Origin: Dyella halodurans
Lineage (GTDB): Bacteria; Pseudomonadota; Gammaproteobacteria; Xanthomonadales; Rhodanobacteraceae
DNA: 64,000 nt
Assembly: GCF_026283925.1 (NCBI RefSeq)
Contig: NZ_JAPDPF010000003.1
Span: forward strand, 124,001 to 188,000
Direction: 5' to 3'
Shown: positions 1 to 64,000 of the stretch, one piece after another
Layout: the number at the start of each line of letters is the position of its first letter
Position numbering within the stretch: the first letter of the stretch is position 1
Made by a program: the position numbers and the translations under genes
The notes under the pieces: generated by a model
The model's input: only the letters and a program-made list of their open reading frames with translations
Told to the model about the DNA's origin: nothing
Databases searched by the model: none

Positions 1-128
1 CCGGAGCCGGACGGGCCGGTCACGGCGACGAACTCGCCTTCTTTCACATTGATGTTGAAGTCGCGCAGCGCGTAGGTCTCCACCACTTCGGTGCGGTAGA
101 CCTTGGACAGGTGAGTCATCTTGAGCAT
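1..128 (-). CDS. ABC transporter ATP-binding protein, N-terminal fragment (MacB/LolD type)
   Basis: Only the first 42 or so codons are inside the window. The fragment starts MLKMTHLSKVYRTEVVETYA and runs to the beginning of a Walker A motif (GPSGSG) at the window edge. This is the layout of the small ATPase subunits of MacB/LolD-type exporters, which act at the inner membrane. It lies about 60 bp downstream of the membrane-fusion adaptor gene on the same strand, so the two should be co-transcribed and form an adaptor/ATPase/permease efflux system. Permease genes are expected further along, outside the window. A second in-frame ATG three codons later is an alternative start. Confidence 0.85.
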   Translation of the reverse strand, partial: MLKMTHLSKVYRTEVVETYALRDFNINVKEGEFVAVTGPSGS

Positions 129-154
129 GTGTGCTTCCTCAGTGGTGGTTGTCG

Positions 155-180
155 CCCCTCCCCTTGCACGCAAGGGAGGG
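155..180. repeat. intercistronic GC-rich hairpin
   Basis: An inverted repeat (CCCTCCCTTG pairing with CAAGGGGAGGG on the minus strand, one bulge) fills the gap between the adaptor stop and the ATPase start. It has no T-run, so it looks like a dispersed palindrome or an mRNA-stabilising hairpin rather than an intrinsic terminator. Confidence 0.5.
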
Positions 181-188
181 TTGGGTCG

Positions 189-1460
189 TTAGTTGCTGAT
201 GGCGACGCGGGCCGCGCCCTTGAAGCTGTCGGTACCTGAGATCACGATGTTGTCGCCTTCCTTCAGGCCATCGAGAATCTCGACCTTGTCGATGCTGCTG
301 GCACCCACGCGGATCGGATGCTTCTCGGCAATGCCGTCGCGCACGATGTAGGCATAGCTGCCACCCGATTCGTCGACGAAGGAACCACGCTGCACGGTCA
401 ACACGTTGTCGCGCTTGTCGAGCAGGATGCGCACGGACAGGCGCTGGTTCTGGCGCAACTGCTTGGGCGTCTCGCCGTCGAAGCGCAGGCGTGCCGCCAC
501 TTCGCCGTTGACCACTTCAGGCGAGATCGCGCTGACCAGGCCCTTCCAGGTGTTGCCGTTGCCGGTGATTTCGCCGCCCATGCCGATGCCCAGGTCGCGT
601 GCGAAGCTTTCCGGCACCTTCATTTCCACTTCGAGCGCGGAGAGGTCGATGACACTGAGCAGCTGCGCGTCCTTGGCCACCGTGGCGCGTTCGGCGATGA
701 ACAGCTGACCGACCTGGCCATCCACCGGCGACTTCACGTTGAGATCGTCGACCTGGCGCTGCAAGTCCTTCACCAGCAGCAGCTGGCGCTCATGGGCGAG
801 CTTCTTGGACTGGATGTCGAACTCGAGGCTGTTGCTGTCCGTGCCCAGGTCGGCCTTGGCATGGCTCATGGTGATCTTGGCCTTTTGCAGCTCGTCCTTG
901 GCCTTGTCCACGTTCATGCTCGGCACGGCGCCCAGCCCGAAGGCCTTCTCGTAACGAGCAAGGTCGCGCTCCGCGCCCTGCTGGTCGATCTGCGCGTTGT
1001 CGTAAGCCTTCTGCAATTCACCGCGCTTCTTGCGCGCGTCGATCTGGGCGCGCAGGTAATCCACCTGCATCGCATCGGCTGCGCTCTGTTCCTGCGCCAG
1101 CTTGTTGGTCAGTTCGGGGCTGTCGATGGTGGCAAGCACCTGGCCCTTCTTCACTGCATCGCCAGCGTGCACCTTCAAGGTCACGGCACCGCCGTAAGTG
1201 GCATAGAGGGTGGGGCTGACCGCTGCCACGACCTTGCCTTCGGCGGCGATGTCACGCACGAAGGGGCCACGCTGCACCGTGGCGAACGCCAGGCGCGAAC
1301 CGCTTACCGAGGCGTCGGCCGAGAACAGGCGGCCGATGCGCGGCGCGAACAGCGCCATCAGCACCAGCACGGCCACGCCGCCGCCGATCCACAGCAGGCG
1401 ACGCTTGCGATTGGGTTTGACCTCGACCAGTCGGTCTTGAGCGGAGGTGTCGCGAATCAT
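189..1460 (-). CDS. efflux periplasmic adaptor subunit (HlyD/MacA-like membrane-fusion protein)
   Basis: The 423-residue protein links an inner-membrane transporter to an outer-membrane channel. A short cytoplasmic tail (residues 1-21) is followed by one membrane segment (about 22-41). Next come the first half of a lipoyl-like barrel-sandwich domain (about 75-115, with GDAVKKGQVLATIDSP), a long alpha-helical hairpin (about 118-240), the second lipoyl half (VKSPVDGQVGQL near 245), and beta-barrel and membrane-proximal domains to the C-terminus (EGDNIVISG). It is the first gene of an operon with the downstream ABC ATPase, which favours a MacAB-type exporter over an RND pump. A strong sigma-54 promoter lies just upstream. 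The substrate cannot be read from the sequence. Confidence 0.88.
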   Translation of the reverse strand: MIRDTSAQDRLVEVKPNRKRRLLWIGGGVAVLVLMALFAPRIGRLFSADASVSGSRLAFATVQRGPFVRDIAAEGKVVAAVSPTLYATYGGAVTLKVHAGDAVKKGQVLATIDSPELTNKLAQEQSAADAMQVDYLRAQIDARKKRGELQKAYDNAQIDQQGAERDLARYEKAFGLGAVPSMNVDKAKDELQKAKITMSHAKADLGTDSNSLEFDIQSKKLAHERQLLLVKDLQRQVDDLNVKSPVDGQVGQLFIAERATVAKDAQLLSVIDLSALEVEMKVPESFARDLGIGMGGEITGNGNTWKGLVSAISPEVVNGEVAARLRFDGETPKQLRQNQRLSVRILLDKRDNVLTVQRGSFVDESGGSYAYIVRDGIAEKHPIRVGASSIDKVEILDGLKEGDNIVISGTDSFKGAARVAISN

Positions 1461-1504
1461 CGATGTGTCCCTGGCCGCGGACAGTGCGGCCCCTGGACCT
1501 ATCT

Positions 1505-1522
1505 GAGCAAGCGGCGTGCCAA
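1505..1522 (-). promoter_or_regulatory. sigma-54 (RpoN) promoter of the adaptor/ABC operon
   Basis: On the minus strand the sequence TTGGCACGCCGCTTGCTC matches the RpoN consensus YTGGCACG-N4-TTGCW, with the invariant GG (-24) and GC (-12) correctly spaced. It lies about 45 bp before the adaptor start codon, leaving room for a short leader. A promoter of this kind needs an AAA+ enhancer-binding activator, and GGACA half-sites lie 60-115 bp upstream of it. Confidence 0.8.
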
Positions 1523-1580
1523 CTCAAAATCGATGCTTTATATGTGTATTTTCAACATGTTATTGGATGCCATCCGAAGC

Positions 1581-1619
1581 GGACAGCTGTCCGCGGACAA
1601 CTGGACGGACAAACGGACA
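1581..1619. promoter_or_regulatory. GGACA/TGTCC half-site array, candidate enhancer-binding-protein sites
   Basis: Two overlapping perfect 12-bp palindromes, GGACAGCTGTCC (1581-1592) and TGTCCGCGGACA (1588-1599), are followed by two direct GGACA copies (1607-1611 and 1615-1619). The array sits upstream of the sigma-54 promoter at typical enhancer distance. The regulator that binds it is not in the window. Confidence 0.65.
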
Positions 1620-1634
1620 AGCTCCGCGGCCGCC

Positions 1635-2213
1635 TCAGCCCAGGGTCGGCTCCAGCTCGACGGCGGCCGCCCGGGCCACCTCGCCCGCGATGCCCCGCCC
1701 CAAGGCGGATACCTTCGCCAGTGGCATGGTCTCAAGAAGCTGGAGCGCACCCACGCGGCGGTGGCGGAACTGGGCCAAGGTAGCGCTGGCCGCCCGGCAT
1801 ACCAGTCGCTCCGGGCGTAGCGGCGCCAGCGGCAGCAGCCGGCTCCCGGCAAGCAAGGCATCCCAGGCGAGATAGTCCGTGTCCGGCAACAGGTGCAGCC
1901 TCGCACATGGGCGACCTTGTGCATCCATGCAGTCGATCCATTCGCGCGGCCCCTCTGCGCCGATCATGCTGGCGGCCACGAGTTCCCGCGTGTCGAACAG
2001 CGGCGCCAGCTCGCACTGCGCCACCAGCCAGCCGGTGCAAACCGGCAGATCCTGCGGCGCCGGGCGCGGCGCCGGCAGATACAGCACGCTGCCCAGCAGG
2101 GGCAGGTGGGCTGCCAGTTCGACGCCAAGCATCGACACTGAGCAACGGGTGATGGACCCAGCGTCGGCCGCAGGGCACATCGCGGCGAAGGCGTGAGTGA
2201 GCCAGCCAAGCAT
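1635..2213 (-). CDS. uncharacterised protein downstream of hemP, possibly HemS/ChuX-related
   Basis: The protein has about 192 residues from the chosen ATG, which has AAGGAG eight bases upstream. ATGs at 2219 (SD too close) and 2330 would lengthen it. I do not recognise it firmly. The stretch WIDCMDAQGRPCARLHLLPD (near residue 110), followed by AWDALL, resembles the 'FFDAxGxAVHKVYL' segment of HemS/HmuS/ChuX heme-handling proteins. It directly follows hemP, which carries a Fur box, so a role in heme uptake or heme use under iron limitation is a reasonable inference. There is no signal peptide and no clear membrane segment, so it is probably cytoplasmic. Confidence 0.6.
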   Translation of the reverse strand: MLGWLTHAFAAMCPAADAGSITRCSVSMLGVELAAHLPLLGSVLYLPAPRPAPQDLPVCTGWLVAQCELAPLFDTRELVAASMIGAEGPREWIDCMDAQGRPCARLHLLPDTDYLAWDALLAGSRLLPLAPLRPERLVCRAASATLAQFRHRRVGALQLLETMPLAKVSALGRGIAGEVARAAAVELEPTLG

Positions 2214-2355
2214 AGTCATTGCTCCTTGCAGGGAGGCGACCCGGCTGGCGTTCCGCGGAACGGCGTGGCGATAGGCCTGGAGTGAAGCGCCGGCCCTGGA
2301 GCCAGCAGGCGAACGGGCGTCCTTGCCCACAAAGCGCTCCTCGGGGGACGGCGAG

Positions 2356-2577
2356 CTATTTCGTCAGGATCAGCTTGTTATTGCGGGTGAGCCGCAGGTG
2401 GTATTCGCTGCCCTGATGCTGGATCACCAGCTCGCGCTCGCCGTTCAGCAGCAGCTGGCTGGAGATGCGCCGCGTCGCCGGGGTGTCGTCAGCGGCGGTG
2501 GGCTGGAGGCTGAGCAGGCGAAACGGGCGGGCTGGCGCTTCAGCACGTTGAGGCAGTGACAGGACGGGCATCGTCAT
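2356..2577 (-). CDS. hemP: hemin uptake protein HemP
   Basis: This small protein (73 residues) carries the HemP family signature in its C-terminal half: RRISSQLLLNGERELVIQHQ, then a Tyr-containing strand and the end LTRNNKLILTK. HemP family members are small proteins found next to heme receptors and heme-transport genes; their exact mechanism is not settled. GGAG lies seven bases before the chosen ATG, with a Fur box about 35-53 bp upstream, so iron repression is expected. The next gene on the strand is the possible HemS/ChuX-like protein. No TonB-dependent heme receptor is visible in this window. Confidence 0.88.
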   Translation of the reverse strand: MTMPVLSLPQRAEAPARPFRLLSLQPTAADDTPATRRISSQLLLNGERELVIQHQGSEYHLRLTRNNKLILTK

Positions 2578-2611
2578 GAGGGAACTCCGCAGTCGGAAGT
2601 GGCCACTCGAT

Positions 2612-2630
2612 GATAATGATTCGCATTTGC
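2612..2630. promoter_or_regulatory. Fur box upstream of hemP
   Basis: GATAATGATTCGCATTTGC matches 14 of 19 positions of the consensus GATAATGATAATCATTATC, including the whole left half-site. It lies between the metallo-beta-lactamase stop and the hemP start, where a Fur-repressed promoter would be. Confidence 0.8.
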
Positions 2631-2666
2631 GTGTCAACCCACTGATTCGCCGCACCCAACGGTTGC

Positions 2667-3563
2667 TCAGTGACCCGACGGGCTCGGGCCCTTCGCCTCG
2701 GCGCGTTCCTTGGCGAGGCGAGCCTCCAGATTTCCCCTTCCCTGCTTGGCATAGGCACGGCAGGCGTTGGCGTCGACCAGCGGATTGGGCGTCGTGCCGG
2801 CATCGCGCCGCGCCACCCGGTCGAGGAAATCACTCTGCTCCGGATGCGGGGTAATCAGGATGTCGCAGGGCAGCGCGGCAAGGGCGTCGATGCCGCGGCG
2901 AAAGTCCTCCACGCGATGCGGATGCGCCGCGTCGTCGGTGAAGTGGTAGCCCTTGGCGCCGTAGGGGTAGAGGCTGTCCGCATAGACCATGTTGAGGCAA
3001 TGACCGGCATCGCAGGATTGCCAGGTCCACGTGGTACTGCCCGGCGTGTGGCCCGGCGTGTAGTGCGCGGTGATGGCAAGCTCGCCCACGCGCACTACGC
3101 CGCCATCGGGCACCGACGTCACCTCGGCAACGGGCGCAAACGGGGACGTTTCACCGAATTGCGGATCGTCCGGATCCTTGCCGCCCAAGCTCAGGGCCTT
3201 CGCCCCGGCCTCGCTCGCTGCCACGCGCGCACCACTGTCACGCGCCAGCGTGGCGATGGCACCGGCATGGTCAAGGTGCGCGTGGGTGTTGAGGATCAGC
3301 TTGATGTCCGCCACGCGAAAACCCAGCGCCTTGATATTCGCTTCGATCTGCGGCGCATTGCGCTCCATCGGGGCGTCGATCAGCACGAGTCCCTGCGGCG
3401 AGGCGACAAGAATTGCACTGAGTCCACGCGTGCCGACGTAATACGTATTGCCGTAGATGCGGAAGGGCTTTTGCGGCTGCGTCCACTCCGGTGGTTCGGC
3501 GAGCGCGAATGATGCGGACAGCGCGGCCACGCACGTGGCGAGAAGGATGGCGAGCGGCTTCAT
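2667..3563 (-). CDS. bla: subclass B3 metallo-beta-lactamase
   Basis: The 298-residue periplasmic zinc hydrolase has a clear signal peptide (MKPLAILLATCVAALSASFALA, cut near residue 22). Visible zinc ligands are H94-x-H96-x-D98-H99 in NTHAHLDHAG, H172 in PGHTPGST and H240 in ITPHPEQSD, the full set for a B3 enzyme. The family hydrolyses the beta-lactam amide bond, often including carbapenems; substrate range cannot be read here. AAAGGAG ten bases upstream supports the ATG at 3563 rather than the upstream in-frame one at 3626. No ampR-like regulator, integron or mobile element is nearby, so the gene looks intrinsic to the chromosome. Confidence 0.9.
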   Translation of the reverse strand: MKPLAILLATCVAALSASFALAEPPEWTQPQKPFRIYGNTYYVGTRGLSAILVASPQGLVLIDAPMERNAPQIEANIKALGFRVADIKLILNTHAHLDHAGAIATLARDSGARVAASEAGAKALSLGGKDPDDPQFGETSPFAPVAEVTSVPDGGVVRVGELAITAHYTPGHTPGSTTWTWQSCDAGHCLNMVYADSLYPYGAKGYHFTDDAAHPHRVEDFRRGIDALAALPCDILITPHPEQSDFLDRVARRDAGTTPNPLVDANACRAYAKQGRGNLEARLAKERAEAKGPSPSGH

Positions 3564-3719
3564 GCGGGGGAATCTCCTTTTCTGACGAGATGTATCGGCG
3601 ATCGGTGTATTCCAGTCGCCATGCATGGTGACCGCGGCATAGGCAACGAGGGCGGCCGGGCTCGGCGCTCCGGCGGGCGCAACATGGCTTTATTGGGCAA
3701 ACAAGGCGCATCGCCTCCC

Positions 3720-3844
3720 TGTGCAGGAGCGCACCCAGTGCGCGACCATCCGGCAGGACTGCCGGATGGCACAGCGCGGCTACCCGAGTTACTGACCAGC
3801 GACCGTGGTATCGCCGGGGTCGCGCACTGGGCGCGCTTCTACAT
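3720..3844. repeat. REP-like inverted pair (GCACCCAGTGCGCGA family)
   Basis: The left arm GCAGGAGCGCACCCAGTGCG (3723-3742) and right arm CGCGCACTGGGCGCGCTTCT (3821-3840) are inverted copies. Between them lies a separate perfect stem CATCCGGCAG/CTGCCGGATG (3747-3768). The same layout, including the inner stem, recurs at 56125-56272, and the outer arms recur at 48155-48230. No RAYT (REP-associated transposase) gene is in the window. Confidence 0.8.
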
Positions 3845-3874
3845 AAGCGAAGGGCTCGGGCGCTTATTACGCCA

Positions 3875-4843
3875 TCAGCGCAACGCCTCATCGATGCGCT
3901 TGAGCACGCCGGCATCCAGCTTCGGTATCACCTCCAGCGCCGACAGATTCTGCTCCAGCTGCTCCAGCCGGCTGGCCCCCAGCATCACCGTCGACACATG
4001 CGGATTGACCAGACACCAGGCGATCGACAGCTGCGCCAGCGACACGCCCAGGTCGGCGGCGATCGGGGCGAGGCGGCGTACCTTGGCGATCTTGTCGCCG
4101 CCCTGCTCCAGGATCGCGTCGCGCAGCCACTCATAGCCCGGTTGCGCCAGGCGCGCATCGGCAGGCATGCCATCGTTGTACTTGCCGCTCAGCAATCCGG
4201 AGGCCAGCGGCGACCAGATCGTGGTGCCCATGCCGTAGGCGTCGTAGAGCGGCGCGTACTCCTGCTCCAGCCGTTCGCGATGCAGCAGGTTGTACTGCGG
4301 CTGCTCCATCACCGGCGCGTAAAGATGGTTCTCGCGCGCCACGCGATGGGCCTCGACGATCGCCTCGGCGGGCCACTCGCTGGTGCCCCAATAGAGCACC
4401 TTGCCCTGGCGCACCAGGGTATCCATTGCCGCCACGGTTTCCGCGATCGGCGTATCCGGATCAGGGCGATGGCAGAAGTACAGATCGAGATGCTCGACCC
4501 GCAGCCGCTGCAAGGCCTGGTGGCAGGCTTCGATCACGTGCTTGCGAGAAAGGCCGCGCTGGGTCGGCAGCGGCTGCTCGACCGCACCGAAATACACCTT
4601 GCTGGACACGCAATAGCTGTCGCGCGGAAAGCGTAGATCGGCCAGCACATCACCCATCAGGGTTTCGGCCACGCCATGGTTGTAGACCTCGGCGTTGTCG
4701 AAGAAATTCACGCCGCGATCGTGCGCCATGGCCAGCAGATCGCGCGCCAGCGAGCGTCCCACCTGTTTGCCGAAGGTGACCCAGGCGCCAAACGACAGCG
4801 CGGACAACTGCAGGCCCGATTTTCCTAGACGTCGATATTGCAT
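3875..4843 (-). CDS. aldo/keto reductase (K+ channel beta-subunit/YghZ-like)
   Basis: This NADPH-dependent oxidoreductase of 322 residues has a TIM-barrel AKR fold. The catalytic tetrad is visible: Asp and Tyr in FFDNAEVYNHG, Lys in SSKVYFG, and His in DLYFCHRPDPD. The C-terminal cofactor region MLGASRLEQLEQNL is typical of the KCNAB/YghZ branch, which reduces aldehydes such as methylglyoxal. The start at 4843 (MQYRRLGKSGL) has GGAG six bases upstream and fits the family N-terminus better than the ATG six codons before it. It is divergent from the zinc alcohol dehydrogenase gene, with about 160 bp of shared promoter space. The physiological substrate is unknown. Confidence 0.88.
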   Translation of the reverse strand: MQYRRLGKSGLQLSALSFGAWVTFGKQVGRSLARDLLAMAHDRGVNFFDNAEVYNHGVAETLMGDVLADLRFPRDSYCVSSKVYFGAVEQPLPTQRGLSRKHVIEACHQALQRLRVEHLDLYFCHRPDPDTPIAETVAAMDTLVRQGKVLYWGTSEWPAEAIVEAHRVARENHLYAPVMEQPQYNLLHRERLEQEYAPLYDAYGMGTTIWSPLASGLLSGKYNDGMPADARLAQPGYEWLRDAILEQGGDKIAKVRRLAPIAADLGVSLAQLSIAWCLVNPHVSTVMLGASRLEQLEQNLSALEVIPKLDAGVLKRIDEALR

Positions 4844-5004
4844 GGGGCACTCCGCTTTCATGGGGATGGATCAGCATGCCAAGAGCATGCGGCCTGCGTC
4901 CAGCATGGCTGCTTTGGCGCTCGCCTATACGTCATGCCGACGCCCTCCCGGCTACGCTCTCGCGGCTTCGACGTTTGCATCCCTTTCTGCCAAGGAACCA
5001 TGCC

Positions 5005-6012
5005 ATGTCACTGATGAAGGGTTGGGCCGCGCAAGAGGCGGGCAAGCCGCTGGTTTTCAGCGAGTTTGATCTCGGACCGCTCGGCGCTGAGGAGGTGGAG
5101 GTGGCCGTGGACTACTGCGGCATCTGCCATTCCGACCTGTCCATGATCGACAACGAATGGGGCATGTCACGCTTTCCGTTCGTACCAGGGCATGAGGTGA
5201 TCGGTCGTGTGATTGCCGTCGGCTCGCATGCCAAGGGGGTCAAGGTCGGCCAGCGCGTGGGCATCGGCTGGACGGCGGAAAGCTGCATGCATTGCCATCA
5301 ATGCCTGTCGGGCCACCAGAACCTGTGTCCCGAATCCGTGCCCACCATGGGCGTCCACCACGGGGGCTTCGCCGACAAGGTGCGCGCGCACTGGGCCTGG
5401 GTCATTCCGCTGCCGGAAAACATCCACTTGCCCAGCGCAGGCCCGCTGTTCTGCGGCGGTATCACCGTGCTCAAACCCTTCCTGGCCTACAGCATCAGCC
5501 CCAGCGCCCGTGTCGGCGTGGTCGGCATCGGCGGCCTCGGCCATATGGCGATCAAGTTCGCCAATGCCTGGGGCTGCGAGGTGACAGCCTTTACGTCCAC
5601 CGCGGCCAAGGAGGCTGAGGCACGAGGTTTCGGCGCCCACCACGTGGTCGCAAGTCGCGATGCTGCGGCCATCAGCGCCATTGCCGGCACGCTGGACCTG
5701 CTCCTGGTGACCGTCAATGTCCCGATGGACTGGAATGCGTATATCGGCACGCTGGCGCCGCGCGGCCGCATGCATGTCGTCGGCGCCATCCTGGAACCGA
5801 TTCCGATATCGGCATTCGCGTTGATCCTGGGGGAACGCGAAGTGTCCGGCTCGCCTACCGGTTCGCCCATCGACATCGCCACCCTGCTCGACTTCGCGAC
5901 CCGCCACGACGTGCGTCCGCAGGTGGAAATGTTCCCCATGAACCAGGTCAATCAAGCGCTCAGGCATCTGGCCGATGGCAAGGCGCGCTACCGCATCGTG
6001 CTGGAGGCGTAG
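5005..6012 (+). CDS. zinc-dependent alcohol dehydrogenase (YahK/Ahr-like, cinnamyl-alcohol dehydrogenase group)
   Basis: The 335-residue NADP(H)-dependent aldehyde reductase/alcohol dehydrogenase shows the catalytic zinc ligands in CGICHSDL and GHE, the structural zinc cluster CMHCHQCLSGHQNLC, and the Rossmann motif VGIGGLGHMA. The PTMGVHHGGFADK segment is characteristic of the YahK/Ahr/CAD branch, which reduces a broad range of aldehydes. The start at 5005 has AAGGA eight bases upstream; the longer reading from 4876 lacks family similarity in its first 43 codons. Divergent from the aldo/keto reductase, so the pair may respond to the same aldehyde stress (inference). Confidence 0.9.
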   Translation: MSLMKGWAAQEAGKPLVFSEFDLGPLGAEEVEVAVDYCGICHSDLSMIDNEWGMSRFPFVPGHEVIGRVIAVGSHAKGVKVGQRVGIGWTAESCMHCHQCLSGHQNLCPESVPTMGVHHGGFADKVRAHWAWVIPLPENIHLPSAGPLFCGGITVLKPFLAYSISPSARVGVVGIGGLGHMAIKFANAWGCEVTAFTSTAAKEAEARGFGAHHVVASRDAAAISAIAGTLDLLLVTVNVPMDWNAYIGTLAPRGRMHVVGAILEPIPISAFALILGEREVSGSPTGSPIDIATLLDFATRHDVRPQVEMFPMNQVNQALRHLADGKARYRIVLEA

Positions 6013-6190
6013 ACGGACCAGCGCCTGAATCGCGGCGGGACTGGGCTAGGCAGGTCTGGCCCGGTGCTTGATGGAAATCCTGCCCTGTCAGCACAGCCTT
6101 GCTTCGCCCGCGGGCATCGGCGTCGATGTCCGCGAGCGATGGGCGAAACAGCAGGGCCAAACGCTGCTTGTCGCGCCGGCCCGGCCGCAC

Positions 6191-6766
6191 TCAGGGAAGC
6201 ACGTGGACCGCGGTGCGCCCGTCGAGGCCGTCGTCAGCGTCCGAACGCCATAGTGCCTTGCGGATCCGGTCACTGGTTCCCCAGGTCTTCAGCGCCGCCA
6301 GGACCGCCTCATCCTGGGTGTCCTTCCTCACGTAGAAGTCCAGGTAGCGGTGGTCCTCGCAAGCAACGTCGCAGTGGAAGCTGGAGAATCCCAAGGCCTG
6401 GATCTGGCCGAACTCGTTGAGGATCACCACCGCCGCGTCACCCCCGCGGTCATGCGATGGCACGGCCGCAAACAGGAAACGCTTGTCGTCCAGCAGTACG
6501 ACGTGCTCCGGCGTGCCCCCAAGGACGGTAAGCGCCTGTTCGCTCAGGGAGCGATTGGAACGGAAATAGTTGGCTTTCGCGCTGTTCGCAAAGTGTCCCA
6601 ACGCCTGGGCAAAGCCGGAGGACTTCACCAGTTCGTTGGCGTTGGGGCAGGTCGACGGATCGATCAACCTGCAAGGTCCCGGAGGTGAGGTGCCCGCCGC
6701 TGCGGCCAGCGACGGCGCAATCAGCACCGCGACCAGACATGCACTCTTGATAAGAAGCCTACGCAT
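6191..6766 (-). CDS. secreted protein of unknown function
   Basis: The 191-residue protein has a signal peptide (LIKSACLVAVLIAPSLAAAA, cut near residue 24). I do not recognise a family. The mature part has two Cys pairs, CRLIDPSTC near the N-terminus and CDVAC in the middle, that could form periplasmic disulfides. The segment VVLLDDKRFLFAAVPSHDRGGDAAVVIL looks like alternating beta-strands. It stands alone: convergent with the alcohol dehydrogenase on one side and facing a 490-bp gene-poor gap on the other. Codon use matches its neighbours, which supports a real gene. Confidence 0.6.
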   Translation of the reverse strand: MRRLLIKSACLVAVLIAPSLAAAAGTSPPGPCRLIDPSTCPNANELVKSSGFAQALGHFANSAKANYFRSNRSLSEQALTVLGGTPEHVVLLDDKRFLFAAVPSHDRGGDAAVVILNEFGQIQALGFSSFHCDVACEDHRYLDFYVRKDTQDEAVLAALKTWGTSDRIRKALWRSDADDGLDGRTAVHVLP

Positions 6767-7257
6767 AACACCCCCTAGAAGTGAATCGAGAGCCTGGAAC
6801 TGGCATCAAGCCATGCAGCACCCGGGTACGACGCCAGTAACCGCTGACGCCGCCAGATGGCGGCAGCGTCAATGTCCGGAATATCGCTGTCCCCGATGTC
6901 GGCAACCCGGCGCGTGAACGCCTCCGTGGCGCTCCCGCAACCGCAGGGTCGGACGCTTTACGCGCTCACCGACGCACCGGCGAATGTGTACTGCCGCCAT
7001 GTGGCAGGCAGAAGTCAGTGCGTCACGGACGTCCAAACGCCCCCTGTCCCGGACGGCACAAGATGTAACACCGCCATGCATGACACGTAAAGGCTTTAGG
7101 CCGCAGATGCCGCCTGTGCAGGAATAATTCCTATGCACAGACCTGCGCAGACCTGTAGCTCGAGGCACGCGGCGCGAGGGTGCTCGGCACCTTCGCTGCA
7201 ACACGGAGAGAGATCAGCGCCGCCGCAGGAACGTGGCGACCCTCGCACTGCGCGAGC
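6767..7257. other. gene-poor spacer with one inverted repeat
   Basis: Short open frames here overlap on both strands and none shows family similarity or a convincing ribosome binding site, so I call no gene. One frame near 6857-7090 could be a gene remnant, but nothing supports it. The only clear structure is the imperfect palindrome at 7115-7139. Confidence 0.5.
7115..7139. repeat. 25-bp imperfect palindrome with AT-rich centre
   Basis: TGTGCA and TGCACA arms enclose GGAATAATTCC, itself a palindrome. The AT-rich core stands out in GC-rich surroundings and could be a regulator site, although no gene start is close. The function is unknown. Confidence 0.4.
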
Positions 7258-7761
7258 TCAGGCGTGCAATAGCGCCTGCACGACCGCCAGCACGATGGCT
7301 GCGAATACGCCAGCCACGACATCATCCACCATCACACCGAGGCCGCCCTTGAGGCGGCGATCCAGCCAGCCAATTGGCCAGGGTTTCCAGACATCGAACA
7401 GGCGGAACAAGGCGAAGCCGATAAGCACCATCCACCAGGGCGCCAGCAGCGCCGGAATCAGGGCGATCCACAAACCGACGAATTCGTCCCACACGATGCT
7501 GCGGTGATCATCGACGCCGAGCACGCGACCCGCGAAACCGCACGCCCACACGCCGATGGTGAACGCGACCAGCAAGGTGAAGAGGTAGAGCTGCAGCGGC
7601 AAGGAGCGCAGCAACAGCCAGGGCAGGATGGCCGCCAATGAGCCGAAGGTGCCTTGCGCCACCGGCGCCAGCCCGGAGCCGAAGCCGCAGGCGAGCCAGC
7701 CCGCCGGCGTGGCGAGCAGGCGGCGGCGTTGCTCGGAGGTGAGGATCTTCTGGTCACTCAT
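7258..7761 (-). CDS. pgpA: phosphatidylglycerophosphatase A
   Basis: PgpA dephosphorylates phosphatidylglycerophosphate to phosphatidylglycerol at the inner membrane. The 167-residue protein matches the family: N-terminal ACGFGSGLAPVAQGTFGSLA, VDDHRSIVWDEFVG with the conserved acidic residues, FRLFDVWKPWPIGWLD, and a C-terminal helix. There are about four membrane segments. The ATG at 7761 overlaps the thiL stop as ATGA, so translation is coupled; this fixes the start and discards the longer reading from 7932. thiL-pgpA is a common gammaproteobacterial pair at the end of the nusB operon. Confidence 0.95.
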   Translation of the reverse strand: MSDQKILTSEQRRRLLATPAGWLACGFGSGLAPVAQGTFGSLAAILPWLLLRSLPLQLYLFTLLVAFTIGVWACGFAGRVLGVDDHRSIVWDEFVGLWIALIPALLAPWWMVLIGFALFRLFDVWKPWPIGWLDRRLKGGLGVMVDDVVAGVFAAIVLAVVQALLHA

Positions 7762-8738
7762 GCGGCGAAATGATCCCACCCGCGGCGCGCCACTTCCAGC
7801 CATTGGCCATGCACATCGCGCACCCGCACGCCATCGCTTTCGAGCATGCGCCCGATACGCGTGGCGCCACAGCCCATGCGTGCCAGATCCGTCTGCACTT
7901 CGGCCACTCGCGCAGGCGGCACCGTAAAGCACAGCTCGTAGTCGTCGCCACCGCTCAGCGCGAAGTCGCGCGCAGCGACATCGTCAAATGCGCCCAGCAG
8001 CATGGACGAGCGCGGCAGTAAGGCTGCGTCGATCTCCGCCCCGAGCCCACTCGCTGCGCAGATATGGCCGAGATCGGCCAGCAGGCCGTCGGAAATATCG
8101 ATGCAGGCGCTGGCCCGCTCACGCAGGGCGAGGCCGGCGGCCAGCCGTGGTGTGGGCCGGTTCAGGCGTTCAATCAGATAGGCCGCGCGACCATCGCCTT
8201 CGTCGATGCGGGCTCCTTGCTGCAACAACTGCAGGCCTGCGGCGGCATCGCCCAAGGTGCCGGTCACCAGCACCACGTCACCGGCGCGCGCGCCGGCGCG
8301 GGTCAATGCCTTGCCGGGTGGTACGAAGCCATGCACGGCGACGCTTATCGACAGCGCGCCGCGCGTCGTGTCGCCGCCGATCAGGGCCAGCCGGTGCGGC
8401 TGCGCCAGCGCGGCGAAGCCGTCAGCGAAGCCATCGATGAAATCCCGGGTCTGCGCCGCCGCCTGCGTTGGCAGCGTGAGCGCCAGCAGCGCCCATGCAG
8501 GGCTCGCCCCCATGGCGGCGAGATCGGACAGGTTCACCGCCAGGGATTTCCAGCCGATATCGGCCGGCGCCGTGCCCTGCGGGAAATGCACGCCTTCGAC
8601 CAGGGTGTCGATCGCGATGGCGATCTCCTGACCTGGCGGCGGCGCCACCAGGGCGGCGTCGTCGCCAATGCCCAGGCGAACGTCTTCGCGGCCTTGCGCA
8701 GTGCGTTCGCGAATACGGTCGATCAGTTGGAATTCCAT
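7758..8738 (-). CDS. thiL: thiamine-monophosphate kinase
   Basis: ThiL phosphorylates thiamine monophosphate with ATP to thiamine diphosphate, the last step of thiamine cofactor synthesis. The 326-residue protein shows the family pattern: MEFQLIDRIRE, GIGDDAAL (metal/ATP), DTLVEGVHF, WKSLAVNLSDLAAMGA, GGDTTRG, VLVTGTLGDAAAGL, DISDGLLADL and SGGDDYELCF. It overlaps pgpA by four bases. About 140 bp separate its start from the upstream acetyltransferase. Confidence 0.96.
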   Translation of the reverse strand: MEFQLIDRIRERTAQGREDVRLGIGDDAALVAPPPGQEIAIAIDTLVEGVHFPQGTAPADIGWKSLAVNLSDLAAMGASPAWALLALTLPTQAAAQTRDFIDGFADGFAALAQPHRLALIGGDTTRGALSISVAVHGFVPPGKALTRAGARAGDVVLVTGTLGDAAAGLQLLQQGARIDEGDGRAAYLIERLNRPTPRLAAGLALRERASACIDISDGLLADLGHICAASGLGAEIDAALLPRSSMLLGAFDDVAARDFALSGGDDYELCFTVPPARVAEVQTDLARMGCGATRIGRMLESDGVRVRDVHGQWLEVARRGWDHFAA

Positions 8739-8875
8739 GCTTGCGGCGATCCTGGATCAGTCAGCAGGAGAACATCTGGCCGCCGCCAGTGCAAGCCAGC
8801 ATGGATCAAACGCAGGGTTTCGCGGTGCAATGACTTCAATGCAGCCGGGCGATGCGCAAGGAGCGCAGTGCCTTC

Positions 8876-9421
8876 CTAACGCGAGAACACCAGGGTGGGA
8901 CTGCCGTGATAGGTGGTTTCCTGCCAGCGCTGAAAGCCGGCTTTCTCAGCCACGCGAATCGATGGCAGGTTCTCAGGCGCAATGATGCAGACCGCGCGCA
9001 GCGCGCCCAAGTGACGTTCGCCCCAAGCCGTGACAGCAGCGACGGCCTCGCTCGCATAGCCTTTGCCATGCGCCGACGGCGCCAGCACCCAGCCAAATTC
9101 CAGCATGCCTTCCAGCGACGGCTGCAGATCGCGCTTGAAATCGGCATAGCCGATGTCGCCGATATAGCGGCCGCTGAGTTTTTCCTCGACGGCCCAGTAA
9201 CCGTAGCCGAGCAGGGACCACATGCCGGCGTACTGCAGCAGCCGCTTCCACACTTCTTCGGCGGTGAACGGCCGGCCACCGATATAGCGGGTGACCTCCG
9301 GATCCGACCAGATCGCCGTACAGGCGGCGTGGTCATCGATCCGATGCCCACGCAGCCGCAGCCGCTCGGTTTCGAGCACGGGCACCAGACCGTCGGCCAA
9401 CCGCCCGTGCCGGCCGGTCAT
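8876..9421 (-). CDS. GNAT family N-acetyltransferase (RimJ/RimL-like)
   Basis: The 181-residue protein transfers an acetyl group from acetyl-CoA to an amine on a protein or small molecule. LETERLRLRGHRIDD near the N-terminus and GWVLAPSAHGKGYASEAVAAV (motif A, acetyl-CoA binding) are typical of the RimJ/RimL group, as is ENLPSIRVAEKAGFQ near the C-terminus. Its ATG overlaps the nusB stop by one base (TGATG), so it is translated with the nusB operon. It is an addition to the usual nusB-thiL order. Substrate unknown. Confidence 0.88.
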   Translation of the reverse strand: MTGRHGRLADGLVPVLETERLRLRGHRIDDHAACTAIWSDPEVTRYIGGRPFTAEEVWKRLLQYAGMWSLLGYGYWAVEEKLSGRYIGDIGYADFKRDLQPSLEGMLEFGWVLAPSAHGKGYASEAVAAVTAWGERHLGALRAVCIIAPENLPSIRVAEKAGFQRWQETTYHGSPTLVFSR

Positions 9422-9864
9422 CAGCCGCGCTTCTCGGTGGTACGCAGGGTACCGGCCAGCTTGTCGAGCACGCCGTTGACGTAGCTATGGCCGTGGTCGG
9501 CGCCAAAGCGCTTGGTGACTTCGATCGCCTCGTTGATGATCACGCGATACGGCACGTCCGGGCGGTACTTCAACTCGTAGGCGGCCAGGCGCAGCGCCGC
9601 GCGCTCGATCGGGTCGATCTGGCCGACGTCACGATCCACGAAGGGCTTGAGGCTGGTATCGATCGCGTCGATGTTGCGCTCCACCCCGTGCAGCAGGTCC
9701 TCGAAGTATTCGAGGTCGGCCACTTCCATGTCCTGCTCGTGGCGGAACTGATCGATCACCGCATTCATGTGGCTGCCGCTGAGCTGCCACGCATACAACG
9801 CCTGCAGTGCGCGCCGGCGGGCGCGCGAACGCGCAGCGAGATCGATGCCTTCGGGACGACTCAT
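9421..9864 (-). CDS. nusB: transcription antitermination factor NusB
   Basis: NusB (147 residues) binds boxA RNA together with ribosomal protein S10 in rRNA antitermination complexes. ARSRARRRALQALYAWQLSG, the acidic middle and the C-terminal RVIINEAIEVTKRFGADHGHSYVNGVLDKLA are diagnostic. The start is fixed by the TGATG overlap with the ribH stop. Coupling to ribH follows the widespread ribH-nusB arrangement. Confidence 0.96.
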   Translation of the reverse strand: MSRPEGIDLAARSRARRRALQALYAWQLSGSHMNAVIDQFRHEQDMEVADLEYFEDLLHGVERNIDAIDTSLKPFVDRDVGQIDPIERAALRLAAYELKYRPDVPYRVIINEAIEVTKRFGADHGHSYVNGVLDKLAGTLRTTEKRG

Positions 9865-10325
9865 CACAGCTTTCCGTACAGGTTGACCATCTCGAGCGCC
9901 GCCAGCGCCGCATCGGCGCCCTTGTTGCCGGCCTTGGTGCCGGAACGCTCGATGGCCTGCTCGATGCTGTCGGTGGTCAGCACGCCAAACGCCACCGGCA
10001 CGCCGGAAGCATACGCCGCCTGGGCCAGGCCCTTGGCGCATTCGCCGGCGACGTAGTCAAAATGGGGGGTGGAACCGCGGATGACGGCGCCCAGCGCGAT
10101 CACCGCCGCGTACTTGCCTGAATTCGCCACCTTGTGGGCCGCCAGCGCGATTTCCCAGGCGCCCGGCACGCGGATCAGCTCGATCGCGTCGTCCTTCACG
10201 CCATGGCGCACCAGCACGTCCCGCGCGCCGGCCACCAGGGGCTCGACGACAAAACCGTTGAAACGGCCGGCGACAATGGCAAAACGGCCTTTGGGCGTGG
10301 CGAAATCGCCTTCGATGATCTTCAT
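9864..10325 (-). CDS. ribH: 6,7-dimethyl-8-ribityllumazine synthase
   Basis: RibH joins the 3,4-dihydroxy-2-butanone 4-phosphate made by RibB with 5-amino-6-ribitylaminouracil to form lumazine, the riboflavin precursor. The 153-residue protein shows [43 protein letters not shown] (with the catalytic His) and [23 protein letters not shown]. It lies 47 bp after ldcA and overlaps nusB by one base. Confidence 0.97.
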
Positions 10326-10372
10326 GGGGGTGCGCTTCCTGAGGGCTCGGTGGCCCATGCGGGCCGGACATT

Positions 10373-11332
10373 TTACGGGATTTGGGGCAACTTGCCCGGA
10401 TCGGGCCGGGAAACCGCCCCGGAAAGGTGGGGATGGCCGGAAAAATGCAGCCTGGCCTGCCCGTTCGCCACCTGCAGCCGGGCCGGCACGCCGAATGGCA
10501 GGGTGAACTTGTCCGGCTCGTGGCCAAACGGCAGGCCCCGCACCACCGGCACCCGCGCCACCCGGCTGATCTGCGCGAACGCAGCGTCGACGTCGTAGCC
10601 GTTGTCGTAGGCATGCGGCCGGCACTGGCTGAAATGGCCCAGTACCAAGGCGCGCTGGCGATCCAGCACGCCGGAAAGGTGCAGCTGGTACAGCAGGCGC
10701 TCGATGCGGAACGGCGGCTCGCCCACGTCCTCGACGAACAGGATGCCGCCGTCGATGCGCGGGAAGTACGGCGTGCCGAGCAGGCTGCACAGCACGGCGA
10801 GATTGCCGCCCCAGAGCGGGCCATGGACATCCAGCTCGGCGGCCGGATCGGTGGCCCAGCCTGCCGAGGCCTCCGGCGCGGATACCGTGCGCCAGAAGTG
10901 TTCCCACATCAGCGGGTTGAGCTCCGGTGCGCCGAAGTCCGCACCCAGCATGGGGCCGCCGAACGTGGTGAGGCCGCTCTTCGCGTGCAAGGCCATCTGG
11001 ATCGCGGTGAAGTCGCTGTGGCCGACCAGCAGGGTGGCCGTGCCGGCCAGGCGTTCGCGCAAGGCGCCGTAGTGGATATGTTCGAGCAGCCGGGTGGCCC
11101 CGTAGCCGCCACGGATCGCCAGCGCGATATCCGGCAGGGACGGATGGATGGCCAGGGCGTTCAGATCGGCCACGCGCTCGGCGTCGCTGCCGGCATAGCG
11201 GTGTTCGACGCGGTCGAGCACGTCCAGTCCATCCACCGTGCAACCGGCCACACGCAGGCGGGCCACGCCGCGGGCCATGGCATCACGGTCGTGCGGGTAG
11301 CCGGAGGGGGCGATCAGGCGTAGTCGGGTCAT
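10373..11332 (-). CDS. ldcA: muramoyltetrapeptide (LD-) carboxypeptidase
   Basis: LdcA removes the terminal D-Ala from murein tetrapeptides during peptidoglycan recycling in the cytoplasm. The 319-residue S66 peptidase shows the N-terminal [19 protein letters not shown], the [14 protein letters not shown] segment, and the nucleophile Ser106 in [11 protein letters not shown] catalytic Glu ([17 protein letters not shown]) and His (LVLGHFSQC) follow. Its place between ribBA and ribH is not part of the classical rib operon. Confidence 0.93.
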
Positions 11333-11441
11333 GGCGGCGTCTGGTCTGGAGATGGGCCTGGAGTATGGGCTTGGCGAGCTGGCGTTCCGAGGGCATGAAG
11401 GGGCGAAAACCCTGCACCGTCATCGCACCCTACCTACTACG

Positions 11442-11467
11442 GTCATCCCAGCTTTCGCTGGGACGAC
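11442..11467. repeat. dispersed palindrome (GTCATCCC...GGGACGAC family)
   Basis: GTCATCCCAG and CTGGGACGAC pair around CTTTCG. It is a divergent member of the same family found at 12635-12714, 43440-43470 and 44172-44200. Located between ldcA and ribBA. Confidence 0.7.
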
Positions 11468-11501
11468 GGGGGTGAGGGAGCGACGTGAGGCTGGTGGCCC
11501 C

Positions 11502-12593
11502 TCAAACGTACTCCACCACCTCCAGCCCAAAGCCACCCAGGCCCACCATCTTGCGCGGCGTGCCCAGCACCCGCAGCTGGCAGATCCCCAGGTCGGCCAG
11601 GATCTGCGCGCCAAGGCCAAGCTGGCGCCATTCCTGCTGCTGCGCTTCTTCCGGCGCCTGGGTCACCGGCTGGCGATTGAGTCGACGCAGCAAGGCCTCC
11701 GCTGTGTCCTCACCCGAGAGCACCAGCAGCGCACCACGGCCTTCGTCGGCAATGCGGCGCAACCCGGACGTGACGGTCAGGCCAAGGTCATCGCGCTGCA
11801 GATGCAACACGTCGGAAAGCGTGTTGCGCACATGCACACGGGTCAGCACCGGCGCGCCGTCATCCACCTTGCCGCGGACCAGGGCGAAATGCAGGCCGTG
11901 ACGGATCGCATCGCGATAAGCCACCAGGCGGAACGGGCCGAACTCGGTCTGCACGTCCTCTTCATAGACGCGCGCGACGGTCTTCTCGGTTTCCAGGCGA
12001 TAACGGATCAGGTCGGCGATGCTGCCGATCTTCAGGCCATGCTTCCTGGCGAAGACTTCCAGCTCGGGGCGACGCGCCATCGAGCCGTCCTCGTGCAGGA
12101 TCTCGATCAGCACGGCGGAAGGCTCCAGCCCTGCCAGCGCGGCCAGATCGCAGCCGGCCTCGGTATGGCCTGCACGCGTCAACACGCCACCCGGCTGGGC
12201 GGTGAGCGGGAAGATATGGCCGGGCTGCGAGAGGTCCTGCGGCTTCGCATCCGACTTCACCGCCACCTGGATCGTGCGTGCGCGATCGTGGGCGGAGATG
12301 CCGGTGGTGACGCCCTCGGCCGCCTCGATCGAAACGGTGAAGTTGGTCTGGTAGGGCGAGGTGTTGTCGACCACCATGGGCTTGAGGCCCAGCTGGCGCG
12401 TGCGATGCTCGGTCAACGTCAGGCAGACCAGGCCGCGGGCCTCGCGCACCATGAAGTTGATGTCTTCCGGGCGCACCATCTGCGCCGCCATGATCAGGTC
12501 GCCTTCGTTCTCGCGATCCTCGTCATCGAGGATCACGACCATGCGGCCGGCGCGGATGTCTTCGAGGATTTCGGGGATGGTGTTGAAGCTCAT
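11502..12593 (-). CDS. ribBA: 3,4-dihydroxy-2-butanone 4-phosphate synthase with degenerate GTP cyclohydrolase II-like domain
   Basis: The N-terminal half (about 1-205) is a complete RibB domain that makes 3,4-dihydroxy-2-butanone 4-phosphate from ribulose 5-phosphate. It shows [37 protein letters not shown] and [11 protein letters not shown]. The C-terminal half (about 207-363) aligns with RibA in outline ([13 protein letters not shown]...), but the zinc-binding Cys motif (CLTGDVFGSxRCDC) is replaced by [10 protein letters not shown] and its Cys residues are absent. The protein is therefore probably only a RibB, as in the RibBX type, and a separate RibA is needed elsewhere. The ATG is at 12593. 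Confidence 0.93.
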
Positions 12594-12634
12594 GGGAGTA
12601 TCCAGAGAAAGTTTGTCGCGGCGCTGCCTTTACT

Positions 12635-12714
12635 CGTCATCCCCGCGAAAGCGGGGATCCAGCGCCTTGAGTCGTGCGAAAGACGTTGGGTCCCCGCTTT
12701 CGCGGGGACGACGG
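12635..12714. repeat. two inverted copies of a dispersed palindrome between ribBA and ribE
   Basis: CGTCATCCCCGCGAAAGCGG (from 12635) and TCCCCGCTTTCGCGGGGACG (ending near 12710) face each other. Each is itself a strong stem-loop. The family recurs at 11442, 43440 and 44172 and is of the type widespread in Xanthomonadales intergenic DNA. Confidence 0.8.
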
Positions 12715-12717
12715 ACG

Positions 12718-13359
12718 TCAGACGAAACCGTGTTGCTTAAGGAACGCCTCATCGAGCTTCGGCGCGTCTCCGCTGGCGATCAGTCGCTCGATATAGCGCG
12801 CCACCACGTCCACCTCGATATTCACCGCATCGCCCACGCGACGCGCATGGAACGCGGTGTGTTCCACCGTGTGCGGAATCAGGTTGACGCCGAAGCGATG
12901 GCCAGCCACTTCGTTGACGGTCAGGCTGGTGCCGTCGATGCAGACCGAGCCCTTGGCGGCGATGTAGCGCGACAGCGCGGCCGGCACTTCAAACATCCAG
13001 CGCAGCGAGCGTCCGTCGGGCGTGATCGACACCACCTTGCCCAGGCCATCGACATGGCCGGACACCAGATGGCCACCCAAACGATCGGCCAGGCGCAAGG
13101 CCTTTTCGAGATTGACCGGGTCGCCGGCCTTCAGCTTGCCCAAGGTGGTGAGCGACAGCGTCTCGTTGGAGACGTCCGCGCCGAAGCCGCGCGACTCCAG
13201 CGTGACGGCGGTCAGGCACACGCCGGACACGGCAATGCTGTCGCCCAGCTGCACATCGGCAAGGTCGAGGTCGGCGGTATCGACGTGCAGGCGCACATCA
13301 CCGCCACGCGGTTCGAGCCGCGCAATGCGACCCACGGTCTGGATGATCCCGGTGAACAT
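12718..13359 (-). CDS. ribE: riboflavin synthase, alpha subunit
   Basis: RibE dismutates two molecules of 6,7-dimethyl-8-ribityllumazine to riboflavin and the RibD product. The 213-residue protein has two homologous lumazine-binding halves: N-terminal [20 protein letters not shown] with [13 protein letters not shown], and the second half with VHIxG-like [10 protein letters not shown] and [21 protein letters not shown] seven bases before the ATG at 13359 sets the start. It is directly behind the FMN riboswitch, so its expression should fall when FMN is high. Confidence 0.96.
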
Positions 13360-13454
13360 CAGCACACCTCCCTGGCGAAGGCGGCGACCGAACGGCAACG
13401 AAGCCGGTTGTAACGATGCTTGGACATGAAACGTTTCCCGCGTGAATAGCATGC

Positions 13455-13476
13455 GAAAAACGCCCCAAGGCGTCTG
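13455..13476 (-). terminator. riboswitch expression-platform terminator
   Basis: On the minus strand GACGCC-TTGG-GGCGTT is followed by a T-run, a typical intrinsic terminator. It lies between the FMN aptamer and ribE. A second GC-rich stem (GCGCGCC/GGGCGCG, about 13481-13503) lies between aptamer and terminator and may take part in the switch. Confidence 0.75.
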
Positions 13477-13510
13477 GCAGGCACGCGCCCGCGAAGGCGC
13501 GCACCGTACC

Positions 13511-13673
13511 GTCTTCTCTCATCCGGACTTTCTGGAGGCTGTCGCCAGCTTCCAACCGTCGGCTCCGGATTTGGACCGGATCTGCTGACCTTCCGGCTAG
13601 GCCGGAAGCGCTCGCGGGCTCGCACCTTGAAGGTACCTACCGCCGGTGGGGAGTCGCACCCCGCCCTGAAGAC
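13511..13673 (-). promoter_or_regulatory. FMN riboswitch (RFN element)
   Basis: The minus strand carries the conserved RFN blocks in order: CTTCAGGGCGGGGTGCGACT, CCCCACCGGCGGTAGG, AGCCCGCGAGCG, GATCCGGTCCAAATCCGG, AGCCGACGG, and the closing CCGGATGAGAGAAGAC. P1 pairs GTCTTC (13668-13673) with GAAGAC (13511-13516). The element senses FMN and controls ribE, here by transcription termination judging from the downstream hairpin and T-run. Confidence 0.97.
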
Positions 13674-13790
13674 GTCGTTGTGGTTTTACCGGCGAACCGG
13701 CCTGCGCAGTCTACCACCTTCCCCGGCGACGCTTTGCGCGGGATCGTGCAGCTGGCAGAACAATCTGTCCGGCCAGCCGCCTGGCCACGC

Positions 13791-14807
13791 TCACATCCCG
13801 ATGGCCTGCCCCGTCTGGCGGCGATAGTCCCGCAACACCTGATCCATCACCCAGCTCGTGCGCGCGCCGGTCACCGCAGTCGAAGGACAGGCACCGGCCT
13901 GGCCGGTCAGCTCGGCCACGATGGTTTCGACCAGCGGCTGCTGGATATGCAGGGGGTTGTTGATGCGCAGCTCCCTGGCGCCGTCGGCGTTCTCGACCCG
14001 GATCGGACCGTCGCCAAAGGTGGCGAAGGTGATGCGGCCGCGATCACCGATCACTTCGATCTGGTCGTGATGCTGGTAGCTGCCGAACTGCCACAGGCCG
14101 GTGCCGAGCATGCCGTTGCCGAAGGCGAACGACATCGCCACGGTGTCCTCCACCGGGTAGGCGCCGAGCTGATTGCTCGCCTGTCCGCTGGCCGCAACTA
14201 TGGGGCCGAACAGCCAGTCCAGAATGTCCAGCGTGTGGCAGCCAATGTCCATGAAGATGCCGCCACCGGAAATTTCCGGCCGTACATGCCAGGGCAGGTT
14301 CGCCGGATCGTGGTAGCGCGGATGATGCGGTTCGTGCAGCACGCTGTTGACGATGCGCGGCGTGCCGATGGCCTGCTCGTCGAAGATCAGCTCGCGCACC
14401 TTGAGGAAGCGCGGCAGGCGACGGCGGTAATAGGCCACGAACACGGGCACGTTCGCCTCGCGGCCCGCACGGATGATCGCGTCGCATTCGGCGGCATCCA
14501 TGGCCATGGGCTTTTCCACATACACCGGCTTGCCCGCGGCGATGCTCATCAAGGCGTATTGCTTGTGCGTCGACGGCGGCGTGGCCACGTAGACGGCATT
14601 GACGTCCGGGTCGGCGATCAAGGCGGCGGCATCGTCATACCAACGCGCCACGCCGTGGCGCTGCGCATAGTCGCGCGCCTTGTCGCCATCACGACGCATC
14701 ACCGCCACCAGCGAGGAATTCGGCGTCTTGCTGAAGGCAGGGCCACTCTTCACCTCGGTGACATTGCCGCAGCCGATGATGCCCCAGCGTATCGATGGCG
14801 TCGTCAT
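13791..14807 (-). CDS. Gfo/Idh/MocA family NAD(P)-dependent oxidoreductase
   Basis: This 338-residue dehydrogenase acts on a sugar, inositol or related polyol. It shows the N-terminal Rossmann motif GIIGCGNVTEVKSGP, then NAVYVATPPSTHKQYAL and the signature VEKPMAMDAAECDAI with the catalytic Lys. Near 190, GGGIFMDIGCHTLDILDWL carries the substrate-binding Asp/His pair. It overlaps the dioxygenase-like gene upstream by four bases (ATGA), so the two make a translationally coupled pair. The pair sits inside the riboflavin block, just upstream of the FMN riboswitch, and has no obvious link to flavin synthesis. Confidence 0.92.
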   Translation of the reverse strand: MTTPSIRWGIIGCGNVTEVKSGPAFSKTPNSSLVAVMRRDGDKARDYAQRHGVARWYDDAAALIADPDVNAVYVATPPSTHKQYALMSIAAGKPVYVEKPMAMDAAECDAIIRAGREANVPVFVAYYRRRLPRFLKVRELIFDEQAIGTPRIVNSVLHEPHHPRYHDPANLPWHVRPEISGGGIFMDIGCHTLDILDWLFGPIVAASGQASNQLGAYPVEDTVAMSFAFGNGMLGTGLWQFGSYQHHDQIEVIGDRGRITFATFGDGPIRVENADGARELRINNPLHIQQPLVETIVAELTGQAGACPSTAVTGARTSWVMDQVLRDYRRQTGQAIGM

Positions 14808-15673
14808 GTGGTCTTGAACTCCTTGCCGAGAAACTGCTGGTGATAGGCGTGGAACATGTTCACTTCCGGGTGCTTGGCGCGCTCGACCAAATGCAGACGC
14901 AAGGCCTCGCGCACATTGGGTTCCAGTGATGACAAGTAGTCCACCGTGTATTCGGTGTGATCGAGCACGCCGAAGTGGCAGGTCGGTGGGCGCGTGCTGG
15001 AATGGAAACCGAGATGGATGGTGATGCGCCGGTCCTTGAGCACGCCACCGTAGCCGCGATGCACCGCGTAGTTGTTGTAGAACACCGCTTCGCCCGGCTG
15101 CACCACGATCTGCCTGCCGCCGCTGAGTTCGGCGGCGTCCACCGGCGCCATCTTCTCGGTGTTGCCAAAGATCGTCCGCTCCTCCGCGTTGAGCTGGCGG
15201 CGGTGACTGCCCGGCACGATCCACAGGCAGCCGTCCACGGTCAGCGGCATATTCATCTGCACGTAGTTGTAAGCGTAGTCGTCACTGAACCAGCTCGGAT
15301 CCACCAGCTCGTCCGGCACCTGCAGCACGTCGCGATGCCAGCCCTGGCGGTAGTCGATGCCGGCATCGCCGTAGAACAGCGAAGCGCCATCGATCACGAT
15401 GCCATCCCCCAACAAATCGCGGCACACGGCGAGGATGTCGGCGTTGCAGATGATGTCCTGCACGCCGCGAATGGCCTTGCCCGGCTGCAGGAATTGCAGG
15501 TTGCTCATGCGCGCGGCATCGCCGCGTTCGCGGCGCGATGCTTCCACGGCGGCCACGTAGCGGGCGACACTGGCGTCATCCAGGATCTTGCGGATCAGAT
15601 AGCCCTGCTCGCGGAACGAAGCACGCTCCGACTCCGTCAATACACCTGGCTGCGAATGCTGCGACTGGGTCAT
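14804..15673 (-). CDS. phytanoyl-CoA dioxygenase (PhyH) family protein
   Basis: The 289-residue protein is an Fe(II)/2-oxoglutarate-dependent hydroxylase of the PhyH superfamily. Iron ligands appear to be H113 and D115 (GWHRDV) and H205 (NYAVHRGY). An Arg in the DRRITIHLGFH strand may bind 2-oxoglutarate. CLWIVPGSHRR is a typical family segment. The usual substrates in bacteria are small secondary metabolites or modified amino acids and sugars; here it is unknown. Coupled by overlap to the Gfo/Idh/MocA dehydrogenase, suggesting hydroxylation and dehydrogenation in one pathway (inference). Confidence 0.88.
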   Translation of the reverse strand: MTQSQHSQPGVLTESERASFREQGYLIRKILDDASVARYVAAVEASRRERGDAARMSNLQFLQPGKAIRGVQDIICNADILAVCRDLLGDGIVIDGASLFYGDAGIDYRQGWHRDVLQVPDELVDPSWFSDDYAYNYVQMNMPLTVDGCLWIVPGSHRRQLNAEERTIFGNTEKMAPVDAAELSGGRQIVVQPGEAVFYNNYAVHRGYGGVLKDRRITIHLGFHSSTRPPTCHFGVLDHTEYTVDYLSSLEPNVREALRLHLVERAKHPEVNMFHAYHQQFLGKEFKTT

Positions 15674-15714
15674 GCCTGATACCTTTGATCTCGAATCCGA
15701 AAGAAGCGGCGCAC

Positions 15715-16815
15715 CTAGGCAGCGGATCGCATCAGCAAGCGAAGGTCGTCACCGACGATGCGTCGATCGATGGCCTGCAATTTCCAACGCGCCGCCATAT
15801 CCGTCAACAACGGCAGCTGCAACAGCGGGCGCGCGGCATCGCCGAGCAATAAGGGGGCCACGTAGATCAACAGCTCGTCGACCAGGCCGGCGGCGAACAG
15901 CGCACCGCACAAGGTGGGACCGGCTTCCACATGCACTTCGCTGCAATGACGATGCGCGAGCACGCCGAGTACGGCGGATAAATCCAACGCATCGCCCTGC
16001 TCCGCGACCACCGCGAGCTCGACCTTGTGAAAGCGGCCATCGTTCGCCCCTGCCTGCTCACCATGCAACAGCAAGGTCGGCGCCGTGCCGTCCAGTACGT
16101 GGCTACCTGCAGGCGTACGCAACTGCCGATCGAGGACAACCCGCAACGGCGGCGTAAACGCTTCGCCGCCGGGCAGGCGCACATTCAAGCGTGGATCATC
16201 CGCCAGCACCGTGCCGGAGCCCGTGAGGATCGCCGAGCTACGGGCTCGCCAGCGTTGCACGTCTGCACGTGCGGCCTCGCCGGTAATCCACTTCGATTCG
16301 CCGTCGGCCAGCGCGGTGCGGCCATCCAGGCTCATCGCGAGCTTGACGCGCACCCAGGGGCGACCGCGTTCGATACGGCTGAAGAAGCCGATATTGAGTT
16401 CGCGTGCGCGTTCGCGCAGCAGCCCCGTCTCGACTGCGATACCGGCATCGCGCAGCTTGCCGATGCCGCGGCCGGCGACTTGCGGGAATGGGTCCTCGGC
16501 CGCGATCACCACGCGCGCCACGCCGGCGGCGATCAACGCATCGGCGCAGGGCGGCGTGCGGCCGTGATGCGCGCAAGGTTCCAGGGTCACATAGGCCGTA
16601 GCACCACGCGCCTGGTCAGCGGCCTCGCGCAACGCGAACACCTCGGCGTGCGGTTCGCCAGCGCGTTGATGAAAACCCGTGCCGACCACCTGCTCGCCAT
16701 GCGCGATCACGCAACCGACGCGCGGATTAGGCTGGGTGGTGAACAGGCCGCGCTCGGCCAGGCGCAGGGCGTGCGCCATGTGGGCGTGGTCGATCGCGGT
16801 GAAGGTGGACGTCAT
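15715..16815 (-). CDS. ribD: bifunctional diaminohydroxyphosphoribosylaminopyrimidine deaminase / 5-amino-6-(5-phosphoribosylamino)uracil reductase
   Basis: RibD performs steps two and three of riboflavin synthesis. The N-terminal deaminase domain (about 1-145) has the zinc site HAEVFAL with YVTLEPCAHHGRTPPCADAL. The C-terminal reductase domain (about 150-366) begins RPWVRVKLAMSLDGRTAL and has LTGSGTVLADDP and EAGPTLCGALFAAGLVDEL. The 366-residue length is normal. It is separated from ribE by two unrelated genes and the riboswitch, so it is not downstream of the RFN element. Confidence 0.96.
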   Translation of the reverse strand: MTSTFTAIDHAHMAHALRLAERGLFTTQPNPRVGCVIAHGEQVVGTGFHQRAGEPHAEVFALREAADQARGATAYVTLEPCAHHGRTPPCADALIAAGVARVVIAAEDPFPQVAGRGIGKLRDAGIAVETGLLRERARELNIGFFSRIERGRPWVRVKLAMSLDGRTALADGESKWITGEAARADVQRWRARSSAILTGSGTVLADDPRLNVRLPGGEAFTPPLRVVLDRQLRTPAGSHVLDGTAPTLLLHGEQAGANDGRFHKVELAVVAEQGDALDLSAVLGVLAHRHCSEVHVEAGPTLCGALFAAGLVDELLIYVAPLLLGDAARPLLQLPLLTDMAARWKLQAIDRRIVGDDLRLLMRSAA

Positions 16816-16871
16816 TACCGAGCCGATTCGCAGTGCGGTGGCGTCAGTCTATGCGAAGTAGCGGCTTTTAC

Positions 16872-17010
16872 TTCCTCTCCCCTTTGGGGAGAGGATTGAG
16901 GTGAGGGGCGGGTGCTCGCGGAATCGTTTCAACGAAAGCCGGCTTCGACTCAGCGACGAGGCTAGATTGACCCCTCACCCCAACCCTCTCCCCAAAGGGG
17001 AGAGGGAGCA
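16872..17010. repeat. inverted pair of 'CTCTCCCC-GGGGAGAG...GAGGGG' dispersed repeats
   Basis: Copy A (about 16872-16910, CCTCTCCCCTTTGGGGAGAG then TGAGGTGAGGGG) and copy B (16971-17006) face each other between ribD and nrdR. Each contains its own stem-loop. Related copies are at 24571-24710, 36283-36690 and 51659-51695. Confidence 0.85.
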
Positions 17011-17014
17011 GTGC

Positions 17015-17533
17015 TTAGGACTTCTTGCGCCGCGCCACGCTCTCGCCCAAGAGCGAAAGCTGCAACGCCTCCAGCTCCGGCAAGTCGCGCTCGAGCTTCT
17101 CGATTTCCTCGCGGAACGCCTGCACGTCCTCGAACTTGCGATAGACCGAGGCGAAGCGCACATAGGCCACCTGGTCGAGCTTCTTCAGCTCGCGCATCAC
17201 CAGCTCGCCGACCTGTCGCGACGGCACTTCGCGTTCGCCGCAGCGGCACAGGTCGTTGACGATCTCGCGCACGGCGGCATCCACCGAGTGGGTGGGCACC
17301 GGCCGCTTCTGCAGCGCGCGCTCGAAGCTCACGCGCAACTTGCGCTCATCGAACGGTTCGCGGCGCTCGCCGCTCTTGACGATGGTGGGCAGCTTCAGCT
17401 CCGCCGTTTCGAACGTATTGAAGCGTTCGCTGCACTTGGGGCATTCGCGGCGGCGACGCACCGTGGCGCCGTCCTCGGTGAGGCGGGAGTCGATGACGCG
17501 CGTGTCTTCGTGCTGGCAGAAGGGGCAATGCAT
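17015..17533 (-). CDS. nrdR: transcriptional repressor NrdR
   Basis: NrdR (172 residues) represses ribonucleotide reductase genes through an ATP/dATP-sensing ATP-cone. The N-terminal zinc ribbon reads [15 protein letters not shown] with [12 protein letters not shown]. The ATP-cone (about 47-137) starts [19 protein letters not shown], and the C-terminal helix is typical. The place between glyA and ribD is the usual gammaproteobacterial context. Confidence 0.97.
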
Positions 17534-17615
17534 GGGTCAGCCATGAGTATGCAGGAGTGGGAAAGGCCTGACCATGTCTGTGCTCTCCCCCGCTCCTGCG
17601 AACTCGTGCCCGGTC

Positions 17616-18884
<1,269 letters not shown>

Positions 18885-18972
18885 CCTGACCTCTATTGGG
18901 GTGGCTACAGGGTTAGAACGAGAAAGTGTAGCGGTCATGTGTTATGGGGGCCACCTCCGGACACTTGTGCGC

Positions 18973-18997
18973 ACGTTGCGTACAACGTACCGTACGC
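18973..18997. promoter_or_regulatory. overlapping inverted repeats between glyA and the hydrolase-tetR operon
   Basis: ACGTTG-CGTA-CAACGT (18973-18988) overlaps GCGTAC-N8-GTACGC (18978-18997). The site lies 30-55 bp before the hydrolase start, next to a TetR gene in the same operon. It is a good candidate for that regulator's own operator (inference). Confidence 0.5.
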
Positions 18998-19027
18998 CGC
19001 ACGCAATCGAACCGCAGGACCCGTCCG

Positions 19028-20113
19028 ATGCCCATCGAACCCTCGCGTGTCCAACCCCGCCTGCTGCGCTGGCTGGCCCCCGCCCTGCTCCTGCTGGCCC
19101 CGCTGGCATTCGCCGCGCCAGGCATCGCCGGCGTCGGCATCGCCCCCATCCATATCCCGGACCCGGTGAGCGGTGGCCAGACGGATGGCTACGTGTTCTA
19201 TCCCTCGACCGAGGCCACCCCGGGCACGTTGGCGCTGGGGCCCTACCAGGTAGCCGCCCGCATGGGTGTGCCAGCCGTACCCGGTGCGAAGCCGCTGGTG
19301 GTGATTTCACACGGCAACGGCGGCTCGCGCCTGGGCCACCATGGCCTCGCCACCTACCTGGCCAGCCATGGCTTTATCGTGGCCACGCTCAACCATCCCA
19401 GGGACGACTTCGAGGACACCAGCGGCGTCGGCCATATCGAAGTGCTGGCCGGGCGCCCGGTGCAGGTGAAGTCGACCATCTCGACCCTGCTGGCCGATCC
19501 ACGCTGGAAACCGCTGATCGACCCGACGCGCATTGGCGTGGCGGGATTCTCAGCCGGCGGCTATACCGGCCTGATGGTGGCGGGCGCCCAACCCCGCTTT
19601 ACGCGCTTCGTGGACTTCTGCGAGCGCTACCCGAAGGACCCCAACGTCTGCGGCAAGCTGGCCGAGTTCCAGGCCGAGGCAGCCAAGTCCGGCCTGACCC
19701 TGCGCCAGCTGATGCAGCGGCGGCAGGACCAGCTCGACCGCTATGGCGATACCGCCGACCCACGCGTCAAGGCCGCCTTCGTGATGGCTCCGCTCAGCCT
19801 GGTCTTCGACGCGCATAGCTTCGATGGCGTCACCGCTCCGATCTACCTGTACTACGGCGAAAACGATCATGTGCTGCGGCCCGATGCCAATGCCCGCCAT
19901 ATCCAGCCACTGATCCACACCCTGGCCGGCGTCAAGGAGGTGCCCAAGGCCGACCACTGGGTGTTCCTGACTCCGTGCGCGCCGGCGCTTGCCAAGCAAA
20001 TCAGCGAGCTGTGCAGCGACCCGCCGGGCGTGGATCGCCAACAGGTGCACGCGCAGATCGACGCGGATGCGCTGGCATTCTTCCGCCAGGCCTTGCACTG
20101 GCCGGCCGACTGA
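19028..20113 (+). CDS. secreted alpha/beta hydrolase (dienelactone hydrolase/PAF-acetylhydrolase-like)
   Basis: The 361-residue protein has a signal peptide (RLLRWLAPALLLLAPLAFAA, cut near residue 30). The alpha/beta hydrolase fold is seen in LVVISHGNGGSRLGHHGL (oxyanion loop), the nucleophile Ser in GVAGFSAGGYTG, the acid in YGENDHVLRPDAN, and the His in KADHWVF. Such enzymes cleave esters or lactones; the substrate is unknown. The ATG at 19028 gives the best signal peptide. The TetR gene begins one base after its stop, so the hydrolase may be the regulator's target. Confidence 0.82.
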   Translation: MPIEPSRVQPRLLRWLAPALLLLAPLAFAAPGIAGVGIAPIHIPDPVSGGQTDGYVFYPSTEATPGTLALGPYQVAARMGVPAVPGAKPLVVISHGNGGSRLGHHGLATYLASHGFIVATLNHPRDDFEDTSGVGHIEVLAGRPVQVKSTISTLLADPRWKPLIDPTRIGVAGFSAGGYTGLMVAGAQPRFTRFVDFCERYPKDPNVCGKLAEFQAEAAKSGLTLRQLMQRRQDQLDRYGDTADPRVKAAFVMAPLSLVFDAHSFDGVTAPIYLYYGENDHVLRPDANARHIQPLIHTLAGVKEVPKADHWVFLTPCAPALAKQISELCSDPPGVDRQQVHAQIDADALAFFRQALHWPAD

Positions 20114-20114
20114 C

Positions 20115-20714
20115 ATGCCCCGCGCCCTGAGCGAACAGGAAACCGACGCCTTCCGCGAGCGGCTATGCGACGCGGCGGCCCGGCTCTACGTGGACGAAGG
20201 CCCGGGCGCCGTCACCCTGCGGCGCCTCGCGGCGGAGCTGGGCGTAGGCACCATGACGCCCTACCGCTACTTCGCGAACAAGGAAGCGATCATCACCGCC
20301 GTACGCACGCGCGGCATGCACCGCCTGTGCGAGGCCATGGAGCGTGCCCTGCACTCGCCAGGCGACGGCCGCAGCCGCAGCCGCGCGGTGCGCGATGCCT
20401 ATATCGCGTTTGCCCGCGCCAACACGGCCGCCTACCGGCTGATGTTCGAGTACCCCGAAGCGAACCGCGATGACCCGGACTATCGCGAAGCGCACCAGCG
20501 CATGTGGCGCAACATCGCCGCGCATGTGGAAGTAATGATTGCCGAAGGCAAGGTCGTCGCCGACCCGGCCATCCTCGGCCACCAGATCTGGGCGTCACTG
20601 CACGGCGCGGTGATGCTGGAAATCGCTGGCCTGCTACCCGAAGGCTATGACGCCGCCTCGCTGCATACGCGCACGGTGAGTGCGCTGTTCGAGACAGCAC
20701 AGCCGCAGCGATAG
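20115..20714 (+). CDS. TetR/AcrR family transcriptional regulator
   Basis: The 199-residue DNA-binding protein has an N-terminal helix-turn-helix (about 10-58) with VTLRRLAAELGVGTMTPYRYFANKEAII, a classic TetR signature. The C-terminal ligand domain (YIAFARANTAAYRLMFEYPE) fits the family. The start is one base beyond the hydrolase stop, so the genes are co-transcribed, and the inverted repeats at 18973-18997 may be its operator. Ligand unknown. Confidence 0.92.
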   Translation: MPRALSEQETDAFRERLCDAAARLYVDEGPGAVTLRRLAAELGVGTMTPYRYFANKEAIITAVRTRGMHRLCEAMERALHSPGDGRSRSRAVRDAYIAFARANTAAYRLMFEYPEANRDDPDYREAHQRMWRNIAAHVEVMIAEGKVVADPAILGHQIWASLHGAVMLEIAGLLPEGYDAASLHTRTVSALFETAQPQR

Positions 20715-20803
20715 CCCCCCGAAAGCGGGAAAAACGCAGCAGCACATGGCAAGCCCATCGCACGGGCGCACCATAGGGCGCTACCGCCTATGGAGCCTCC
20801 ACC

Positions 20804-21799
<996 letters not shown>

Positions 21800-21812
21800 A
21801 CGCCGTCCGCCG

Positions 21813-22688
21813 CTAGCGCAGACCCGTTCCCGGCCGCCGCCGCGCCACCGCCGAGACCAGCACATAGCTGATGATCATCAGCAGCAGCCACGCGCCCAGC
21901 TTGCCTAGCGGCACCATGTTCCAGCCATGCCGCTGGGCGGGATAACGCCAGGCAGCGGCAAACGTGCCCAGGTTCTCCGCCAGCCAGATGAACAGCGCCA
22001 CCAGCACGAAGCCGAGCAGCAAGGGCATGCGCCGATGCGCATGGCGTATGCGGAAGTGGATCCAGCTCGGACCGAACAGCCACGCCACCGCGCCAAACAG
22101 CAGCCAGCGCGCGTCCGGCAGGAAGTGATGGGTGAAGAAGTTGATATAGATCGCGATGGCCAAGCACGCCGTCGCCGCGAACGATGGATGCCGCACGAAG
22201 CGAAAATCGAACAGGCGCCAGGCCCGCGCGATATAGCTGCCCACCGAGGCATACATGAAACCGGTGAACAGCGGCACGCCTCCGATGTGCAACAACGACG
22301 GCTCGGGATACACCCACGAGCCCATCGTCGTCTTGAAGACTTCCATCGCGGTGCCCACCAGGTGAAAGCACAGGATCACCACGGCCTCGTCGCGCCCCTC
22401 CAGCCCGGTGGCGATCAGCACGAGCTGGATCGACAGCGCGGCCAGGGTGAGGAAGTCGTAACGCGCCAGGGCAGCCCCGGCCGGGTACCAGGCCCACGTC
22501 GCCAGCAACAAGGCCAGCATGCAGCCCCCGAACAGGCAGGCCGAGGCCTGCTTCAGGCCAAAACAGACCAGCTCATGCAAGGCCGTGGCCCAGCGACCAC
22601 GCGTCTGCGCCCAGGCCGCCGTTTGCCCGTCCAGCACGGCAAACACCCGTAACGCGTTGCCCGCCGCCGGCATGCCTGGTCCTGTCAT
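21813..22688 (-). CDS. DUF817 family integral membrane protein
   Basis: The 291-residue protein has about eight hydrophobic segments and no catalytic motif I can name. Conserved-looking features are ELVCFGLKQASACLFG, the DFLTLAALSIQLVLIATGLEGRDEA loop, and HLVGTAMEVFKTTMGSWVYPE, which match my memory of the DUF817 family. Function is unknown. It is convergent with the aldo/keto reductase (13-bp gap) and divergent from ettA. Confidence 0.82.
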   Translation of the reverse strand: MTGPGMPAAGNALRVFAVLDGQTAAWAQTRGRWATALHELVCFGLKQASACLFGGCMLALLLATWAWYPAGAALARYDFLTLAALSIQLVLIATGLEGRDEAVVILCFHLVGTAMEVFKTTMGSWVYPEPSLLHIGGVPLFTGFMYASVGSYIARAWRLFDFRFVRHPSFAATACLAIAIYINFFTHHFLPDARWLLFGAVAWLFGPSWIHFRIRHAHRRMPLLLGFVLVALFIWLAENLGTFAAAWRYPAQRHGWNMVPLGKLGAWLLLMIISYVLVSAVARRRPGTGLR

Positions 22689-22819
22689 GGCGTCTCATCC
22701 GTGGAAAAGACCAGCATGGACGGGGACACTGGCCATTCGCCGCCAGAACATGGCCGCCGAGAGGCAGGGAACTCACGCAGCAGGGGCGCTGCTGTCACCG
22801 GGATCGCCCCACAAGCCGC

Positions 22820-22844
22820 TATAATGAGTGGTTTACACCCACTC
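22820..22844 (+). promoter_or_regulatory. ettA promoter -10 box and adjoining stem
   Basis: TATAAT (22820-22825) is a consensus sigma-70 -10 box 75-80 bp before the ettA start; no good -35 is visible. It is followed at once by GAGTGG-N7-CCACTC (22826-22844), an operator-like repeat or 5' UTR hairpin. Confidence 0.5.
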
Positions 22845-22898
22845 TGAATGCACCGCCTGCCCTCCTCAGCCGGCGTCGTGCACGCCGCCGGAGGCTCC

Positions 22899-24560
22899 AT
22901 GCAATACATCTACACCATGAACGGGGTGAGCAAGATCGTCCCCCCGAAGCGCCAGATCATCAAGGACATCTCGCTCAGCTTCTTCCCCGGCGCCAAGATC
23001 GGCCTGCTGGGCCTGAACGGCGCGGGCAAGTCGACGGTGCTGAAGATCATGGCCGGCGTGGACAAGGACTTCCAGGGCGAAGCCCGCCCGCAGCCGGGTA
23101 TCAAGGTCGGCTATCTGGCGCAGGAGCCGCAGCTCGATCCGGAGAAGACCGTGCGCGAAGCGGTCGAGGAAGGCGTGTCGGTGATCCTCGATGCGCAGAA
23201 GCGCCTCGACGAGGTCTACGCCGCCTACGCCGAGGAAGGCGCCGACTTCGACAAGCTGGCCAAGGAACAGCAGGAGCTGGAAAACATCCTGGCGGTGAAC
23301 GACGCCCATGCGCTGGAGCGCCAGCTCGAAGTGGCCGCCGACGCGCTGCGCCTGCCGCCGTGGGACGCCAAGATCGGCCCGCTGTCCGGTGGTGAAAAGC
23401 GTCGCGTGGCGCTGTGCCGCCTGCTGCTGTCCAAGCCGGACATGCTGCTGCTCGACGAGCCGACCAACCATCTGGACGCCGAGTCCGTCGACTGGCTGGA
23501 GCAGTTCCTGCAGGACTACCCCGGCACGGTGGTGGCGGTGACGCATGATCGCTACTTCCTCGAGCACGCGGCCGAGTGGATCCTCGAACTCGACCGCGGC
23601 CGCGGCATTCCGTGGAAGGGCAACTACACCGACTGGCTGGAACAGAAGAGCGAGCGCCTGGCCCGCGAAGAAGCCGCCGAAAAGGGTCGCCAGAAGGCCC
23701 TCGCACGCGAGCTGGAGTGGGTACGTTCGGCCGCCAAGGGCCGTCAGTCCAAGGGCAAGGCGCGTATCAACCGCTTCGAGGAACTGAACTCGGTCGAGTA
23801 CCAGAAGCGCAACGAAACCAACGAACTCTATATCCCGCCGGGCGAGCGCCTGGGCCAGGAAGTGATCGAGTTCAAGAACGTGTCGAAATCGTTCGGCGAT
23901 CGCCTGCTGATCGACGACTTGTCGATGAAGATTCCGCCCGGCGCCATCGTCGGCGTGATCGGCCCGAACGGCGCCGGCAAGTCCACCCTGTTCAAGCTGA
24001 TCACCGGCCAGGAAACGCCGGACCAGGGCGAGGTGAAGCTCGGCCATACCGTGCAGCTGGCCTACGTCGACCAGTCGCGCGACAGCCTCGATCCGAACAA
24101 GAACGTGTGGCAGGAAGTCTCCGACGGCGCCGATATCATCACCATCGGCCGCTACGAGCTGCAGTCGCGTGCCTATATCGGCCGCTTCAACTTCAAGGGC
24201 ACCGACCAGCAGAAGATGGTGGGCAGCCTGTCCGGTGGTGAGCGCGGTCGCCTGCACCTGGCCAAGACCCTGATGCAGGGCGGCAACGTGTTGCTGCTCG
24301 ACGAACCGTCGAACGATCTGGACGTCGAGACGCTGCGTGCACTGGAAGATGCGATGCTGGAATTCCCGGGTTGCGCGATGGTGATCTCGCATGACCGCTG
24401 GTTCCTCGACCGTATCGCCACGCACATCATCGCGTTCGAAGGCGACTCGCACGTCGAGTTCTTCCCCGGCAACTACAACGAATACGAAGCGGACAAGAAG
24501 CGCCGCCTCGGCGACGAAGCGGCCAGGCCGCATCGCGTGAAGTACAAGAAGCTGGCGTAA
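22899..24560 (+). CDS. ettA: energy-dependent translational throttle protein EttA (ABC-F)
   Basis: EttA is a soluble ABC-F ATPase that binds the ribosomal E site and gates the first elongation steps by cell energy state. The protein has 553 residues (E. coli about 555). It has two nucleotide-binding domains with Walker A GLNGAGKST and GPNGAGKST, signatures LSGGEKRR and LSGGERGR, and Walker B segments ending LLLDEPTNHLD and LLLDEPSNDLD. The linker with KGKARINRFEEL is typical. The start at 22899 (MQYIYTMNGVSK) has GGAGG upstream and matches the family; the 17 codons before it do not. Confidence 0.96.
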   Translation: MQYIYTMNGVSKIVPPKRQIIKDISLSFFPGAKIGLLGLNGAGKSTVLKIMAGVDKDFQGEARPQPGIKVGYLAQEPQLDPEKTVREAVEEGVSVILDAQKRLDEVYAAYAEEGADFDKLAKEQQELENILAVNDAHALERQLEVAADALRLPPWDAKIGPLSGGEKRRVALCRLLLSKPDMLLLDEPTNHLDAESVDWLEQFLQDYPGTVVAVTHDRYFLEHAAEWILELDRGRGIPWKGNYTDWLEQKSERLAREEAAEKGRQKALARELEWVRSAAKGRQSKGKARINRFEELNSVEYQKRNETNELYIPPGERLGQEVIEFKNVSKSFGDRLLIDDLSMKIPPGAIVGVIGPNGAGKSTLFKLITGQETPDQGEVKLGHTVQLAYVDQSRDSLDPNKNVWQEVSDGADIITIGRYELQSRAYIGRFNFKGTDQQKMVGSLSGGERGRLHLAKTLMQGGNVLLLDEPSNDLDVETLRALEDAMLEFPGCAMVISHDRWFLDRIATHIIAFEGDSHVEFFPGNYNEYEADKKRRLGDEAARPHRVKYKKLA

Positions 24561-24570
24561 GCCCGCTCTT

Positions 24571-24710
24571 ACTCCCTCTCCCCTTTGGGGAGAGGGCTGG
24601 GGCGAGGGGCCACGGCTGGCTCCGATCCTCAAAAGAACATCACTATTCTTAAGCGATACCGCAAGACCACCCCTCACCCCAACCCTCTCCCCGGAGGGGA
24701 GAGGGAGCAG
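24571..24710. repeat. inverted pair of 'CTCTCCCC-GGGGAGAG' dispersed repeats
   Basis: Copy A (24571-24610) and copy B (24669-24710) face each other across about 60 bp between ettA and pyrF. Same family as 16872-17010. The hairpins may also end ettA transcription, but no T-run follows them. Confidence 0.85.
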
Positions 24711-24733
24711 AGAGCGGCAGCGAGGAGACCCCG

Positions 24734-25561
24734 ATGCACTTCATGCAATCCCTGCACCAGGCATGGACCCGCAACAACTCATTGGTCTGCGTCGGCCTCG
24801 ATCCCGAACCCGCGAAATTTCCGGCGCATCTGCAAGACAGCAACGACGCCGTGTTCGAGTTCTGCCGCGCCATCGTCGACGCCACGGCGGACCTGGTGTG
24901 CTCATACAAGCCGCAGATCGCGCACTTTGCCGCCTTGCGCGCGGAGGATGCGCTGGAGCGCTTGATCGCGCACATCCACGCCAAGCACCCTGGCGTGCCG
25001 GTGATTCTCGACGCCAAGCGCGGCGATATCGGCAGCACGGCGCAGCATTACGCGACCGAAGCGTTCGAGCGCTATGGCGCCGATGCGGTCACGCTCAACC
25101 CGTATCTCGGGCGCGATTCCATCCAGCCCTTCCTCAATCGCGCCGACAAGGGCGTGATCCTGCTCTGCCACACCTCCAATCCAGGCGCGGCCGACCTGCA
25201 GGATCTGCGCGTCACCGACGAGGACGGCAACTCCCTGCCGCTTTACCAGCACGTCGCCAAGATCATTGCCAAGGATTGGAACGGCCATCGCAACTGCGCG
25301 CTGGTTACCGGCGCAACCTGGCCCGAGCAGTTGGGCGAAGTACGCGCCCTGGTCGGCGACATGCCCCTGCTGGTTCCCGGCATTGGCGCGCAAGGCGGCG
25401 ACGTGGAAGCGGTGGTGCGCAATGGTCGCAGCGCCGATGGTGCAGGCCTGCTGATCAGCTCGTCCCGTGCGATTCTTTACGCCGGCAACGGCGCAGACTT
25501 CGCCCAGGCTGCACGTGCCGCCACGCTGGAACTGCGCGACAGCATCAACCGCTATCGTTGA
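24734..25561 (+). CDS. pyrF: orotidine 5'-phosphate decarboxylase, type 2
   Basis: PyrF decarboxylates OMP to UMP, the last step of de novo pyrimidine synthesis. The 275-residue protein is the longer type 2 form: [15 protein letters not shown] at the N-terminus, the catalytic [32 protein letters not shown], the [17 protein letters not shown] segment and the phosphate-binding [10 protein letters not shown]. The ATG at 24734 follows the repeat pair directly, so its promoter lies within or before the repeats. Confidence 0.96.
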
Positions 25562-25587
25562 ACCAAGCGGGCCCGGTTACGCCTGGC

Positions 25588-26763
25588 TCAGTCCATTGCA
25601 GTCGCAGGCTGTACCGCTGGCTGCCGAACCACCGAACGTGAAAGCAGCCGCGTGCGCAAACGGCGCTCCGTCGGGGTGGAGATAAAACGCTCCACCATCG
25701 CGCCCAGCAGCCAGCACAGCGGCAGCGCAGGCAGGTACCACAGGAAGCCAAGCGCCTGATCGCTACCCATCGCCTTGTAAGCACGCACCACCGCGAACAC
25801 CACGAACATGTGGGTGAGATAGATCTCGTAGCTGAGCTGGCCCCATCGACGCAGCCAACCGAGACCCTGCAGCGCCGGCAAATCCTGGCGCCACTGGCAG
25901 GCCACCACCAGGCACAGCGACGACGTCGTCAGTACCAGCATGGAACCATCATGCAAGAGCGGCCACAGCCAGCGCTCGGCCAGCAAGACCGCGAGCAGTC
26001 CAACGGCGCCTACCCACAGCACGGCTCTCGACACGCCTGCTGACGCTGCGGGCCAGCGTGTCGTCAACAGCGCACCGAGCACGCCCGTCGCAATCGCCGC
26101 CATGCCCGGCAAGTAGGCCTTCTCCTGCCAGATCTCGTTGCCTTCGAGCACGGCACGCGTGAACGGCAGCGATAGCGCCAGCACCGCCAACATCGGCACG
26201 AGCAGCCAGGCACGCCTGGTCAGCAGGCATACGAGGGGGAAACCGATGTAGAACACTTCCTCGATCGACAACGACCACAACACATCCCAGTTGCCGGGCA
26301 GGTAACCCGTCACGCCTTCGTACCAGTTCAGGTGGAAGCCCAGCGCAGCCACGATAGCGCGCGGCAGCGACTGCCCTTCGCGCTTGATCACGTAGTCGTC
26401 CACGCCCAGCAGGTGCAGGACGCTGAGAACGACCACCAGCAACACGAGGCACGGCGCAATGCGCGAAAAGCGCCGGGCGTAGAACGCGCGCAGATCGATC
26501 TGCGCGAGCGCGCCATCGCGACGAAGCGCATGGCTGGCGATCAGAAACCCCGAAATCACGAAGAACACGAAAACGGCCTCGTAGCCGTTGTAGTTCAACG
26601 CACTCAGCAAGCGTGTCGGCAGCACATCGGCGAGCAGGCTCTTCTTGAGCGGAATACGCAATCCGATGTGATGCAGCACCACCAGCAGGATAGCAAGGCC
26701 GCGCAACAGATCAATGCCGGAATTTCGGGTCCCCACCACTGCACGGTTTGTCGTCACGTCCAT
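25588..26763 (-). CDS. acyltransferase 3 family membrane protein (OafA/YrhL-like)
   Basis: The integral-membrane O-acyltransferase has ten or so hydrophobic segments. The family opening GIDLLRGLAILLVVLHHIGLR carries the catalytic His, and ALNYNGYEAVFVFFVISGFLIA is the second conserved block. YARRFSRIAPCLVL and WSLSIEEVFYIGFPL follow. These enzymes acetylate or succinylate exopolysaccharide, O-antigen or peptidoglycan sugars. Start is uncertain: I chose the ATG at 26763, 14 codons before the family block; GTG at 26835 or ATG at 26802 would lengthen it. It is convergent with pyrF; a cell-surface glycan target is an inference. Confidence 0.88.
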   Translation of the reverse strand: MDVTTNRAVVGTRNSGIDLLRGLAILLVVLHHIGLRIPLKKSLLADVLPTRLLSALNYNGYEAVFVFFVISGFLIASHALRRDGALAQIDLRAFYARRFSRIAPCLVLLVVVLSVLHLLGVDDYVIKREGQSLPRAIVAALGFHLNWYEGVTGYLPGNWDVLWSLSIEEVFYIGFPLVCLLTRRAWLLVPMLAVLALSLPFTRAVLEGNEIWQEKAYLPGMAAIATGVLGALLTTRWPAASAGVSRAVLWVGAVGLLAVLLAERWLWPLLHDGSMLVLTTSSLCLVVACQWRQDLPALQGLGWLRRWGQLSYEIYLTHMFVVFAVVRAYKAMGSDQALGFLWYLPALPLCWLLGAMVERFISTPTERRLRTRLLSRSVVRQPAVQPATAMD

Positions 26764-26889
26764 CAACCCGGCCACCCCGTCAAGAAGTAGAACATGGCGC
26801 ATTTCGGCCGGGTTGTGCAGCGGCAATTCATGCACGCCTGGTATCGCCAGACCGGCGCAAGCCGCGCCCCAACCCGGGCTTTGCGATCC

Positions 26890-27678
26890 TCAGTGCGCTG
26901 CGGCGGCGGCCGGCAGGTCGTCGATCATCTGCCGCGCCAGCCCTTCGTAGTTGTAGTCAAAGTGGTGGTCGCCAGTCTTTTCGTAGACCTTGATCCACGC
27001 GGGCAGCTTGGGGTCGGCGCAAATGGTGTCGGCCTTGTCCTTGATGCCGTAATAGCACACCACCGGAGGATGGCCGTCCAAGGCCAGCAGCGGCGGCATC
27101 GCATCCGAATGATGGACCGGATTGATCCACTGGAAGAAGTCCTGGGTGTGGGTCTTCCACCAGCCCTCCTTCATATAGCCTTCCATTTCAATCTCGAAGT
27201 TCACGTCCTTGCTGGGCGACAGCATCACGATCTGGGCAATGCGTGCACGCCCTTCGGCGCTGAGATTGCCCACGATGGACGGCAGCACGTCGGCGCCGAA
27301 CGAGAAGCCGATCAGCCAGATGCGACGCTTGTCGCCCTGAGCCGTCATGCGCGTGATCAAGGCATCCAGATCGGCTGCGGAATCGGCGGCGGAGCGCTCG
27401 CGCCAGTAGTACTGCAGCAGGCTGATGCCCACCACCGGGATGCCGTGCGCCGCCATGATCTTGCCCAGCGACTGGTCCAGGTCGCGCCAGCCGCCGTCAC
27501 CGGAATAAAAGATCGCGACCACATCCTCGCGTCCCGCCGGCGGCGTGACGCCAGGCGCGACCGGCACCTTCACGATCGATTCGTCCATGCTGGCGTGATG
27601 CCACGGTTGCCAGGCCCACAGCCCGACGGCTGCGGCCAGGACCAGCACCAGCGCGAGATACTTCCACAGTCGTTTCAA
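26890..27678 (-). CDS. AcvB/VirJ family lysyl-phosphatidylglycerol hydrolase
   Basis: The 262-residue protein has one N-terminal membrane anchor or signal (about 4-24) and a periplasmic alpha/beta-hydrolase domain. The VirJ pattern is clear: VVAIFYSGDGGWRDLDQSLG, GISLLQYYWRERSA, the nucleophile in IWLIGFSFGADVLP, and CYYGIKDKADTIC. The His is in GDHHFDYNY. In Agrobacterium, AcvB/VirJ proteins hydrolyse lysyl-phosphatidylglycerol in the periplasm. The start is TTG, overlapping the mprF stop as TTGA. Coupling to mprF fits making and removing aminoacylated phosphatidylglycerol. Confidence 0.9.
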   Translation of the reverse strand: MKRLWKYLALVLVLAAAVGLWAWQPWHHASMDESIVKVPVAPGVTPPAGREDVVAIFYSGDGGWRDLDQSLGKIMAAHGIPVVGISLLQYYWRERSAADSAADLDALITRMTAQGDKRRIWLIGFSFGADVLPSIVGNLSAEGRARIAQIVMLSPSKDVNFEIEMEGYMKEGWWKTHTQDFFQWINPVHHSDAMPPLLALDGHPPVVCYYGIKDKADTICADPKLPAWIKVYEKTGDHHFDYNYEGLARQMIDDLPAAAAAH

Positions 27679-30281
27679 CGGCGCACCATGCCCGAAAGTC
27701 CACCCGAAATAAGGCTCGCCACGTTGGCGAACACCAGCGGCAACGCAATGCCATTAGGCACGGCGAGGTAGCGAGGTTCCCACACCGGGTCGAATTTGTC
27801 CTTGTACTTGTGCAGGCCGCGGAAGTTGTAGAAGCGCTCGCCACGTCCAAACAGCATCGCGCCCAGCCGGCTCCACAGCGGCGCGCTGCGCCGGTTCTGC
27901 AGGCCGGACAGCGGCGCCATGCCGAGATTGAACCAGCGGTAGCCCTCCTGCCTGGCCCACGTCATCAGTTCGACGAACATGAAATCCATGATGCCGGAGG
28001 TGCCTTCAGGCAGGTGACGCATCAGGTCCAGCGACGCCTCCTCCTTGCTGTCGGTGAGGAACAGGTTGGAGAACGCCACCAGTTCATCGCCCTGCCACAC
28101 CAGGGCCATCGGCGTGCGCTGCAGGTACTGCGGATCGAACGTGCCCAACGAGAACCCTTTCTCGCGCACGCCCTTGTCGCGCATCCAGGCATCGGAGATT
28201 TTCTTCAGGCGTGGCAGCAGCGCCACCACCGCTTCCGCCGGCACGATTTCCAGCCGCATGCCTTCGCGGGTGAGCTTGTTGATGGTGTTGCGCAAGACCT
28301 TCTTCGACTTGCCGTCGAGACTGAAGCTGCTGAGCAAGACCCGGGCTTCCTCGCCGATCTTCAGCAGGTTCATGCCGACTTCGAGGTAGAGGTCCAGGTC
28401 CTCGGGGCGCACCTGGTAGAACAACGGCCAGCCACCCGCGCGTTCGCACTGGTCGCGGAAGGTCCATACCAGCTCGCGCCGCGCTTCATCCGACTCACCC
28501 ACCGGATCGCCCATGGCGACCCAGCTGCGGCCTTCCACGTCGTACATGATGAAGGCCTTGCCCTCGGGATCGAACAGCAGCGTCTTGTCGCCCATCAGGG
28601 CCAGATGCGCCTGCGCGGACGAATACTGCTTGATCAGCGGCAACGCCCGCTCCAGTTCCCCCTCGTTCGGCAGGCGCAAATCCGGTCGCGCCGGACGGAT
28701 CAGGTTGGCCAGGGCAAACAGCAGGCCCGCGGCCGCCGCACCCACCAGGGCGCGCAAGGCGCGCGGTGCACCGCCGTGATAGAAGCTGAACTCCCACCAC
28801 AGGTTGTTGCTGTATTCCACGTGCTTGTAGCTGAAGGCGACCAGCCAGCCGGCACAGACCAGCACGGCGAGGATGGCGATGATCCAGCCCATCGAGAAGC
28901 TGGCGCTGAACAGCGAAGTGCGCCGGTAGAACAGCTGATGCGCCGGCGCCAGCGCCAGCGCCAGCAAGGACAGCAGGATGGCTTCTTCGTAGTCGATGCC
29001 CTTGAGCAGCGACAGCACCGCGCCCAGCACCAGCAGCACGAGGGTCAGCACATAGGCCGCATCCAGCCGGCGCTGCAGGCCGCGCGCCAGGATCAGCAGC
29101 ATCATGCCGACCACGCTGCTGAGGAAGTGGGAGACTTCCAGCACCGCCAGCGGCAACACATCACGCAAGATCGCCATGCGCGCCGGCAATGCCGAGGTGG
29201 CGCCGGAGAACAGCAGCACGGCGCCCGAGACCATGGTGAGGCCGGCGAAGAACGGCGGCAGCAGCGCGGTGAACCACGGCGCCAGCAGTGCCTTGCTGCG
29301 CAGACCGCGCGCTTCGCGCACCAGCACCACCAGGGTCGCCGCGAGCAGGGGCAGGAAGTAGTAGATCAGGCGGTAGGCGGCCAGCGCGCCGAGGATCGGC
29401 GCCTCCAGTCCCTGGTTGCCGGCCGCGCCGAAGCCGGCCAGCATCACCGCTTCGAACACGCCCAGCCCGCCCGGCACATGGCTGATCAGGCCGGCGATCT
29501 GCGCCAGCACGAAGATCGCCAGGAAATGCCCGAAGCCGGTATCCACCTGGTTCGGCATCAGCAGGTAGAGCACGTAGGCGGCCAGGCCCCAGTCCACCGC
29601 GCCCACCAGGATCTGGCGCGCGGCGACGCGCGCCGATGGCAGGCTCACGCGCCAGCGCCAGATACGCAGCGGACGTCCCAGCAGGCGATTGCCCACCAGC
29701 CATAGCAGGGGAATCGCGGTGAGCACGGCGGCCACCGGCAAGCGCCAACTGGCCAGGGGCAACGATGCCGGCACCGGCACCAGCAACAGCGTCACGCCGG
29801 TCAGGGCGCACAGGCCCAGCCAGAAACTGAGCGTGCAATACAACACGACCTTGGCCACCTCGGCGGTGGTCAGGCCGGCCTGAATATAGAAGCGGTAGCG
29901 GATCGAGCCGGAAATCAGCAAGGCCATGCCCAGCGCATTGCTGAAGGCGTAGCTGATAAAGGAGATCAAGCTGACCTGGGCGCGCGGCAGGCGCTTGCCG
30001 ACATAGGCCAACCCGAACCAGTCGTACAAGGTCATCACGCCATAACTGCCGGCGGTCAGCAGTACGGCCAGTGCAACGCGATAGTTCTCAAGACCGTGGA
30101 CGTAGCGGGCGACCTCGCGGTAGCTCACCTCGCTGGCCAGACGCCGCAGCGCCCACAGCGCCAGGCACAGCATCGCCACCGAAAGCAGGGGACCGGCCAA
30201 CCGGCGCAACCTGGCCATCAGGCCAGGACGAGCCAGCACGTCTCCGGAAATCGGGGCCTCCGCCCCAGTCTGCTCCACCAC
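27675..30281 (-). CDS. mprF: bifunctional lysyl-phosphatidylglycerol synthase/flippase MprF
   Basis: MprF transfers lysine (or alanine) from aminoacyl-tRNA to phosphatidylglycerol and flips the product, lowering surface charge and giving resistance to cationic peptides. The 868-residue protein has an N-terminal flippase of about 14 membrane segments (about 30-520), including AYAFSNALGMALLISGSIRYR and GLISHVPGGLGVFEAVML. The C-terminal DUF2156/GNAT-like synthase (about 540-868) has LALMGDKTLLF, WVAMGDPVG, KGFSLGTFDPQYL and RWFNLGMAPLSG. GTG start. It is the first gene of a pair with the VirJ-type hydrolase. Confidence 0.95.
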   Translation of the reverse strand: MVEQTGAEAPISGDVLARPGLMARLRRLAGPLLSVAMLCLALWALRRLASEVSYREVARYVHGLENYRVALAVLLTAGSYGVMTLYDWFGLAYVGKRLPRAQVSLISFISYAFSNALGMALLISGSIRYRFYIQAGLTTAEVAKVVLYCTLSFWLGLCALTGVTLLLVPVPASLPLASWRLPVAAVLTAIPLLWLVGNRLLGRPLRIWRWRVSLPSARVAARQILVGAVDWGLAAYVLYLLMPNQVDTGFGHFLAIFVLAQIAGLISHVPGGLGVFEAVMLAGFGAAGNQGLEAPILGALAAYRLIYYFLPLLAATLVVLVREARGLRSKALLAPWFTALLPPFFAGLTMVSGAVLLFSGATSALPARMAILRDVLPLAVLEVSHFLSSVVGMMLLILARGLQRRLDAAYVLTLVLLVLGAVLSLLKGIDYEEAILLSLLALALAPAHQLFYRRTSLFSASFSMGWIIAILAVLVCAGWLVAFSYKHVEYSNNLWWEFSFYHGGAPRALRALVGAAAAGLLFALANLIRPARPDLRLPNEGELERALPLIKQYSSAQAHLALMGDKTLLFDPEGKAFIMYDVEGRSWVAMGDPVGESDEARRELVWTFRDQCERAGGWPLFYQVRPEDLDLYLEVGMNLLKIGEEARVLLSSFSLDGKSKKVLRNTINKLTREGMRLEIVPAEAVVALLPRLKKISDAWMRDKGVREKGFSLGTFDPQYLQRTPMALVWQGDELVAFSNLFLTDSKEEASLDLMRHLPEGTSGIMDFMFVELMTWARQEGYRWFNLGMAPLSGLQNRRSAPLWSRLGAMLFGRGERFYNFRGLHKYKDKFDPVWEPRYLAVPNGIALPLVFANVASLISGGLSGMVRR

Positions 30282-30388
30282 GCGTTTACCGCCTCCACAT
30301 CGACCTGCACGCAGGACTGCGCTGCGACCGTCTAGGATAGCCGGTCAAGGCCCGTTCCTGTTCGATCGTGGCATGCGGGAATGACAAT

Positions 30389-30420
30389 TGGTCGCGGTCG
30401 CTTCAGGCAGGCCGCGACCA
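30389..30420 (-). terminator. stem-loop at the end of the OPT transporter gene
   Basis: TGGTCGCGG (30389-30397) pairs with CCGCGACCA (30412-30420), just beyond the transporter stop. There is no T-run, so termination strength is uncertain. Confidence 0.45.
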
Positions 30421-30425
30421 CAAAC

Positions 30426-32423
30426 TCAGGCCTTGCCGTTCAGCCCCTTGCCCATGCGGGCCACCCAGCGGTACAGCACGAAGACGATCGCCGCGAAGGC
30501 GATGCCGCCGATCCACTGCGCCGCGCCGGCGAAGCTGTCGCCGACCAGGGCCAGCGGCGCGCCCTTGCCAGACAGGCCGACGATGAACGCGATCACCACG
30601 CCGATCACGCTCTCGCCCACGATCAGGCCCGAGGCCAGCAACACGCCGAGCTGCTTGGTCGATTCGGGGTTGGCCGAGCGATCCGCGCGACGGTCGAAAT
30701 ACCAGCCGACAATGGAACCCACTACCACCATCAACGTGCTGACCGTGGGCAGGTAGATGCCCAGGCCCACCGCCAGGGGCGGCATGCTGAGCCGCTTGGT
30801 GGTACGGCGCAGGACCTCATCGATGATGATGATGGCCACACCGATCCAGATGCCGGTGATGATCAGGCTCCAGTCGATATTGTTGGTGATCACGCCCTGC
30901 GCCAGCGCCGAGATCAGGCCCGCCTGCGGGGCCGGCAGCGCATGTGCGCCTGCTCCAGCCACGCCGACGAAACCGTAGGCCTTGTTGAGCAGGTCCAGCA
31001 CCGGCGGAATCACCGCCGCGCCAGCGACCACGCCGATCACCAGGGCCACCTGCTGGCGCCACGGCGTGGCGTCCACCAGCTGGCCGGTCTTCAGGTCCTG
31101 CAGGTTGTTGTTGGCAATCGCCGCCACCGTGAACACCACCGAGGTGATGAACAGCGCGAACGCCACCAGCGCCTTGCCTGCTTCCGGCCCCACGTAGGGC
31201 TTGACGAAGGCCACCAGCAGCAAGGCCGCGGCGATCACCACCAGGATGCCGACGCCCGACAGCGGGCTGTTCGACGAGCCGATCAGGCCGGCCATGTAGC
31301 CGCACACGGTGGACACGAAGAAGCCCATCAGCACCACGAAGGCCACGCCGCCGACGGCAAGCACCATCAGGTGGTCGCCCAGGCCGCTGATCGAGCCGAA
31401 GTAGCCGAGCAGCCAGGCAATCGGAATGAAGCACGCCAGTGTGATCAGGCCGACGATGCCGATCGGAATATCGCGCTCGGTACGCGGCAGCGAATCGGCC
31501 TTGCCGGCCTTGCGCACGCGCGAGGCGGCCATGGCCGAGGTCAGGCCGCTGATCACCGGCTTGACCAGCTTGGCCAGGGTCCAGATCGCCGACACGCCGA
31601 TCGCGCCCGCGCCCACGAAGCGCACCTTGTGGCTCCAGGTGGCATTGGCCACGTCGGCCACCGCGCCGGTGGCCTGCGCCAGCAAGGAGTAATGCGGCAC
31701 GCCCCAGCCCCAGCCGATCACCGCGCCGATCAGCATCGCGATACCGACCGACAAGCCCACCAGGTGACCAATGGCGAACAGCGCGAAGGAAAGATTGAAG
31801 TCGAAGCCGCTGACCGAACCCTTGCTGCCCACGCGGAAGTACTGCACCACGTCGCTGGCAAACACCTGGGTAGCCACCACTACGGCGAACACCGCCGACA
31901 CGATCGAGCCCCACAGCACGGCCATCAGGCCGGCCTTGCCTTCCTCGACACTGCCGTCGCCATCCTCGCCGCCGCTGCCCACCTTGAGCACTTCGGCGCA
32001 GGCGAGGCCCTCCGGATACGGCAGGTCGGAATTGGTCACCAGCGCGCGGCGCAGCGGGATCGAGTACATCACGCCCAGGATGCCGCCCAGCGCGCACACG
32101 GCGAACGAGGTCCAGAACGGGAATCCGGTCCACCAGCCGATCATGATCATGCCTGGCAGCACGAAGATGATCGAAGACAAGGTGCCGGCCGCCGAGGCGA
32201 TCGTCTGCACGATGTTGTTTTCCTGGATGGTCGAGTCCTTGAAGGCGCGCAACAGCGCCATCGAGATCACCGCCGCCGGAATCGAGGTGGCAAACGTGAG
32301 GCCGGCCTTGAGGCCGAAGAACACATTGGCCGCGGTGAACACCACGGTGATCACGACGCCGAGGATGAGACCGCGAATGGTCAGCTCTTTGCGCGACTGG
32401 GCGCTGGGATGGTTGCCGCTCAC
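30426..32423 (-). CDS. OPT family oligopeptide transporter
   Basis: The 665-residue inner-membrane protein has about 15 hydrophobic segments. The N-terminal LTIRGLILGVVITVVFTAANVFFGLKAGLTFATSIPAAVISM and later NNIVQTIASAAGTLSS are hallmarks of the OPT superfamily (bacterial YSL-like branch), as is SDLPYPEGLACAEVLK. Such proteins import small peptides or metal-siderophore complexes by proton symport; the substrate is unknown. GTG start. Divergence in function from Opp ABC systems is implied by the single-chain structure. Confidence 0.93.
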   Translation of the reverse strand: MSGNHPSAQSRKELTIRGLILGVVITVVFTAANVFFGLKAGLTFATSIPAAVISMALLRAFKDSTIQENNIVQTIASAAGTLSSIIFVLPGMIMIGWWTGFPFWTSFAVCALGGILGVMYSIPLRRALVTNSDLPYPEGLACAEVLKVGSGGEDGDGSVEEGKAGLMAVLWGSIVSAVFAVVVATQVFASDVVQYFRVGSKGSVSGFDFNLSFALFAIGHLVGLSVGIAMLIGAVIGWGWGVPHYSLLAQATGAVADVANATWSHKVRFVGAGAIGVSAIWTLAKLVKPVISGLTSAMAASRVRKAGKADSLPRTERDIPIGIVGLITLACFIPIAWLLGYFGSISGLGDHLMVLAVGGVAFVVLMGFFVSTVCGYMAGLIGSSNSPLSGVGILVVIAAALLLVAFVKPYVGPEAGKALVAFALFITSVVFTVAAIANNNLQDLKTGQLVDATPWRQQVALVIGVVAGAAVIPPVLDLLNKAYGFVGVAGAGAHALPAPQAGLISALAQGVITNNIDWSLIITGIWIGVAIIIIDEVLRRTTKRLSMPPLAVGLGIYLPTVSTLMVVVGSIVGWYFDRRADRSANPESTKQLGVLLASGLIVGESVIGVVIAFIVGLSGKGAPLALVGDSFAGAAQWIGGIAFAAIVFVLYRWVARMGKGLNGKA

Positions 32424-32589
32424 GAATGCCTGCCCGTCATCTTGGTGTCCCCTGCTCGTCGCCCGGGGGCGACATGGATGCGATGGCTGCCGCCGGGCGG
32501 CGGGCCAGCGCGTAGATTTGCCAGATTCGGGGGGCTACGCAAGGTATTTTTTTCGCCCTCCCCCGAGCGTGAGAGGGCGCCGAGGGCCA

Positions 32590-33129
32590 CTATTCGTCCG
32601 CGCCCGGGTCCATCCCCGGGAACAGCACCTCGGTATAGCCGAACCGGCTGAAATCGGTGATGCGCGAGGGATACAGGCGCCCGATCAGGTGATCGCACTC
32701 GTGCTGCACGACCCGCGCATGGAAGCCCTCGGCATTGCGGTCGATGCGCTCGCCCTTCGGGTCCAGCCCCTGGTAGCGGATCAGCGAATAGCGGCTCACC
32801 ACGCCGCGCAGCCCCGGCACCGACAGGCAACCCTCCCAGCCCTCTTCCATGTCCTGCGAGAGCGGCGTGATCATCGGGTTCAACAGGATGGTGCGCGGCA
32901 CCGCCGGCGCATCCGGATAACGCTCGGACTGGTCGAAGCCGAAGATCACCAGTTGCAGGTCCACGCCGATCTGCGGCGCGGCAAGGCCGACGCCACCGGC
33001 ATCGTGCATGGTGTCGAACATGTCCGCGATCAGCGAATCCAGCCCGGCGCTGCCGATCATCGCGTCAGGCACCGGTGGCGCCACCCGCAACAGCCGGGCA
33101 TCGCCCATCTTCAGGATCTCTCGGATCAT
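32590..33129 (-). CDS. def: peptide deformylase
   Basis: Def removes the formyl group from nascent N-terminal methionine. The 179-residue metalloenzyme shows motif [12 protein letters not shown], motif [17 protein letters not shown] with the metal Cys, and motif [16 protein letters not shown] with the two His ligands. The N-terminal [19 protein letters not shown] is typical. The start at 33129 gives a normal length. The frame remains open far upstream, opposite cstA, but that part is antisense shadow. It is one of possibly several deformylases, since no fmt is nearby. Confidence 0.96.
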
Positions 33130-33336
33130 GGAATGCCTCGCTCCTGGCAGAGTTGCCGCCCATCGGGCGCTGGGCCGGCCGAAGCAGCAGTCTACCGCGC
33201 AGATGGCGATGCCAGCGTGCCCCGCGTCGCCGCGGCGCATTCGACCAATGGCTAATGTTGGCAGGCGCATAATGGCTCTTGACCCCCAAGGCGACGGGGA
33301 CGACCCTTGTTGGGGACCGTTCAGGAGCGAATGCGC

Positions 33337-35412
33337 ATGCACACCGCCGTTGCCAAACCAAGTCCCGCCGGCAAGATCCTGTGGGCCGTCATCGCGATCA
33401 TCGGCGCGTGGTGCCTGGGCGTCGTCGCCCTGCGCCGCGGTGAACCGATCAATGCCATCTGGGTGGTGGCTGCCGCCATCGCCGTGTTCCTGATCGGCTA
33501 TCGCTTCTACGGCAAGTTCATCAACGACAACGTCCTGCGCATGGACCCCAGCCGGGCCACCCCCGCGGTGCTGCGCAACGACGGCCTCGACTACGTGCCG
33601 ACTGACAAGTGGGTGGTGTTCGGCCACCATTTCGCGGCGATCGCGGGTGCCGGACCGCTGGTAGGTCCGGTGCTGGCGGCGCAGATGGGCTACCTGCCCG
33701 GAACCATCTGGATCCTGTTTGGCGTGGTTTTCGCCGGTGCGGTGCAGGATTTCATGATCCTCGGCCTGTCGCTGCGTCGCGATGGGCGCTCGCTGGGCAA
33801 CATGCTGCGCGACGAACTGGGGCCGGTGGCCGGCGTGGTCGCCATGTTCGGCGTGCTGGTGCTGATGATGATCGTGCTGGCGGTGCTCGCCCTGGTGGTG
33901 GTCAAGGCGCTGACACACAGCCCCTGGGGCACGTTCACGGTGGCCTGTACCATTCCCATCGCCCTGCTGATGGGCATCTACCTGCGCTGGGTGCGTCCCG
34001 GCAGGATTCTCGAAGTGTCGATCATCGGCCTGGTGCTGCTGCTCGCCTCGATCTGGTTCGGCTCGCATGTCAGCGTCTCGCCGACGCTGGCGCCGCTGTT
34101 CAACTTCGATGCGAAGGCGCTGGCCTGGCTGCTGATCGCCTATGGCTTCTGCGCCTCGGTGCTGCCGGTATGGCTGCTGCTGGCACCGCGCGACTACCTG
34201 TCCACCTTCCTCAAGATCGGCACCATCCTGCTGCTGGCGCTGGCCATCTTCCTGGCTGCGCCAACGCTGCAGATGCCGGCCGTGACCAAGTTCATCGACG
34301 GCACCGGCCCGGTGTTCCAGGGCAACCTGTTCCCGTTCCTGTTCATCACCATCGCCTGCGGCGCGGTGTCGGGCTGGCATTCGATCATTGCCTCGGGCAC
34401 CACGCCGAAACTGCTCGCCAGTGAAGGCGAGGCGCGCATGGTCGGTTATGGCGGCATGCTGATGGAAGCTTTCGTTGCCATCATGGCGCTGATCGCCGCC
34501 GCCTCGCTGCATCCGGGGGTGTACTTCGCCATGAACTCCCCTTCCGCCCTGATCGGCACCACCGCACAGCAGGCCGCCACCACCATCAGCGAATGGGGTT
34601 TCGTGGTGACGCCTGACGAACTGCTCAATACCGCCAAGAACATCGGCGAGACCAGCATCCTCAGCCGCGCCGGCGGTGCGCCGACCCTTGCCGTCGGCAT
34701 GGCCCAGCTGCTGCACGGCATCATCCCGGGCGAAGGCATGATGGCGTTCTGGTACCACTACGCCATCCTGTTCGAAGCGCTGTTCATCCTCACCACGGTG
34801 GATGCCGGCACGCGCGTGGGCCGGTTCATGATCCAGGAGATCGCGGGCCTGGTTTACAAACCACTGCAGCACACCGAATCGTGGACCGGCAATCTGCTCG
34901 CCACCGCCATCTGCGTGGGTCTGTGGGGCTACTTCCTGTACCAGGGCGCGGTCGATCCGCTGGGCGGCATCAACACCTTGTGGCCACTGTTTGGCATTGC
35001 CAACCAGATGCTCGCCGCGGTCGCGTTGATGCTGGCCACCGTGGTCACGGTGAAGCTCAAACGCGAGCGCTACGTGCTGGTGCCGGGCATTCCCGCCATC
35101 TGGCTGGTGGTGTGCACGCTCACCGCCGGCTGGCAGAAACTCAGTGGCCCGATCAGTTTCTCCGCCGCCGCGCAGAAGTACGCGCAGGCCGCCGCGGACG
35201 GCAAGCTGCTGGCGCCCGCCAAGGATGCCGCGGAGATGCAGCGCATCATCACCAACAACTATGTAGACGCCGCACTCACCGGCATCTTCATCCTGCTGAT
35301 CCTCACCATGCTTGGCTTCACCCTCAACGCGATACTCAAGGCTTGGCGCATCAACCACCCGACCGCGCACGAGGAGCCGTACGTGGCACTGGGCAGCGTG
35401 CCGATTCAATGA
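33337..35412 (+). CDS. cstA: carbon starvation protein CstA (pyruvate/peptide transporter)
   Basis: The 691-residue inner-membrane protein has about 17 segments and takes up pyruvate and possibly peptides on carbon starvation. Family blocks visible are [86 protein letters not shown] and [13 protein letters not shown]. The start chosen at 33337 has AGGAG nine bases upstream; the ATG two codons earlier is too close to the SD. It is followed after 11 bp by ybdD, the usual partner. Confidence 0.95.
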
Positions 35413-35423
35413 GGGCTGCGACC

Positions 35424-35618
35424 ATGAACGCGAACCTGCGGGCCATCTGGAAAAGGGCGGTGCAAACCGCCCGCCTCTCCTGCGGCGTCCCCGACTACGA
35501 CGTCTATGTGAAGCATCTGCGCGAACACCATCCCGAGCGCCCGGTGCCCAGCTACAAGGAATTCTTCCGCGAACGCCAGATCGCCCGCTACAAGGGCACC
35601 GGCGGACGTTGCTGCTGA
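35424..35618 (+). CDS. ybdD: YbdD/YjiX family small protein
   Basis: The 64-residue protein matches the family: [44 protein letters not shown], ending in GGRCC. YbdD is co-transcribed with CstA-type transporters; E. coli work links the pair to pyruvate uptake. GAGGG eight bases upstream supports the ATG at 35424. An ATG at 35409 overlapping the cstA stop is possible. Confidence 0.93.
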
Positions 35619-35772
35619 GCAGGCGGCAAGTTTCCGCCAAGGCCATGCCTCGAAGCGGGGCATGGCCTTTCTCGTTTTGGCAGGCGCCATGACGGATGGC
35701 GCTGGGCTTTCCGTGCCGTTCCCTTCATCATCGCCTGGTGACCATGCAAAACCCCGAGCCACACGTTTCACC

Positions 35773-36276
35773 ATGACCGAACACCACCTCACCCAACCCA
35801 CCTCGGAAGTCGAAGCGCAGCACAGCATCGGCCTGCGCGTCATTGCCATCTACAAGGCGGTGAAGACCGTCTGCCTGATCCTGGTGGCGGCCTTCGCTTT
35901 TCACCTCGACCGCGAGCAGAACTTCGAGAAGCTGGTGCACTGGCTGGAGCACCTGTCGCTCAGCGACAGCAACGGCCTGCGCTGGCGACTGGTCGAGCTA
36001 TTGCAGCAATGGGGCCCGAGCAAGTTCGTCGCGATCGGGCTGGTCGCTCTCGCCTATGCAGCGATCTTCGCCACCGAAGGTACCGGCCTGTGGTTGCGCA
36101 AGCATTGGGCGGAGTGGTTCACGGTGATCGCCACCGGTTCGCTGATTCCGGTCGAGTTCTACGAGACCCTGCATCGCTTCAGCTGGCTGAAGCTCGGAGC
36201 GCTGGTGGCGAATATCGCCATCGTGGTTTACCTGGTGCGGATTGCGATGCAGCCGCGGCCACCAAAGGTACGCTGA
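35773..36276 (+). CDS. DUF2127 domain-containing membrane protein
   Basis: The 167-residue protein has four hydrophobic segments. The opening GLRVIAIYKAVKTVCLILVAAFAFHL and the end VEFYETLHRFSWLKLGALVANIAIVVYLVRI fit the DUF2127 family as I remember it. No enzymatic motif. Start at 35773 (MTEHHLTQP) leaves a plausible cytoplasmic N-terminus; the frame is open 37 codons further. Function unknown. Confidence 0.82.
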   Translation: MTEHHLTQPTSEVEAQHSIGLRVIAIYKAVKTVCLILVAAFAFHLDREQNFEKLVHWLEHLSLSDSNGLRWRLVELLQQWGPSKFVAIGLVALAYAAIFATEGTGLWLRKHWAEWFTVIATGSLIPVEFYETLHRFSWLKLGALVANIAIVVYLVRIAMQPRPPKVR

Positions 36277-36282
36277 GCTGTG

Positions 36283-36690
36283 CTCCTTCTCCCCTTCGGG
36301 GAGAAGGTTGGGATGAGGGGCGGGTGCTCGCGGAAGCGCTACAACCGAGCCATGTCACCAGCTCAGTTGCGGCATGACAACACGCCTACGCCTTAAACCC
36401 TCTCCGCCTCGGCGCGTTGCGGTGTAGCCGCTGTGTAGCGGCCATGGGCCGCCACCTGTCTGGCTGGCGACACCCGTCAGGCTCGTATCCCGCGCAATGC
36501 TACGAGCTCTTCAGGCCATTTTCTTTGGGTTACTTTTCTTTTGGGCCAGCAAAAGAAAAGTGACCCGGACCGCGGCAGCGGTTCGGAACGCCCGCTGCGT
36601 AAGCGGCAAGCTGGCGTAATCGCTCGGTCATTGCGTCATCGCGAGCACCCGCCCCCTCATCCCAACCTTCTCCCCAATGGGGAGAAGGAG
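36283..36690. repeat. gene-free spacer bounded by inverted repeats, with a 'GGGTTACTT' repeat core
   Basis: The spacer between DUF2127 and the DMT transporter (36277-36725) is bounded by two inverted copies of about 50 bp: 36283-36340 (CTCCTTCTCCCCTTCGGGGA, then GATGAGGGGCGGGTGCTCGC) and 36641-36690. Inside, at 36521-36590, lies GGGTTACTTTTCTTTTGGGC followed by AAAGAAAAGTGACCCGGACC, a shorter copy of the core of the large inverted repeat at 43382-44267. I see no gene. Confidence 0.85.
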
Positions 36691-36725
36691 TAAAGCGCGC
36701 TGGATCCCACGACGAAAAAACCGCG

Positions 36726-37625
36726 CTACACCTCGTGGTGCAAACCCTCGACGGTCATCCCGCCGCGTCGTGGCGCCAACTCCACCAGATACATCGCCGC
36801 CAGCACCAACACGCCGCCGGCCATCATTCGCCAGGTCAAGGCGTCGTGGCCAAAACTCACGGCAAAACCGGCGGCGAATACCGGCTCCAGCGTCATCACG
36901 ATCGCCGCCCGCGTCGGTGACAGATGCGCCTGTGCCCAGGTCTGCACCAGCATGGCGCCCGCGCCGGCCGCCAGCGCCATGTAGACGACGGCCAACCACG
37001 CTTCAGTGTCGGGAGGCAGGGTCGGACCGGCAGGCAAAGTCGCGAGCAGGCAGATGACCGCGATCACGCTCACCTGCACGCTCGAAAGCGCAAACGCACT
37101 GCCCGGCCGCGACCACGCGCCCAGCCCGACGATGTGCAAGCCATACAGGGCGGCCGAGGCCAGGGTGAGCCACACACCGTAGCCGATGCTCAGACCATGC
37201 AAGGCGAGCAGGCCCAGGCCACCCACCGAGAGCAGCACGGCGATCCACGTCACGGGCGGCAGGCGTTGGCGCAGGAGCACGGTGCCGAGCAAGGGCGTGA
37301 ACACCACGTACATGCCGGTGACGAAGCCGCTGATGCTGGCCGAGGTGTGCTCCAGGCCGGACGTCTGCAACAACTGCGCAATGCCAAAGATCGCGCCAAG
37401 CGCGATGCCCTGCCCCCATTCGCGCCGACTCAGGCGCATCAAGGGGCGATGAAAGAACACCAGCATGGCGAACGCGGCGATCAGGAAGCGCACAGCCAGG
37501 AAGTCGGCCACTGGCATGCGCGCCACCAGATCCTTGATCAGGAAGAAGGTTGAACCCCAGACGGCAGTGACGGCAATCAGTCCGACCGTGGCCCATGTCG
37601 CCGTACGCGACGACGATGCACTCAT
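36726..37625 (-). CDS. DMT superfamily transporter (two EamA domains)
   Basis: The 299-residue inner-membrane permease has ten predicted segments in two homologous EamA halves. The first begins GLIAVTAVWGSTFFLIKDLV and has HTSASISGFVTGMYVVFTPLLG. The second has AMLVQTWAQAHLSPTRAAIVMTLEPVFAAGFAV. Family members export metabolites such as amino acids; substrate unknown. The ATG at 37625 overlaps the glycosyltransferase stop (ATGA) and so fixes the start. Confidence 0.92.
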   Translation of the reverse strand: MSASSSRTATWATVGLIAVTAVWGSTFFLIKDLVARMPVADFLAVRFLIAAFAMLVFFHRPLMRLSRREWGQGIALGAIFGIAQLLQTSGLEHTSASISGFVTGMYVVFTPLLGTVLLRQRLPPVTWIAVLLSVGGLGLLALHGLSIGYGVWLTLASAALYGLHIVGLGAWSRPGSAFALSSVQVSVIAVICLLATLPAGPTLPPDTEAWLAVVYMALAAGAGAMLVQTWAQAHLSPTRAAIVMTLEPVFAAGFAVSFGHDALTWRMMAGGVLVLAAMYLVELAPRRGGMTVEGLHHEV

Positions 37626-38542
37626 GCGCCAGGTTTCCCGCTGGCAAGCCTGCGCCGCATCAGGCGCAGCCATTGGCCGGGAATCTGCAACAGAAAATGC
37701 GCCCAGATGCCGAGCCACACGAGGGCCGACAACCACGGCTTGCGTGCGGCCGGATCGAACTTGCGGAACCAGCGCCACATGCCGCGATGCTTGTGCCGGC
37801 TGACGAAGACCGGACGATGCCGGCTCGAACTGCCCTTGCCGTGCAGCACGCGCACATCACCTGCCAGCATCACGCGATAACCGGCGTCACGCACGCGCCG
37901 ACACAGGTCCAGGTCTTCGCAGTGCAGGAAATAGTCTTCGTCGAAACCGGCGAGATAGTCGAATACGCGACGCGGCAGCAGCATCAGCGCGCCCGACACC
38001 GCCTCGACTTCGAGCAAGGCTTGCGGGATCGGCCCTTCGATGTTGACGCCTTCACCCGCGCGCTTGAACAGGGTATTGAGCGAGCGACTCAACAGCGGAT
38101 CGCGACGATACGAGGCCGGGTCGGCCACGCCGTTCTCGTCGCATACGACGGCGCCAATCACGCCGGCGCGCGGATGGTTGGCCAGCAGCTCCAGCAGGCG
38201 CCGCAAGGTGTCGGTGTCGATCAGGCAATCCGGGTTGAGCACCAGCACGGACTTGCCATGTGCCTGCGCTGCGCCACGATTCACCGCCGGGCCAAAGCCG
38301 AGGTTGGCGTGGTTGTAGACGACGCGCAGCCGCGCATCGTTCTCGTAGGCGCGCGCAATCGCCTGGGGAATGCCATCGTCCGAGGCGTTGTCGACCAGGA
38401 TGAATTCCAGCGGGACCTCGCAAGCCAGCACGCGGCGCGCGCACTCGCGCAACGACGGGCCGCTGTCGGCAGCCACCACGATCACGCTGACCGGCAGTAC
38501 CGAGGACAAGGTTGTTTGGGCGGAGTTGTTCACTGGATCCAA
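37622..38542 (-). CDS. glycosyltransferase family 2 (rhamnosyltransferase-like)
   Basis: The 306-residue cytoplasmic or membrane-associated GT-A enzyme begins PVSVIVVAADSGPSLRECARRVL and has EFILVDNASDDGIPQAI and the acidic motif VLVLNPDCLIDTDTLRRLLELL. YRRDPLLSRSLNTL and GFDEDYFLHCEDLDLCRRVRDAGYRVM follow, typical of WbbL-type rhamnosyltransferases in O-antigen or cell-surface glycan assembly. Coupled by overlap to the DMT transporter, though a shared job is not clear. Confidence 0.9.
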   Translation of the reverse strand: MDPVNNSAQTTLSSVLPVSVIVVAADSGPSLRECARRVLACEVPLEFILVDNASDDGIPQAIARAYENDARLRVVYNHANLGFGPAVNRGAAQAHGKSVLVLNPDCLIDTDTLRRLLELLANHPRAGVIGAVVCDENGVADPASYRRDPLLSRSLNTLFKRAGEGVNIEGPIPQALLEVEAVSGALMLLPRRVFDYLAGFDEDYFLHCEDLDLCRRVRDAGYRVMLAGDVRVLHGKGSSSRHRPVFVSRHKHRGMWRWFRKFDPAARKPWLSALVWLGIWAHFLLQIPGQWLRLMRRRLASGKPGA

Positions 38543-38597
38543 GTATGCGCGAGGTGTGGCGTGTCGAAGAGTGAAGAAACGTAGAGCGGGCGCCTGG

Positions 38598-39350
38598 CTA
38601 GGGTCGGCGCCCCTGCCCCAGCACCTCGTGCAGTGACGTGGGCACGCCGTCAGGGCTTCGCGCCAACCAGGGTTGCTCGCCTTCCCAGCCGCATAACTCC
38701 CAACCGGACAAGCGATGCAAGCGATCGGCCTGGCGATCCCACAAGGTGTCGCCGCGCCCTTCAGGCAGGCTCGCCACGAACCAGCGTCCGCCCGGGCCGA
38801 AGCAGCAACGCGGACTCACGTTGTCGATCACCCGCCCCTTCGCGAACACGTAGCGCCCTCGATCACGTTCGCCGGCCTGGTAGTGCACCGGCTCCCCGCC
38901 CGGGTCGGCGAATGCATCGCCTGCCTCGCACCAAGCGGCGCGCGACAGCTCGATGATCTGCGCCGGCGGCCCCATCGGTGCAAGCGCCATATCCTGCCAC
39001 GCCGGTGCAGGCGACCCGTAGGGCGCACGCCGCACACGTCGATCCAGCAGTGACTCCATCAGCGCCACCAGCGAGAAGCCCACCAGTGCCCCCAACAAAG
39101 CGGCACCCCAAGCCACCAGGTCGCCACCCAGCGCGCGCTGGACGGCAAACAGCAAACCCGGCAAACCCCAGCGCAGACCGCGGCGACACAGTGCCGCGTA
39201 ATGCACGATGCGCCGCGCAAACACCACCGCGCCCACGGCCAGCAGCAGCAACAGCGGCAAACCCATCCACCAGGGACAGAGTGCCAGCAGAGCGGCCCAG
39301 GCCAAAGCCGGCAGCACCCGCACGAGCCAGCGTGCCACCGGGGTGGTCAT
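38598..39350 (-). CDS. hypothetical membrane protein
   Basis: The 250-residue protein is unrecognised. The N-terminal 100 residues hold three or four hydrophobic segments (WLVRVLPALAWAALLALCPWW, LPLLLLLAVGAVVFA and others). A soluble C-terminal part rich in Trp, Cys and Arg follows (CCFGPGGRWFVASLPEGRGDTLWDRQADRLHRL), where alternating strands suggest a small beta domain. It sits between the glycosyltransferase and purL on the same strand, with 55- and 69-bp gaps. Confidence 0.68.
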   Translation of the reverse strand: MTTPVARWLVRVLPALAWAALLALCPWWMGLPLLLLLAVGAVVFARRIVHYAALCRRGLRWGLPGLLFAVQRALGGDLVAWGAALLGALVGFSLVALMESLLDRRVRRAPYGSPAPAWQDMALAPMGPPAQIIELSRAAWCEAGDAFADPGGEPVHYQAGERDRGRYVFAKGRVIDNVSPRCCFGPGGRWFVASLPEGRGDTLWDRQADRLHRLSGWELCGWEGEQPWLARSPDGVPTSLHEVLGQGRRP

Positions 39351-39419
39351 GCTAGGCCCGCGCGAACGGTACAGGCCACGCGGAGAACCAGAACCGGCTC
39401 CCAGCGCGGCCGCGAACCA

Positions 39420-42400
39420 TCAACCGCACCACACCCGTGCGTTGCGGAACATGCGCATCCACGGCGAATCCTCGCCCCACTTCTCCGGATGCCAGCTCAT
39501 CTGCACCGAGCGGTGCACGCGCTCGGGGTGCGGCATCAGGATTGTCACGCGCCCGTCCGCGGCGGTGAAGCCGGTGAGGCCGCCCGGCGAACCGTTCGGG
39601 TTCAGCGGATAGTCTTCGGTCGGCCGGCCACGGTTGTCGACAAAGCGCAGTGCGCCGCCCGCCTTGGACGGACTGCAGGCCTGCGGGAAGCTCACGCGTC
39701 CCTCGCCGTGCGCCACCGCCACCGGGATGCGCGAACCGGCCATGCCCTTGAAGAAGATGCTCGGCGAGTCGAGCACCTCGATCGTGGCCAGGCGCGCCTC
39801 GTACTGTTCCGAGGTGTTGCGCAGGAACTTCGGCCAATGCTGTGCGCCCGGAATGATGTCCTTGAGCTGGCTCATCATCTGGCAACCATTGCAGACGCCA
39901 AGCGCGAAGCGCGTGTTGTCGGCAAAGAATTCGCTGAACTCGGCGCGCAGGTAGTCGTTGTAGAGGATGGACGTGGCCCAGCCACGACCAGCGCCCAGCA
40001 CGTCACCGTAGGAGAAACCGCCGCAGGCGGCGAAGCCGCGGAAGTCGGCCAGCTTGATGCGGCCGCTGGCGAGGTCGGACATATGCACGTCCACCGCCTC
40101 GAAGCCGGCGCGCGTGAACGCCGCGGCCATTTCCACCTGGCCGTTGACGCCCTGCTCGCGCACCACCGCCACGCGCGGTCGCGCACCCTTGGCGATATAC
40201 GGCGCAGCGATGTCTTCCGCCGGATTGAAGCTGAGCTTGGGCGAGATGCCCGGGTCGGCATCGTCGAGGCGCCATTCGCGCTCGGCATCGGCCGTCATCG
40301 GGTTGTCGCGCAAGCGCTGCATGGCGTAGCTGGTCTCGTTCCACGCTTCGAACAAGGTGGTCCAGTTCCACTTGAACAGCGTGTCGCCGTTGTGGAACAG
40401 CTTGATGCCCAGCTTTTCCTTGGGACGGCCAATCCGATAAGCCATGCCGGTGAGGCCATGCTTCACCAGCAGCGCCTCGAACGCCTCGCGATTGGCGGAT
40501 GCCACCTGCACCACCGCGCCAAGCTCTTCGTTGAACAAGGCACGCAGCGTCGCTTCGGCCCAGCCGTCCAGCTGGATCTCGAGGCCACAGTGACCAGCGA
40601 ACGCCATTTCCAGCAGGGTCACGATGACGCCACCGTCGGAGCGGTCGTGATAGGCCAGCAGCAAGCCACTCGCATTCGCTTCCTGGACCAGCTCGAACAG
40701 CGCCTTGAGGCGCTTCGCGTCATCGAGATCCGGCGGCACGCCGCCGCCACGATTGAACACCTGGGTCAGCGCGGAGCCGCCCAGGCGGTCGCGGCAGGCA
40801 CCGAGGTCAAGCAGCCACAATTCGGAATCGCCACGATCGAGGCGCAGTTGCGGGGTCAGCGTGCGGCGCACGTCGGTCACGCGCGCAAAACCGGTGATCA
40901 CCAGCGATACCGGCGACACCGTGCGCTGCGGCTGGTCGCCGTCCTTCCACACGGTCTGCATGGACAACGAGTCCTTGCCGACCGGTATGGAAATGTCCAG
41001 CTCCGGGCACAATTCCATGCCCACGGCCTTCACCGCGTCGAACAGTGCCGCGTCTTCACCTGGATAGTTCACCGCCGCCATCCAGTTCGCCGACAGGCGC
41101 ACTTCGCCGAGCGACGCAATCGGTGCCGCAGCCAGGTTGGTGATGGCTTCGCCAACCGCGAGGCGGGCGGCATCGGCACTGTTGAGCAGGGCCACCGGCG
41201 CGCGCTCGGCCATCGCCATGGCTTCGCCGGTATAGCCGTCGAAATCGGTGATGGTGACGGCGGCATCGGCGACCGGCACCTGCCACGGGCCCACCATCGG
41301 ATCGCGGTGGTTGAGGCCACCCACGGTGCGGTCGCCGATGGTGATGAGGAAGCTCTTGCTGCCCACGGTGGGCAGGCGCAAGACGCGCAGCAGCGCCTCG
41401 TCCATGCCGATGCCGGTGAGATCCGGCACCAGGTCGACGCGTGGCTTCAGGCGCGTGGCATCGCGATGCATGCGCGGCGGCTTGCCGAACAGCACATCCA
41501 TCGGCAAGTCGATCACCAGGGTGTCGGTGCGCGGATCGTGCAGCACCAGCTGACGCTCGGCCGTGGCGTCGCCCACGACGGCATACGGGCAGCGTTCGCG
41601 GGCACAGTAGGCTTCGAATTCGGCCAGGTCCTCGGCGCCGATCGCCAGTACATAGCGTTCCTGCGACTCGTTGCTCCAGACCTGCATCGGCGACAGCGAC
41701 GGGTCATCGCACGGCAGGCGAGAAAGATCGATACGACCACCCACGCCGGCATCGTTCAGCAGCTCGGGGATCGCATTGGACAAGCCACCCGCGCCCACAT
41801 CGTGGACGCTGACGATCGGGTTCTTGTCACCGCGGCGCCAGCAGGCGTCGATCACTTCCTGGCAGCGGCGTTCCATCTCGGCGTTGTCACGCTGCACCGA
41901 GGCGAAATCCAGTTCCTTGCTCGAGGTGCCTGAGGCCACCGACGAAGCAGCGCCACCACCGAGGCCGATCAGCATGGCCGGGCCGCCCAGCACGATCACC
42001 TTGTTGCCCGGCTGCACTTCGCGCTTCTGCACGTCGCTGCTGCGGATATTGGCCAGGCCACCGGCGATCATGATCGGCTTGTCGTAACCGCGACGAACAC
42101 CGGCTTCGCCGGTTTCGTGCTCGTAGGTACGGAAATAGCCCCCCAGGCAGGGACGGCCAAATTCGTTGTTGAACGCGGCAGCACCCAGCGGACCATCGCG
42201 CATGATCTCGAACGCGGTGGCCATGTGCGGCGGCAGCGGGCGATCCACTTCCCACGGCCGCGGCGTGCCTGGGATGCGCAGGTCCGATACCGAGAAGCCG
42301 GTGAGGCCTGCCTTGGGCTTGGCACCACGACCGGTAGCGCCTTCGTCGCGAATCTCGCCACCCGCGCCGGTCGCCGCGCCGGGCCACGGCGCGATCGCGG

Positions 42401-43280
42401 TCGGATGGTTATGCGTCTCCACCTTGATCGCGTAATCGACACGCTCCCGATGGCCGCGCCACACGCCGTCCTTGTCGGCGAAGAAGCGCATGCCCTCGTA
42501 GCCTTCGATCACGGCCGCGTTGTCCTTGTAGGCAGACAACGTATGCGCCGGCGAATGCTGATGGGTGTTCTTGATCATGCCGAACAGGCTCTTTTCCTGT
42601 TCGTTGCCGTCCAACGTCCAACTCGCGTTGAACACCTTGTGGCGGCAATGCTCGGAATTGGCCTGGGCGAACATGAAGAGCTCGGCGTCGGTCGGATCGC
42701 GACCGAGTTCGGCATAGCGCTCGGCGAGGTAGTCGATCTCGTCGTCGGCCAGCGCCAGGCCCAGTTCGGCATTGGCCTTGGCAAGTGCGGCGCGGGCATC
42801 GCTGCCCAGGGCGACATGCACCAGCGGACCCGGCTGCCCCGCCAGGAACAAGCCCTGGGCGTCCTGCAGATGGGTCAGCACGGATTGCGTCATCGCATCG
42901 TGCAGCACTGTCATCACCGCTTCATGCTGCGGCGAATCCGCCTCCGGCAAACCGGCAACCTGCCAGGCCGTGCCACGCTCGACGCGGTGCACGTCAAAGC
43001 CGGCGCCGTGCAGGATGTCGGTAGCCTTGCTCGACCAGGGCGAGATGGTGCCCAGCCGCGGCACGACCCACAGCGAGGCCGCTTCCGGCGTCGCATCCTT
43101 GGCCTCGAGCACCTCGAGCAGTCGCCGGCGCTGTTCGCCCTCCGGCATCACCGCGGCATCGATGAAATAGACAAACCAGGAAGACTGGACGCGAGTGCCA
43201 CGGCTAATGGCTTCCAGGCGTGCGTTCAGGCGTTCGAGGCGGAAAGGAGAGAGGGCGCTCTGCCCGTCGAGTGCGATCAT
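39420..43280 (-). CDS. purL: phosphoribosylformylglycinamidine synthase
   Basis: PurL converts FGAR and glutamine to FGAM in purine synthesis. The 1286-residue protein is the large gammaproteobacterial form: an N-terminal PurS-like domain (about 1-150), and a synthase region with the SEHCRHKVF motif and [34 protein letters not shown]. The C-terminal glutaminase (about 1030-1286) has the nucleophile Cys in [12 protein letters not shown], with HGEGRV and a final PHPER. Alone on its transcript, with a gene-free kilobase upstream. Confidence 0.97.
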
Positions 43281-43381
43281 TCGGGGAGGGGAGCTATGCG
43301 AAAACGCCTATTGTACCCCAAGGAAGGTCAAGGCTACCGCGCCGCAGCATCCGGGCGTGTGGATCGCCCTCGCGCCCTCGC

Positions 43382-43610
43382 CGTCATCCGCCGCGTAAGG
43401 GGAACAGCGCATCGCGCGGCAGCACGGCCGCAACTCCCCTCACCGTCATCCCCGCGAAGGCGGGGATCCAGTGCCTTTCGCTCTGTCTTGGCGTTACCGC
43501 AACCTGGCTCGCCTGCCGCGGGCTTCCGAGCCGCTGCCGCGGCCCGGGTTACTTCTCTTTGCGTGGCCAAAGAGAAGTAACCAAGAGAAAGGCCACCCCG
43601 ATGGCGCGCC
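43382..43610 (+). repeat. left arm of a large inverted repeat
   Basis: From GGGGAACAGCGCATCGCGCG through GGCCGCAACTCCCCTCACCG, a CGTCATCCCCGCGAAGGCGG palindrome, GGGCTTCCGAGCCGCTGCCG and GTTACTTCTCTTTGCGTGGC to CAAGAGAAAGGCCACCCCG, this arm matches the reverse complement of 44039-44267 almost base for base. One short divergent patch (about 43487-43505) breaks the match. The core recurs near 36521-36590. Confidence 0.88.
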
Positions 43611-43775
43611 TTCCGGGCTGCGCCCTCCAGGTGCGCGGGTGGGTTACGGAGGTTTGTCGACAGGGCCTCCTGCCCTGACGACAAACTGGCCGGCATCCCT
43701 GCCGGCCACCCTGCGGGCTTTTCCTCCACCCACCCGCCGCGCCATAGGGGACCCGGAGAGCGGAAGAGCAACCCC

Positions 43776-43838
43776 CAAGGCCAAAGCCAAAAGCAAAGGC
43801 AAAAGCAAAGGCAAAGGCAAAGGCAAAGCGAAAGCCAA
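43776..43838 (+). repeat. short tandem repeat of GGCAAA/AGCAAA units
   Basis: Near-identical six-base units (AGCAAA, GGCAAA, GCCAAA) are repeated about ten times between the two arms. Read in frame they would give a Lys/Gly/Ala run, but no gene is supported. Confidence 0.75.
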
Positions 43839-44038
43839 GTGCGATGAGCAGCGCAGCGCGCTGCTCGAGCCTTCGGCTCTGCTTTTGACTGTGGGGCCCC
43901 TGTGCGGCGGTGAGGGGCGGACGATCAGGCCCCGAAGGGGGCATCGGCACGGATGCCGATGCCTTTTCGTCAGGGCAGGAGCCCTGTCGAAAAGCCCGGC
44001 CGACCCTCACGGACTTGCCGAGCGTCAGCTCGGCAAGC

Positions 44039-44267
44039 GCCAAGCGGGGTGCCTTTTCTCTTGGTTACTTCTCTTTGGGCAAGCAAAGAGAAGTGACCCG
44101 GGCCGCGGCAGCGGCTCGGAAGCCCGCCGCAGGCGAGCCTGATTGCGGAAGCACAACCCAAAGAGCGAAAGGCACTGGATCCCCGCTTTCGCGGGGATGA
44201 CGGTGAGGGGAGTTGCGGCCGTGCTGCCGCGCGATGCGCTGTTCCCCTTTCGCGCCGGATCACGGTG
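44039..44267 (-). repeat. right arm of the large inverted repeat
   Basis: Reverse-complement partner of 43382-43610 at high identity. It ends close to the dsbC stop (44309), so the repeat also supplies hairpins past that gene. Confidence 0.88.
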
Positions 44268-44308
44268 AAGGCATACGCGACGCCCCCGCCAAAAACCAGA
44301 CCAGCGCC

Positions 44309-45067
44309 TCAGCCGCCCGCCTTGTTTTTGCTCAACAACTCCAGCATCTGCTCCGGCGTCACATAGCCACCCAGCATGGTGCCATCTTCCGCGATGATGG
44401 TTGGCGTGCCGGTGACGCCCAACTTCAGGCCCAGCTCGTACTGGTCCTTGACCGGGTTGGCGCAGGTGGCCGACTTGGGCGCCTTGCCTTCCTTGGCCGC
44501 GGTGAAGGCCGACTTGCGGTCGGTGGCGCACCAGACCGAGACCATTTCGTTATAGACCTGGGTGTTGCGGCCAGCCGGGTCGGTCACGCCATCGCGCGGC
44601 CACGCCACGTACTCCAGGGCGATGCCGGCCTTGGTGAACGCTGCCACGTGTTCGTGCAGGGCACGGCAGTAGCCACAATTCACATCAGTGAACACGGTGA
44701 CCCGGTAGCGTGGATTGGCCGGACCAAAGACGATGCGCGCGGATTCCGGCACCTTGGCCAGCTCGGCCTTGCGAAACGCCGCCCAGCCGGCCTCGCTCAG
44801 ATTCTTCTTGGCCGTCAGGTCGAGCAGATCGCCATTCATCACGTACTTGCCGTCCGCGCTGACGTAAAGCATCAGGCCGGAGGTAATCACCTGGTAGAAC
44901 CCGGGCAGCTGCGCCGGCTTGATCGAATCGATCGTCGCCGTCGGCTCCACCGACAGGACCGCCTTGCGCACAACGTCCTCGGACCCCGGCGCGGCAGCTT
45001 CGCTGGCAGCACAGGCGTTAAGCGCCAACCCGCCGACGCACAGCGCCAGCAACCATTTCTTGAACAT
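44309..45067 (-). CDS. dsbC: DsbC/DsbG-family protein disulfide isomerase
   Basis: DsbC corrects wrong disulfides in the periplasm. The 252-residue protein has a leader ending LALNACAAS; the Cys there could be a weak lipobox or simply part of a signal peptide. An N-terminal dimerisation domain (about 30-105) follows, then a thioredoxin-fold domain with the active site C131-GY-C134 (FTDVNCGYCRALHEH) and the cis-Pro loop GVTGTPTI. GAGG six bases upstream supports the start at 45067. The xerD-dsbC order is the standard one in gammaproteobacteria. Confidence 0.93.
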   Translation of the reverse strand: MFKKWLLALCVGGLALNACAASEAAAPGSEDVVRKAVLSVEPTATIDSIKPAQLPGFYQVITSGLMLYVSADGKYVMNGDLLDLTAKKNLSEAGWAAFRKAELAKVPESARIVFGPANPRYRVTVFTDVNCGYCRALHEHVAAFTKAGIALEYVAWPRDGVTDPAGRNTQVYNEMVSVWCATDRKSAFTAAKEGKAPKSATCANPVKDQYELGLKLGVTGTPTIIAEDGTMLGGYVTPEQMLELLSKNKAGG

Positions 45068-45183
45068 CTCGAACCTCACGAGCATGCGTTTCCGCAGGCG
45101 GAAACGCTGGGAAGCCATCATTCTGGCACAGGTGACTGAATCGTTCCGACAGGTGGTTGGCAGCCAAAAGGCCTCCCATGACG

Positions 45184-46095
45184 TCAGCCGCGCGGGTGGT
45201 GCTGGGCGTGCAGGCGCTTCAGGCCTTCCTTTGCCACCAGGGTATAGATCTGCGTGGTGCTCAGCGCGCTATGGCCCAGCAGCATCTGCAAGGCGCGCAG
45301 GTCGGCGCCGTGATTAAGCAGGTGGGTGGCGAACGAGTGGCGCAACACATGCGGCGAAATGCGCTTGGGCGTGATGCCGACCACCACGGCATAGCGTTTC
45401 ACCAGGGTCCAGAACATCTGGCGCGTCATGCCTTCGCCGCGATTGCTGAGAAACAGCGCCAGCGGCTGGCGTCCCCGCGCCAGGGCCGGGCGGGCAGCAT
45501 GGAGATAGGCCTCGATATGCTCGGCCGCGACCTCGCCGATCGGCACCAGGCGGTCCTTGCCGCCCTTGCCGGTCACCCGCACCACGCCCTGGCGCAGGTT
45601 GAGCGACGCCAGTGGCAGCTCGACCAGTTCCGACACGCGCAGGCCCGAGGCGTACATCAACTCCAACATGGCGCGATCGCGCAGGCCCAGCGTGCTGGCG
45701 AGGTCAGGCGCGTTGAGCAGGCCTTCGATCTCGCGCTCGGCCAGCGCCTTGGGCAGGCTGCGCGGGGTCTTGGGACGCTCGATCAGCAGGGTCGGATCGT
45801 CGAAGCCCGGCTCGGACCGCGCCAGGAAGGCGTAGTAGCGGCGGAACGCCGATTGCCGCCGCGCCAGCGAGCGCACGGCGACCGGCTGGCTGCCGTGATA
45901 GGCGGACAAGTGCTGGCGTTGCGCGCCGCGCAGCCCGAGTCCGTGCGTTGCCAGCCAGCGCGCCAGCGCTTCCAGGTCCTGCCGATAGGCATCGAGGGTG
46001 CGGTCCGCCAGGCCATCCTCGGACCAGACCCGCTCGATGAAGGCATCGATGCTGCGGCGGTCCGCATCGGTGATACTTGGTTTTTCTTCCTGCAT
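45184..46095 (-). CDS. xerD: site-specific tyrosine recombinase XerD
   Basis: XerD acts with XerC and FtsK at dif to resolve chromosome dimers. The 303-residue protein has an N-terminal SAM-like domain (about 15-100) and the catalytic domain with Arg in YASGLRVSEL, Lys in TGKGGKDRLVPI, HVLRHSFATHLLNHGADLRALQ (His/Arg), and the nucleophile Tyr in ALSTTQIYTLV. The start at 46095 gives a normal length. It is followed by dsbC on the same strand and divergent from the RDD gene. Confidence 0.95.
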   Translation of the reverse strand: MQEEKPSITDADRRSIDAFIERVWSEDGLADRTLDAYRQDLEALARWLATHGLGLRGAQRQHLSAYHGSQPVAVRSLARRQSAFRRYYAFLARSEPGFDDPTLLIERPKTPRSLPKALAEREIEGLLNAPDLASTLGLRDRAMLELMYASGLRVSELVELPLASLNLRQGVVRVTGKGGKDRLVPIGEVAAEHIEAYLHAARPALARGRQPLALFLSNRGEGMTRQMFWTLVKRYAVVVGITPKRISPHVLRHSFATHLLNHGADLRALQMLLGHSALSTTQIYTLVAKEGLKRLHAQHHPRG

Positions 46096-46159
46096 GGACG
46101 CGATGCTCGCCGCCGGCCACGTCGTGTGCAAGCGCTCCCTACTACCGGCTGCACTCCTG

Positions 46160-46663
46160 ATGACCTCCAGCACGCTTTCCGCCGCTATGCCCTGCCCGCT
46201 GTGGCGCCGCTTGCTTGCGCTGGTCTACGACCTGCTGGCCGTGGTCGCGATCGTCATGGTGGTGGGCTATGTCTGCCAGCGCGTCACCGGCGGCACCCTG
46301 ATCCGCACCGACGGCCATGCCCGGATCGCCTGGTGGTACCAACCCCTGCAGGCCCTGGTGGTGTCGGCGTACTTCGTCGTGTCCTGGCTACGCGGTGGCC
46401 AGACCCTGGGCATGCGCCCCTGGCGCATCCGCCTCATCGCCAGCGGCGGTGGCCGCCCGACGCTGGTCCAGGCCTTGATCCGGCTGCTAGTCGCGGCCTC
46501 GCCCATGCTGCTGCTCGGGCTGACGCCCTGGGTGGGCACGCGCGGCGCCGTATGGGCCGTCGTCATCGGCTGGGCCGGCTGGTTCGCCGTGGCAGCTTTC
46601 GACCCCCGGCGACGCGCACTGCACGACCTGGTGGCGCGCACCGAGCTGCGTCGGATCGACTGA
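46160..46663 (+). CDS. RDD family membrane protein
   Basis: The 167-residue protein has about four hydrophobic segments. The family motifs are WRRLLALVYDLLAVVAIVMVV (the RDD-type Arg and Asp), GGQTLGMRPWRIRLI and RRALHDLVARTELRRID at the C-terminus. Function is unknown for most members; some are linked to ion transport. Start at 46160 follows from the RDD helix; it is divergent from xerD with a 64-bp gap. Confidence 0.9.
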   Translation: MTSSTLSAAMPCPLWRRLLALVYDLLAVVAIVMVVGYVCQRVTGGTLIRTDGHARIAWWYQPLQALVVSAYFVVSWLRGGQTLGMRPWRIRLIASGGGRPTLVQALIRLLVAASPMLLLGLTPWVGTRGAVWAVVIGWAGWFAVAAFDPRRRALHDLVARTELRRID

Positions 46664-46863
46664 GCGCTGCGGTCCGCGTCAGGCTCCGGCTGACCTGGAC
46701 CGCGCCCCAGCGCGACTTCGAGTGGCCGTCGGGCAGCTGACAGTGATCGCTGCGAACCCTTCTAAGCGACTGATTCATCAGGCCTGAGACGATGCGGCGG
46801 CGCAGCACAAGCACCCCAAACCGGGTAACATGCCAGCTTTCAGAAACCCTCGGTCTTGCCCCG

Positions 46864-48117
46864 ATGCTTTACCAGATCCACGAGTGGCAGCGCGCCATCC
46901 TCGGCCCGCTGAGCCACTACGCTGACGCCAGCGCCAAGATGTTCAGCGACCTCACCAGTCCGCTGTCGCATGTCCCGGGGGCGCAGCGGCTCGCCGCCGG
47001 CTATGAACTGCTGCATCGGCTGGGCAAGGAATACGAGAAGCCTGCCTTCAACCTGCCGCAGGTCAATGCGCATGGCGAAGAGATCGCCGTGATCGAGCGC
47101 GTGGTGCTGGACAAGCCGTTCTGCCAGCTCAAGCGCTTCAAGCGCTTCAGCGACGATCCGGACACCATCGAGAAGCTGAAGAACGATCCCGTCGTGCTGG
47201 TGGTGGCGCCGCTGTCCGGCCATCACGCTACCTTGCTGCGCGACACCGTGCGCACGCTGCTGCACGACCACAAGGTGTTCATCACCGACTGGGTCGATGC
47301 GCGCATGGTGCCGACCAGCGAAGGCGCCTTCCATCTCGACGACTACGTCGCCTATATCCAGGAATTCATCCGCCATATCGGCGCGCACCGCCTGCATGTG
47401 ATCTCGGTATGCCAGCCGACCGTGCCGGTGCTGGCCGCGGTGTCGCTGATGGCCGCTCGCGGTGAGCAGACCCCGCTGAGCATGACCATGATGGGCGGTC
47501 CGATCGAGCCGCGCAGCAATCCGACCGGCGTGAACAACCTTGCCACCACGCGGCCGTTGAGCTGGTTCAAGGGCAATGTCATCCACACCGTGCCGCCGAA
47601 CTATCCGGGACGTGGCCGCGAGGTCTATCCGGGCTTCCTGCAGCATGCGGGCTTCATCGCCATGAACCCGGGCCGCCACGTCAACTCGCACTGGGACTTC
47701 TACGAGAACCTGCTGCGCGGCGACGAGGACGATGCCGAGTCGCATCGCAAGTTCTACGACGAATACAACGCCGTGCTCGACATGCCGGCCGAGTATTACC
47801 TCGACACCATCTCCACCGTGTTCCAGCAGTTCCTGCTGCCGCGTGGCCTGTGGGATGTGGCCGGCGAACGGGTGAAGCCCAGCAGCATCACCACCACCTC
47901 GCTGCTTACCATCGAAGGCGAGCTGGACGATATCGCCGGCATTGGCCAGACCGAGGCCGCGCACGACCTGTGCACCGGCATTCCGGTCGACCGCCGCCTG
48001 CACCGGGTGATCGAAGGTGCCGGCCACTACGGCATCTTCAGCGGCCGGCGCTGGCGCGAAGTGGTCTATCCGCAGGTGAAGGATTTCATCCGCAAGTTCG
48101 ATCGCCCGCAGGGCTGA
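46864..48117 (+). CDS. phaZ: intracellular polyhydroxyalkanoate depolymerase
   Basis: PhaZ mobilises stored PHA/PHB granules. The 417-residue protein matches the intracellular family: MLYQIHEWQRAILGPLSHYA, VVAPLSGHHATLLRDTVRTLL, the nucleophile Cys183 in HVISVCQPTVPVLAA (the same numbering as I recall for Ralstonia PhaZ1), and the C-terminal His in IEGAGHYGIFSGRRWR. No PHA synthase or phasin gene is in the window. The ATG at 46864 gives the family N-terminus. Confidence 0.93.
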   Translation: MLYQIHEWQRAILGPLSHYADASAKMFSDLTSPLSHVPGAQRLAAGYELLHRLGKEYEKPAFNLPQVNAHGEEIAVIERVVLDKPFCQLKRFKRFSDDPDTIEKLKNDPVVLVVAPLSGHHATLLRDTVRTLLHDHKVFITDWVDARMVPTSEGAFHLDDYVAYIQEFIRHIGAHRLHVISVCQPTVPVLAAVSLMAARGEQTPLSMTMMGGPIEPRSNPTGVNNLATTRPLSWFKGNVIHTVPPNYPGRGREVYPGFLQHAGFIAMNPGRHVNSHWDFYENLLRGDEDDAESHRKFYDEYNAVLDMPAEYYLDTISTVFQQFLLPRGLWDVAGERVKPSSITTTSLLTIEGELDDIAGIGQTEAAHDLCTGIPVDRRLHRVIEGAGHYGIFSGRRWREVVYPQVKDFIRKFDRPQG

Positions 48118-48154
48118 TCGAACCTGCGCAAGACCAGCAGATTGGCCGACTGAA

Positions 48155-48230
48155 TGTAGGAGCGCGCCCTGTGCGCGAAGAGCCTACGCAGCGGCAACGC
48201 CGTGATCGCGCACAGGGTGCGCGCCTACAT
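48155..48230. repeat. REP-like inverted pair (GCGCCCTGTGCGCGA family)
   Basis: TGTAGGAGCGCGCCCTGTGC (48155-48174) and GCACAGGGTGCGCGCCTACA (48210-48229) are inverted copies between phaZ and the convergent threonine aldolase gene. Same family as 3720-3844 and 56125-56272. Confidence 0.85.
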
Positions 48231-48262
48231 GGCGAGCGCATGCACTGCGTACGAACAACGGC

Positions 48263-49282
48263 CTAGCTACGGACGAAGAATCGCCGGAACGCATCGACCG
48301 TTCGCGCGATGCCTTCATCGTCGATATCGAGATGGGTGACCAGCCGCAGCGTCGGCAGATAACCGACGCTGATGCGCACGCCGGCCTCGCGCAAATGGAC
48401 GTCCAGTTCGCGCAGGCGATCCGCCGGCACATCGACAAAGACCATATTGGTGTAGTGACCCAGCAGCTTGACGCCGGGAATCTCGCCCAGCCCCGCCGCC
48501 AGGGTTGCCGCACGCGCATGATCGTCGGCCAGGCGCGCCACATGATGGTCCAGCGCATAATTCGCCGCTGCCGCCAGCAGGCCCGCCTGGCGCCAGCCGC
48601 CACCAGTGACCTTGCGCCAGCGGCGCGCCTTCTCGATCAGCGCCGCATTGCCCACCAGCACCGAACCCACCGGTGCGCCCAGACCCTTGGACAGGCATAC
48701 CGACACGCTATCGAAGTGCTTGGCAATCTCGCGGGCGGCCACACCGCTGGCGATAGCGGCATTGTAGAGGCGCGCTCCGTCCAGGTGCAGGCCCAGTCCG
48801 CGCTCGCGTGTGAACGCATGCGCTGCCCGGATGTAGTCCAGCGACATCACGCGGCCATGCCAGGTGTTTTCCAGCGCCAGCACGCGCGTGCGGGCGAAAT
48901 GCGGATCGATCGGCTTGATCGCTGCGGCGACCTTGTCCAGGGGCAGTGATCCATCGACGTCCTGGGGAATCGGCTGCGGCTGGATCGAGCCCAGCACCGC
49001 TGCGCCACCGCCCTCGAACTTGTAGGTATGCGCATCCGCGCCCACCACATACTCGTCGCCGCGCTCGCAGTGTGCCATCAGCGCCAGCAGGTTCGACTGC
49101 GTCCCGGTGGGTACGAACAGTGCCGCCTCGAAGCCCAGGTCGTCCGCCACGCGCCGCTGCAGCGCATTGACGGTCGGGTCTTCGCCATACACGTCGTCGC
49201 CCACGGCGGCATCCAGCATGGCCGAGCGCATGGCCGGAGTGGGACGGGTGACGGTATCGCTACGCAGGTCGATCGGTTCCAC
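48263..49282 (-). CDS. ltaE: low-specificity threonine aldolase
   Basis: LtaE cleaves threonine/allo-threonine to glycine and acetaldehyde. The 339-residue PLP fold-type I protein has [18 protein letters not shown] at the N-terminus, [47 protein letters not shown], and the PLP-lysine block [18 protein letters not shown]. The start is GTG at 49282, giving MEPIDLRSD. Divergent from the HU-like gene. Confidence 0.93.
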
Positions 49283-49414
49283 GGTGATTGCTCTTTCAGG
49301 GACAGACGAACAGCTTGCGCACTTGCCGGGCGCCAGGCAAGCGCTTCCAGATCAAGAAACGCATGACCGCAGGGATCTACGCTTGGCTCACCGAGACAAG
49401 AAGGAGCCACGACC

Positions 49415-49693
49415 ATGAACAAAGGCGACGTGATCAAGGAAGTAGCCGCGAAGACGGGACTAGCGCCAGAGCAATGCGAGGCCGCCCTGAAGGCTTTCGA
49501 AGCCATTTGCGGCGATGCGCTGACGCACAAGTTCAAGGGTCTTAGGCACGATCACGCTCACGTCATCGACGAGATGGCCCGCAAGACCGGCCAGAGCGAG
49601 CAGGCATGCCAGCTCGTGATGAAGGCGTTCGAGGAGGTGTTCGACGAGGCCTTGAGCGCCAAGCTCGGCTTCCTCCGCAAGAGCGCCACCTAA
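49415..49693 (+). CDS. small protein of two HU-like helical halves
   Basis: The 92-residue protein opens MNKGDVIKEVAAKTGLAPEQ, close to the first helices of HU/IHF. Where HU continues into its DNA-binding beta-arms (VQLVGFGTF and PxTG), this protein instead has a second copy of the helical part: HVIDEMARKTGQSEQACQLV. The two halves (about 1-42 and 47-85) are similar to each other. It therefore looks like a tandem HU dimerisation unit without arms. AAGGAG eight bases upstream marks the start. It is divergent from ltaE and about 95 bp before the ABC exporter gene. Function unknown. Confidence 0.75.
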   Translation: MNKGDVIKEVAAKTGLAPEQCEAALKAFEAICGDALTHKFKGLRHDHAHVIDEMARKTGQSEQACQLVMKAFEEVFDEALSAKLGFLRKSAT

Positions 49694-49789
49694 GGCCACC
49701 ATGGGACAGCGCGGAAGCGATTGGGCTAGCCTTCGGTCCGCGGGGATCCTGCGTCCCTGGCGAACCCACCCCGGAACGGAGCCGCGCCG

Positions 49790-51601
<1,812 letters not shown>

Positions 51602-51658
51602 AACTCGGGATGCCGCGCCGACAGAGCCTGCCCTGAGCAGGACTTGTCGCAAGATTGG

Positions 51659-51695
51659 CCCCTCACCCTGCCCTCTCCCCAACGGGGAGAGGGAA
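51659..51695. repeat. single 'CCCTCTCCCC-GGGGAGAGGG' dispersed repeat
   Basis: CCCCTCACC followed by CCTCTCCCCAACGGGGAGAG forms a strong hairpin between the convergent ndvA and lptG stops. It could serve as a bidirectional terminator. Same family as 16872-17010; only one copy here. Confidence 0.8.
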
Positions 51696-51705
51696 AAGCC
51701 AGGGC

Positions 51706-52809
51706 TTAGCCGTGCTTGCGGAAGTACAGCCAGGCCACCAGGGCCAGCACCACCGCGGGCAGCAGGTTGGCGAGGAATGGCGGTACGCCGTAGACGGTGC
51801 CGAAGTTCACCATCGCCTTCTGCAGGAAGTACCAGCCAATCGCCAGCAGCATGCCGATGAACATGCGCTTGCCCAGGCCACCCGAACGCAGCGTGCCGAA
51901 CGCGAACGGCATCGCGCACAAGACCAGCACCAGCACGTTGAGCGGATACAGCGCGCGCGTCCAGAACGCCGAGGCATACACGCCGGGGTTCTGATTGTTC
52001 GCTTCCAGATAGGAGATATTGCGCCGCAGATCGCGCATCGGCAGGTATTGCGGCTGGATCACCGATTGCTCCAGCACCTGCGGATTCAGGTGCGAATCCC
52101 AGCGCTGGCTGGGGATCGTGGTGCTGTGCACGCCCTGCTCGTCGAGCGTGGAGCTGCGTACCTGGCTCATCACCCACTGCCGCCCATCGTGCTCGGCCGT
52201 CTGCGCCCAGTCGAAGTGGGTCACCTGCCCATCGGGCGTCAGCGTGAACACGCGCACGTCGTGCAGCTGCACGGTGGCGTGCGCGCCATGGCGTTTGGCC
52301 GTCCAACCCTTGGCATTGATGATGCGGTCGCCGTCGCGCGCCCACAGGCCGGACGCGCCACCCAGGCCGACGTTGTTGGTCTTCAGGCGCAGCTGCATCG
52401 CCTGGGCCTGCTGGTCGCCCCAGGGCGCCGCGGTTTCACCCAGGATCACCACGCCCACGATCAGGATGGCCACCACGCCCACCGCGGCCACGGCGATGCG
52501 CAACTTGGACAGGCCACACGCGCGCAGCGCGGTGAGTTCGTTGCTGCTGGCCAGGCCGCCCAGGCCAAGCAGGCCACCGATCAGCGCGGCATTGCCGAAC
52601 ATTTCGTACAGGCGGCGCGGAAACGTCACCAGCACGTAGACGACGGCATTGGTCAGGGTGAAGCCGTTCTTGCCTACGTTGCCGAGCTGGCGCAGGAACT
52701 GGAACACGGCGTCGAGGCCGGTGATCACCAGCCATACCATCAACATGGCGCTGAGCACGGTGATGCCGACCAGCCAGTCGACCCGCTTGATGCGCAACGC
52801 GGCGATCAC
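51706..52809 (-). CDS. lptG: LPS export permease LptG
   Basis: LptG pairs with LptF and the LptB ATPase to extract LPS from the inner membrane. The 367-residue protein has three N-terminal and three C-terminal membrane segments around a periplasmic beta-jellyroll. Family blocks include LGGLASSNELTALRACGLSKLRIAVAAVGV, VILGETAAPWGDQQAQ and PFAFGTLRSGGLGKRMFIG. The start is GTG, overlapping the lptF stop (GTGA), so the two are translationally coupled. Confidence 0.95.
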   Translation of the reverse strand: MIAALRIKRVDWLVGITVLSAMLMVWLVITGLDAVFQFLRQLGNVGKNGFTLTNAVVYVLVTFPRRLYEMFGNAALIGGLLGLGGLASSNELTALRACGLSKLRIAVAAVGVVAILIVGVVILGETAAPWGDQQAQAMQLRLKTNNVGLGGASGLWARDGDRIINAKGWTAKRHGAHATVQLHDVRVFTLTPDGQVTHFDWAQTAEHDGRQWVMSQVRSSTLDEQGVHSTTIPSQRWDSHLNPQVLEQSVIQPQYLPMRDLRRNISYLEANNQNPGVYASAFWTRALYPLNVLVLVLCAMPFAFGTLRSGGLGKRMFIGMLLAIGWYFLQKAMVNFGTVYGVPPFLANLLPAVVLALVAWLYFRKHG

Positions 52810-53909
52810 GCGGCCACCTTGCGCGGCTTGCGCTCGACGTATTGGCTACGGAACATCCACGCGGCAATGCCAAACACGATCAAACTCACCATCCACATCG
52901 GCCCCGCGTGATGCCAGTGGCCCTTGATGATCTGGCCACGGCACAGCGCCAGCAGCAGGTAATAGAAATAGAAGCTGAGCACGGCCAGCAGCAGGCGGCC
53001 AAAGCGCGGCTCGCGCGGCGTCTGCCGCGACAGCGGCATCGCCAGCATCAGCAGCACCAGGGTCATCGCCGGCGCGATGGTGCGCCAGGCGAACTCGGCG
53101 CGGGTATCGGGCGTGTTCGAGTTCAGCAGCGCCATCGTGGTCAACGATGCGGCGGGATCTTCGTCGCTGTTGTCTGCCTGGACGCTGGACAGCGAAGCGT
53201 CGTTGCGCTCGTACTTCATCTTGCGCCAGTTGTCCGCACCCAGCGGCAGGTCGTATTGCCAGCCATTCCAAAGCGCCAGGAAACGGTCGTTGCCGTCGCT
53301 TTCCTGGTACAGCTGGCCACGCTTGCCGGTAACCACCTTCACATGCGTCACCTTGTCGGAGCCGACTCGCTCGGTCGCAATGAAGGTATTGCCGAGCTGG
53401 CTGCCATCGCGGCTCAGCTCATCGACGAAGATGATGCCGCCCCGGCCTGGCAGCTCGGTGAAGCGTCCGGCATCGAGGCCGGCGGCGATCACCGAACGGT
53501 TGGCCGCGGCCACCAGGGCGTCCGACGTGCGCACGGCCCAGGGGCCCAGCCACAGCGACACCGCGCCCACCAGCACCGCCACGCTTAGCGCGAGGATCGA
53601 CATCGGGCGCAATAAACCATCGGCACCCATGCCCGACGAGGCGAGCACATGCATTTCGCTCTCACGGTACATGCGACCCAGGCCCAGCAAGACGCCCAGG
53701 AAGGCCGACAGCGGCAGCAACGTGGTGAGGCCGGTAAGCATGTTCAGGCCCAGCACCTGGAACATCACGCTGGCCGGAAAACTGCCGTTCGCCACCTGCT
53801 GCAACACGTGCGCGAACTGCGTGCCGGACATGATGGCCAGCAGCACGATGGCGGTCGCGGCTACGTTCTGAGCCAGCTCACGCAGGAAATATCGATCGAG
53901 GATGCTCAG
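52806..53909 (-). CDS. lptF: LPS export permease LptF, probable CTG start
   Basis: This 367-residue LptG partner has six membrane segments and a periplasmic domain: PLSAFLGVLLGLGRMYRESEMHVLASSGMG, LGPWAVRTSDALVAA and TLVLLMLAMPLSRQTPREPRFG. The first standard start codon in frame is GTG at 53846, which would remove the opening helix. The frame stays open to a CTG at 53909 giving LSILDRYFLRELAQNVAATA, the usual LptF beginning (LDRYxxRE). GAGGA lies six bases before this CTG, and an in-frame TGA lies just upstream. I therefore read a CTG start. Confidence 0.88.
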   Translation of the reverse strand: MSILDRYFLRELAQNVAATAIVLLAIMSGTQFAHVLQQVANGSFPASVMFQVLGLNMLTGLTTLLPLSAFLGVLLGLGRMYRESEMHVLASSGMGADGLLRPMSILALSVAVLVGAVSLWLGPWAVRTSDALVAAANRSVIAAGLDAGRFTELPGRGGIIFVDELSRDGSQLGNTFIATERVGSDKVTHVKVVTGKRGQLYQESDGNDRFLALWNGWQYDLPLGADNWRKMKYERNDASLSSVQADNSDEDPAASLTTMALLNSNTPDTRAEFAWRTIAPAMTLVLLMLAMPLSRQTPREPRFGRLLLAVLSFYFYYLLLALCRGQIIKGHWHHAGPMWMVSLIVFGIAAWMFRSQYVERKPRKVAA

Positions 53910-54120
53910 AAACGGTCCTCACGCACGTAGTAGCCCGCGGCGCGGGGGGCGCGCCTGAAGGACGGGAAACAACCGCTAAGTGTACGTGCTATCGCCCGGG
54001 TCATGGGGACAGGTTCTCGACATGCGATAAGATGAAGGGCTTGGCGCCGCGCCTTTCGAGGCCGGCAAACCCCAAGTCTAGCCTGTCCGAACCTTTCCGG
54101 ACCTTTCTGCAGGACATCAC

Positions 54121-55608
54121 ATGACTCTCCAGTTCAGCCTTGGCTCCGCCGCTCCCGAAACCGTCGATACCCCTTGCGTGGTGGTCGGCGTCTATGAGAA
54201 CGGTGTGCTCACCAGTGCCGCCGCCCGCGTCGACACCGCCGCCCATGGCGCCATCAAGCGCCAGGTGGAGAGCGGTGACATCAACGGCAAGGCCGGCACC
54301 ACGACGCTGCTGTATGCGCCCGAGGGCGTCACGGCCAAGCGCGTGCTGGTGGTCGGACTGGGAACGCAGAAGACGCTGGATGGTGCACGCTACCAGCGCG
54401 TGAACGGCGAAGCCGTTCGTGCACTCGGCCGCCTGCCGATCGACAGCGCCGTGTCCTACCTCAGCGAAGTCGACGTGCCCGGCCACGATGCCACCTGGCG
54501 CGTGCGCACCGCCGCCCTGGCCGCCGACCACGCCGCCTATCGCTACACCGCCACCTTCAAGCCGCGCGACAAGAGCCCGCAGCCGGAACTGGGCGCCCTC
54601 ACCCTCGCCGCTGGCCACGATGCGCAGGCTGGCCTCGACCAGGCCGAGGCGATCGCCGCCGGCGTGCGTTTTGCACGTGAGCTGGCGAACCTGCCGCCGA
54701 ACATCTGCAACCCGGCTTACATCGCCAGCCAGGCCAGCCAGTTCGCCGAGCAGCACGACAAGGTCAGCTGCAAGGTGCTCGATCACGTGGCCATGGAAGA
54801 ACTCGGCTTCGGCTCGCTGCTCGCGGTCGGTCGCGGCTCGGCCAACAAACCGAAGCTGGTGGTGCTCGAGTACAAGGGCGGCGCCGAGGGTGACAAGCCC
54901 TACGCGTTCGTCGGCAAGGGCATCACCTTCGACACCGGTGGCATCAGCCTCAAGCCGGGCCCCGGCATGGAAGAGATGAAGTTCGATATGGGCGGCGCCG
55001 CCGGCGTGCTCGGCAGCTTCGTCGCAACCGTGAAGCTGGGCCTGCCGGTCAATCTGGTGTGCGTGGTGCCGGCCGTGGAAAACATGCCCGATGGCGACGC
55101 CTACCGTCCCGGCGACGTGCTGACCAGCCTCTCAGGCCTGACCATCGAAGTGCTCAACACTGACGCCGAAGGTCGCCTGATCCTGTGCGACGCACTCACC
55201 TACACGACGCAGACGTTCCAGCCGAAGGTGCTGATCGATGCCGCCACGCTGACCGGCGCCTGCGTCATCGCCCTGGGCAAGCACGCCAGCGGCGTGATGA
55301 GCAAGCACGACGACCTCGCCGCCGAACTCATCGCCGCCGGTGAACAGGCACTCGATCGCGCCTGGCGCCTGCCGCTGTGGGACGACTACCAGGTGCAGCT
55401 GGAATCGGGCTTTGCCGACGTCGCCAATATCGGCGGCAAGAACGCCGGTGCGATCACCGCCGGCTGCTTCCTGGCGCGCTTCACCGAAGGCCAGCGCTGG
55501 GCCCATCTGGACATTGCGGGCACCGCCTGGGACGAAGGCCGCAAGGGCCTGGCCACCGGTCGGCCGGTGTCGTTGCTGGTGCAGTGGCTGATCGACCGCA
55601 GCGTCTAA
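54121..55608 (+). CDS. pepA: leucyl aminopeptidase
   Basis: PepA removes N-terminal residues from peptides; in E. coli it also serves as an accessory DNA-binding factor in Xer recombination. The 495-residue M17 enzyme has [52 protein letters not shown] (metal site), [20 protein letters not shown], and the signature [14 protein letters not shown]. The ATG at 54121 has AGGA six bases upstream. It is divergent from lptF, the standard arrangement, and followed by holC. Confidence 0.96.
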
Positions 55609-55617
55609 GCGGCCGCC

Positions 55618-55649
55618 ATCGTCATTCCGGCCAAGGCCGGAATGACGAT
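55618..55649. repeat. palindrome between pepA and holC
   Basis: A 15-bp perfect stem (ATCGTCATTCCGGCC with its complement) around a two-base AA loop, followed by CCCCCTTTC. It is a dispersed-type palindrome related to the GTCATCCC family and could act as a weak terminator. Confidence 0.75.
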
Positions 55650-55678
55650 CCCCCTTTCTTCGCCCTGGCTTCCAGCCC

Positions 55679-56101
55679 ATGCCTCGTGCCGATTTCTATC
55701 TGATCGACAAGCCGCGCTTTCGCGAGCAACCGCTGTTGCTGGTGTGCGAGTTGGCCAAACGCGCCTATGCCTCGCAACGGCCCACCCTGATCCTCGCCCG
55801 CGACTTCGCCCAGGCGGAGGCAATCGATGAGCTGCTGTGGGCGTTCGAGGAAGATGGCTATATCCCGCACCAGCTGGCCGGTGACGACGACGATGCGAAC
55901 ACGGCCGTGCTGATCGTGCCACCTGGCATCGATACCGCCGATCGGCCGTTGCAGATCAATCTGCGCGAGGCCTGCCCGGCCGGCCACTACGATCGCGTGC
56001 TGGAAGTGGTGGCCGCGGATCCGGCCGAACGCGAGGGCTCGCGCACACGCTGGGGCGAGTACAAGCGGCGCGGCTTTGAGGTGAACAAGTTCGATATGTA
56101 G
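55679..56101 (+). CDS. holC: DNA polymerase III subunit chi
   Basis: HolC (140 residues) binds SSB and psi, linking the clamp loader to single-strand-bound DNA. Family features are ADFYLIDKPRFREQPLLLVCELAKRAYASQRPTLIL, the acidic Asp run in GDDDDANTAVLIVPPG, and the end WGEYKRRGFEVNKFDM. It follows pepA after 70 bp. The usual next gene, valS, is not here; a REP pair and a sensor kinase follow instead. Confidence 0.93.
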   Translation: MPRADFYLIDKPRFREQPLLLVCELAKRAYASQRPTLILARDFAQAEAIDELLWAFEEDGYIPHQLAGDDDDANTAVLIVPPGIDTADRPLQINLREACPAGHYDRVLEVVAADPAEREGSRTRWGEYKRRGFEVNKFDM

Positions 56102-56124
56102 CTGGCCTTGCTCGCTCGCGTGCG

Positions 56125-56272
56125 CTGCAGGAGCGCACCCAGTGCGCGATTACGGCATCACCGCTCCGTTAGTTTTTCACTCGGGCCATCCTTGGCCCTC
56201 GCCCTTCGGGCAGCTGGCGCTGTGCCATCCGGCAGTCCTGCCGGATGATCGCGCACAGGGTGCGCTCCTACA
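56125..56272. repeat. REP-like inverted pair with inner stem
   Basis: TGCAGGAGCGCACCCAGTGC (from 56126) and GCGCACAGGGTGCGCTCCTA (56251-56270) are inverted. The inner CATCCGGCAG/CTGCCGGATG stem (56226-56247) is shared with the copy at 3720-3844. It lies between the convergent holC and sensor kinase genes. An A-run (CAAAAAAAAC) follows it on the plus strand. Confidence 0.85.
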
Positions 56273-56340
56273 AAAAAAACAGATCTGGCGCCCGTGGATT
56301 TATTGGCGGCGACGTTCAGGCAAACCGTAGCGTCACCAGG

Positions 56341-59300
56341 TCACGCCACATTGGCCTGGGCCGGCAACGGCTCCAGATGCGCCATGATGGCGTCGACCAG
56401 TTGCTCGCCGGTGAGCGGCTTGCGCAGGAACCCATCCATGCCCGCCGCGCGCGCCAGCGCTTCCTCGTCACCGCCCGTGCGGGCGGTGATCGCCACGATG
56501 GGCATGCGCTGGCCGGGTTCCTCGCGCTGGCGGATCAGTCGCGCGATCTGGAAACCGTCGATACCCGGCAAGTCGAGATCCAACAGGATCACATCGCACG
56601 GCGCCTGGGCGAGTTCGGCCAGGGCAGCCAGTCCATTGACCACATAGCGCACCTCATGACCTGCTCGCTCCAGCAGGCCACGGATCACCGCGGCGACGAT
56701 GGCGTCGTCTTCGACCAACAGCACGTTGAGCAAGGGTATCGGCGCACGTTCGCCGCGCACGCTGGCTGCGTCATGCCATTCCGGGGCAAGCGGCAGTGGC
56801 AGGCGCACATGGAAGGTGCTGCCGTAGGCCAGCTTCGACTCCAGCTCGATACTGCCGCCCATCATCGCCACCAGCTCGCGGCAGATGGCCAGGCCCAGCC
56901 CGCTGCCCGCCCGCCGCCTTGGACCGGTGGCCTGTTCGAAACGCTCGAACAGGCGCGCCCGGCTGGCTTCGGGTATGCCAGGGCCGGTATCGATGATGCT
57001 GAAACACAGGCCGTGCTGGGTGCGCCGCGCACGCAACGTGACACTGCCGCGCTCGGTGAACTTCATGGCGTTGTTGGCCATGTTGAGCAAGACCTGCTTG
57101 ATACGCACGGCATCGCCAATCATGCGGTGCGGCAGGTCATCGGCGATGTCCACGTCGAAACGCAGGCCCTTGGCCTGCGCCTGACTCTGTTCGAGGTGGG
57201 CCACGTCGTTGACCAGCGAACGCGGATCGAACGGTGCGAGCTCCAGATCCAGCTTGCCCGCCTCGATGCGCGCCAGGTCGAGGGCGTCGTTGAGCAATTT
57301 GAGCAACATGCCGCCCGAACGTTGCATGGCCTCCGCGTAATGACGCTGAATCTGACTGAGCGGCGTGCTCAACAGCAATTCCGCCATGCCGATGACACCG
57401 GTCATAGGCGTGCGTATCTCATGGCTGAGCGTGGCGAGGAACTGGGTTTTTGCCGCACTCGCCTGTTCAGCCAGTCGGCTGCGCTGCTCGGCCAGCTGGA
57501 TCTGATGGCGTTGTGCCAGGCGACGGCGCCATGCCTGCAAGGCCAGCCAGAGCGCCAGCACGGCCAGCAGCACATAGCCGCCCCACGCCCACCAGCGCGC
57601 CCATGGCGGCGCCTGCACGTGGATCTGCACGGGTGCCGGCAGACTTACCCATTCGCCATCCGCGCCTGCCGCCATGACGTCCAGCGTGTAGTCGCCCGTG
57701 CCCAGCCCGGCAAAATCGCGCTCACCGCGGCTGCCAGTGTCCACCCACGCGGTATCCACGCCATGCAGATAAAAACGGTAACGGTTGGCGGCCGGGTCGA
57801 TATACGAGAACACGCGCGACTCAACATTGAGTCCACGATCCTTCCAGCCGATGAACAGTTCGCCGGATGAAGAGAGCGGCAGATCCTGCTGCACGCCATC
57901 GCGAAGCACGCTGACGCGCGTGATCTCGACCTGCGGTGGCGTGACGTGCTCGTCGATGCGATTGGGATTGAAGCCCATCACGCCGCCGAGCGTAGGCGCG
58001 TAGATGGTGCCATCCGCAGAGCGTCCGAAGCCGCGCAGAAATTCGCCGTTGCTCAGGCCGTCCTGCAAGCCGAGCTGACGGAAACGGCCACTGGCCGGAT
58101 CGAAGCGCCAGAGCCCATCGCGGCCGAAAATCCACACGCGCCGATGCCGGTCCACCGCCAGGTCAACGACGTTGATCGACGGCCAGCCATGCGCGCCATC
58201 GACCTTGTGGTCCAGCGCCAGGCCATCGCCTTCGTAGTGATAATGTTCGAGCCCGTCGGGTCGGGCCATCCACAGCCCATCCTCGGTAAAGTCGAAGGCA
58301 TCCACGGCCTGGTCGTTGTTGACGCCCGGCACCGGTTCGAAATGATCGCGCGTGCGGTCCAGGCGCAACATGCCGCCATCGCTGGCATACCAGAAGGTGC
58401 CGCGGTTGAGGGTAATCTGGCTGCCCCAGCGGGATTTTTCGTCCGCCGGCAAGAACGGCACCGGCGAAACCTCCAGGGTCTCCTGGTCGACACGGAACAA
58501 ACCCTCGCCAAACGTACGCGCATAAAGCTTGTCATCCGGTCCGACCTCCACCTCAAGCGGATGCCGCATGCCCTTGCTGCTCGAAGGCACCATGTCGAGC
58601 TTGCCGTTGCTATAGCGAAACAGCGCGCCCTGCACGGTGATCCACAAACGTGATTGCGCATCCTGGGTCATGCCCAACACATCGCCGCGCAAGCCGGACA
58701 GCACATGCTCGACTGCGCCGGTGGCCGGCCACAGCCTGTCCACGCGCCCATTGCGTTCGCCTACCCAGATCGAGCTGTCCCAGCCGCGGGCAATCGCGTG
58801 GGCCACGGAGTCGCGCAGGCTCAACTCATCGTCAGGGATATGCGTGAAGCGGCTGACGCTGTTCCAACCGGGCGCGAGATAGGCCACGCCGCCATCGAAC
58901 AACGCAATCCACAGACCACCCTCGTTGTCGGTATGGATTTGCCACACCCAGGTGCCCGGCAGGTTTCCGTACAGCACGGGTTGGTTGATGACACCTTGCA
59001 ACGGCGCGCCCTTGCCGTTTTGCAAGAACAGTCCGCGCTGGGTACCCACCCATAACCGCCCGGCACCGTCACGGGCGCTGCCCAGCACATTGGTTTCAGG
59101 CAGCTCGCCACGCCCGACCTGGCGAGCAAGGTCATCGCTGCCCACCACGAACAGGCCGTGCGACGACGCGATACGTATCTCGTCGCCGTCCCCGTCAATG
59201 CGCCAGGCGTCCAGCGCCTGCCCGGCCCGGTCCGTGGCGATCGCATGAAATACGCCGGCCGCATCGCGACGAAAGACGCCGTTGTCGCTACCGACCCACA

Positions 59301-59907
59301 ACTGCCCGCGCGCGTCCACGAACAGGGCGCCGACGGTGCCCAGCGCGGCCGGCTGATCGCCAGCCGGCGGCACCACCACGTGATCGAAGCCACGACCATC
59401 GACACGCATGCGATCGAGGCCCGCGGCCGTGCCAACCCAGAGGGTGCCATCGCCGGTCTGCGCAATCGACCAGGCCTTGTCACTGCTCAGGCTCGACGGG
59501 TCCTTCGGCTCGTGCCCCCAATGCTGGAATGCATCGGAGCGCTGGTCGTAGCGATTGAGGCCTGCTTCCAGCCCGGCCGCCCACAAATGCCCGCTCCGGT
59601 CGAAGACCAGGGCGGAGATGCCATTGTTGAACAGCGATTGCGGCTCGCCTGCGACGTGGCGAAACACCTTGAAGCGGACCCCGTCATAGCGGGCGATACC
59701 GCTCTTGGTGCCGAACCACATCGCCCCATCCGGCGCCTGCGCGATGGTGTACACACTGCTGCTGGGAAGCCCCTCGGCGGTGCCGTAGCGACGGAACTGC
59801 GGCGTTGGCAAGGTCGCGGCGGCCGAAGGCGCGACTGCCGTGGTAGCCACTGCAGCCGTGGGTGTGGTGCCGAACAGGAAGACGCTGAGCAGCAAAGACG
59901 GCAGCAT
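56341..59907 (-). CDS. hybrid two-component sensor histidine kinase with propeller periplasmic domain
   Basis: The 1188-residue membrane sensor has a signal peptide and a long periplasmic region of two-component-propeller repeats (about 35-690, many 'GxLWVGT/GLNRYD' blades). A Y_Y_Y-type domain (about 700-765) and one membrane segment (about 770-795) follow. The kinase core has His829 in FLATLSHEIRTPMTGVIGMA, with HATPase motifs ANNAMKFTE, DTGPGIPE and GSGLGLAI. A C-terminal receiver carries Asp1110 (ILLDLDLPG) and Lys1163. It has no AraC-type output domain, unlike Bacteroidetes HTCS proteins. Partner regulator not found nearby. The start at 59907 has a G-rich SD. Confidence 0.93.
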   Translation of the reverse strand: MLPSLLLSVFLFGTTPTAAVATTAVAPSAAATLPTPQFRRYGTAEGLPSSSVYTIAQAPDGAMWFGTKSGIARYDGVRFKVFRHVAGEPQSLFNNGISALVFDRSGHLWAAGLEAGLNRYDQRSDAFQHWGHEPKDPSSLSSDKAWSIAQTGDGTLWVGTAAGLDRMRVDGRGFDHVVVPPAGDQPAALGTVGALFVDARGQLWVGSDNGVFRRDAAGVFHAIATDRAGQALDAWRIDGDGDEIRIASSHGLFVVGSDDLARQVGRGELPETNVLGSARDGAGRLWVGTQRGLFLQNGKGAPLQGVINQPVLYGNLPGTWVWQIHTDNEGGLWIALFDGGVAYLAPGWNSVSRFTHIPDDELSLRDSVAHAIARGWDSSIWVGERNGRVDRLWPATGAVEHVLSGLRGDVLGMTQDAQSRLWITVQGALFRYSNGKLDMVPSSSKGMRHPLEVEVGPDDKLYARTFGEGLFRVDQETLEVSPVPFLPADEKSRWGSQITLNRGTFWYASDGGMLRLDRTRDHFEPVPGVNNDQAVDAFDFTEDGLWMARPDGLEHYHYEGDGLALDHKVDGAHGWPSINVVDLAVDRHRRVWIFGRDGLWRFDPASGRFRQLGLQDGLSNGEFLRGFGRSADGTIYAPTLGGVMGFNPNRIDEHVTPPQVEITRVSVLRDGVQQDLPLSSSGELFIGWKDRGLNVESRVFSYIDPAANRYRFYLHGVDTAWVDTGSRGERDFAGLGTGDYTLDVMAAGADGEWVSLPAPVQIHVQAPPWARWWAWGGYVLLAVLALWLALQAWRRRLAQRHQIQLAEQRSRLAEQASAAKTQFLATLSHEIRTPMTGVIGMAELLLSTPLSQIQRHYAEAMQRSGGMLLKLLNDALDLARIEAGKLDLELAPFDPRSLVNDVAHLEQSQAQAKGLRFDVDIADDLPHRMIGDAVRIKQVLLNMANNAMKFTERGSVTLRARRTQHGLCFSIIDTGPGIPEASRARLFERFEQATGPRRRAGSGLGLAICRELVAMMGGSIELESKLAYGSTFHVRLPLPLAPEWHDAASVRGERAPIPLLNVLLVEDDAIVAAVIRGLLERAGHEVRYVVNGLAALAELAQAPCDVILLDLDLPGIDGFQIARLIRQREEPGQRMPIVAITARTGGDEEALARAAGMDGFLRKPLTGEQLVDAIMAHLEPLPAQANVA

Positions 59908-60066
59908 GGACTCCCCCCAAGTCGTTCGATGATGCCAGACCCGTGGTGTCAGAACGAGCCGCTCCCCCGTGAGGGCCGCCAACCCGGCCACGGCTAGGCC
60001 TAGCCCCGGGCCGGGGCAGACGGCGACAGCCGCGCCCCGACGCCTCCCAGGCTCTACCATGCAGCG

Positions 60067-61548
60067 ATGTCCCGACGACTACGCTGGCTGCTCGCTGCTA
60101 TCGCCCTCGCCGCCCTGCTATGGCTGCTGCTGGCCATTGCCGAACGGGCGCTGGCGCTGGCGCAGCGCTTTCTTGGGCTGCCGACCTGGCTGCAATGGAC
60201 CCTGGGCAGCACACTGGCCTTGTTCGCCCTCGCCGGACTCGCCGTGCTCTGGTGGCTGGTAAGGCCCCGCCGCAAACGAAAGGCCGTGCCGGCGCCCGAT
60301 CGCGGCGCGCTGGAACGGCGCGTCGAACGCCTGCGCGAACAGGGAGCGGATACCCAGGCACTCGGCGCGGAACTGCTCGAACTGGACCGGCGCCGCACCA
60401 CGGCCCGCGTGTACGTCGCCCTGTTCGGCGAAATCTCCACCGGCAAATCCACCTTGATCCGGGCGCTGTCACGGTCATCCGCTGCGCGCAGCGATGTCCG
60501 CGGCGGCACCACGCGTCAGGTGGCGCACTACGACAGCGCGCTGCCGGATGGCCGCACCCTGGTCATCGCCGATGTGCCCGGCAGCCGCGAGACCGATGGC
60601 GCCGCTCACGAAGCCCTGGCCCGCGACGAGGCCTTGCGCGCGCATGCCGTGATCTATCTGTGCGCGGGCGATCTCACCCGCACGCAGATGGAGGAAGTGC
60701 GTTGGCTCGCCGATTTCGGCAAACCCTTGCTGCTGGTGCTGAACAAGGCCGATCAGTGGAGCGCGCACGAACTGGATCAACTTCGCCAGCGCTTGCGCGA
60801 GCAGACCAGGGGGTTGGCGAATGCCGTCGTCGCGATCAGCGCCGGTGGCTCCGAGTACTTCCAGCGCCAGCTGGCCGACGGCGCCATCGAACAGGTGGAG
60901 CGCCAGCGCAAACCTGCGATCCAGCCGCTGCTCGAGGCCTTGTCGCGGCTGACCGCCGCGGGCGCCGAAAGCCTTGAACCGCAACGCGAGCACGCGGTAC
61001 TGGCCGGCCTGCACCAGCGCACCGGTGCCCTGGAGGCCCAGACGCGTGCTGCGGAAAGCGAACGCATCGTGCGCAAATACGCGCGCCGCGCCATCGTCGG
61101 TGCGATGGCGGCGGTGGCGCCCGGTAGTGACCTGATCATCCAGGGCGCACTCGCGGCCGCGCTGACGCGCGAACTGGCAGCCCTGTACGAGGTCCGCGTC
61201 AGCGACGTGCAGATCGAGGACTTCGTGCACCAGGCCAAGCTCACCCTGCGCACCGGCAGCTCCATCGTGCTGGCGATCGCGGGCAATGCGCTGAAGGCGT
61301 TCCCGGGCCTTGGCACCCTCGGTGGCGGCGTCCTGCATGCGTTTGCCTATGCACTGATCTTCGACAGCATGGGGCGCGCCCTGGCCGCTTCGCTGGCCGA
61401 GCGCAAGGCGTTGGACCAGGACGATGCCAGCGCGCGGCTCAAGACCCTGCTCACCGAGGCCGGCGGCGCGCGCCTGCGCCAGTTGGCCACGCTTACCATG
61501 GATACACTACGTGAGCGTGACGAGGATCATCCTCCGCCATCCGACTGA
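60067..61548 (+). CDS. membrane-anchored GTPase (Era/dynamin-like with C-terminal DUF697-type domain)
   Basis: The 493-residue protein has two N-terminal membrane segments (about 7-27 and 44-66), then a GTPase domain: G1 GEISTGKST (121-129), G3 DVPGS (169-173) and G4 NKAD (226-229). The C-terminal part has GxxAAVAPGSDLIIQGALAAAL and IVLAIAGNALKAFPGLGTLGGGVLHAFAYAL, hydrophobic stretches like the DUF697 domain. It may remodel or monitor the inner membrane (inference). It starts about 160 bp from the sensor kinase (divergent) and is followed by the YceI-b561-YceI group on the same strand. Confidence 0.85.
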   Translation: MSRRLRWLLAAIALAALLWLLLAIAERALALAQRFLGLPTWLQWTLGSTLALFALAGLAVLWWLVRPRRKRKAVPAPDRGALERRVERLREQGADTQALGAELLELDRRRTTARVYVALFGEISTGKSTLIRALSRSSAARSDVRGGTTRQVAHYDSALPDGRTLVIADVPGSRETDGAAHEALARDEALRAHAVIYLCAGDLTRTQMEEVRWLADFGKPLLLVLNKADQWSAHELDQLRQRLREQTRGLANAVVAISAGGSEYFQRQLADGAIEQVERQRKPAIQPLLEALSRLTAAGAESLEPQREHAVLAGLHQRTGALEAQTRAAESERIVRKYARRAIVGAMAAVAPGSDLIIQGALAAALTRELAALYEVRVSDVQIEDFVHQAKLTLRTGSSIVLAIAGNALKAFPGLGTLGGGVLHAFAYALIFDSMGRALAASLAERKALDQDDASARLKTLLTEAGGARLRQLATLTMDTLRERDEDHPPPSD

Positions 61549-61635
61549 TCGCCGCCGATGTGGCTCCGTTCGGGAAACAATATGTTCCGGCAAGGCTGCT
61601 GGCATCGCCGCCGCGGTTCGGCCAGACTTCCGCCC

Positions 61636-62253
61636 ATGATCAGGTCGCGCCTTCCACGCTGGGCCCTGCCCCTGTTTGCCGGCTTGCTGCTAAGCGCTGG
61701 CGTGCAGGCGGCGCCCGTCGCTTATCGCTACGACACCACGCACAGCCAGATCGTTTTCAGCATCGACCACAATGGTTTCTCGCGTCCGTTCGGACGCCTG
61801 CATATCGCCCAGGGCTGGCTGCGCTTTGATGCGGCGGACTGGAGCCAGTCGGCGACCGAGCTGGACATCGACCTGGCCAGCGTCGACATGGGTGACGAGG
61901 CGTGGAACGCCGCCGTGCGCAAGCCTGCCTACCTGGATGCGGAGCGCATGCGCTACGCGCATTTCGCCAGCACCTCGGTGGAGCGCAAGGACGATCAACA
62001 CGGCGTGTTGCACGGCAACCTCACGCTGCGCGGGGTGACGCGCCCCGTCGATCTTGCGTTCACCGTCAACCGCATCGGCACCACCATCTACGGCCTGCAT
62101 ACCACCGCGGGCTTCTCCGCCAACACCACGCTCAATCGCGATGACTTCGGCATCACCGCCACGCCGAATTCGATCGGCCACGGCGTCAGCGTGTGGCTGG
62201 AACTGGAAGCGATCCAGGACGATCAACATCAAACCACCAAGGAATCACCATGA
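61636..62253 (+). CDS. YceI family periplasmic protein (first copy)
   Basis: The 205-residue secreted lipocalin-like protein has a signal peptide (WALPLFAGLLLSAGVQA). Family features: YRYDTTHSQIVFSIDHNGFS, GWLRFDAADWSQS, MRYAHFASTSVERKDDQHGVLHGNLTLRGVTRPV and DDFGI. YceI-type proteins bind isoprenoid chains such as ubiquinone in the periplasm. It overlaps the next gene by four bases (ATGA). Preferred start is 61636, giving the signal peptide; the frame is open further upstream. Confidence 0.9.
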   Translation: MIRSRLPRWALPLFAGLLLSAGVQAAPVAYRYDTTHSQIVFSIDHNGFSRPFGRLHIAQGWLRFDAADWSQSATELDIDLASVDMGDEAWNAAVRKPAYLDAERMRYAHFASTSVERKDDQHGVLHGNLTLRGVTRPVDLAFTVNRIGTTIYGLHTTAGFSANTTLNRDDFGITATPNSIGHGVSVWLELEAIQDDQHQTTKESP

Positions 62254-62828
62254 GTCTGCGCAGCACCCGTCGCCAGTGGGGCTCGGTCGCCAAGTTCTTC
62301 CATTGGACCACCGCGCTGTTGATCATCGGCAACGGCATCTTCGGCCTGGCCATGGACCTCGCCAGCTCGCCGATGCAGAAGATCAACTGGCTGGCCCTGC
62401 ACAAGTCGATCGGCCTCACCGTGCTGGCCTTGCTGCTGTTGCGCCTGCTCTGGCGCTGGCGCGACCAGCGCCCGCTGGAGGAGCCGGCACCGCGCTGGCA
62501 GAAGAGGGCCGCGCATGCCGTGCATGGCGCCCTCTACCTGCTGATCGCTGCCTTGCCACTCAGCGGCTGGTGGTTCAACTCGATCGCGGGCAAGCCACTG
62601 CAGTTCTTCAAGCTGTTCAATCTGCCCGCGCTGACGGCAGCCAACCACGCCATGCAGCGCACCGCGCACGAACTGCATGAAGACCTGTTCTGGATCCTGG
62701 TGGCCGTACTGGTGCCCCACATCGCCGGCGCGCTGAAGCATCACCTGTTCGATCGCGACAACGTCCTGCTGCGCATGCTCCCCTTCCGTCGCCTGCGCGA
62801 GAGCACCCCCTCCCAAGGAGAATCCTGA
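62250..62828 (+). CDS. cytochrome b561 family protein
   Basis: The 192-residue diheme inner-membrane protein has four transmembrane helices. Heme-ligand His candidates are in KFFHWTTALLI, ALHKSIGLTVLA and HELHEDLFWILVAVLVPHIAGALKHH. It may pass electrons between quinol and a periplasmic acceptor. It is translationally coupled to the YceI genes on both sides (ATGA upstream, TGATG downstream), which points to one quinone-related system. Confidence 0.9.
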   Translation: MSLRSTRRQWGSVAKFFHWTTALLIIGNGIFGLAMDLASSPMQKINWLALHKSIGLTVLALLLLRLLWRWRDQRPLEEPAPRWQKRAAHAVHGALYLLIAALPLSGWWFNSIAGKPLQFFKLFNLPALTAANHAMQRTAHELHEDLFWILVAVLVPHIAGALKHHLFDRDNVLLRMLPFRRLRESTPSQGES

Positions 62829-63391
62829 TGAAACAGCTTGCCCTCCAGCACCTCGCCCCGTTGCTGCTCGCCCTGGCCTTGCCCGGCCTGGCCAGCGCCG
62901 CCGACTACACCGTGCAGCCGGCCGCCAGCAAGCTCGGTTTCACCAGCAGCTTCCAGGGCCAGTCGTTCGATGGCACGTTCGGCAAGTGGACGGCGGCGAT
63001 CAGCTACGACGCGACGAAGCTCGCCACCTCCAAGTTCGACGTCCAGGTCGACGTGAGCAGCGCCAAGACGGGCGACAACGACCGCGACGGCGCCCTGCCG
63101 GGGTCGGACTTCTTCAATGCGGCGAAGTTTCCGCAGGCGCATTTCGTCACCACGGGCTTTCGCCAGAGCGGCGCTCAGGTGATTGCGGACGGTAACCTCA
63201 CCCTGCGTGGCGTCACCAAGCCGGTCAGCCTCAACGTCACGTTCAAGCCGCAAGGCAGCGGCGCCACGCTGGATGTAAGCGGCTCGGTGAAGCGCCTCGA
63301 TTTCGGCGTGGGCGGCGGCGACTATGCCGACACGTCGGTCATTGGCGCCGACGTGAAGATCAACGCACACCTCGTGCTCGCCGCAAAGTAA
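62828..63391 (+). CDS. YceI family periplasmic protein (second copy)
   Basis: The 187-residue secreted protein has a signal peptide (LLLALALPGLASA). Family features: YTVQPAASKLGFTSSFQGQSFDGTFGKW, SSAKTGDNDRDGALPGSDFFNAAKFPQAHFVTT and NLTLRGVTKPVSLNVTF. It differs from the first copy in spacing and length, so it is a distinct paralogue. One base overlaps the b561 gene (TGATG). The next gene, a GTPase, starts ten bases after its stop. Confidence 0.93.
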   Translation: MKQLALQHLAPLLLALALPGLASAADYTVQPAASKLGFTSSFQGQSFDGTFGKWTAAISYDATKLATSKFDVQVDVSSAKTGDNDRDGALPGSDFFNAAKFPQAHFVTTGFRQSGAQVIADGNLTLRGVTKPVSLNVTFKPQGSGATLDVSGSVKRLDFGVGGGDYADTSVIGADVKINAHLVLAAK

Positions 63392-63400
63392 GTCGCCGAC

Positions 63401-64000
63401 ATGGCGGTCGACACGCTGTGGCGACGCTTGCGTGGCTGGCTCAAGCCAGACGCGTTCGTCGCCGCAGCGCCCGGCGCTACCGCCAACACCGATACGGCGC
63501 AATCGCGCATGACGGCAAGTCTGCGCAGCCTGCTCGACGACCCCACCATATCCCCCGCCATCCGCAGCGATCTTGCGGCGGATTTCGGCCGCATCGAAGC
63601 GATGCTTGATCGGCTGGAGCGCGGTGAATTGCACGTCGCGGTGTTCGGCCGCGTCTCCGCCGGCAAGTCGGCGCTGGGCAATGCCTTGCTCGGACGCGAG
63701 GCGTTCACCGTGGGCGTGCTTCACGGCACCACCGCCGCGGCCCAGCAGGCCACACTCGACGAGGCGATCCAGGACGGCCTGGTGCTGATCGATACGCCGG
63801 GCATCAACGAGCTGGATGGCGAGGCGCGCGAGCGCCTGGCTTTCGATGTCGCCGAAGTCAGCGACCTGGTGATTTTCGTCGCCGATGGCGACCTCACCCG
63901 TGACGAGCTGGACGCCATCCACACCCTCGCCGCCACCCAGCGCCCCCTGCTGTTGGCGCTGAACAAGGCCGACCGCTATCGCGCGGATGAACGCGAGGCC
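63401..64000 (+). CDS. GTPase, second paralogue (partial, cut by window edge)
   Basis: The first 200 residues show G1 GRVSAGKSALGNALLG (83-98), G3 DTPGINE (131-137) and G4 NKAD (188-191). There is no N-terminal membrane segment, in contrast to the upstream GTPase. The family is Era/dynamin-like or YeeP/50S-GTPase-like and I cannot be more exact without the C-terminus. It is only ten bases after the second yceI-type gene, so it is co-transcribed with that group. Confidence 0.82.
   Translation, partial: MAVDTLWRRLRGWLKPDAFVAAAPGATANTDTAQSRMTASLRSLLDDPTISPAIRSDLAADFGRIEAMLDRLERGELHVAVFGRVSAGKSALGNALLGREAFTVGVLHGTTAAAQQATLDEAIQDGLVLIDTPGINELDGEARERLAFDVAEVSDLVIFVADGDLTRDELDAIHTLAATQRPLLLALNKADRYRADEREA

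Follow-up and report, generated by a model that had tools for sequence, protein, structure and literature searches.

The sequence element upstream of the adaptor gene is very probably a sigma-54 promoter with its enhancer, part of an envelope-export regulon that activates its own expression. Comparison across genomes, from which the target families are known, indicates that it is one promoter among many in a multi-gene regulon, and its architecture, conservation, phased spacing and operon content were established in the same way. The preliminary description, made from a single window (the whole 64,000-nt stretch analysed, G000:C19:124001-188000, where G000 is the source genome), had found a real element and its interpretation is supported; the wider meaning, the regulon, lay beyond what could be seen there.

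The promoter, TGGCACG-CCGC-TTGCT, with its -24 and -12 elements, lies at positions 1506-1521 on the minus strand. Read from 1521 to 1506 the site is TGGCACGCCGCTTGCT, which matches the consensus TGGCACGNNNNTTGCW without mismatch in a scan of the window; what had been described as a near-perfect RpoN promoter before the adaptor gene is thus an exact one. This is the only exact match to TGGCACGNNNNTTGCW in the window and, with up to two mismatches allowed, there are 10 matches against 16.85 expected, i.e. fewer than expected. The whole genome (4.69 Mb) holds eight exact copies of the promoter pattern and none of the pattern read backwards. The GG and GC elements of a sigma-54 promoter are in place at 1506-1521 within TGGCACG-N4-TTGCW, and TGGCAC[GA]N4TTGC is kept at the adaptor promoter in 19 of the 20 genomes of the genus Dyella, with TGGCAT in the remaining one. 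We infer that transcription of the adaptor operon would be RpoN-dependent. Just 5' of the adaptor start codon is a leader inverted repeat, GGCCGC-N7-GCGGCC (1473-1491, minus strand), a form found in 19 of 20 genus genomes, that may control translation of the adaptor. Upstream of the promoter are a 231-aa ORF (1635-2330) with no Pfam match, and a HemP hemin-uptake gene (PF10636, 2356-2655) with a Fur-box-like stretch, identified by eye, upstream of it near 2605-2630.

The core of the operator is the palindrome TGTCCGCGGACA (TGTCC-GC-GGACA) at 1588-1599, 66 bp from the -24 element, and two direct GGACA half-sites follow on the plus strand at 1607-1611 and 1615-1619. Alignment of the adaptor promoters shows TGTCCGCGGACA and both direct half-sites, at fixed spacing, in 20/20 genus genomes, so the GGACA sites reported earlier are indeed conserved in relatives. 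Both of the overlapping perfect palindromes reported with them are present, but only TGTCCGCGGACA is constrained: the second, GGACAGCTGTCC (GGACA-N2-TGTCC, 1581-1592), depends on an additional TGTCC, an accessory half-site, and the resulting pair occurs in 12 of the 20 genomes. The array is therefore conserved, but not in the form GGACA-N2-TGTCC that had been proposed for searching relatives; we abandoned that motif because the genus alignment shows TGTCC-GC-GGACA to be the conserved palindrome. An outer palindrome, CGTCCGCGGACG, which is exact in 11/20 genus genomes, has a degraded counterpart in the window at 1621-1631, recognisable from the alignment.

Beyond the genus, half-sites average 3.62 per 95 nt in 29 divergent adaptor promoters (30 upstream sequences were taken, and L250 was dropped as a misfit to the promoter expression), compared with 0.23 in dinucleotide shuffles. 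At least three half-sites are found in 22 of the 29 and fewer in seven, with none in L239 or L261. This enrichment, together with conservation and phasing, bears on whether the array could be a chance GC-rich repeat next to a chance promoter match. When up to two mismatches are tolerated, the number of palindromes in the window (5) does not exceed that in shuffles (5.39), as that idea would predict, but conservation and phasing led us to reject it, and we give it next to no credence. At TGTCCGCGGACA there is a conserved and helically phased upstream site, as expected of an enhancer.

A search for TGTCCGCGGAC followed after 42-72 nt by TGGCNC-N5-TTGC found matches in 67 of 299 genomes of the order, 64 of which are among the 76 genomes of the source genome's own family; these and the other cross-genome counts come from related genomes and are not independent of one another. 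The reversed control of the palindrome-promoter pattern gave 0 in every row listed, and the palindrome alone occurs three to five times per genus genome, its reversed control at most once. Among 150 listed matches, the gap after TGTCCGCGGAC is 44-45 (4 matches), 56-59 (18) or 64-70 (128), with no other values inside the search range of 42-72; any bands above 72 fall outside that range. The three bands are about one helical turn apart, which is the spacing expected if the activator must occupy one face of the helix.

Among 94 distinct promoters, 47 precede small ORFs of one family beginning MKFE, 2 other small ORFs, 26 an adaptor gene, 8 a permease gene, 9 a hydrolase gene and 2 other genes; this is a non-random sample, of which 30 loci were taken as returned and most others picked from the regulon match list. 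Another set, 80 loci listed out of at least 120 stretches, comprises 53 adaptors, 20 small proteins, 3 permeases and 4 others. In both sets ORF starts were assigned by a simple start-plus-ribosome-site rule, and some may be wrong. The source genome has four such promoters, upstream of the adaptor operon, an alpha/beta hydrolase gene (C11:164236) and small genes at C11:716021 and C22:234544; the S33-type Pfam assignment of the hydrolase was obtained on its homologue L171. There are four exact palindromes in this genome, three of them with a promoter; the copy of TGTCCGCGGACA at C21:385229, though exact, stands without a nearby promoter matching the search pattern. A looser pattern added a single match, TGTCCG with TGGC-N7-TTGC at C1:142870-142941. 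At L155 in G266 a promoter of this type lies before a gene of the TolC family (PF02321, E 1.3e-55), possibly encoding the outer-membrane partner of the exporter.

Genera in which promoters of this kind precede MIRDTSAQD-like adaptor genes include Xanthomonas, Stenotrophomonas, Pseudoxanthomonas, Lysobacter, Tahibacter, Roseateles, Mitsuaria and Rheinheimera. The strict regulon pattern matched nothing in family f2, which we take to be Xanthomonadaceae; since arrays are present there, this blank reflects a limit of the pattern, the promoters often having NTGC. In two genomes of family f4 (G086 and G093; loci L063 and L064) the same enhancer-promoter arrangement lies before an unrelated 55-aa ORF, MNYRRSTRAQ..., with what is presumably an Ada-like ORF further downstream.

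The promoter before the adaptor gene heads a long operon on the minus strand. The first gene, at 189-1460, encodes a periplasmic adaptor of the HlyD/RND-MFP type with the N-terminus MIRDTSAQD; a separate ABC ATPase gene starts within 1-128, and the operon runs on outside the window. There it comprises the rest of the ATPase gene, eight FtsX-type permease genes in four A-B pairs, genes for a DUF885 protein and a PDZ protein, an NtrC-like activator gene (C19:108763-110121) and a histidine kinase gene (C19:106937-108319), with SPFH and NfeD genes following the kinase on the minus strand. Across 20 genomes, 22 regions, some of them truncated at their ends, show the gene order adaptor, ATPase, A-B pairs, activator and kinase. 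The kinase is present in 18 of the 19 regions that have the activator (the exception is G050). Permease pairs vary in these regions from one (e.g. G050, G077 and G253) to five or more, with extra irregular permease pieces in G211 and G051. In 13 complete operons (from 16 regions, mostly Rhodanobacter) there are four to eight pairs in strict A-B order, so that a single ATPase is accompanied by one to eight pairs overall. Across the 22 regions, identity to the Dyella proteins is 72-97% for the ATPase and as low as 29% for the permeases. The exporter appears to grow through the addition of permease pairs.

The preliminary description took this for a MacA-type adaptor/ABC exporter operon. An adaptor/ABC exporter is what we found, and the adaptor passes the general RND_mfp model (134.8, cut-off 94.9), as it would in ordinary MacAB-type multidrug efflux. 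However, the adaptor falls far below the cut-off of the MacA equivalog (59.5 versus 342), and the ATPase is a separate chain of 240 aa, unfused to any permease, that serves one to eight permease pairs. On these grounds we rejected MacAB proper, and we regard multidrug efflux of that ordinary kind as unlikely.

A cognate regulator had been predicted to lie downstream, outside the window, along with a histidine kinase; the same operon indeed encodes both, side by side. The activator has the domains of an enhancer-binding protein: a receiver, an AAA+ domain (PF00158, 222 bits) with a GAYTGA loop and a Fis-type HTH (HTH_8, 44.5 bits). Relatives at E 1e-90 or better are found in 197 of 299 order genomes. 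A search for divergent adaptors gave 34 matches in 32 genomes, at 30 loci; activator and adaptor share a contig, with 17 kb or less between them, in 27 of the 30 genomes for which both places are listed (G071 and G022 have no listed activator place). In the other three (G070, G246 and G030) they are separated, and in G246 and G030 they are on different contigs. The recognition helix SRQALYRR is intact in 18/18 aligned orthologues, though HTH identity drops to 59%. We infer that the operon-encoded activator binds the TGTCC half-sites. Another activator of the genome could do so instead, with the operon-encoded protein working elsewhere: the source genome has six full sigma-54 activators, all of them putative binders, and three weak partial matches, and G106, a one-contig genome, retains a promoter of this kind before a small gene while lacking both an adaptor match and a close activator (best 6e-72). 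Nonetheless, we think this improbable, given the proximity of activator and adaptor in 27/30 divergent genomes and the joint retention of helix and half-site, with the other five activators having different helices, none of them SRQALYRR.

The commonest targets in our sample of 94, at 47 promoters, are members of one unannotated family of 27-73 aa with a single TM segment, MKFExxxLRSLFxACLLVCGLxLxAM. Each of the 47 contains a single stretch of 19 residues that is strongly hydrophobic, and M1, E4, L8 and M26 are invariant in 28 aligned members. The N-terminal TM segment is constant and the tails vary, with a CALPPDGVVCPR-like loop in many; members of 27-31 aa are a TM helix and little else. No match in Pfam, NCBIfam or PHROGs was common to more than three of the 28 members. 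The long Dyella form lies upstream of a gene beginning MLHVILFRPEIPPNTGN, presumably trmL. This 67-aa form is under purifying selection, with 1002 synonymous and 262 nonsynonymous single-base codon differences in pairwise comparison of 16 distinct sequences; the TM segment across 39 diverse members has no synonymous excess (3193 versus 3251), which saturation may explain.

Family matches occur in 67/299 order genomes; two of those within f1 (which we take to be Rhodanobacteraceae) and the three outside it are marginal (E 0.0009 to 0.008). Among the 76 genomes of Dyella's family, 61 have both the promoter and the small family, 3 the promoter only, 1 the family only and 11 neither; the corresponding counts for an activator at least 80% identical are 60, 0, 2 and 14, which are not phylogenetically independent, and in both tables matches near E 0.006 (G031 and G306) were scored as absent. 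At 20 further small-protein loci outside the regulon match list, a relaxed -24/-12 promoter and half-sites were found in 20/20, two of them by eye. The circuit thus appears, from these associations, also to turn on tiny membrane proteins in soil bacteria related to Dyella. There was no convincing match in the f2 genomes searched, though the operon is present there, and the small proteins therefore cannot be the exporter's only purpose. Six near-identical dispersed copies in G210 (L402-L407), each a unit of about 500 bp or more with a sigma-54 promoter and a 43-aa family member, look as if a promoter and small-protein cassette spreads. On a contig labelled Candidatus Eremiobacteraeota (L285), probably misbinned, a small protein resembling those of Dyella is encoded, with the start of the MLHVIL gene next to it.

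We propose that the kinase adjoining the activator phosphorylates this NtrC-like response regulator, which, encoded near the end of the same operon, would bind the TGTCC half-sites, TGTCCGCGGACA above all. The bound activator would then loop to sigma-54 polymerase sitting on the -24/-12 elements and open it. The predicted output is one adaptor, one ATPase and a variable number of paired FtsX/MacB-type permeases, with unlinked outputs in Dyella's family that would include small one-TM proteins, lone permeases, an S33-type alpha/beta hydrolase and, rarely, a TolC-family channel. Positive feedback would follow from this arrangement; that feedback, the signal and the outward export of peptides are among the deduced parts of the scheme.

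The function of the circuit can be read in more than one way. We entertain only tentatively a combinatorial peptide export, in which as many as eight interchangeable pairs of permeases share one ATPase and one adaptor, with the small proteins as substrates or substrate-specific partners; that the small proteins are cargo or partners of particular pairs is likewise doubtful. A better prospect, though still short of even, is detoxification and sensing with unchanged regulation, in which the kinase senses the working transporter, as in Bce systems, the regulon removes antimicrobial peptides and the small proteins serve to tune the membrane or to protect it. The two hydrophobic segments of the kinase (near residues 13-31 and 55-78) are separated by only a short stretch, FtsX permeases share its operon, and the 27-31 aa proteins have little beyond the TM helix, all of which fit such a BceAB-like role. 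By contrast, the adaptor and the co-regulated TolC-family gene, the latter in one genome (L155), indicate outward export through the outer membrane, as in the envelope-export reading that we prefer.

For this sigma-54 circuit, found from Dyella to Xanthomonas and Stenotrophomonas, we now have an operator, a list of targets and a candidate for the activator, and a family of small proteins without a shared database match has come to light. Apart from two papers, our literature search found none on this operator or small-protein family; the parts consulted of a study of RpoN in Xanthomonas (PMC7280030) make no mention of the operon, and the main text of Francke 2011 (PMC3162934), as far as consulted, has no FtsX or MacB. 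The first of the two, a computational survey from 2025, reports that in gamma-Proteobacteria, Opitutia and Bacteroidia the targets of sigma-54 are enriched in COG0577 permeases (PMC12316311); the portions available to us contain no mention of an activator site, an operon or small proteins. The second describes, in the portions we consulted, dssA of Rhodanobacter R179, which encodes an ABC permease within an operon of 17 genes, has orthologues reported to be largely conserved in Xanthomonadales and is needed for full suppression of plant-root immunity, mutants partly losing suppression of flg22-induced root growth inhibition (PMC11928319). The likeness is an ABC permease gene in a large operon, and our comparison is one of gene numbers, the R179 locus itself being outside it: nine complete Rhodanobacter operons have, from adaptor to kinase, 13 to 20 recognised genes (17 in G180), counting only genes with a BLAST match to the Dyella operon. 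Because of these numbers we consider it somewhat probable that the two operons are the same. If so, a conserved plant-immunity phenotype would gain its regulation and candidate cargo, and the question of the substrate would become directly testable. Were combinatorial export also to hold, which we rather doubt, it would provide the secretion that underlies dssA-dependent suppression of immunity in plant-associated members.

Several characterised systems share parts of this arrangement. For the activator, none of the 25 NCBIfam models listed, out of 95 matched, reaches its cut-off, the best being AtoC (359.8 versus 714). DarBCD, the darobactin exporter, is among the best curated relatives of the adaptor and ATPase, but the scores are below cut-off (DarC 78.6 versus 450 bits; DarD 258.3 versus 375) and we rejected that assignment. 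ADOP (TIGR03434) is matched in its first half by the first A permease and in its second half by the first B permease; here, however, these are two separate genes, scoring 157.1 and 176 against a whole-model cut-off of 622.3 (permeases 1 and 2 were scanned). MacAB-TolC likewise combines an adaptor with FtsX/MacB_PCD permeases, but here the ATPase is separate and the A-B pairs vary in number. AtoSC, NtrBC and PrsKR, of the NtrC family, have in common with the Dyella system a receiver-AAA+-Fis HTH activator next to a kinase and a -24/-12 promoter with an upstream enhancer; here, instead, the operator is TGTCCGCGGACA and the targets are an exporter and small proteins.
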